From IMG/VR virus record IMGVR_UViG_3300037621_000066, positions 1-28,736 of that record: DNA of 28,736 nucleotides. The stretch is one strand, 5' to 3'. Numbering within the stretch: the first letter of the stretch is position 1; each line of letters begins with the position of its first letter. Positions 1 to 28,736 of this stretch are shown here, in pieces. The stretch comes from a virus. The translations under genes were made by a program, and so were the position numbers. The notes under the pieces are model-generated. The model was given only the letters and a program-made list of their open reading frames with translations. It had not been told where the DNA came from and ran no database searches.

Positions 1-126
1 GTTCAAGAAAGAGATGCGTTCAATGATGAGATGGGAAGAAATCCAAAGTATATGGATAAACCTACAGGAATGGAAATGTTGAATGCTGAGGAGAGGAACA
101 TAGAGAAGTTATTTGGGGTACAATAA
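1..126 (+). CDS. C-terminal end of a truncated gene, probably an internal virion protein
   Basis: Frame 1 is open from the first base to a TAA at 124-126 and encodes 41 residues ending in LFGVQ. The peptide is charged and helix-like and carries no recognisable motif. The next gene is a T7-type tail fibre, and in T7-like genomes the gene just before the fibre is the large internal virion protein, so this is probably the end of such a gene. It cannot simply be the end of the gene cut at the right edge: joining the two window ends in frame reaches TGA at 80-82 in a different frame. The start lies outside the window and no function can be read from it. Confidence 0.6.
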   Translation, partial: VQERDAFNDEMGRNPKYMDKPTGMEMLNAEERNIEKLFGVQ

Positions 127-146
127 CAGAACATTGCTTGATTTGA

Positions 147-175
147 TTGTGATAATTGGGAATGTTGGGTATAAC
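147..175 (+). promoter_or_regulatory. candidate sigma70-type promoter before the tail fibre gene
   Basis: TTGTGA at 147-152 and TATAAC at 170-175 are separated by 17 bases. This gives 4/6 and 5/6 matches to the -35 and -10 consensus in a 72-base gap between two same-strand genes. A second TATAAC follows directly at 176-181. The leader before the capsid gene also carries TTGTGATA, so a shared phage promoter element is possible. AT-rich sequence makes chance matches common. Confidence 0.35.
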
Positions 176-198
176 TATAACCTATAAGGACATAAATT

Positions 199-1155
199 AT
201 GGCAACATTTTCGGTTAATGACACAGCTAGAAAAGCAAATGCGACAGCTAATGGAACTGCTGTAGATTTTACGTTCAGCTTCCAGGTTAATGCCACATCA
301 GACGTTGATGTTTACTTAAACAACGTACTACAGAGTAGTGGCTTCTCAATAGTCAATAGCTCAGGTGGTGCAGGTCTTAATGCTGATGGCACAGGTGTAG
401 TAAGATTTACGTCTGCTCCTGCTAACACAACAATTGTTTCATTAAAATCTGACGTACCTGTTGGAAGAACATCAGTCTATACATCAGGTGGCAACATTAC
501 TGCTGCAGCATTAGAAGGTGATTTTGATACTATCACCATGCAGATTGGTGACCAGGAAGAAGCATTAGGTAGGTCTATAAAAATCCCTGTTGGTGATGCC
601 GATGGTGATTTTACTATACCTAGTAAAGATCTGCGTAAAGGTAAGAACTTATCTTTTGATGCTACTACAGGATTACCTACAGTTTCAGATAGTGCAGTAA
701 ATTCTGCATCTGTTTCTTCAACAACAACATTAACATCAGGGGCATCAGCTACAGCGACAGCTACATACTCATCTAGCACAGGTGATGTGGCATTTGCATT
801 TGGTATTCCTACAGGAACAACAGGGCCTGCAGGTGCAAGTGGTGTATTCTCTGCTATAGCCACAAAGCTAGAGGCTGAGGCAGGTACAGAAAACACAAAG
901 GGTATGACAGCCCTAAGAGTAAGTGAGGCTATTACTGCACAGGTGTCAGGTGTCACAGCAGTAGCTAGTAAATTCTTTGGAGTTAAAAGAACAGTAGATA
1001 GTGTGGGTAGAACCATATTAACACAAGAACATACCCTGGTAGGGGGTTCAGAGAACTTAAAGCTGTCTGATTATGACACATATTTCTTTGCCACAGGCTC
1101 TGTGGGTTTAACATTAGTGCCGATTAACGGCCATTTACTAATTAATTTACCATAA
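199..1155 (+). CDS. tail fibre protein with T7 gp17-type N-terminal domain
   Basis: A 318-residue protein. Residues about 1-135 (FSVNDTARKANATANGT and following) match the pattern of the T7 gp17 N-terminal domain that attaches fibres to the tail tube. A short collagen-like stretch (GTTGPAGASG, about 210-219) follows. Next comes the motif EAEAGTENTKGMTALRVSEA, typical of phage tail fibre stalks. The remaining C-terminus is short, with no obvious receptor-binding domain. The length is well under T7 gp17 (about 550 residues), so this is probably an adaptor or short fibre, with recognition delegated to the propeller protein encoded next. The start at 199 follows a purine-rich AAGGAC. The stop TAA runs directly into TAG and the Shine-Dalgarno (SD) sequence of the next gene, suggesting coupled translation. 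Confidence 0.85.
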   Translation: MATFSVNDTARKANATANGTAVDFTFSFQVNATSDVDVYLNNVLQSSGFSIVNSSGGAGLNADGTGVVRFTSAPANTTIVSLKSDVPVGRTSVYTSGGNITAAALEGDFDTITMQIGDQEEALGRSIKIPVGDADGDFTIPSKDLRKGKNLSFDATTGLPTVSDSAVNSASVSSTTTLTSGASATATATYSSSTGDVAFAFGIPTGTTGPAGASGVFSAIATKLEAEAGTENTKGMTALRVSEAITAQVSGVTAVASKFFGVKRTVDSVGRTILTQEHTLVGGSENLKLSDYDTYFFATGSVGLTLVPINGHLLINLP

Positions 1156-1170
1156 TAGGAGGGTATTAAA

Positions 1171-3294
1171 GTGGCAACAGTAGATCTTGGAAAAATTAAA
1201 TTTACATGGAGAGGCACATATGCCGACACAACAGTCTATGAGGCAGATGATGTTGTCTATGATGGAAGCTCCTCTTTCGTTTACATTGGAGGGGCAACAC
1301 CTGCAGCTTATGCAGCATTAACAACGTACAATACAAACGATGTTGCTATAGGCTCTGACAGTAAAGTTTATCGATACATTAATTCTAGTGCTACAGCAGG
1401 CAATGATCCAACAAGTACATCAGGTTTTTGGGCAGTAAACCAACCTGGCACAACATCTCCTGCCACAACATTTTGGAACTTGATGGCAGATGGTACTAAC
1501 CCTCTGACTACTCAGGGCGATGTGATGACACACGATGGAACTAATGCTGTTCGTTTAGCTAGAGGTTCATCAGGTTCAGTATTAAAAGTATCAGGTAGTG
1601 ATTTAGTTTTTGGATCTGAGCAAGGATACACAGGTCATAAACATCTGTTGTCTAACTATGGTAAAAACCCTGCTAATCCTGCAGCATCAGTTGTATATGG
1701 AGATGCAGGTAAATATCCTTGGTTAGCAAATTACGCAAACAATTGGATACCTGAGTGTGGTTCACCAAACCCTGCTTGTGGCCCTGTTAAAAATTCAGAC
1801 AAAGGTATTACTAACAATGGATATCGAGTAAATTGTTGGCTTAATGAAAACCATGAATTGGTTTCAGGTGGTGACGATGATTATCATTGGTTAGGTACAT
1901 CATCAGCAGAGAAGCATGTTAAGAGTGTATGTAATAATATTTCTGCAGAGCATGGGGGAATGCGTGATGGAGATTACTTTGTAAGATTATGGATCTCATA
2001 TGTTGGCAATGTAATCTTGTTAACCAAAGATGGCGATTTGTTCACAGCAGGCTACAATGCTTATGGTCAGCTTGGCACAGGTGGAACAACAGATAGATAT
2101 ATGTTAGCTAAGGTTTCTACTCTTGGGCCTGATGCTACTCATGGTGGTGTTTCATGTCAGATTGCAGGTTTCCATCATAGTAATGCAACCGATCAAGGTG
2201 CAGCTATTTATACATCATGCTATGCCATCGACACATCAGGTAGATTATTTGTTTGGGGTTATAATGGCTCAGGAAAACTAGGTATTGGTAATGCAACAAA
2301 TCAATCTTATCCTGTATTAGCATCTGCTATTTCAAATGTTGTATCTGTTTCAGCAGGAATGCAGTCTGCTCATGCGATTACATCATCAGGAGATCTGTTT
2401 AGAACAGGTCATGATCAAAATAATATTAACCAGGGTTCAGCAGTAACAAGTTGGACTGACACAGCACAGAACAATGCTTATCAGGTTCTAAATAATGATG
2501 GGTATTATACAAGCTCAAATGCTTATGCATCTGCTCATTATCTAAATACGTCAGGTGAAATGTATGGAATTGGTGGTAATCCATATGGTCAGTTGGGCGA
2601 TGGAACAACGGCACAGAAATCAGCATGGGTAAGGTGTGGTGGTTCACTAACATTTAGCTCATTCTATGCTGCAGGTAACTCATACTATAATATGTATTCA
2701 GCTTTGGGTGGAACACCTGGAGCAAGCAACAATGATTTTTATAATTGGGGTTACAATCCTGGTGGTCAGTTAGGTCAAGGGAATGCTACAGCCCTATCCA
2801 CACCTACGCAGCCACAGACTACAAGCCTTTACAGTCACACTATAACATCAACGTCTAGTAATTCTGCTCCTACAAAGACAGACATAGCTGTACCTGTGAA
2901 CGACATACATCATGTGTATCCATTGCAGGGCATTTCAGGAGAGTCATATTTTTGCAATATGATTGAAGATCAATATGGTAGGATTTGGAAAGCAGGCTAT
3001 GGTGACAATGTAGACAATCAAGAAAATCAGAGTACCACTACATCACATCAAAACTATTTCTTAGTACCATCACCTTTCAATGCAACAGGAACCATTTCAG
3101 GTACTCATTGGGCAGGCAAAAGTGTGGTAACAATCCACGACATCTACCATACAGGTAACGACTATGGAGGTGAGGGATGTCTCATCATGGTCACATCAGA
3201 TGGTCGTGTTTGGGCTATGGGTTACAATGGTCAAGGTCAGCTTGGTGGTGGTGACGGCTCATTCGTTGGACAATGGATGCAATTAACACCTTAA
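1171..3294 (+). CDS. RCC1-repeat seven-bladed propeller tail fibre / receptor-binding protein
   Basis: A 707-residue protein starting at GTG 1171, seven bases after AGGAGGG. Residues 1-75 hold two W/Y-G-x-Y-x3-D-V repeats resembling small carbohydrate-binding modules of phage fibres. Residues about 105-150 look like a fibre linker. From about 285 to the end, RCC1-type units recur at residues about 288, 357, 407, 462, 521, 603 and 678. The form is G-x-hydrophobic-x3-G-x-N-x2-GQLG-x-G; the units at 407 and 603 lack the GQLG part. Seven units match the seven blades of an RCC1 propeller, and the last ends 13 residues from the C-terminus, so the propeller caps the fibre. Position after the gp17-like fibre suggests it is the host-recognition tip. 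RCC1-like fibres are known in marine phages; the ligand cannot be predicted. Confidence 0.8.
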   Translation: MATVDLGKIKFTWRGTYADTTVYEADDVVYDGSSSFVYIGGATPAAYAALTTYNTNDVAIGSDSKVYRYINSSATAGNDPTSTSGFWAVNQPGTTSPATTFWNLMADGTNPLTTQGDVMTHDGTNAVRLARGSSGSVLKVSGSDLVFGSEQGYTGHKHLLSNYGKNPANPAASVVYGDAGKYPWLANYANNWIPECGSPNPACGPVKNSDKGITNNGYRVNCWLNENHELVSGGDDDYHWLGTSSAEKHVKSVCNNISAEHGGMRDGDYFVRLWISYVGNVILLTKDGDLFTAGYNAYGQLGTGGTTDRYMLAKVSTLGPDATHGGVSCQIAGFHHSNATDQGAAIYTSCYAIDTSGRLFVWGYNGSGKLGIGNATNQSYPVLASAISNVVSVSAGMQSAHAITSSGDLFRTGHDQNNINQGSAVTSWTDTAQNNAYQVLNNDGYYTSSNAYASAHYLNTSGEMYGIGGNPYGQLGDGTTAQKSAWVRCGGSLTFSSFYAAGNSYYNMYSALGGTPGASNNDFYNWGYNPGGQLGQGNATALSTPTQPQTTSLYSHTITSTSSNSAPTKTDIAVPVNDIHHVYPLQGISGESYFCNMIEDQYGRIWKAGYGDNVDNQENQSTTTSHQNYFLVPSPFNATGTISGTHWAGKSVVTIHDIYHTGNDYGGEGCLIMVTSDGRVWAMGYNGQGQLGGGDGSFVGQWMQLTP

Positions 3295-3312
3295 TAGGAG
3301 GGGTAAAATATT

Positions 3313-3678
3313 ATGGCGAAAAAATTATACAAATGGACAGGCACATTAACAGAGCCTGATAGCTACGACAGTACGATTGCACCACCTGCTTGGTATGGAA
3401 ATAACCTGGCATATCTTGACACAAAATTTGCTGCTCTGTGTACATCAGATAATGATGACCTAGCTGCTACAACATCAGCCGATGATAAAAATTGGGTAAA
3501 GACAAGTAGCAAACAAGCAAGACGTATTCGCAAAGAATGTCAAAAGGCAATAAGAAAAGAGTATGCAATTGAAGATGAATTAGAAGCATTGAGGACAGAT
3601 GATAGCACAGTTAAAACTGCCATTGCCAACATCGTTGCTGTATACACAGCACAGCTATCGGCATTGGTTGGAGACTAA
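3313..3678 (+). CDS. conserved-looking phage protein of unknown function following the fibre genes
   Basis: A 121-residue protein. The N-terminus (residues 1-40) is aromatic-rich and beta-like (LYKWTGTLTEPDSY). The middle (about 65-95) is strongly basic and helical, and the C-terminus is a hydrophobic helix without a true membrane span. The start at ATG 3313 is preceded by AGGAGGGG at 3296-3303, which overlaps a TAATAG double stop ending the propeller gene, so translation is likely coupled to it. Its place directly behind the receptor-binding protein would suit a fibre chaperone or accessory fibre subunit, but no family motif supports this. Confidence 0.65.
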   Translation: MAKKLYKWTGTLTEPDSYDSTIAPPAWYGNNLAYLDTKFAALCTSDNDDLAATTSADDKNWVKTSSKQARRIRKECQKAIRKEYAIEDELEALRTDDSTVKTAIANIVAVYTAQLSALVGD

Positions 3679-3680
3679 CA

Positions 3681-3929
3681 ATGACAGGAAGAGGCAGACC
3701 AAAAAAGACTGTCGCAAATCCGATGGATGATATCATCACTAAGTTAGTGAGGATGGAAACCAAGCTAGAGCATATCCAAAAGGTTACGGATGAACAGGCT
3801 TCTGACATCAGGGATCTGAGGCAACAAGTTGCGATGGGCAAAGGAGGCTTGAGGGTATTGCTATGGGTGGGTGGTATCGTTGGTGGACTGATTGCAGCTT
3901 GGACAGCATTTATAGAATTTTTTAAATAG
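3681..3929 (+). CDS. XhlA/holin-like coiled-coil protein with C-terminal TM
   Basis: An 82-residue protein. A basic N-terminus is followed by a heptad-rich coiled coil (about 15-50, IITKLVRMETKLEHIQKV) and one glycine-rich membrane segment (about 57-79, VLLWVGGIVGGLIAAWTAF) ending in a short charged tail. The architecture of coiled coil, Gly-Lys-Gly hinge and C-terminal TM is that of XhlA-type haemolysin/holin accessory proteins common in phage lysis cassettes. The family assignment rests on this pattern. The gene opens the lysis region, two bases after the preceding stop, and its own stop TAG lies inside the SD of the next gene. Confidence 0.65.
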   Translation: MTGRGRPKKTVANPMDDIITKLVRMETKLEHIQKVTDEQASDIRDLRQQVAMGKGGLRVLLWVGGIVGGLIAAWTAFIEFFK

Positions 3930-3939
3930 GAGGTAAGTA

Positions 3940-4044
3940 ATGGTACATTTGTATAAGTTAAATCCAAAGTTAAAACCTAAAGGAAAACCTGAAGGCAAGA
4001 CACAGGACAAACAAACTACAAAGAAGCCAAAAAAATCTAAATGA
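3940..4044 (+). CDS. tiny lysine-rich protein (34 residues)
   Basis: ATG 3940 follows AGGAGGT at 3928-3934 with ideal spacing, and the frame runs to TGA at 4042-4044. The product is extremely basic (MVHLYKLNPKLKPKGKPEG, then a Lys/Thr/Gln tail ending KKPKKSK). It has no hydrophobic segment and is probably disordered. The overlapped SD and exact fit into the gap between two membrane-protein genes support it as a real gene. Function unknown; a nucleic-acid-binding or membrane-surface peptide is possible. Confidence 0.6.
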   Translation: MVHLYKLNPKLKPKGKPEGKTQDKQTTKKPKKSK

Positions 4045-4059
4045 TTTTGAGGTGGATGC

Positions 4060-4536
4060 ATGATCGAATATGTAGCAGCAGCAAATGCAGCTTACAAAAT
4101 AATAAAAACTGCTGTGCAAAATGGGAGAGAACTTACCTCTGTGGGAAAAGCCATAGGGGATTTTACTTTAGCACAGGACAAGCTACGCAGTCAGGGTCAT
4201 GCTAAGAAGAACAGCATTTGGTCTGCCTTCAAAGGCACCAAAGATGAGAATACAATTGAAGAGTTTATGGCTCTTGAAAAAATTAGGGAGCAAGAAGAAG
4301 AATTAAAAAAGCTAATGATATATGTAGGTAGACCAGGGCTTCACCAGGACTATGTTAGATTTTGTGTCGAGGCCAGGAAGAACAAACAGAAAGCTGAGGC
4401 TGACAGGAAAAAACAGATAGCAGACTTTTGGAAAAGTTGCGAAGAAATTTTTTTATGGTTTGGCATAATGTTAATCGTTGGATGCATAACTGTATTCTTT
4501 GTTTGGTTATCGATGAAGCAGGGATGGATAAGTTAA
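4060..4536 (+). CDS. coiled-coil protein with C-terminal membrane anchor
   Basis: A 158-residue protein. An alanine-rich amphipathic N-terminus (MIEYVAAANAAYKIIKTAVQ) is followed by long charged helices (about 60-88 and 103-125) and one strong TM segment (about 129-151), ending in KQGWIS. The SD GAGGTGG lies just before ATG 4060. The stop TAA shares its last base with the next ATG (TAATG). This N-terminal pattern resembles a hypothetical family I recall from marine phages, but no activity is known to me. Its place in the lysis cassette suggests a membrane-associated role such as holin control or a spanin-like function; that is inference. Confidence 0.65.
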   Translation: MIEYVAAANAAYKIIKTAVQNGRELTSVGKAIGDFTLAQDKLRSQGHAKKNSIWSAFKGTKDENTIEEFMALEKIREQEEELKKLMIYVGRPGLHQDYVRFCVEARKNKQKAEADRKKQIADFWKSCEEIFLWFGIMLIVGCITVFFVWLSMKQGWIS

Positions 4537-4847
4537 TGCCTAAGAAGCTAGAAGAAAAATCTATATATGCAGGGTACGACACAGATGGTGATGGTGTCGT
4601 TACAGATGCAGAATTTAAAAAAGCAAAAGACATTAAGCAGACTGAGGATGAGTTGCGAAAGCACCTGGCTCAGTTACGCATGGCAAGGTACACATTGATA
4701 TCGATGGGTGCCTTTACTCTTGCTATGTTCTTTGTTGAGCTAGAAAGAGTTGAAGCCTTAGCAGACATTAGCAATCTATTTTATCTGACAGGTGGTGGCA
4801 TTGTTGTTGGGTATATGGGTGTGACTAGTTGGGCAGGGAAAAAGTAA
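4536..4847 (+). CDS. two-TM membrane protein with a single EF-hand calcium-binding loop
   Basis: A 103-residue protein. ATG 4536 is chosen because it overlaps the preceding TAA (TAATG) and removes an unlikely upstream extension. Residues 15-26 (DTDGDGVVTDAE, then F27) are a textbook EF-hand loop: Asp at loop positions 1, 3 and 5, Gly at 6, a hydrophobic at 8 and Glu at 12. A charged helix follows (about 28-49). Two membrane segments (about 52-69 and 80-97) complete the protein. The loop is on the N-terminal soluble side, on the same face as the short C-terminus if both TMs span. Calcium sensing at the membrane within a lysis cassette is an attractive but untested role. No partner EF-hand is present, so dimerisation would be expected if it binds calcium strongly. 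Confidence 0.75.
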   Translation: MPKKLEEKSIYAGYDTDGDGVVTDAEFKKAKDIKQTEDELRKHLAQLRMARYTLISMGAFTLAMFFVELERVEALADISNLFYLTGGGIVVGYMGVTSWAGKK

Positions 4848-5128
4848 TGGCTAATAAATTAAATGAAGGCAGCGAATTTACTATCCCATTAAAAAATTTA
4901 ATCAGCCTTATTGCATTTGTTGGTCTGTCGGTGTGGGGATATTTTGCTATCACAGAAAGGCTTGCATTCCTTGAACACACACAAGAAATGATGATCGAAG
5001 AGATAGAAGAAAACGACACATGGATTGACGAATGGAAACCACCTGCTGCAGTTGAGCTTAACATACAGAGGGTGCGTGAACTTGAGCTACGCATTGTTGT
5101 ATTAGAACATAAGTTAAATATTAAATAG
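4847..5128 (+). CDS. membrane-anchored coiled-coil protein, spanin-like topology
   Basis: A 93-residue protein. ATG 4847 overlaps the preceding TAA (TAATG). A short polar N-terminus precedes one TM segment (about 16-36, NLISLIAFVGLSVWGYFAI) and then coiled-coil helices (about 36-56 and 70-92) split by a WKPP hinge. An N-terminal anchor with a long coiled coil beyond is the topology of inner-membrane spanins. No lipoprotein outer-membrane partner is visible in any frame nearby, so spanin function is only a suggestion. The stop TAG at 5126-5128 sits inside the SD of the holin gene. Confidence 0.65.
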   Translation: MANKLNEGSEFTIPLKNLISLIAFVGLSVWGYFAITERLAFLEHTQEMMIEEIEENDTWIDEWKPPAAVELNIQRVRELELRIVVLEHKLNIK

Positions 5129-5136
5129 GAGGAGAT

Positions 5137-5535
5137 ATGTTACCAATACTAAGTAGTTTGATAGGGCCTGTTACAGGGCTGCTTGATAAATTCATAGAGG
5201 ACAAGGATGCTAAGAATGCCTTGGCTCATGAGATAAGCACGATGGCTGCCAAGCAGGGGCATGAACTAGCTCTTGCTCAGATAGAGGTACTCAAGGCAGA
5301 TGCAAAAGGCAATTGGTTTCAGTCATCTTGGAGGCCATTGATTGGTTGGATATGTGGTCTGAGCCTTGGCATAAATTACATGGTATCACCTATTGCTCAT
5401 GGCTTTGGTATCACTATTCCCCAGGCAGATATGTCTGTGATGATGCCGTTGATGTTTGGTATGTTGGGGATTGGTGGAATGCGTAGCTTTGACAAGGCAA
5501 AGAATACAGATACAAAGGGAAAGGAAATCAAATGA
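5137..5535 (+). CDS. 3-TM holin (GTA-type holin family)
   Basis: A 132-residue protein. Residues 1-16 form a hydrophobic or amphipathic helix. A charged helix (about 20-55) leads to WRPL at 65-68, followed by membrane segments about 66-84 and 100-116 and a GIGGMRSFDK tail. The tryptophan-arginine-proline motif before the first TM and the Gly-rich end match the GTA_holin_3TM family, found in gene transfer agents and many phages of Gram-negative hosts. It would form the membrane lesion that releases or activates the endolysin encoded three genes later. Strong SD AGGAGGAG at 5127-5134. The stop overlaps the next start as ATGA. Confidence 0.75.
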   Translation: MLPILSSLIGPVTGLLDKFIEDKDAKNALAHEISTMAAKQGHELALAQIEVLKADAKGNWFQSSWRPLIGWICGLSLGINYMVSPIAHGFGITIPQADMSVMMPLMFGMLGIGGMRSFDKAKNTDTKGKEIK

Positions 5536-5687
5536 GCCTATATGAAAACATGAACAAGCGAAAGAAGGCAGGCACCTCTCGCACCAAAAAGAAAAGCACG
5601 ATCAGCCCAAAGGCATATGCAAATATGAAGGCAGGCTTTCCTAAGAGTAAGAAAAAGAAACGTACTAAAATGTCGGAGATGGTCTAA
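5532..5687 (+). CDS. small basic protein (51 residues)
   Basis: ATG 5532 overlaps the holin stop (ATGA) and the frame ends at TAA 5685-5687. The product begins MSLYENMNKRKKAGTSRTKK and is rich in Lys, Arg and Ser, with a SPKAYANMKAGFPKSKKK core. Similar short proteins recur in marine phage genomes without a known function. It has no membrane segment. The overlaps at both ends argue that it is translated. Confidence 0.7.
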   Translation: MSLYENMNKRKKAGTSRTKKKSTISPKAYANMKAGFPKSKKKKRTKMSEMV

Positions 5688-5863
5688 TGGCAGTACAAGA
5701 TAACGATGCATTTAAAAAGATGATGTCTTTTATGTTTAAGCCTAGTGCCTCAGGTGCTAAAGAAATGAAAGGTGTCCTGAAGAAACATGGCAAGCCTGTT
5801 CGTGGTGCCAAGACTAAGGCAAGACGTAATCGTAGGATGTCAAGTATGGTGGGGCAAAGCTAA
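5687..5863 (+). CDS. small basic protein (58 residues)
   Basis: ATG 5687 overlaps the preceding TAA (TAATG), and its own TAA overlaps the endolysin start in the same way. The product has a short hydrophobic/Met-rich N-terminal part (MAVQDNDAFKKMMSFMFKPS) and a strongly basic C-terminal half (RGAKTKARRNRRMSSMVGQS). No family is recognised. Like its neighbour it may bind nucleic acid or anionic lipid; function unknown. Confidence 0.7.
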   Translation: MAVQDNDAFKKMMSFMFKPSASGAKEMKGVLKKHGKPVRGAKTKARRNRRMSSMVGQS

Positions 5864-6312
5864 TGTTTACATTAAGTGATAGAAGCAAGAGCAGGCTTGA
5901 AGGTATAGAGCCTAAGCTGATTGCTTTGACTGAGCTTGCTATAGATTATACTAAGATAGATTTCGGTGTGACCTGTGGCATGAGGACAGTTGCTGAACAG
6001 CAGGAGCTTGTTGATAGTGGTGCATCTCAGACTATGGATAGCAAACATATATCAGGACAGGCTGTTGATGTAGTAGCTTACATTGGATCTAGGATTACAT
6101 GGGAATTAAATGTCTATGATGACATAGCTGATGCATTCAAGATTGCTGCCATTGAAACTGACACACCTATTCGTTGGGGTGCAGCTTGGCACATCCCTGA
6201 CATCAGGGAATGGGGAGGCACAATGGAAGAAGCTATGAATGCCTATGTCGATTTAAGACGAAGGCAGGGTCGTAGACCTTTCATCGATGCTCCCCACTTT
6301 GAGCTAGGGTAG
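5863..6312 (+). CDS. endolysin, M15-type peptidoglycan peptidase
   Basis: A 149-residue protein, the usual length for single-domain M15 endolysins. The zinc-site motifs are visible: SKH-x2-G-x-A-x-D (His62, Asp69) and APHFELG at the C-terminus (His145), with the conserved RWG-x2-W before the last motif. Family members (T5 endolysin, VanY-like) cleave L-Ala-D-Glu or D-Ala-D-Ala bonds of peptidoglycan. No signal peptide is present, so export depends on the holin encoded upstream. It is the last plus-strand gene of the lysis cassette and overlaps the convergent regulator gene by nine bases. Confidence 0.88.
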   Translation: MFTLSDRSKSRLEGIEPKLIALTELAIDYTKIDFGVTCGMRTVAEQQELVDSGASQTMDSKHISGQAVDVVAYIGSRITWELNVYDDIADAFKIAAIETDTPIRWGAAWHIPDIREWGGTMEEAMNAYVDLRRRQGRRPFIDAPHFELG

Positions 6313-6555
6313 GATAGCAATACCTCTTGGCGATGCTACTTCTTTAAGTATCCATCCTTTACGTTTCAAGCATTCCAATATCCTCTGCACATTAGATGGT
6401 GCTGAAGATTTTTTGATAACTTGATGCCCATCGATCTTGCCTTTGCAGATCTCACGAACAGTTGGATAGACACCATACTCTTTATGATATTGTTTCAGGA
6501 ACTGAAGCACCAAAGCCTGCTTAGGTGTTAGCCCTATTCTAGGTAGTGCTTCCAT
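6304..6555 (-). CDS. LexA-type winged-helix DNA-binding protein without peptidase domain
   Basis: An 83-residue protein. LTPKQALVLQFLKQYHKEYG (9-28), YPTVREIC (30-37) and LKRKGWIL (63-70) follow the order of the LexA N-terminal domain: helix 1, the PTVREI recognition-helix start and the wing. The LexA S24 autoprotease half is absent, so it cannot self-cleave; it may be a stand-alone repressor or compete at LexA sites. It is the last gene of the minus-strand recombination operon. The start has AGGAGG seven bases upstream, and the start overlaps the end of the RecT gene by 17 bases. It lies tail to tail with the endolysin, with no terminator between. Confidence 0.75.
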   Translation of the reverse strand: MEALPRIGLTPKQALVLQFLKQYHKEYGVYPTVREICKGKIDGHQVIKKSSAPSNVQRILECLKRKGWILKEVASPRGIAILP

Positions 6556-7564
6556 CTTTAGCCTCCTCTTCTTTAGCCTGCATCGACAGGTGCTTGTTCA
6601 TGTTTAATCGTTTTTCTTTTAGCTCAGGAATGACTGCAGCAACATTGCCAATTGTCTTGCCTTCTCCATCCACTTTATTATGTGGACTGTCTTTATCCAT
6701 TTGTTCCAACAGATCCATAACTGCCAGGTTAGCTTCCTCTAACTCCTTCAGCTTATGCCTACGTTCTGCTGCAGGCAGGGAACAGTTAGCCATCCCAAGC
6801 TGTAGCTCTGCATATCTGTGAACCCAATCATCTCCAAAGTTATATCCCTCAGGTTTATCCACACCAGGTATATGCAGATAGAATAGCTCATCAGCATCAT
6901 CAGGCATCTCTTCCTGTTCATCCTTACCAGGCTCCTCAGAGCTTTGCTGAATGCGTTCCATTAACTCTTGGGTAGTCTTGGCACCTGACAAACTAGGTGC
7001 CTGCTCTGTGCCTTCCTTGGGAGTTATATCAACAGGCTGAGTAGGAAAGTCTTGAGCTTCCTCTGCTGTGATCAGACCTTTGATTGCATCAGGGAAAGCA
7101 TCTCGTATAGCAAAGCCTCTTGCTCTAAGCTGAAGCATTCTCTTTGGGTACTGTTGCCAAGGGCCTTGCTTGTTCCATAGCCTAGCCTTCTCTGCATCCT
7201 GCTTGCTGAAGGTAGCCCTGGTTAATTCTTCTTTGCCGTTAGGTAACAGCCTAACCATCTCACACACAGCAGTATCACCTTCCATAGTTTCCTTGCATCC
7301 ACCAAAATTCTTATGGCCTTTGACCAGGGCAAGTAAGCTATCTCCCCACAAGCTAGGTCTGCCATTGATGACTGCGATATTCTGAAGAGCCTGCATTGGT
7401 GCAAGCCCTATCTCATATCCCCATTGCACAGCCACCAGGATATTGGCAGGCTTGCCTTGGAAATCTTTTGGCACAAGCCCTGACTTACTTAGTGTAAGTG
7501 CAAAGTCCTTTGCCTCAGCTAGATTAGTAGGCTCTAGCATTTGCCTTTGTATTTGTTTACTCAT
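6539..7564 (-). CDS. RecT-family single-strand annealing protein
   Basis: A 341-residue protein. The RecT core spans about 8-185, with the signature NILVAVQWGYEIGLAPMQAL continuing into QNIAVINGRPSLWGD. The later PKRMLQLRARGFAIRDAFPD is the other conserved block. RecT proteins coat single-stranded DNA left by a 5'-3' exonuclease and anneal it to homologous DNA. The acidic, disordered region about 190-240 and the C-terminal helices (about 240-341) are extensions beyond the core. The ATG lies within the end of the exonuclease gene, overlapping by eight bases, with AAGGAGGT upstream, so the pair is co-translated. The coding strand contains a perfect DnaA box on its complement (6855-6863). Confidence 0.85.
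   Translation of the reverse strand: MSKQIQRQMLEPTNLAEAKDFALTLSKSGLVPKDFQGKPANILVAVQWGYEIGLAPMQALQNIAVINGRPSLWGDSLLALVKGHKNFGGCKETMEGDTAVCEMVRLLPNGKEELTRATFSKQDAEKARLWNKQGPWQQYPKRMLQLRARGFAIRDAFPDAIKGLITAEEAQDFPTQPVDITPKEGTEQAPSLSGAKTTQELMERIQQSSEEPGKDEQEEMPDDADELFYLHIPGVDKPEGYNFGDDWVHRYAELQLGMANCSLPAAERRHKLKELEEANLAVMDLLEQMDKDSPHNKVDGEGKTIGNVAAVIPELKEKRLNMNKHLSMQAKEEEAKDGSTT
6855..6863 (+). promoter_or_regulatory. perfect DnaA-box match inside the RecT gene
   Basis: TTATCCACA reads exactly as the DnaA box consensus on the plus strand. It lies in coding sequence (the reverse strand encodes Val-Asp-Lys), far from the replication genes and with no repeats around it. It could be incidental or a secondary binding site. 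Confidence 0.3.
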
Positions 7565-8504
7565 CAGTTGATACCTCCTTTATATTAAACGTAGTTGTCT
7601 CAACAAACTCACCTTCAACAGGCACCATTTGTTTCTTTGGTTTCTTGGTTGTTATACATTTGACTGTGAATGTTTCAGACTTAATCACATCTGCATCGAT
7701 GCTATCCATATGCATAATGATTTGATCCTTCAGTCCATCCTTAATCTTGGTGGCTTGCCTTGCCTCAGATGATGCAGCCTGATACGCAGAGCATAGACTA
7801 TCCAGGTCAAAGTTTTTCCTGTCATCTTTAGATAGCTCAACCACCTTTAAGCCTTTAGCCTCAGCCTCATCAGGTAGAGGTGGGTAGTCTCCATCATCCT
7901 CAACAAGTTGCCAAAATTCTTTAGCCTTATCCTTGATGGTCTGTACTAACAGGTCATCACGATGGAATGGATACAGTTTAAGCTGACCTTTTTGGTTCAT
8001 GCATACTACCAATGCCCAAGGCAGGCCTGTTGTTATCATCTGTTGATGAACCTGTATCATCCACATTGGCTTGCATACATCCTTGTGGTAGAAATCTGTT
8101 TTGATTTCCACGATACCTTTGCCAAAGAATATTGTTGGCTCTTCACCATCACTACCAATGACAAGCTCTAGTCCTGCAGGGATCTCTAGTATCCTATCGA
8201 CAGAACTACCAAGCCCATGCTCCTTATCATAGAATGCATTCTTAGGTTCCCATAATTTTACGTTAGGGATATCTTCCTTAATACTTTCTAAGAACCAAGC
8301 AGCTACACCATGCTCCAGGTGTGTGCCTCGCATCAGAGCTTGCTTACTAAATCGCTTGGTGTCTAATGTTTCGACACCTGCCCTGGCTCTCTTGTGTTCT
8401 TCAAGAACAGATTGATTTGTATTACCATAGTCATCGACACCTAATACAACAGGTGCAGTTTCTGATGAGCCTAATTCCCATCCTGTCTTAGTTAGCTTTG
8501 GCAT
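7557..8504 (-). CDS. YqaJ/lambda-exonuclease-like recombination nuclease
   Basis: A 315-residue protein. The motifs of the YqaJ viral recombinase fold occur in order: GSSETAPVVLG (12-22), RGTHLEHG with Glu64, GSSVDRILE with Asp103, GIVEIKT with Glu133 and Lys135, and QVHQQM (151-156). These give the PD-(D/E)XK metal-dependent active site. The enzyme would resect duplex ends 5'-3' to produce the single strands used by the RecT-like protein encoded immediately downstream with an eight-base overlap. The C-terminal 100 residues are helical and less conserved. ATG 8504 is preceded by GAGGAGGT; the upstream small membrane gene overlaps by 17 bases. Confidence 0.85.
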   Translation of the reverse strand: MPKLTKTGWELGSSETAPVVLGVDDYGNTNQSVLEEHKRARAGVETLDTKRFSKQALMRGTHLEHGVAAWFLESIKEDIPNVKLWEPKNAFYDKEHGLGSSVDRILEIPAGLELVIGSDGEEPTIFFGKGIVEIKTDFYHKDVCKPMWMIQVHQQMITTGLPWALVVCMNQKGQLKLYPFHRDDLLVQTIKDKAKEFWQLVEDDGDYPPLPDEAEAKGLKVVELSKDDRKNFDLDSLCSAYQAASSEARQATKIKDGLKDQIIMHMDSIDADVIKSETFTVKCITTKKPKKQMVPVEGEFVETTTFNIKEVSTDE

Positions 8505-8679
8505 TTGTTACCTCCTCAATACCAACATAGCTGTAGTAACAGCTATCAATTAAAGCACAGCCTATCCATGAACCTGCCCACAGCATCACGCAGAACAGTA
8601 ACACGCAGATAAACTCTGCCAGGAATATCCATCTTTCTTTGACAGACATATCTCTTAGAAAATTAATTAACTCCATCAT
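8488..8679 (-). CDS. small single-TM membrane protein
   Basis: A 63-residue protein with a cationic N-terminus (FLRDMSVKERW) and a hydrophobic stretch about 17-44 rich in Cys, Leu and Trp, then a polar tail. The start is either of two adjacent ATGs; the first overlaps the recombinase stop as ATGA and follows AAGGAGGG. It lies between the recombinase and the exonuclease in one operon. The family is not recognised; small TM proteins in early phage operons can inhibit host functions or exclude other phages, but nothing here shows that. Confidence 0.6.
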   Translation of the reverse strand: MMELINFLRDMSVKERWIFLAEFICVLLFCVMLWAGSWIGCALIDSCYYSYVGIEEVTNAKAN

Positions 8680-9365
8680 GCAGCCCTCCTTAATAAGTTA
8701 GACACAGTTGATGCATACCAATCGCCACCTCTTGCAGTCTTGATACCTCTGTCGTTTAGCTCGACTGCAATATCTTTAAGGCTCTTGCCTGTTGACTGTA
8801 GGCTTTGAACCAATGGCAGATTGTTAGCTGCAAAGCTATCAGCCTTGGCTCTGATCTTAGCATTGCCCAGGTCACTAGCTTTCTTACAGCCATTGCCTAA
8901 GCTGTATATCTTTTGACCTGCCTTGCTGATAAAGAAACCATTGGCCTGGATCTCTGCCTTCTGTCTAGCATGGGCAGCCTTTGTTCTTTGTGAGATCTTC
9001 AGGCTTTCCATCTGTTGTATCGTAAAGAAGATACCTGCTGTGTCAGGCTCTAGGTTTGGGTAGTCCAGGGCAATCATCTTTTGTTTACCTGATAACACAT
9101 TGTCTCTGTACCAGGTGCTTACCTCAGCTAGATCCCTGCCAAACCTGGACAGGTTAGCTGCTACGATTGGGCAGCCTAGTTTCTTAGCTAACTTAGTTGC
9201 CTTGATAAACTCAGGTCTGTCTGCGTTAGGTGTGCTGCCTGACAGTACCTCATTGAACCAATGGATCTGACAGTTAGGGAAAGCTATCTCAACCTGGTGA
9301 TGTTGGTTAACTACATCCTGTTTGTCTGTACTGACACGAGCTATCGCTACTATTTCTTTATACAT
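8676..9365 (-). CDS. serine recombinase (resolvase/invertase family)
   Basis: A 229-residue protein. The catalytic motif IARVSTDKQ places the nucleophile at Ser12. NLSRFGRDL (71-79) supplies the conserved Arg and Asp residues, and MESLKISQRTKAA matches the end of the catalytic domain before helix E. The C-terminal region (about 190-229, GKSLKDIAVELNDRGIKTAR, then a Trp-containing helix) is a helix-turn-helix DNA-binding domain. The length is close to small resolvases or invertases, not the 450+ residues of large serine integrases. It may resolve genome dimers or invert a segment rather than integrate. The start has AGGAGGAAA upstream and lies 24 bases from a palindromic operator candidate. 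Confidence 0.85.
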   Translation of the reverse strand: MYKEIVAIARVSTDKQDVVNQHHQVEIAFPNCQIHWFNEVLSGSTPNADRPEFIKATKLAKKLGCPIVAANLSRFGRDLAEVSTWYRDNVLSGKQKMIALDYPNLEPDTAGIFFTIQQMESLKISQRTKAAHARQKAEIQANGFFISKAGQKIYSLGNGCKKASDLGNAKIRAKADSFAANNLPLVQSLQSTGKSLKDIAVELNDRGIKTARGGDWYASTVSNLLRRAA

Positions 9366-9388
9366 AATTTCCTCCTGTTCTTTTCATG

Positions 9389-9401
9389 TACTGTAACAGT
9401 A
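9389..9401 (-). promoter_or_regulatory. palindromic operator candidate upstream of the recombinase operon
   Basis: TACTGTAACAGTA is a perfect odd palindrome (TACTGT, A, ACAGTA), with CATG on both flanks at 9385-9388 and 9403-9406. It lies where a minus-strand promoter would be expected: on the minus strand TTGCAA occurs 17 bases before TACTGT. The half-sites equal those of E. coli LexA boxes but with one central base instead of eight. A regulator, perhaps the LexA-like protein encoded at the end of this operon or the recombinase itself, may bind here. Confidence 0.45.
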
Positions 9402-9434
9402 TCATGTCTTGTTCTGATTTGCAAATAGGGAAAT

Positions 9435-9472
9435 AAAAAAGATGCAGACTGCGAGGAGATGTCACAGCCTGC
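9435..9472 (-). terminator. rho-independent terminator ending the proximal minus-strand operon
   Basis: Read on the minus strand, GCAGGCTGTGA (9472-9462) pairs with TCGCAGTCTGC (9454-9444) around a seven-base loop CATCTCC. This gives an 11-bp stem with two G-U wobbles, followed by ATC and six T residues (9440-9435). On the plus strand the same two positions would be A-C mismatches and the T-run would precede the stem, so the structure suits only minus-strand RNA. It separates the genes transcribed from about 11592 from the recombinase operon that starts at 9365. Confidence 0.75.
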
Positions 9473-9529
9473 ACCAAGTTGGTGGTGCAAGGGAGGAGGT
9501 ATGAACATGACCAACACCACCACCACCAC
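9470..9529. repeat. short hairpin and (CAC)5 microsatellite in the gap between the two minus-strand operons
   Basis: TGCACCA (9470-9476) and TGGTGCA (9483-9489) form a seven-bp inverted repeat. Five tandem CAC units occupy 9515-9529, directly after the stop of the DUF6378-like gene. GGTGGTG within the hairpin region can pair with the CAC array, so the two could form competing structures just ahead of the terminator. The rest of the 165-base gap (9366-9530) holds the operator and terminator listed separately. Confidence 0.5.
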
Positions 9530-9530
9530 C

Positions 9531-9773
9531 TTATACTTTTTTCAATTCGTAGGCGAGAGCTATGTATCCAATGGCATCCAGGTAGTTATCCTTGTTCGAT
9601 GGATTAGATCTCCACCTCTCAATCTTTAACTCAGCCAACAACATGCAGACCTGGGTAGGTGACAGGTTCCATCTATCACCTAGTATCTTGAAGGTGTCAT
9701 GAGGTGAGCCATGCTCTACCTCTCTTGCCTCTAATGTTTTGATTGCCTCCTGCAATATGTCTACTCTTAGCAT
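9531..9773 (-). CDS. DUF6378-like small phage protein
   Basis: An 80-residue protein: LQEAIKTLEAREVEHGSPHD (7-26), then a helix with WNLSPTQVCMLLAELKIERW and a terminal DNYLDAIGYIALAYELKK. This is the pattern of DUF6378: a G-x-P/H-x-N/T-F loop followed by K/R-x2-R and a D-x2-GY-A end. That family is all-helical, resembles MazG-type nucleotide pyrophosphohydrolases, and is common in phages, but its activity is not established. The ATG overlaps the end of the upstream gene by seven bases. It is the last gene before the minus-strand terminator. Confidence 0.7.
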   Translation of the reverse strand: MLRVDILQEAIKTLEAREVEHGSPHDTFKILGDRWNLSPTQVCMLLAELKIERWRSNPSNKDNYLDAIGYIALAYELKKV

Positions 9774-10075
9774 GGTCTGTCATCCTCTGTTATGTACTGA
9801 CAATATCCATCAGTCCATTTGACCAGGGCTGACTGTTGCTTGCCTATTACCAGGGCATTGGTGATACATCTCTTCATCGTATTAACAACGGCCTCTGTTT
9901 CTACATCGACACATACCTCAACAACAGTTGTGTCGATTTCTGTTTTGTTTTCCCAGGCACCTTTGGCTTGGTGATAGGTACATCCACCGAAGTGGATGAC
10001 CATATCTGAAACGAACCTCTTAGCATTAGCTGTATGATTGCTGTTGCTAGGCATGTAGACTGTGATCATACGCAT
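9767..10075 (-). CDS. hypothetical early protein (102 residues)
   Basis: No family is recognised. The protein starts MRMITVYMPS, then has alternating hydrophobic and charged segments with Cys residues (FGGCTYHQAKGAW) and a Val-rich beta-like middle (TTVVEVCVDVETEAVVN). The N-terminal strand, compact alpha/beta pattern and small size would fit a ferredoxin-like fold, but that is a guess. Two ATGs are possible: 10075 (better SD, GAGAGG) and 10069 (overlaps the preceding TGA as ATGA). It is co-transcribed with the genes on either side. Confidence 0.65.
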   Translation of the reverse strand: MRMITVYMPSNSNHTANAKRFVSDMVIHFGGCTYHQAKGAWENKTEIDTTVVEVCVDVETEAVVNTMKRCITNALVIGKQQSALVKWTDGYCQYITEDDRPC

Positions 10076-10506
10076 ACTGCGTACCTCTCAGCAGTCTCTT
10101 TATCCAGGTGCTTCTCTTCTTTAAGCACAGCCCATACTGCAGCCTGCTTGCTGTAGTACATGCAGTTAACTACATTACCTGCAATGCCCTGGCTCTTAGC
10201 TGCAACCATGCAATTCTCTATCTTATCTTTGCAGATGTTGGGGCCTGACAATCTTGCTAGTGAGATCCAACCATCTGCTAGTTTAAGATTAGGGAAGTTA
10301 TTCATGTGAACCATGATTGGCTCTTGCACTATTGAAGATGGGAAGCTGACTGTCGCATCGATGCTGACAGATATAATCTTGTTGGCATCATCCTTGGTTA
10401 CACGAACAGAAAATTCTACATCGCTGTATGGATTTTTAACTGCGTAGTTTTTCTGCTTATAGCCGTCTGCTCTGACGTAGCAGTTAGTTGAGTAAATGTT
10501 TTCCAT
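10066..10506 (-). CDS. hypothetical early protein (146 residues)
   Basis: Not recognised. The N-terminal 60 residues look beta-rich (NCYVRADGYKQKNYAVKNPY and a V-E-F-S-V-R-V strand); the C-terminal half is helical with several Cys residues (ICKDKIENCMVAAKSQG). No transmembrane segment or signal peptide. The start is supported by AGGAGGAAAG upstream. It lies between the antirestriction gene and two other small early genes, a usual site for host-takeover proteins; no direct evidence of function. Confidence 0.65.
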   Translation of the reverse strand: MENIYSTNCYVRADGYKQKNYAVKNPYSDVEFSVRVTKDDANKIISVSIDATVSFPSSIVQEPIMVHMNNFPNLKLADGWISLARLSGPNICKDKIENCMVAAKSQGIAGNVVNCMYYSKQAAVWAVLKEEKHLDKETAERYAVCV

Positions 10507-10524
10507 TGTCTTTCCTCCTGGTTG

Positions 10525-10546
10525 GGAGACAGCCTAAGCTGCCTCC
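10525..10546 (-). promoter_or_regulatory. RNA hairpin straddling the ArdC stop codon
   Basis: On the minus strand GGAGGCAGC and GCTGTCTCC form a nine-bp stem (one G-U wobble) with loop TTAG, which contains the ArdC stop codon TAG. The wobble would be an A-C mismatch in plus-strand RNA, so minus-strand function is favoured. No T-run follows, so it is not a normal terminator; it may stabilise the upstream message or modulate translation of the next gene. A ten-base repeat AACCAGGAGG occurs on either side. Confidence 0.5.
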
Positions 10547-11460
10547 TGGTTTGCTACCTCAGCAGTTGGGTTAAGAAACTCAACAGCCTGGTTAGCTTTG
10601 GTGAATGCTGAGAAGATAGCTTTAGGATTATCCTTGATAGCCTTCTTCCAATTGTTAAGGTACTTGGCATGGTCTGCTCTTGGTGCAGGGCTAACACCTG
10701 TAACGACTGACAGGATAGCAGCACCTGTCTCAGCGACTAGCTCCTCGAATGCATACTCAGAGTTACCAAAGAATGCATTACTCTTGAGCCTGTCTAGTCT
10801 TGAGGTATGTCCTGACCAATGAACAAGCTCATGTAGCAGAGTAGAATAGTATGCCTCTTCTGCTGTGCTTGTATCTGTACCTGTGTAATCTTCTTTGGCA
10901 GGCATTGCGATATGGTCAGGGCCAGGTGCATAATGTGCAGAGGCACCACCATGTTTGATGACTGCACCTGTTGCAGATACTAATGCATCAACAGCCTGGT
11001 TGTTAAACTCAACAGGCTCAGGCTTCACGATAGCAGGGCTGTCGTATCCTTCAACCTGCTGTGCATTGAATACCTTGTATGCTTTCAGCATCCATATGTT
11101 CTTGGTTTTCTTATTGCCGTTATCATCCTTTAGGATTTTACCTGATGCATCCTTCTGATCAATCTTGATAGGCTTCCAAAAGAAAATGTCTGTTGCCTTA
11201 GATCCTTTGATGATCGATGCACCTTTGCCTGACCATTGCTTGAACGTAGCCCACTCATTAGTTGAGTAACCTGCAGAGTAAGCAACCATACCTAACCAAA
11301 ATGAATTGATACCCTGGTATGCTTTCTTAGATACAACATTGAATGGCTGACCTGATGCGATGGTAGACAACCAAGGCTTCTGCCAATTGGTGCCATGCTC
11401 TTCCATCAGGGCCAAGATTTCTGTTGATACTTTTGCGATGATTTCTTTTTGAGTAGTCAT
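10534..11460 (-). CDS. ArdC-like antirestriction protein with metallopeptidase domain
   Basis: A 308-residue protein. The N-terminal domain (about 1-130: WQKPWL near 26, AYQGINSFWL near 47, WATFKQW near 70 and KGSKAT) is the ArdC single-strand DNA-binding domain. The C-terminal domain carries HELVHWSGH (210-218) with the HExxH zinc site and a second conserved acidic helix (FEELVAETG, 238-246). ArdC proteins of plasmids and phages protect incoming DNA from type I and II restriction, and the peptidase-like domain is of the polyvalent-protein type. As one of the first genes in the minus-strand operon it is placed for immediate expression. ATG 11460 follows AGGAGA. Confidence 0.85.
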   Translation of the reverse strand: MTTQKEIIAKVSTEILALMEEHGTNWQKPWLSTIASGQPFNVVSKKAYQGINSFWLGMVAYSAGYSTNEWATFKQWSGKGASIIKGSKATDIFFWKPIKIDQKDASGKILKDDNGNKKTKNIWMLKAYKVFNAQQVEGYDSPAIVKPEPVEFNNQAVDALVSATGAVIKHGGASAHYAPGPDHIAMPAKEDYTGTDTSTAEEAYYSTLLHELVHWSGHTSRLDRLKSNAFFGNSEYAFEELVAETGAAILSVVTGVSPAPRADHAKYLNNWKKAIKDNPKAIFSAFTKANQAVEFLNPTAEVANQEAA

Positions 11461-11478
11461 AATAATTTATCTCCTAAT

Positions 11479-11592
11479 TTAAAGTTTAAAGTTACGTTTG
11501 ATTTCGCCAACGCAATCCATGATGAAGATGCACCAACCTACTATGCCAATGCTTGAACCTACCAAGAGGATTGTGAAAATTGTGTCAGCCAT
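11479..11592 (-). CDS. very small single-TM protein (37 residues)
   Basis: The start is placed at ATG 11592 because GGGAGA lies just upstream; a longer in-frame extension to 11664 would run into the promoter region. The product (MADTIFTILLVGSSIGIVGW and following) is almost entirely one membrane segment (about 4-26) with a basic C-terminal tail. It is the first gene of the minus-strand early operon, 18 bases before ArdC. Function unknown. Confidence 0.5.
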   Translation of the reverse strand: MADTIFTILLVGSSIGIVGWCIFIMDCVGEIKRNFKL

Positions 11593-11627
11593 TTGTTGTC
11601 TCCCATTTGTTATCGTCATGTTCTGTA

Positions 11628-11655
11628 TTGATAGATATTCTTTATCTGATATATT
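11628..11655 (+). promoter_or_regulatory. candidate rightward promoter for the replication operon
   Basis: TTGATA (11628-11633) and TATATT (11650-11655) with 16 bases between give 5/6 matches to both boxes. It would start transcription near 11662, ahead of the RHH gene. It overlaps the leftward promoter candidate. Confidence 0.45.
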
Positions 11656-11660
11656 GTCAA
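11632..11660 (-). promoter_or_regulatory. candidate leftward promoter for the early minus-strand operon
   Basis: On the minus strand a perfect TTGACA (11660-11655) is followed after 17 bases by a weak TATCTA (11637-11632). It would transcribe leftward into the 37-residue TM gene and ArdC. Its -35 lies on the -10 of the rightward candidate, so the two could not both be occupied. Confidence 0.45.
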
Positions 11661-11687
11661 GCAATCATATCAATATTTTTATGATAT
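11647..11687. promoter_or_regulatory. TGATAT inverted/direct repeats, operator candidate
   Basis: TGATAT occurs at 11647-11652 and 11682-11687 and its complement ATATCA at 11667-11672. This gives a six-bp inverted repeat with a nine-base spacer (11667-11687). A looser inverted pair, GATATATTG and CAATCATATC, spans 11648-11671. The sites cover the overlapping promoters and the leader of the RHH gene, where an autoregulator would act. Confidence 0.4.
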
Positions 11688-11708
11688 TAATTTATGAACA
11701 GGAGAAAA

Positions 11709-11903
11709 GTGTTGGAAAACCTAGAGTTACAGACTGAAAAAAAATCTGCTGATGATGGGTTAGTTGCCATGTATGTACGCATCGATGCGACATTGAAGGT
11801 GCAGTTGGAGCAGGCTGCCAAGCAGGAGAGAAGGAGCTTGGCTAGTTATGTTGAACAGCAATTGCGTACAGGTTTACTAACCAGGAAGAGTGACTGTGCG
11901 TAA
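11709..11903 (+). CDS. ribbon-helix-helix (Arc/CopG-like) DNA-binding protein
   Basis: About 64 residues. GTG 11709 (or TTG 11712) is preferred over ATG 11694, which has no SD; AGGAG at 11700-11704 has correct spacing only for the later codons. The core (MYVRIDATLKVQLEQAAKQE, then RRSLASYVEQQLRTGL) is a beta strand plus two helices, as in RHH dimers that insert a two-strand ribbon into the major groove. The N-terminal 20 residues are charged and probably flexible. As the first gene of the rightward operon, next to repeated TGATAT sites, it is a good candidate autorepressor of the divergent promoters. Confidence 0.65.
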   Translation: MLENLELQTEKKSADDGLVAMYVRIDATLKVQLEQAAKQERRSLASYVEQQLRTGLLTRKSDCA

Positions 11904-12267
11904 GCCATCCAAGTACAAGAATAAAAGATACAAGTTGGATGGGCATAACTTTATGAGTAAAGCAGAGGCAGCTTACTATTCGTATCACCTGAAGCCACAG
12001 TTGGATGATGGAAGGATATCGGATTTAGAATTTCAACCAAGGATTAAATGTATAGTAGGAGGAGTATTAGTATGCACATATATAGCAGACTTTCGTTACC
12101 AAGATCTGAACCAAGAGAAGATAGTGATAGAGGTGAAGGGATACGAGACAGACATCTACAAGCTGAAGATGAAACTAGTCAAAGCCCTGCATCCACAGTT
12201 GAAGATCTTAGTGATCTACAGCAAACAGTTAAGTGCAGAGATATCATCATTGCTGCCTCAAGAATAA
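11896..12267 (+). CDS. DUF1064-family PD-(D/E)XK nuclease
   Basis: About 123 residues from GTG 11896 (seven bases after AGGAAG; an in-frame GTG at 11890 is too close). The family pattern is clear: KYKNKRYKLDGHNFMSKAEA, then LEFQP, YIADFRY and IVIEVKGYETDIYKLKMK. Glu24, Asp65, Glu79 and Lys81 form the likely metal-binding site. DUF1064 proteins are found in phage replication/recombination modules and are thought to be endonucleases, possibly acting on branched DNA. The last 196 bases also encode the start of the next gene in another frame. Confidence 0.8.
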   Translation: MRKPSKYKNKRYKLDGHNFMSKAEAAYYSYHLKPQLDDGRISDLEFQPRIKCIVGGVLVCTYIADFRYQDLNQEKIVIEVKGYETDIYKLKMKLVKALHPQLKILVIYSKQLSAEISSLLPQE

Positions 12268-12509
12268 GTGAGGTAAGCACAGCAGACATACTATCTGCCA
12301 GGAGAATGAAGCATATCACCTTGGTCAGGCATATAGTCTACAAGCTGACATACGAGCTATGTCCATACAGCTTTCCACAGATGGGCAGGATGCTGAACAG
12401 GGATCACACGACAATCATCTCAGGCATCAAAGGTATCGACATCAAGATCATGCACAACAAATACATCAGGGATCTATACGATAAGATCCTGGCAGAGGTG
12501 CTAGGTTGA
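12072..12509 (+). CDS. DnaA domain-IV (DnaA-box-binding) protein
   Basis: A 145-residue protein. ATG 12072 is chosen because a strong AGGAGGAG (12057-12064) lies exactly seven bases upstream; no ATG or GTG occurs in this frame between 12072 and the DnaA-like domain. Residues about 55-145 match the C-terminal domain of DnaA: the basic helix (SARRMKHITLVRHIVYKL), then PQMGRMLNRDHTTIISGIKG, with the RDHTT signature that reads DnaA boxes. There is no AAA+ ATPase domain, so it can bind DnaA boxes but not assemble the ATP-dependent helix. The first 65 residues, acidic and disordered, are overprinted on the DUF1064 gene. It probably acts at the phage origin with the initiator encoded next, or displaces host DnaA. 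Confidence 0.75.
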   Translation: MHIYSRLSLPRSEPREDSDRGEGIRDRHLQAEDETSQSPASTVEDLSDLQQTVKCRDIIIAASRISEVSTADILSARRMKHITLVRHIVYKLTYELCPYSFPQMGRMLNRDHTTIISGIKGIDIKIMHNKYIRDLYDKILAEVLG

Positions 12510-13495
12510 AGAAGAGTAAGCTAACACCTGACATTGTAAGAGATGCACCTAAGGCATCAGGTGGCAGCTTCCAATGTCCAGGGCCTCATATGATTATGCC
12601 TGCCAGGGCATATGGTGATAACAGGTTCAATCAATTCCCTATGACATTCAGAGCATTCAGTATCTGTTGCAGCCATGCCAACAGTTGGACAGGTGTATTC
12701 TTTCCTAACCAATTGTACATAGCCCAGGTCTTAGAGTGTAGTCAGCAGGCAGTCTCACAGCATATGCGTAAGCTAGTAGATTATGGATACATTCATAAGC
12801 TGAGGAACGCAGACATTCGCAGAACCTATGGCAAGAAGGGAGCCTTGTGGAGAGTGATATACGATCCATCCAAGAGCCTGGAGGATTGCATCAGTATGCA
12901 GCCTGCACAAGATAGAGATCCTGAGATGGAGAAGGAGATTGCCAAGCATACTCTTAACGTCATGGCATCAGGTGCTAAAGGCAGCAGGAAGGGAAGAGCT
13001 ATGCAGGCTTTAAGTAATGCACAGCCTGTGGATAACAATAAGGAATACAAGACACAGCTTGTACAAGGTACAGATAGTAATGCTGTAATAGATGATACAG
13101 ATAACAAGGTAGGGCTTGTACTAGATAACAAGGCACAGCTAGTAAATAACTCCATTAACTTAACTAATATAAATACTAGTAAGGATATAAAAGAAATTGA
13201 TTGTAGGAAGTTGTGTAACGAGTATGCACGATTGATACAAGCAACCTATGGAAAGCCTTGGAGCTATGACATGAGACAGATGCAATACGCATCAGACATC
13301 CTTAGAGCCATGAGCCTGGAGGCATTCATTGTAGATGCAGCAGGTGTAATAGAATGGAAGAAGCAGAAGAACCAACAGCCACCATATTCATTGCAATACT
13401 TTATAAGCAGGAAGGTCAGTCAGCACAAAGCTAAGACAGGCAAGGATGCTATGGATATTGTAAGGCAGATGAGTAACAAGATGAGGATCAAGTGA
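12506..13495 (+). CDS. lambda-O-like replication initiator, winged-helix protein
   Basis: A 329-residue protein starting at TTG 12506, which overlaps the preceding stop (TTGA) and follows AGAGGTG. Residues about 45-120 form a winged helix: FPMTFRAFSICCSHANSW, then the recognition helix CSQQAVSQHMRKLVDYGYIH (78-97) and a basic wing. The middle (about 150-230) is low-complexity with repeated DNK/DNN and QLV units. The C-terminal domain (about 235-300) is helical and could contact a helicase loader or helicase. N-terminal wHTH, a repeat-bearing linker encoding the origin and a C-terminal interaction domain is the layout of lambda O. Sequence-level family membership is not certain; other phage replication proteins share this fold. 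Confidence 0.7.
   Translation: MKKSKLTPDIVRDAPKASGGSFQCPGPHMIMPARAYGDNRFNQFPMTFRAFSICCSHANSWTGVFFPNQLYIAQVLECSQQAVSQHMRKLVDYGYIHKLRNADIRRTYGKKGALWRVIYDPSKSLEDCISMQPAQDRDPEMEKEIAKHTLNVMASGAKGSRKGRAMQALSNAQPVDNNKEYKTQLVQGTDSNAVIDDTDNKVGLVLDNKAQLVNNSINLTNINTSKDIKEIDCRKLCNEYARLIQATYGKPWSYDMRQMQYASDILRAMSLEAFIVDAAGVIEWKKQKNQQPPYSLQYFISRKVSQHKAKTGKDAMDIVRQMSNKMRIK
13027..13200 (+). other. candidate replication origin inside the initiator gene
   Basis: Three elements lie together. A perfect DnaA box, TGTGGATAA, is at 13027-13035. Two tandem 24-bp repeats, 13100-13123 and 13124-13147, share GATAACAAGG and agree at 17 of 24 positions; a partial copy GATAACAA is at 13031-13038, and GCTTGTAC recurs at 13057-13064 and 13114-13121. 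Last comes an AT-rich tract 13141-13200, with 12 G/C of 60. A ten-bp palindrome CTTGTACAAG lies at 13058-13067. Iterons followed by an AT-rich unwinding region within the initiator's linker is how the lambda origin is built in gene O. This is inference from pattern only. Confidence 0.6.
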
Positions 13496-13716
13496 TACAA
13501 ATCTCAAAGGAACCATTAGGATTTGTACGTCAGGAAACAATGATTGCCTGCGTACAGGATTTACAGCGAGGAAAAAGCTCTGTGCCTGGCTGTAGAAAAG
13601 GATTACAGAGCAAAACCGACCCTTTGGGGGGGCTGCCTGCGTATATCGTATGGGGGGTTACCTCAAAATATTTTAGGGTTTCTGTTAAAACCATTAAACA
13701 AAAGGAAAGAAAATGA
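13492..13716 (+). CDS. hypothetical small protein after the initiator (74 residues)
   Basis: GTG 13492 overlaps the initiator stop as GTGA, with GAGG at 13483-13486, and its TGA overlaps the next ATG as ATGA. Overlaps at both ends support this frame. The product (MIQISKEPLGFVRQETMIAC and following) is basic, ends KQKERK and has no recognised motif. A competing frame, TTG 13544 to 13726, has a good SD (AGGAAA) and an equally plausible sequence. The region contains G7 (13626-13632) and G6 (13652-13657) runs at which reading frame could slip. The position after an O-like gene is that of lambda P, but this protein is far too short to be a helicase loader of that type. Confidence 0.5.
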   Translation: MIQISKEPLGFVRQETMIACVQDLQRGKSSVPGCRKGLQSKTDPLGGLPAYIVWGVTSKYFRVSVKTIKQKERK

Positions 13717-13997
13717 AACTATATGATATCGTTCAAGCAAAAGAAGGTACTGAGATGGACAGCAGTACAAACGAACCTAAAACCACATGGGTTAATCATG
13801 GTATTGCCTTTGAAAAGGAAGGTAAGAACCTACGATTAAAGCTAAATAGCCTACCTATTGCCGATAAGAATGGCGAGGTATGGCTTAATCTCTTTGAAAA
13901 GAAGCCTAAGGATGCTGTTGTTGAGCCTATCTCAGGCAGAAATGAGTATGAAGAGCAGTCAAGAGGTGGCTCAGATCCCTGGGGAGGTGGCAGATAA
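13713..13997 (+). CDS. hypothetical protein, possibly single-strand DNA-binding
   Basis: A 94-residue protein with AAGGAAAG upstream. The first 70 residues look like a small beta-barrel: MKLYDIVQAKEG, TTWVNHGIAFEKEGKNLRLK, LNSLPIADKNGEVWLNLFEK. The last 25 residues are disordered, Gly-rich and end SDPWGGGR. A beta domain with a flexible Gly-rich tail next to replication genes recalls phage single-strand DNA-binding proteins, but the tail lacks the acidic DDxPF end of SSB. The assignment is therefore weak. TAATG overlaps the next start. Confidence 0.6.
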   Translation: MKLYDIVQAKEGTEMDSSTNEPKTTWVNHGIAFEKEGKNLRLKLNSLPIADKNGEVWLNLFEKKPKDAVVEPISGRNEYEEQSRGGSDPWGGGR

Positions 13998-14254
13998 TGA
14001 AAAAGAAAAAGGTAACTAAACTATGGCAGGGCAAGTATGTGTCTGTCAGAGACTATGAGGTAGTTGATGCTATCAAGAAAGGGGGGCTGAGGATCACACA
14101 TAACGATGATGTGATGGATCTGAACCCTGAGGAGCTAAAATCCCTCCAACCTAGCTCTAAGAGCTTCCAAAGCCGTTTTAAGGGTACATATAAGCTGATC
14201 GACATTACCTTTAAGCCGTTGACTGAAGATCCTAACCAACAAAGGATGTTCTGA
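13997..14254 (+). CDS. hypothetical protein (85 residues)
   Basis: Basic N-terminus (MKKKKVTKLWQGKYVSVRDY), a middle with DAIKKGGLRITHNDDVMDLN, and a Ser/Lys-rich C-terminal half that becomes beta-like (GTYKLIDITFKPL). Not recognised. Its place between the replication block and the small terminase, with TAATG and TGATG overlaps on both sides, supports it as a real gene. Confidence 0.65.
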   Translation: MKKKKVTKLWQGKYVSVRDYEVVDAIKKGGLRITHNDDVMDLNPEELKSLQPSSKSFQSRFKGTYKLIDITFKPLTEDPNQQRMF

Positions 14255-14664
14255 TGGCTAAGAGACAGGTGCCTCCTGTAGGCAAATTCGGTGGCATTGG
14301 GCAAATAAGCAAGAGATTGCGTGGCTCACAGATCATTTATGATAATCGTGATGGGTTGGCTATGACTATGTTGGGCATTGCAAACGCAAACGTAACTGAT
14401 GTCATGGAATGGGAAGGCACCTCTCTCACAGTCAAAGATGTTAAAGATATTCCTGACCATGCCTTGGCAGCTATCAAGAAAATCAAGATTACTCCTACTG
14501 AGAAGGGTGAGATTGTAGAGGTAGAGATGGTTGATAAGGTCAGGATGTTCCAATTGCTTGCTAAATCTGCAGGGCTGCTCGACACAGAAAAGAATGCAGA
14601 GAAGCCTGCAGTAGTTAATATTGAAATGGTCATGCCTGAGGAGGATAAAAAAGATGGCGAATGA
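14254..14664 (+). CDS. terminase small subunit (probable)
   Basis: A 136-residue protein. The C-terminal pattern (HALAAIKKIKITPTEKGEIV, VEMVDKVRMFQLLAKSAGLL) is typical of many phage small terminases: a strand pair carrying G-E/x-hydrophobic, then D-K-x-x-A/M-x2-L-x-K/R-x2-G-L/M. The N-terminal basic segment (MAKRQVPPVGKFGGIGQISK) and the helices to about residue 60 would form the DNA-recognition part. It lies directly upstream of the large terminase with an 11-base overlap, the standard order. It would recognise the packaging site and load the motor. Confidence 0.75.
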   Translation: MAKRQVPPVGKFGGIGQISKRLRGSQIIYDNRDGLAMTMLGIANANVTDVMEWEGTSLTVKDVKDIPDHALAAIKKIKITPTEKGEIVEVEMVDKVRMFQLLAKSAGLLDTEKNAEKPAVVNIEMVMPEEDKKDGE

Positions 14665-16183
14665 AAAACCCCAGGTTACTAAGCTAGACTTTAGCTCTTC
14701 TCCTGTTGTGGCTAAATTTATGAGGTCAAAAGGTTTCGTGAGAGGACTGATGGGGCCTGTTGGTAGTGGCAAAAGCTATGCTTGTTGTGCAGAGCTTTGG
14801 CGAAGGGCAGTAGAGCAAAAGCCCTCTCCCAAGGATGGTATCAAATATAGTCGGTTTGCGATAGTACGAAATACACATCCTATGTTGAGGACAACCACAC
14901 TAAAGACTTGGCTTGAATTAATGCCTGAGCATATATGGGGGCAAGTTAAGTATGCTCCTCCAATCACTCATCACATTAAGTTGCCTAGTCGAGGTGATGC
15001 TGCAGGTATTGATATGGAGGTTATCTTCCTGGCCCTGGATGATCCTAAAGATGTAAGAAAATTATTGTCTCTTGAGCTAACAGGAGCTTGGGTTAATGAG
15101 TGTCGAGAGCTACCTAAGGCTGTGATTGATGGTCTGACCCATAGATGTGGTAGATATCCTACTCAAGCTCATGGAGGCCCAACATGGCATGGCATCATAC
15201 TTGATACCAATCCCTGTGACAGCGATCATTGGTATTATAATTTGGCTGAAGGCTCCGAAAGACCTACAGGCAAATATGCCTGGGAGTTTTTTAAACAGCA
15301 AGGTGGTGTCCTGGAGGTAGACACAGAAGAGGTTCCTGAAGATATGCCTGAGGCTAATGGTTTTATCCAGGCTTGTGGTAAATGGTGGCGAACAAATCCT
15401 AAAGCTGAAAACCTGAGGAACCTACCTAATGGATACTATGACCAATTGCTTGGAGGTAAGCAGTTAGATTGGATACGTTGTTATGCTGAAGGAAAGTATA
15501 CCTATGTCCAAGAAGGCAATCCTGTGTGGCCTGAGTATAACGATGCATTGATGGCTACTGACTTGGAGTTTGACCCAAGACTGCCTGTTCAAGTTGGGTT
15601 GGACTTTGGACTAACACCTGCTGCTGTCTTTGCACAGCGAATGCAGAATGGAGTTTGGCATATCCTTCATGAGCTAGTGACATTTGACATGGGTCTTAAT
15701 AGATTTGTTGGAATGCTCAAGGAAGATATGGGTATCCACTTTCCTAATGGTCAGTTTCAAATATGGGGTGACCCTGCAGGTCAACAGAGAGATCAGATTT
15801 ATGAGACTACAGCCTTTGACCATATGAGAACGATGGACATGGTGGCAAGACCAACAGCAACAAACGATTTTAAAGTTAGGCGAGAAGCAATGGCTATCCC
15901 TATGACTAGGCTGATTGAAGGCAAGCCAGGTTTCCTTATAGATAAAAAATGCCATAGGCTCAGAAAATCTCTTGGTGGTGGTTACCATTTCAAAAGAGTG
16001 AGCATGGGAGCAGGGCAAGAAAGATATAGGTCTACACCAAACAAGAATGAGCATTCTCACATTGGTGATGCAGGAGGTTACTGCTTATTGGGTGGTGGAG
16101 AACACAAAGCTATGACTACTCGTAAAGGCATGGCAAACAAACCAACCCAAGCAAAGGTGTTAGATTTCGATGTTTTCTCCTGA
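14654..16183 (+). CDS. terminase large subunit (packaging ATPase and nuclease)
   Basis: A 509-residue protein. ATG 14654 is chosen for the upstream GAGGAGG; an in-frame ATG at 14621 is embedded in the previous gene. Walker A is GPVGSGKS (34-41); Walker B with catalytic Glu is GAWVNE (144-149). The RNase H-like nuclease domain shows GLDFG (Asp317), WGDPAG (Asp373) and HSHIGDAGGY (Asp472), the three acidic metal ligands. It drives DNA into the prohead through the portal and cuts the concatemer. The size and motif spacing suit terminases of short-tailed phages. The downstream gene starts within its last 14 bases. Confidence 0.93.
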   Translation: MANEKPQVTKLDFSSSPVVAKFMRSKGFVRGLMGPVGSGKSYACCAELWRRAVEQKPSPKDGIKYSRFAIVRNTHPMLRTTTLKTWLELMPEHIWGQVKYAPPITHHIKLPSRGDAAGIDMEVIFLALDDPKDVRKLLSLELTGAWVNECRELPKAVIDGLTHRCGRYPTQAHGGPTWHGIILDTNPCDSDHWYYNLAEGSERPTGKYAWEFFKQQGGVLEVDTEEVPEDMPEANGFIQACGKWWRTNPKAENLRNLPNGYYDQLLGGKQLDWIRCYAEGKYTYVQEGNPVWPEYNDALMATDLEFDPRLPVQVGLDFGLTPAAVFAQRMQNGVWHILHELVTFDMGLNRFVGMLKEDMGIHFPNGQFQIWGDPAGQQRDQIYETTAFDHMRTMDMVARPTATNDFKVRREAMAIPMTRLIEGKPGFLIDKKCHRLRKSLGGGYHFKRVSMGAGQERYRSTPNKNEHSHIGDAGGYCLLGGGEHKAMTTRKGMANKPTQAKVLDFDVFS

Positions 16184-16655
16184 GGAATTAAATATTGTCA
16201 TGAGGTTAAACTACCCTAGACAAAGGGCAGTTAGATGGCTTCCTGTTCATTTAGATCTGATTACACTAAATGAATTTGATGCTGAGAACATTGAGATGTA
16301 TAGAGAAAATCTTATAAGGGTTCAGCACACAGGCTTATGCTTTTCTGTTTTTGACAAAGAAAAAATATATGCAATTTTTGGGTTGTGGGAATTGTGGCCT
16401 GGAGTTTGTGAATGTTTTTTAATTCCTAGTGCCGATATTGGTAAAAAAGTTCACAGATTTCACAGGGCTTCATTACTGTTTTTTGACCATGCTGTAAACA
16501 AAATGGATATAAAAAGGTTACAAATAGTGGTTCGTTCTGATAATGTTCTAGCTGTGGAATGGGCAGAAAGATGTTACTTTATTAAAGAAGGTCTAATGAA
16601 AAATTGGTCACCTCAGTTGGTCGATAGTTTTATTATGGCAAGAATTGAAAATTAA
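16170..16655 (+). CDS. GNAT-fold phage protein (DUF2833 / T7 gp13-like)
   Basis: A 161-residue protein. The central IYAIFGLWELWPGVCECFLI resembles the strand pair of GNAT acyltransferase folds; KVHRFHRASLLFFDHAVNK and IKRLQIVVRSDNVLAVEWAE, then IKEGLM, match the pattern seen in T7 gp13 and DUF2833. In T7, gp13 is needed for assembly of functional virions. No clear acetyl-CoA pyrophosphate loop (R/Q-x2-G-x-G/A) is present, so catalytic activity is doubtful. Start ATG 16170 has AAAGGTG upstream; ATG 16200 is an alternative. Confidence 0.65.
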   Translation: MFSPEELNIVMRLNYPRQRAVRWLPVHLDLITLNEFDAENIEMYRENLIRVQHTGLCFSVFDKEKIYAIFGLWELWPGVCECFLIPSADIGKKVHRFHRASLLFFDHAVNKMDIKRLQIVVRSDNVLAVEWAERCYFIKEGLMKNWSPQLVDSFIMARIEN

Positions 16656-16671
16656 TAAGGAGAATTATTTT

Positions 16672-16941
16672 ATGGGTGGTTTATTTTCTTCACCGAAAGC
16701 TCCTCCACCACCTGATACTTCAGAAGAAGATGCAAGACGTAAAGCATCTTTAGAAGCTCAGGAGGCAAAGGAACGCAAGAGTTTAGTATCAAGACGTAGA
16801 GCCAAACAAACAGGTGGGCCTAGAGCTTTGATGACACAAACAAGAGTGGCATCTGCAGTAGGTAACCAAGACCAATTTGGTGAAAACATGGATCTTGGTG
16901 GTCAACAAAAAGCAGGAAGAAACCCAAGGTCGGTTGGATGA
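16672..16941 (+). CDS. small virion-module protein with Pro-rich N-terminus
   Basis: An 89-residue protein. ATG 16672 is preferred for AAGGAG upstream. The sequence MGGLFSSPKAPPPPDTSEED is followed by a charged helix with RRRAKQTGGPRALMTQT. A Gly/Pro-rich start and an RRxxR-G helix is a recurring phage pattern between terminase and portal genes. The N-terminal MGG could be a myristoylation-like signal, but bacteria lack that modification. No function is known. Confidence 0.7.
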   Translation: MGGLFSSPKAPPPPDTSEEDARRKASLEAQEAKERKSLVSRRRAKQTGGPRALMTQTRVASAVGNQDQFGENMDLGGQQKAGRNPRSVG

Positions 16942-16997
16942 TATGCCTCGATATAAATACATTCGCAATCCAAAACACATAGCAGAAGGGGGGTCTG

Positions 16998-17138
16998 ATG
17001 TACAAGATGAACGCAACAGCAGCGAAGAAGCCGAAGAGCAAGGATCAGAAACAAACGATGCTGAAGAAGGCGATGGCTAAAAAGTATGGCAAAAAAACCA
17101 CAGCAAAAACCAAAGATGAAAACAGCCAAGGCTTATAA
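16998..17138 (+). CDS. small lysine-rich protein (46 residues)
   Basis: ATG 16998 follows AAGGGGGG and the frame ends at TAA 17136-17138, four bases before the next start. The product begins MYKMNATAAKKPKSKDQKQT and is rich in Lys (MLKKAMAKKYGKK), like the tiny basic proteins in the lysis cassette. A different frame from ATG 16943 to 17080 encodes MPRYKYIRNPKHIAEGG and then an acidic tail. The acidic part is probably a shadow of this gene, but its start, two bases after the preceding stop, may be genuine. Function unknown. Confidence 0.55.
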   Translation: MYKMNATAAKKPKSKDQKQTMLKKAMAKKYGKKTTAKTKDENSQGL

Positions 17139-17141
17139 GGC

Positions 17142-17417
17142 ATGGTTGCTAAAAAACATCAAAACCCTGAAGGTGGACTTAACCAAAAAGGTAGAGATCA
17201 CATCAACAAAACTACAGGGTCTAATCTTAAAGCACCACTTAAAAGTGGTACTGATCCTCGTAGGATTAGTTTTGCTGCTAGGATGGCAGGTGTTCCAGGG
17301 CCGATGAAAGATGAGAAGGGTAAACCTACTCGCAAAGCATTGGCATTAAAAGCATGGGGGTTTGGATCTGTAGGAGCAGCTAAAACATTTGCACAAAATA
17401 ATAAGGCGAAAGCATAA
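17142..17417 (+). CDS. DUF6321-like phage protein
   Basis: A 91-residue protein. The sequence is highly characteristic: NPEGGLNQKGRDHINKTTGS, NLKAPLKSGTDPRRISFAAR, GVPGPMKDEKGKPTRKALAL, ending KAWGFGSVGAAKTFAQ. It recalls the DUF6321 family of marine and other phages, which usually lies in the packaging/portal region as here. It is small and basic and probably binds DNA, although its role is not established. The TAA is followed immediately by the portal ATG. Confidence 0.75.
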   Translation: MVAKKHQNPEGGLNQKGRDHINKTTGSNLKAPLKSGTDPRRISFAARMAGVPGPMKDEKGKPTRKALALKAWGFGSVGAAKTFAQNNKAKA

Positions 17418-19031
17418 ATGGCATTATCAGTAGAAGAAATTAAAAAAAGATATAAAAAAGCATCTACTCGTAAAGAGCAATGGAGAGCCATCTACGAAGA
17501 GGCTTATGAATATTGCTTGCCAATGCGTAACCTATATGATGGCTACTACGGCACAGACACTCCTGGTCAAAACAAAATGAAGAGAGTGTTCGATAGTACA
17601 GCTATTCACTCCACAGCAAGATTTGCTAATAGAATACAGTCTGCCTTGTTTCCTCCCCAACAATCATGGTGCAGACTAACACCAGGATCTGATGTACCTC
17701 CTGAGAAAAAGGTAGAGGCACAACAGGTCTTGGACTTATATGGTGAGAAAATGTTCGCTGTCATGCGACAGTCAGGGTTTGACCTGGCTATGGGCGAATT
17801 TCTCCTAGACCTTGCAGTTGGTACAGCAGTAATGCTTATCCAAAAAGGTGATGAGATCCAACCTATCAGGTACACAGCCGTACCAATGTTTACTATTGCG
17901 TTTGATGATGGGCCTAATGGCAAGCCAAGTTACATATATCGTAAGATTAAAAGACCATTTGAGGTTCTGCAAACAGAGTTTCCTGACATTACCATTCCAA
18001 ATGAGGTTTCACAAAAATTCACAGAGAGGCCTACAGACACAATAGAGCTTCTTGAAGCTACATATCTAAACGATAAAGGTTCTGTAGATTACTGCTTGGT
18101 TACTATGGAAGGTAATCATAAGTTATTACACAAAGAATTGAAGAGTATGCCTTGGGTAGTAAGCAGGTATATGCTTGCACCATCAGAAATTTATGGAAGA
18201 GGGCCTTGTTTATACGCATTGCCTGATATTAAAACTCTTAACAAGGTGGTAGAGCTTACACTAAAGAATGCAAGCCTATCTATTGGTGGTGTGTTTACTG
18301 CTGTCGATGATGGTGTCTTAAACCCACAAGCTATATCAATTGTACCTGGTGCAGTTATTGGTGTTTCATCTAATGGTGGGCCTAGAGGCCCTAGTCTACA
18401 GGCATTGCCTCGTAGTGGTGATGTAAATTTATCACAGATTATTGCAGGTGACTTAAAGGCTAACATTAAAAAGACCTTGTTGGATGAAAGTTTACCACCT
18501 GACAATATGTCTGCTCGTTCTGCTACAGAAATTGTAGAACGAATGAAAGAGCTTTCTCAAAATCTAGGTTCTGCCTTTGGTCGTTTGATTAACGAGACTA
18601 TGCATCCTATTGTTCGTAGGACATTAGAGTTAATGGATGAAGAGGGAATGATTGATTTACCACTAAAGGTAAATGGTTTACAGGTTCAGATAGCTCCTAT
18701 GTCTCCACTAGCAATGGCAGGAAACATGGAGAAGGTAGGAAACATCCTTCAATTCTTACAGATATCACAGAGCTTGGGTCAAGCAGGTATGATGTTAATT
18801 AAGCCTGAAGCAGTTGGCGATTATATCTTAGACAATCTAAACATAGATGCATCATTAAGAACCACACCTGAGGAACGACAAGCAATCATAGAGCAAGCAC
18901 AGGCTATGGCACAAGCACAGGCTGAAGCCCAACAGCAAATGATGGCACAACAACAAGGTGGACAAGCCCCTCAACAACAAATGATGGAGGGTGAGCAACC
19001 ACCTGCAGAGGAGGCACAACCACTTGGCTAG
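17418..19031 (+). CDS. portal protein (head-tail connector)
   Basis: A 537-residue protein, the length of T7 gp8. The beginning (EEIKKRYKKASTRKEQWRAI, EYCLPMRNLYDG, FDSTAIHSTARFANRIQSAL) and the segment GRGPCLYALPDIKTLNKVVE match T7-type connector proteins. The C-terminal 50 residues are rich in Gln, Met and Ala (QAQAEAQQQMMAQQQ) and probably form a flexible or crown segment. Twelve copies would form the vertex through which TerL packages DNA and to which the tail attaches. It follows TerL after four small genes. The last eight bases overlap the next gene. Confidence 0.92.
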   Translation: MALSVEEIKKRYKKASTRKEQWRAIYEEAYEYCLPMRNLYDGYYGTDTPGQNKMKRVFDSTAIHSTARFANRIQSALFPPQQSWCRLTPGSDVPPEKKVEAQQVLDLYGEKMFAVMRQSGFDLAMGEFLLDLAVGTAVMLIQKGDEIQPIRYTAVPMFTIAFDDGPNGKPSYIYRKIKRPFEVLQTEFPDITIPNEVSQKFTERPTDTIELLEATYLNDKGSVDYCLVTMEGNHKLLHKELKSMPWVVSRYMLAPSEIYGRGPCLYALPDIKTLNKVVELTLKNASLSIGGVFTAVDDGVLNPQAISIVPGAVIGVSSNGGPRGPSLQALPRSGDVNLSQIIAGDLKANIKKTLLDESLPPDNMSARSATEIVERMKELSQNLGSAFGRLINETMHPIVRRTLELMDEEGMIDLPLKVNGLQVQIAPMSPLAMAGNMEKVGNILQFLQISQSLGQAGMMLIKPEAVGDYILDNLNIDASLRTTPEERQAIIEQAQAMAQAQAEAQQQMMAQQQGGQAPQQQMMEGEQPPAEEAQPLG

Positions 19032-19332
19032 TCAAGCAGATAAAATTAGAGATATTAATACTCCTGGATGGGATGGTTTAGATACAGCTACTGTACATCC
19101 TATAAGAGGAGTGGATACAGACATGCAATTGAGTTTGGATGTTGCGTTTAGAAAGACGTTCCAAACTGAAGAAGGCAAAAAAGTATTGGCACATTTAGTG
19201 GCAATAACAATTGATCAACCTGCGTGGATACCTGGGGCAGACACTAGCTTTGGTTATGCTAGGGAAGGTCAAAATTCAATCATAAGAGAAATACAACAAC
19301 GTATTAGGAGGGCAAATGAGCCAAGCGAATGA
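19024..19332 (+). CDS. small Bbp19-like phage protein
   Basis: About 102 residues. TTG 19024 is the preferred start because AGAGGAGG (19007-19014) lies nine bases before it; an upstream in-frame GTG at 18991 would place the SD inside the gene. The core (VAFRKTFQTEEGKKVLAHLV and YAREGQNSIIREIQQRI) fits the Bbp19 family, with its F-x2-F-x-T/S-x-EG-x2-VL helix and R-EG-x2-S helix. In podovirus genomes this family often sits between portal and scaffold. No activity is known. The preceding portal stop lies inside this gene. Confidence 0.65.
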   Translation: MASQADKIRDINTPGWDGLDTATVHPIRGVDTDMQLSLDVAFRKTFQTEEGKKVLAHLVAITIDQPAWIPGADTSFGYAREGQNSIIREIQQRIRRANEPSE

Positions 19333-20128
19333 AGCACAGGCTGCTGTGGAGACAGAAGAACAGCAACAACCTGAGCCACAATCACTAATGGAAGCTGCAC
19401 GAAATGAGGTTTCACATGAAACAAATGACGAGGCAGATCAAAATCAATCTATTCCTCACATGGATAATGGCGAGGATAAAGACGAAGAAAGCTATGAGAG
19501 GCCTGAATGGTTTCCTGAAAAGTTTTGGGCTAAGGATGGGCCTGACCTTGAAAAAATGGCAAACAGCTATACAGGGTTGGAAAAGAAACTAAGCCAAAAC
19601 ACAAAAGCTCCTGAGACATACGAGCTTGGGGTTCTAACTGAAGCAGGATTAGATACATCAGACCCTATCGTAGACTACTATCAAGGTTGGGCAAAAGAGA
19701 ATGGTGTTAGCCAGGATGCATTTAATGACCTTGCATCTAAATTTATTGATGGTCAGGTTTTGTCTACACAAGAGACACAGCAAAGCATCGAAGCTGAGAA
19801 GAAAATACTAGGTGCAAATGCTGATGAGATTATCAAAAGCAACCTTGTTTGGGCTGATAGCCTATTAGATAAAGGTTCTATCTCTAAAGAAGAGCATGAA
19901 GAGATTGATGTTTGGGGTGGCACAGCAGCAGGAGCAAGGCTTTTGCAAAAGGTTCGTGCTATGACAGGTGAGAATGTAAGCATTCCATTGGTAACCGAAC
20001 ATCAGAATACTGTTTCAGAAGATGAATTTAGAGAAGATGTTCAGAAACTAATGTCAGATCCACGATATGGGGTGGATGCTGCCTACACAAGAGGTGTAGA
20101 AAACAAGTTTAAGGAAAGGTTCCGTTAG
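19316..20128 (+). CDS. capsid scaffold / assembly protein
   Basis: A 270-residue protein with AGGAGGG upstream. It is strongly acidic and predicted disordered to about residue 65 (many Glu, Gln, Asp). It then carries RPEWFPEKFWAKDGPDLEKM, the conserved motif of T7 gp9-type scaffolds, helical regions, and a basic C-terminal helix (RYGVDAAYTRGVENKFKERF) that would bind coat protein. It lies directly before the capsid gene, as usual. It assembles the prohead and is released before maturation. Confidence 0.87.
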   Translation: MSQANEAQAAVETEEQQQPEPQSLMEAARNEVSHETNDEADQNQSIPHMDNGEDKDEESYERPEWFPEKFWAKDGPDLEKMANSYTGLEKKLSQNTKAPETYELGVLTEAGLDTSDPIVDYYQGWAKENGVSQDAFNDLASKFIDGQVLSTQETQQSIEAEKKILGANADEIIKSNLVWADSLLDKGSISKEEHEEIDVWGGTAAGARLLQKVRAMTGENVSIPLVTEHQNTVSEDEFREDVQKLMSDPRYGVDAAYTRGVENKFKERFR

Positions 20129-20139
20129 TAAAATAATGC

Positions 20140-20166
20140 TTTACAAGATGGAGCTTGTGATATAAT
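20140..20166 (+). promoter_or_regulatory. candidate promoter upstream of the capsid gene
   Basis: TTTACA (20140-20145) and a perfect TATAAT (20161-20166) with 15 bases between, in the largest non-coding gap of the window (20129-20322). The spacing is short; AATAAT at 20164-20169 gives 18 bases. TTGTGATA at 20155 resembles the candidate before the tail fibre. An extra promoter for abundant capsid mRNA is plausible. Confidence 0.4.
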
Positions 20167-20194
20167 AATTATATTTGATTGATAACTGTGACCA

Positions 20195-20283
20195 TAACAG
20201 CCAATCTGACTACAGATAATTCTGTCGTTAGCCTAGTCGTAAACTAGGAGGTTACAGCCCAAGACTTACTTGGATAACTGTTG
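20195..20283 (+). ncRNA. structured capsid mRNA leader, cloverleaf-like
   Basis: Three short hairpins follow each other. ACAGA/TCTGT is at 20212-20225 with loop TAAT, CCTAGT/ACTAGG at 20232-20248, and CCAAG/CTTGG at 20259-20273. A closing stem AACAG (20196-20200) with CTGTT (20278-20282) surrounds them. An alternative stem ATCTG/CAGAT (20204-20217) excludes the first hairpin. GATAACTGT is directly repeated at 20181 and 20274. An AGGAGGT at 20246-20252 partly in the second hairpin has no start codon nearby. It may be a leader RNA controlling stability or translation of the capsid message; a canonical tRNA is excluded. Confidence 0.4.
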
Positions 20284-20322
20284 CGATTTTATTAATTGTA
20301 ATGCTTAACTAAGGAGGTCGTA

Positions 20323-21183
20323 ATGACTACACAAGCAAATCTATCTCCTGCATTCGTACAGCTATTTGAAGCAGAAGTGCATCAGGCCTATCAAGCCTCT
20401 GCCGTTCTGACAGGTGCTGCTCGTATGCGTACAGGAGTGGTTGGTTCTACTGTGAACTTTCCAAAGGTAGGTAAAGGACAGGCTTCTGTTCGTACTCCTG
20501 CCTCCGATGTCGTGCCGTTAAATACATCTTTCTCATCTGTATCTTGTACTCTAACTGATTACTATGCTGCAGAATATAGTGACATCTTCTTACAACAGAA
20601 GATTAACTTTGATGAAAGACGAGAGTTGGCTCAAGTTGTCGGAAACGCAATTGGTCGAAGGCAAGATCAAATCTTGTTGGATGCCCTAGCTACTGCAACA
20701 GCAGGAACTACTGTGGCTAACACAGTTGTGACTACAGGTTCAGCAGCAGCATCAGACCTAAACATGGGTAAATTGATTGCAACCAAAAAAGCATTGGATG
20801 CAAAAAACGTACCTGCTGAAAATCGTCATATCATTATTCATGCCAATAACTTGGCTGCGTTACTAGGTGATGAACGAGCAATCTCAAGTGATTACCAAAA
20901 CATCCAGGCATTAGTGTCAGGGCAGATTGGTACTATCTTGAATATGCGTGTTCATGTTCTAGGTGATCGTGATGAGGGTGGTCTAGCAATCGATGGTTCG
21001 AGTGATCGTACCTGTTTTGCTTTCCATCAGTCAGCATTGGGTTGTGCCGTGGGTATGCCACCAAGCACAGAAATTAACTATATTGCAGAAAAAACATCAT
21101 TCCTGGTCACAGGAAAACTAAGCATGGGTTCAGTTGTTATTGATACCGATGGTCTAGTCGATGTTACCTGCAGAGAAGCATAA
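20323..21183 (+). CDS. major capsid protein
   Basis: A 286-residue protein with a perfect SD AAGGAGGT (20311-20318). The layout (LSPAFVQLFEAEVHQAYQAS, VNFPKVGKGQASVRTPASDV, YYAAEYSDIFLQQKINFDER, AQVVGNAIGRRQDQILLDAL, then a beta-rich C-terminus ending in a DTDGLVDVTCREA strand) is that of HK97-fold coat proteins of short-tailed phages. It follows the scaffold gene and precedes the tail tube genes. There is no N-terminal delta domain, consistent with a separate scaffold. It is probably the most abundant protein made in infection, which fits its own leader and promoter. Confidence 0.87.
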   Translation: MTTQANLSPAFVQLFEAEVHQAYQASAVLTGAARMRTGVVGSTVNFPKVGKGQASVRTPASDVVPLNTSFSSVSCTLTDYYAAEYSDIFLQQKINFDERRELAQVVGNAIGRRQDQILLDALATATAGTTVANTVVTTGSAAASDLNMGKLIATKKALDAKNVPAENRHIIIHANNLAALLGDERAISSDYQNIQALVSGQIGTILNMRVHVLGDRDEGGLAIDGSSDRTCFAFHQSALGCAVGMPPSTEINYIAEKTSFLVTGKLSMGSVVIDTDGLVDVTCREA

Positions 21184-21194
21184 GGAGGTTTACT

Positions 21195-21470
21195 ATGGCT
21201 TTTGCTCGTACAGGATGGAATCCAATTGGAGGACAATCCAAAAAAGGTACTGCACCACAAATGTGGTCTTATACCTCAGCAGATAGCATTGCTACTGTTA
21301 ACACAGCAGCTTACTTTAATGATGTAAGCCAAGATGTTTCAGTAGGCGATGTGATCTTTGTTCACGATAGTGCGACACCAACAATGAGTATTGTTATGGT
21401 TTTAACCAATGCTTCAGGAGTTGTTGACGTATCAGATGGAACAACAGTATCAGTTGCTGATGCAGACTAA
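21195..21470 (+). CDS. small capsid-associated protein, possible head decoration
   Basis: A 91-residue protein, AAGGAGG upstream, 11 bases after the capsid gene. It begins MAFARTGWNPIGGQSKKGTA and is then beta-rich with regular strands (VSVGDVIFVHDS, MSIVMVLTNASGVVDVSDG). Small beta proteins with this start are often encoded just after the coat gene of podoviruses. Position and fold pattern suggest a decoration or head-completion protein, but no homologue with known function comes to mind. Confidence 0.65.
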   Translation: MAFARTGWNPIGGQSKKGTAPQMWSYTSADSIATVNTAAYFNDVSQDVSVGDVIFVHDSATPTMSIVMVLTNASGVVDVSDGTTVSVADAD

Positions 21471-21474
21471 CTAA

Positions 21475-21519
21475 GTGTTTTGGTAGGGGGGTTATCTCAT
21501 TGCCTCCCTACTAATACTT
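21475..21519 (+). terminator. terminator-like hairpin behind the capsid genes
   Basis: GTAGGGGGG (21483-21491) pairs with CCTCCCTAC (21503-21511) around an 11-base loop, nine bp with one G-U. Pairing continues outward over TGTTTTG and TAATACT with wobbles and one mismatch. The G-U pair would be a C-A mismatch in minus-strand RNA, so the plus strand is meant. No T-run follows, so it may be a partial terminator or an RNA-processing/stability hairpin. T7 has a partial terminator (T-phi) in this same place. Confidence 0.6.
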
Positions 21520-21535
21520 ATTAAGGAGTTTATAT

Positions 21536-22165
21536 ATGGCATTAGGTGACACAGATATATCAGTATGCAATAAAGCATTACTGCTTTTGGGTTCTGATAC
21601 TATTACGTCTTTTTCAGATGGTACACCTGCTGCCCAAGTATGCTCATTACTTTACAAAGACGTTAAATTATCAACGATGGGAATGTACCGATGGTCATTC
21701 ACAGTTGCAAAAACCCAATTAAATAGAGACACAAATACTCCACAAAATGAATGGAGTTATCAGTATTTAATGCCTAATGATATGTTGATTGGGGTTCCTG
21801 AGGCAGTCAGAACATCATCAGCAGCAGGCTCACAATTATTCAAGGATTGGGAAATAGGTCAAGCTACAGGTAAGTATGCAGTATTGATGACTAATGCATT
21901 AGAAATACATATAGATTATCAAAGAGAACTGACAGAAGCTAATCTTCCTTCCTACTTTATACAGCTTCTAGGCTACCAAGTAGCTTGGCACATAGCCGAA
22001 GCAATTACAGACCAAACAACCAAAGCAGAGTATTGGCGAAATGTAGCTCTTGGCACAGCCACAGAAAATATGAGAGGGGGATATTTTAGGCAGGCTACAG
22101 CAATTGATAGTGGAGGGCAGACACCATCTGTTGTTGGTGATTATCTGCTTACAGATGTTAGATGA
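21536..22165 (+). CDS. tail tubular protein A (T7 gp11-like)
   Basis: A 209-residue protein, about the length of T7 gp11 (196). The beginning ALGDTDISVCNKALLLLGSD, the mid-region LYKDVKLSTMGMYRWSFTVA and YDYQREL/LGYQVAWHIAEAIT-type helices are the family pattern for podoviral tail tubular A and head-completion adaptors. It forms a ring below the portal to which the nozzle attaches. The start ATG 21536 has AAGGAG upstream. Its stop overlaps the next ATG as ATGA, coupling the two tail tube subunits. Confidence 0.88.
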   Translation: MALGDTDISVCNKALLLLGSDTITSFSDGTPAAQVCSLLYKDVKLSTMGMYRWSFTVAKTQLNRDTNTPQNEWSYQYLMPNDMLIGVPEAVRTSSAAGSQLFKDWEIGQATGKYAVLMTNALEIHIDYQRELTEANLPSYFIQLLGYQVAWHIAEAITDQTTKAEYWRNVALGTATENMRGGYFRQATAIDSGGQTPSVVGDYLLTDVR

Positions 22166-24222
22166 GTAGGATACAGCAATATCAAGCATCATTCACAATA
22201 GGTGAAATTGATCCATTATTAAAAGGCCGTATAGACCTACAGCAATATTACACATCTGTTGCTTCAGCTAAGAATGTGATATTTGAGCCACAGGGTGGCT
22301 TCTCTCGTAGACCAGGATTAAAATTTCTTACAGACATTACAGCCGATGGTGCAGCCAATGGTCATTACCTAGCTCCTTTTGAGTTTAGTATTGATGAAAG
22401 TTTTATGGTTTGCATGACTGCTTTAAAGACAGATGCACCAAATCCAAAAATAAGATTAAAGTTTTTTAAAGATGGTGCTTTGATTACAGGCATCAATGGT
22501 ACATCTAATGATTATTTAGACTACACAGTTTCTAATTTATACAACGTAACGAACTACGATTTACAAAGATTGTCGTTCACTCAATCAGCAGACACACTAA
22601 TTATTGTCCATCCTAATTTTGCTCCATTTAAAGTTGTTAGAGGAACTACAGATACATCCTGGACAGCTAGTCTGATTAATGATCTTGTCATCCCTAAACA
22701 TAACTTTTCAATTACCACAACAAATCCTCAGGCTACGTTAGAGCCAAGTGCAGTTGATGGAACGATTACATTAACAGCATCAGCAAGTGTATGGTTAACA
22801 TCCCATGTAGACCAATTTGTAGAAGCTGACGATGGATTTGGTAGAGCAAGAATAATTGAATACACCTCAGGCACAGTTGTTAAGGCTTTCGTAGAGGTTC
22901 CATTTTTTAACAAAGACCCTATTGCTATAGATAATTGGGTTCTTGAAACAGGGTATGAAGATAGTTGGTCAGACACTAGAGGGTGGCCTGTGTCAGCTAC
23001 ATTCCATGAAGGTCGTTTATACTTTGGTGGTTCTGCATCTTTGCCATCAACATTGTTTGGCTCTAAGGTCAGTCAGTTTTTTAATTTCAAAGCTGCTGAA
23101 GGTTTAGATGATGATGCTATAAAAATTACTTTGGCAACCGATAGTGTAAACACAATTACAGGTATGAGATCAGGTCGTGACTTGCAAATCTTTACTACAG
23201 GTGCAGAGTTTTTCGTTCCTCAAGGTGACTTAGACCCAATCACACCATCAAATGTCGTTGCTAAATCTAGTACAAAGCGAGGAGCTAAGGCTTACATAAG
23301 ACCACAAGCTGCTGAAGGTGGCACATTATTCATACAACGTCAGGGAAAAGCTGTAAGAGAATTATTGTTTAGTGATGTGGAACTATCTTATGTTGCTAAT
23401 AACATATCTTTGTTGGCATCTCATCTTATAGTAGATCCACAGAAATTAGCTCTTAGACCTTCTACAGACACTACAGAGGGTGACTTGTTGCTTATCCTTA
23501 ATGGTGCTGATAGCACCGATTACAGATCAGCCTCTCTGCCTTATACAGGCATGATAGCAGCATTTGTATTAAACAAAGGTCAAAACATTGTAGCTCCATC
23601 TCATCTTCAAACAGATGGTACGTTTGTTGATATAGCAGTTGACGTTGATACCATTTATACAATTGTCAAAAGATCTATTGGTGGTTCTGACAAATATTAC
23701 GTTGAGGTATTCAACGATGACTTTACTACAGATAGCTCATTACAAAAGACAACAGGTTTTTCAGGCACAGCTTACACAGGCTATAGTCATTTAGAAGGCA
23801 AGACAGTTAAAGTTATAAGAGATGATGCTGTTGATCCTGATGACGTAGTTTCTAGTGGTGGGATTGCTACATCTGTGGCACCTACAGGTTACACAGAGGT
23901 TGGCTTAGATTTTGATGTAGAGGTAATTACCAATCCTGTTGAAACTAAATTACCTAGTGGAACTATTGCAAGTATGAAAAAACGTATTCTTGAAATATCT
24001 CCAAGGCTTTATAAAACACAAAATATTACGATAAATAACAGGGATATTCCTTTATCTACTATGCCTTTAAGTGGAGCAGGAAAGGTGCCGACTTATACAG
24101 GGATCAAAAAAACAGCAGGTTTTCTTGGTTTTACAAATGAAGCACAAATAACAATAACCCAAACTCAGCCTGTGTTTATGACTGTATTGAGTTTAGATTA
24201 TAAAGTGAGTATTGGACAATGA
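22162..24222 (+). CDS. tail tubular protein B (T7 gp12-like nozzle)
   Basis: A 686-residue protein. The start (ASFTIGEIDPLLKGRIDLQQ, then YYTSVASAKNVIFEPQGGFS, RRPG) is the well-known beginning of the gp12/tail tubular B family. HEGRLYFGGSASLPSTLFGS and the following beta-propeller-like segment are also typical. A length near 700 is normal for the nozzle of marine podoviruses and a little less than T7 gp12 (794). Six copies form the tail nozzle and seat the fibres. The start and stop both overlap neighbouring genes as ATGA. Confidence 0.9.
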   Translation: MSRIQQYQASFTIGEIDPLLKGRIDLQQYYTSVASAKNVIFEPQGGFSRRPGLKFLTDITADGAANGHYLAPFEFSIDESFMVCMTALKTDAPNPKIRLKFFKDGALITGINGTSNDYLDYTVSNLYNVTNYDLQRLSFTQSADTLIIVHPNFAPFKVVRGTTDTSWTASLINDLVIPKHNFSITTTNPQATLEPSAVDGTITLTASASVWLTSHVDQFVEADDGFGRARIIEYTSGTVVKAFVEVPFFNKDPIAIDNWVLETGYEDSWSDTRGWPVSATFHEGRLYFGGSASLPSTLFGSKVSQFFNFKAAEGLDDDAIKITLATDSVNTITGMRSGRDLQIFTTGAEFFVPQGDLDPITPSNVVAKSSTKRGAKAYIRPQAAEGGTLFIQRQGKAVRELLFSDVELSYVANNISLLASHLIVDPQKLALRPSTDTTEGDLLLILNGADSTDYRSASLPYTGMIAAFVLNKGQNIVAPSHLQTDGTFVDIAVDVDTIYTIVKRSIGGSDKYYVEVFNDDFTTDSSLQKTTGFSGTAYTGYSHLEGKTVKVIRDDAVDPDDVVSSGGIATSVAPTGYTEVGLDFDVEVITNPVETKLPSGTIASMKKRILEISPRLYKTQNITINNRDIPLSTMPLSGAGKVPTYTGIKKTAGFLGFTNEAQITITQTQPVFMTVLSLDYKVSIGQ

Positions 24223-24809
24223 GTGGATTTGAAATTGCATTTTTAGCAGCAGCAGCAGGTAGTGCGTACATGGGCATTCAAGGTGCCAAAGCACAGAAGA
24301 AGATGTACGATGCACAAGCCAAACAAGTAGAATTGCAGGCTACTCAAAAAGCCAATAACAGCAAACAGACTGCTGTTAATGTTCTTAAAAAATTAAATTC
24401 AGTAATGGCTACAAATATTTCAAAAGGTGGTGCAGGAAACCTAGATCCCTTTTCTAGTGGAGACAGCACAGACATTATTAATACAGCATCACTACGAGAT
24501 GGTGTAACAGACTTTACTATAGCTAGAGATAACGCAACGATGGCTATAAAGATGGGTAAATACCAAGCAGACAATTATAGATACGCAGGTAAAGTTGCTG
24601 TTCAACAAGCTAAAATGTCAGCAGTTATATCAATGGCATCTTCAGTTGCTACTGTTGGGATGGTTAATCCTACTGCCTTTGGTGGTTCAGCAACAACAAC
24701 AGCAATGTCAGCAACAGACAAAGCATTGATTATGGGTGGATCATCAATGGGAACTGGTACAGTAGCACCTCCTAAATATTACGCACCAACCTCTACGGCA
24801 TTTGGCTAA
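24219..24809 (+). CDS. internal virion protein (T7 gp14-like)
   Basis: A 196-residue protein, exactly the length of T7 gp14. A hydrophobic alanine-rich N-terminus (EIAFLAAAAGSAYMGIQGAK) is followed by long amphipathic helices (KKMYDAQAKQVELQATQKAN) and a Gly/Ser/Met-rich C-terminus. In T7 gp14 is ejected first and forms the outer-membrane part of the DNA-ejection channel. The gene order after the nozzle is the same. ATGA overlap at the start. Confidence 0.75.
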   Translation: MSGFEIAFLAAAAGSAYMGIQGAKAQKKMYDAQAKQVELQATQKANNSKQTAVNVLKKLNSVMATNISKGGAGNLDPFSSGDSTDIINTASLRDGVTDFTIARDNATMAIKMGKYQADNYRYAGKVAVQQAKMSAVISMASSVATVGMVNPTAFGGSATTTAMSATDKALIMGGSSMGTGTVAPPKYYAPTSTAFG

Positions 24810-24811
24810 TC

Positions 24812-26701
24812 ATGGCAGATAGACAAAGATACACATCTCAGTTGCAACAGGACATTTCTCCTAACATTGACTTTGCAGGTCAAAGGGAACAGGTGCGTGG
24901 TGCAAAAACAATTGCTGCACAAATTGATCGTATGAGCCAACAGTTTCTAAGCCAAGCTACAGAAGAGGCTAAGATAGAAGGTGCAGAGTATGGCATTCTT
25001 AATGCTCCTACACAGGAACAAATATTAGATGCAAAAGATAAAGGCATCGATATAAAACTGCCTGGTGGAACAGGCTCTGTTTATGAAAGAGCAGTTAGAA
25101 AAGCTGCCTTAATGCAAGCTAATGATGAGATAACTGTATTAGCTAAGAAGGATATCTTAGGCATTATCACTAAAGCTGAAGTAGCTGAGTTGCCTGCTGA
25201 GGTAGTCAAACGACAGATAGAAGAGGTTACCTCAGGTTACGCATCTGTATTTGATGAGACATCACCAATCCTAGCTCGACAGTTTAGAGCAGACATGGGT
25301 GTCTATGGGTATACAAAATATGGAACCTATGCATCTGCACAGTTAGTAGAAAACAAAAAGAAAGCTAAAGCTAGTTACTTTACAAGTTTTCTTTTGCTTA
25401 AAGAGCAGGTTCAAGGTGTTATAAAGAATTTTGAAGATATTGATGCGTTTGTAGATACTGAAGATGGCTCAGGAGTAATGGCTAATCCTAATAATAAAAC
25501 AGGTAAAGACATTAAAGCACACACTTTAATACAAGAACATTTAGATGATCAGAAAGCAAAAATATTAAGAGGGGCTGTAGAGCTTAATTTCTCTACATCT
25601 CAAATAAAAATCTTAGCTGATGAATGGGATGCTGAGGTTTTAGAGGCTAGAGGCAATATTGTTCGCAAAGAAATAATGTCACATGAAGCTCCCAAAACAT
25701 TAATACAAAACATGAGGGCTGCTTCTAACGGCAAAACAACAGGCATAGAGAGCTTACCACCTGGTGTAAGAAATGCATTTTTAAGCGAAGATGCTGAAGG
25801 TCAAAAGAAGCTAATAGACGATGCAAGGTCAGCTTGGCACGACAGAATTGGTGATAAGCAAAAGGACATTAATCACAATGATGCATTGAGATTAGACAGA
25901 GTAAATCTAGCAAACATAAATTTTCATAATGGTATTGCAGAGATAGCCGTAAGCTCAACAGGGCTAATAACCACAGCACAAAACAAACAAATTACCGATG
26001 CCTTAGCTGTTATTAAAGTAGATGCTCCTGATAAATATATAGAGATGAGAGACAATTGGCTTGAGTTGTCTACAACAGTTGCCGATAGAAGCAAAACAAT
26101 GTTTCCTGCCTCTAGTGATGTAGGAACTAAATTTAAGTTTGATAGGGATCTAGTAAGCGATACCCAATTATTAAGTTTGGTAGACGTTAACAAATCATTC
26201 TTAGAAAGAAAATTAAGTAAGGATGATTACCTGTCCATCTCAAAATCTTACAAGGACAGACAAGATCCTCGTATGGCTGAAGCATTTAAATTGATTAGAA
26301 TAGAGGTAGGCATTCCTGAAAACAGTTTCGCTGACAAAGCATTCTTGGACAGTCAGGCTGTAAAGGTCATGAACTCTGCTCAAGCTAACATCATGAGACT
26401 AGCAGGTGAAGATACAACAGGTGTGTTTGATCCTGTCAAATGGGTAAATGAAAATATAGCTGATTTTATAAAAGCTAAAACAAACGATGCCTTTGCACCA
26501 TTAAAATCTTGGGGTAAAAAACATACTTTCAAAGGAACAATGAAAATTATTTCTACTCTTAGGTCTGAAGGTGGAACAGTAAATAATGCAAAAGCAGATG
26601 AGTTATCAGACAAAATAAAAGAATTAGAAGAAGCAGTCAAAAGTGGCAGGATTAATATATCTGATGTGCCAGGGTTTGATGTGGAGGGCTTTGCACAATG
26701 A
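24812..26701 (+). CDS. internal virion protein (T7 gp15-position)
   Basis: A 629-residue protein, mostly long helices with coiled-coil character (e.g. QFLSQATEEAKIEGAEYGIL; KAKILRGAVELNFSTSQIKI) and few hydrophobic stretches. The length and the position between gp14-like and the next large virion gene are those of gp15, the ejected protein that forms a periplasmic tube. Sequence similarity to T7 gp15 itself is not obvious; the call rests on order, size and composition. The end overlaps the next ATG as ATGA. Confidence 0.7.
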   Translation: MADRQRYTSQLQQDISPNIDFAGQREQVRGAKTIAAQIDRMSQQFLSQATEEAKIEGAEYGILNAPTQEQILDAKDKGIDIKLPGGTGSVYERAVRKAALMQANDEITVLAKKDILGIITKAEVAELPAEVVKRQIEEVTSGYASVFDETSPILARQFRADMGVYGYTKYGTYASAQLVENKKKAKASYFTSFLLLKEQVQGVIKNFEDIDAFVDTEDGSGVMANPNNKTGKDIKAHTLIQEHLDDQKAKILRGAVELNFSTSQIKILADEWDAEVLEARGNIVRKEIMSHEAPKTLIQNMRAASNGKTTGIESLPPGVRNAFLSEDAEGQKKLIDDARSAWHDRIGDKQKDINHNDALRLDRVNLANINFHNGIAEIAVSSTGLITTAQNKQITDALAVIKVDAPDKYIEMRDNWLELSTTVADRSKTMFPASSDVGTKFKFDRDLVSDTQLLSLVDVNKSFLERKLSKDDYLSISKSYKDRQDPRMAEAFKLIRIEVGIPENSFADKAFLDSQAVKVMNSAQANIMRLAGEDTTGVFDPVKWVNENIADFIKAKTNDAFAPLKSWGKKHTFKGTMKIISTLRSEGGTVNNAKADELSDKIKELEEAVKSGRINISDVPGFDVEGFAQ

Positions 26702-28736
26702 GTGATATCTTTTCAGAAATCTTTGCTGAGAATTATGATATGTCAGCTAATCCTGAGTATGGAGTTTATATAAACAAAGTTACAGGTAAGCAACATTACT
26801 ATTCAGGACAGTTGCCTTTAAAAGAGGGCTTGCCTGCAGGCATGGATGAAAGTAGCGATGAAGCCTTAGAATATAAAATAGAGCAAATGAATGTTTATGG
26901 ATTGCCTACATCAGTCTTGGATGATGAAACCAACAAAAACATTAGAGACAATCAAGAGCAAGGTTCAGAAATTAATGACCCAACCTGGATACAGGCATCT
27001 AAGATACTGCATAAATTCTTTCACTCAGGCAAAACAAAGACCGATGGCACATCATTAATATTTAATAACGATGAAACAAACACATTAAATTCAAACGAAG
27101 AGTATGCTGATTGGGGTCAGAGCTTTGCTATTGGCATGAACCACAATATGCCTAAGCTAGTTATGAACTCTACTGAGATGATGAATGCACCTGTCGAGGT
27201 AGCTAAAGCCATGTACTACGTCATGGAGACAGCAGACAGGAGTGGCATGGAGTTTGGCAATTTCTTAAAAGGTGTGGGTAATCAATTTGCTGATGTAACA
27301 AACTATATAGGTCTTAGTACATTTGGTATTGGGTTAGCATCTAAATCAGCAGGCAAAGCTCTTACTAAGATGGCATTCAAAGATGCTCTAAAGAAAATAG
27401 TATTGTCTGCTCCAACAAAAGCTGATGTTGCATTAGGTGTAGAAGCATCTGTATTTATGGCTGCTGACAACCTGGCTAAACAAAACATAGAAGTGGCAAG
27501 CACAAAGAAAGAAGAGATTGATAAAGGTTCTCTACTTGAAGATGCAACAATAGGTGCTGTAACAGGTATAGGTTTAAACAAGGCCCTAACACTAGGGGTT
27601 ACGCAAGCATCTAAAGGTTTTAAAATTATTAAGACAAAATTGGGGGAGATACTTGCTCCACCTCCTCCTAAGGTCAACCCTGTGATAGATGACTTGCGTA
27701 TAATATCTGCTGATGAATTAGTGGGGAAAAAGATATTTCCTATTCAGGCAGATCTAACAAGGGCAGGTGGTGAATACACAGGCATTGATAGCAGTCAGCT
27801 TGATATTCCTATTATCTTGCAGGGTGGGCCTGACTTTCCAATATTACAAAGCTCAAAAGATGGCAAAGTTGTTTGGGCTGTAGACAGTAAAGCTGTAACA
27901 GGTAAAAAATTAAACACAGATGCAGACTATGCCTTAGTAGTTTCTATGGCTCCTGATAGTCATAAGACAAACGCAACAGTTACATCTGCTATGATTGAGA
28001 CATCACTAGCATATCTAAGAGATGGAAGAATAACAGACGATATTGTTGGTGCAGTAGATGCTGAAATCAAATTAAAGTTTCCTGAGTTTCCAGGTCTTAA
28101 ATCAGAGAACGTAGCAGAGTTTACAAGAGACTTGAGCTTTGAGCAAAGAAAGATATTGATGGATGCATTAAGTAATAAGACTGCACAGCAAGGTGGCTTC
28201 CCTAATTTACAAGCTGTGTTAGATGCTACAGTAGATCCTGCCTATTCAGGTCTTAATTCCAATGACAGCATCATGATACTTAAAATTAACAAAGATGGTG
28301 GTGCAGTCAAACTAGGTGAAGAAGGAACTCAAAAGCATATGAGCTATGAGTTTGGTTTAAAAGGTGAGCCTGTTGGTCGTATACCAATGGTCAATGCTAG
28401 AAAAATGTTTCCTGATTGGTTCAAACAAAGAGATGCAGATGTAGCTGAGATGGAAAAAACAGGGCTAAGTATGAGTGGTAAACCTTTAGAAAGATCACCA
28501 AATACAGCAAGAGCATTTCAACAAAACAAAATTACAGAAGAAATCACACAAGAAAAAGCTGATGCAATCAAATCTGTAATTATGAATAAAGTTAAATCTC
28601 CATTGCAAGCTAAGTTAGTTGTAGCAGCGATGGAAGGTAAATGGTCTACAACATCTGACTTAAAGAAAGCAGGTGGTATAACTGCATTGAATTGGATTAG
28701 AGAAGCCAGGTCATCACCTGAGGGCATTACTTTATC
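26698..28736 (+). CDS. large internal virion protein, cut by the window edge
   Basis: ATG 26698 overlaps the previous TGA (ATGA). The frame stays open for 679 residues to the edge and must continue. The N-terminal 200 residues are polar and acidic. A weakly hydrophobic helical region (about 200-275, including YIGLSTFGIGLASKSAGKAL and TIGAVTGIGLNKALTLGV) could insert in the membrane. Residues about 330-580 are mixed alpha/beta with no recognised fold. No lysozyme or transglycosylase motif is visible in the part present. The position is that of T7 gp16, the last ejected protein. The unseen C-terminal part could contain the enzymatic domain. Confidence 0.7.
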   Translation, partial: MSDIFSEIFAENYDMSANPEYGVYINKVTGKQHYYSGQLPLKEGLPAGMDESSDEALEYKIEQMNVYGLPTSVLDDETNKNIRDNQEQGSEINDPTWIQASKILHKFFHSGKTKTDGTSLIFNNDETNTLNSNEEYADWGQSFAIGMNHNMPKLVMNSTEMMNAPVEVAKAMYYVMETADRSGMEFGNFLKGVGNQFADVTNYIGLSTFGIGLASKSAGKALTKMAFKDALKKIVLSAPTKADVALGVEASVFMAADNLAKQNIEVASTKKEEIDKGSLLEDATIGAVTGIGLNKALTLGVTQASKGFKIIKTKLGEILAPPPPKVNPVIDDLRIISADELVGKKIFPIQADLTRAGGEYTGIDSSQLDIPIILQGGPDFPILQSSKDGKVVWAVDSKAVTGKKLNTDADYALVVSMAPDSHKTNATVTSAMIETSLAYLRDGRITDDIVGAVDAEIKLKFPEFPGLKSENVAEFTRDLSFEQRKILMDALSNKTAQQGGFPNLQAVLDATVDPAYSGLNSNDSIMILKINKDGGAVKLGEEGTQKHMSYEFGLKGEPVGRIPMVNARKMFPDWFKQRDADVAEMEKTGLSMSGKPLERSPNTARAFQQNKITEEITQEKADAIKSVIMNKVKSPLQAKLVVAAMEGKWSTTSDLKKAGGITALNWIREARSSPEGITL

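Follow-up and report, generated by a model that had tools for sequence, protein, structure and literature searches.

Positions 13027–13200 of a marine phage genome are very likely a replication origin that works like ori-lambda, judging from conserved sequence elements within the gene for an O-like replication initiator (Table 1). We analyzed the whole 28,736-nucleotide stretch (28.7 kb, here called the window) of IMG/VR record IMGVR_UViG_3300037621_000066, which holds podovirus-type structural genes as well as genes for recombination (RecT, a YqaJ-like exonuclease and a serine recombinase). The serine recombinase (8676–9365) occurs with an ArdC-like protein (10534–11460) in this podovirus-type genome, and a large predicted protein (1171–3294) contains repeated GxLFxxGxNxxGQLGxG units that are RCC1-like by appearance. 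GC skew along the window tracked gene strand, and no origin signal was found in it.

Table 1. Positions in the window of the candidate origin, its neighboring genes and the site at the capsid gene.
Feature	Position	Strand	Remarks
DnaA domain-IV ORF (PF08299)	12048..12509	+	Judged to lie outside the origin system
O-like replication initiator	12506..13495	+	Pfam HTH_36 and PHROG "replication initiation O-like" matches, AlphaFold2 confidence profile, relatives
DnaA box TGTGGATAA	13027..13035	+	Starts about 20 nt before the start of iteron 1, with a gap of about 10 bp
Iteron 1 ACAAGACACAGCTTGT	13047..13062		Perfect dyad
Iteron 2 ACAAGGTACAGATAGT	13063..13078		Two mismatches; abuts iteron 1
Iteron 3 ACAAGGTAGGGCTTGT	13104..13119		Perfect
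Iteron 4 ACAAGGCACAGCTAGT	13128..13143		One mismatch; 24 bp from iteron 3
AT-rich putative unwinding region	13141..13200	+	12 G/C in 60; adjoins the last iteron
Putative sigma-70 promoter	20140..20166	+	TTTACA (20140–20145), 15 nt, TATAAT (20161–20166); overlapped by the distal iteron
Distal iteron ACAAGATGGAGCTTGT, putative operator	20143..20158		Flanked by the capsid-assembly gene and the major capsid gene
Leader hairpin 1 of the capsid transcript	20177..20206	+	7 of 8 predicted pairs vary among 24 records, mostly as compensatory or standard pairs
Major capsid gene	20323..21183	+	PHROG 3437; downstream of the distal iteron

An earlier note on this DNA had described a perfect DnaA box, two 24-bp repeats (GATAACAAGG at 13100 and 13124), a ten-bp palindrome (CTTGTACAAG, 13058–13067) and a 60-base AT-rich tract with 12 G/C. 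All of these are present as it stated, but it had called too few repeats. We found an array of four dyad iterons, related 16–18-mers of the form ACAAG-N6-CTTGT; iterons 3 and 4 correspond to the two 24-bp repeats, and the palindrome marks where iterons 1 and 2 meet. The reading frame of iteron 2 differs from that of the other three. The lowest G/C count per 60 nt in the O-like gene of the window is 11, which was reached by 0.2% of codon shuffles, and in the relatives the AT-rich minimum starts at the last iteron or shortly after it. The sequence AACTA (13162–13166) in this tract is kept in 20 representative genes, and the residues encoded there vary.

The O-like protein has 329 aa and an N-terminal winged helix with the recognition helix SQQAVSQHM. 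Its PHROG matches ("replication initiation O-like" and "DnaD-like") were weak and came via the winged helix. The AlphaFold2 model, whose overall confidence was modest, consists of the winged helix, a disordered linker (residues 156–226) and a helical C-terminal domain, and the candidate origin is predicted to coincide with the linker. Homology to lambda O was not detected (hhalign probability 0.1%), Foldseek returned only MarR-like winged-helix matches with weak E-values, and Pfam gave no match to Rep_3/RepA/TrfA-type or other plasmid Rep families. DNA and protein searches with the O-like gene against 50,697 phage records gave no match. About 75 relatives (33–73% identity) were obtained from scans of viral contigs. 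When bacterial genomes were scanned for a copy in a prophage, the single match was a terminase-like protein with only the string QQAVSQHM in common, which was rejected; L038–L047 were false relatives of the same kind and were dropped. Homologs of lambda P (PF06992), DnaC/IstB and DnaB were not found in ten records examined, some of which are possibly incomplete.

The earlier note had named an alignment of relatives as a check, and the iterons do persist beyond coding constraint, both in their use of three frames and at synonymous sites. When synonymous codons were redrawn across 20 diverse O genes, 1.2 perfect iterons were expected and the largest of 300 draws gave 5, against 43 observed. The same null gave 0.44 expected genes with a perfect DnaA box (largest draw 3), compared with 15 of the 20. 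A looser test on single genes (≤2 mismatches, codons shuffled within the gene) was mostly not significant, so the statistical strength comes from the family. Synonymous identity was 1.8–2.2 times expectation over codons 169–228 (about 13010–13190) and 0.9–1.4 times nearly everywhere else in the gene.

The relatives examined keep two to four ACAAG-type iterons; the exceptions, L118–L122 and L124, are the most distant and have other motifs. A distance of 24 bp separates the last two iterons in each of the 20 diverse genes and in the clade with ACAAC iterons; in L086, another gene, the spacings are 33 bp. The number and spacing of the outer iterons vary among relatives. In L124 (record G048), the most distant relative at 33% identity, the iteron is ACGYA-N6-TRCGT in three copies, and two DnaA boxes are present.

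Whole-record searches for perfect ACAAG-N6-CTTGT revealed a further copy, usually single, 6.5–8.5 kb downstream of the in-gene copies. We examined 27 records that reach the capsid gene, and 24 of them have this distal site, 119–164 nt (about 150 in most) ahead of the capsid start codon. In G041, G044 and G048 it is either missing or degenerate; in G048 no distal copy matching its own iteron was found either. The site is perfect in 21 of the 24 records, counting the changed copy of G046, and has one mismatch in three. The expectation for perfect copies was 0.0085, a comparison that applies to 24 regions picked for holding a site, with the three lacking one listed apart. No O-like gene was found in MEP301, a related Methylophilales phage with a 57% identical portal, and the distal site is absent from it.

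The hexamer TTTACA precedes the distal site in 21 of the 24 records. A TATAAT-like hexamer follows 15–19 nt on; it is weaker than the first and varies among genomes from convincing to poor, and a promoter consensus scan by itself was at chance level. From this arrangement we infer a capsid promoter at the distal site. With the site lying across the putative −35 element and spacer, repression would be the most likely effect of O binding there. The six central bases follow coding need inside the O-like gene and vary freely at the distal site, so the bases recognized are probably the two five-base arms of the dyad. In the open-access literature we found no report of a capsid promoter that carries an initiator iteron.

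The stretch from the putative capsid promoter to the capsid gene contains a conserved structured RNA leader (20159–20322; L127–L150). More hairpins are visible in it by eye, one with GAAA-like loops, and a search against Rfam gave no family match. On the linear contig of L132 (record G013, 29500–30300), 25 kb lie between O and the capsid-site iteron; joining the contig ends shortens this to about 7.1 kb, a distance which suggests that the genomes are circularly permuted.

The best evidence on which protein binds these sites is a joint change of recognition helix, iterons and distal site, although it represents one evolutionary event in one clade. In L118–L122 the recognition helix is SQQAVSRHF, not SQQAVSQHM, and the three in-gene iterons are ACAAC-N6-GTTGT. 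G046 is the only record of this clade that reaches the capsid gene, and its sole further perfect ACAAC-N6-GTTGT is the capsid site. Thus, the O-like protein probably binds both the origin iterons and the capsid site. The L078 clade has a different helix change, SQQAVSHHM, yet its iterons stay ACAAG.

Two perfect DnaA boxes occur in the window, so the box alone is near chance. Third codon positions within the box are mostly fixed. L022 has no box in forward orientation and carries the inverted TTATCCACA twice; the box is doubled in L082, L085, L106, L113, L114 and L125 and missing from several clades. Taken together, this suggests a genuine DnaA site that the phages can do without. The earlier note went further and suggested a combined DnaA/O origin. 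In such an origin the phage DnaA domain-IV protein would bind the box at 13027 and initiate together with O. The two genes are indeed neighbors in the window, and the DnaA domain IV keeps RDHTT, a signature typical of DnaA-box binding. However, box and gene do not co-occur. The nearest relatives, for example the 28–35 kb records G002, G005, G014 and G034, carry the box and lack a DnaA domain-IV gene, in other clades the gene occurs without a perfect box, and no association existed among 17 representatives (Fisher P = 1). At the loci read in detail, moreover, the gene follows and overlaps a DUF1064 gene, sometimes at 1–3 kb from O, and its product has no AAA+ domain. A combined origin of this kind therefore seems very improbable to us, and a phage-encoded DnaA domain-IV partner was not found described in the open-access literature. 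Because the box is independent of that gene, host DnaA would be the likelier and simpler partner, by analogy with iteron plasmids. In the window the DnaA domain-IV ORF and DUF1064 overlap in different frames, and no ATG, GTG or TTG is present near where the domain begins; the arrangement recurs in relatives. Translation of the ORF may begin within DUF1064, far upstream, or involve frameshifting.

Three further explanations concern the iterons themselves. The first is that the repeats exist for the sake of the protein, as DNKxQLV units, and do not act as a DNA site; it could be argued from the window, where three of the four copies are in frame and encode similar peptides. Among relatives, however, one 16-mer motif is encoded in all three frames, as NKPQLV, VQGAAC and TSSSLC, so protein repeats cannot account for the iterons; the third positions of the codons are fixed, and one copy, upstream of the capsid gene, is non-coding. 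For practical purposes this explanation is refuted. It is also conceivable, if rather unlikely, that another phage regulator binds the iterons, which would serve as operators or in partition, and that the origin is elsewhere. Candidates would be a small conserved protein encoded upstream of DUF1064 and a LexA-like protein (6304–6555), and such a role would agree with the motif copy in a promoter-like region. Against it, an AT-rich tract and a DnaA box stand beside the iterons within an initiator-like gene, and the change of the iterons coincides with that of the O recognition helix. The last explanation addresses only the distal iteron, which might limit or license replication by pairing with the origin and have no part in capsid transcription. 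This could occur by handcuffing or in the manner of crtS, the site for RctB of Vibrio. A usually single copy 6.5–8.5 kb away would suit such a role, but conserved gene order accounts for the distance, and at about 150 nt from the capsid start the site coincides in part with a promoter-like region; we give this explanation a small but appreciable chance.

We consider it likely as a whole that the phages have an ori-lambda-like origin bound by O, with host DnaA as an accessory, and that O also acts at the capsid promoter, most simply as a repressor. In this model, dimers of the protein would use their winged helix to bind the three to four in-gene dyad iterons. The AT-proximal pair, fixed at 24 bp, would then drive strand opening in the AT-rich tract, and in genomes that keep it the upstream DnaA box would recruit host DnaA. 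The O-like protein and host factors could bring in host DnaB; as the ten records yielded no DnaB, DnaC/IstB or lambda-P homolog, this recruitment may be carried out by O, by an unrecognized protein or by host DnaA. The same O-like protein would also occupy the single iteron over the putative −35 box and spacer of the capsid promoter, 7 kb off. A more tentative extension, which we think could well be wrong, is a copy-number timer of the lytic cycle: O would block the capsid promoter early, the replicated iterons (three to four per genome) would titrate O, and the capsid gene would be turned on once there are enough genomes for packaging.

The layout shares much with ori-lambda. In both, the origin (here a candidate) lies inside the initiator gene, and lambda also has four iterons, dyads of about 18 bp in more than one reading frame (lambda record J02459; PMC7466680). 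An AT-rich tract directly follows the last iteron, as in lambda and the Stx-phage origins. The minimal unwinding unit of lambda consists of the two AT-proximal iterons and the AT tract (PMC7466680), which matches the 24-bp AT-proximal pair found here, the most regular pair of the array. Unlike in lambda, the iteron sequence is unrelated, no P gene was found and the initiator has no detectable homology to lambda O. The lambda O gene also has no perfect DnaA box (J02459), whereas the O-like gene has one. According to PMC3985674, which cites Szalewska-Palasz 1998, DnaA binds sites downstream of the lambda promoter pO; host DnaA, as we propose here, would thus act near the phage origin in both cases, but the box of our phage precedes iteron 1 by about 10 bp. 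In iteron plasmids DnaA boxes are standard neighbors of the iterons, and RK2, F, pSC101 and P1 likewise have DnaA boxes, iterons and an AT-rich region side by side and a winged-helix initiator (PMC4980987). In contrast to these plasmids, the candidate origin is located within the initiator coding sequence, the iterons are dyads and no plasmid Rep family was matched.

The lambda-type origin proposed in the earlier note is thus upheld in its architecture and in the constraint on iterons, AT tract and DnaA box, but its link to DnaA domain IV is not supported. With neither O homology nor a P gene found, the system cannot be filed in the lambda O/P family. Judged from its sequence, it is of a known kind, an iteron origin inside an initiator gene, and the new element is the conserved secondary iteron at the capsid gene.

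We know of no lambda counterpart of an iteron in a capsid promoter. SV40 T antigen is an origin-binding protein that also regulates late transcription, and the O-like protein would resemble it in this double role, its effect on late transcription being putative. The two proteins are unrelated, and in contrast to T antigen the effect predicted for the phage is repression.

With these results, a widespread group of uncultured marine phages gains a precise candidate origin. The lambda layout, in which iterons lie within the disordered linker of the initiator, also occurs with an initiator that is not detectably related to lambda O. To our knowledge, a link between replication and the coat through a shared site is unfamiliar from described phages. 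The site shared with the putative capsid promoter suggests that such a link, simple and conserved, connects genome replication with coat production in this group.
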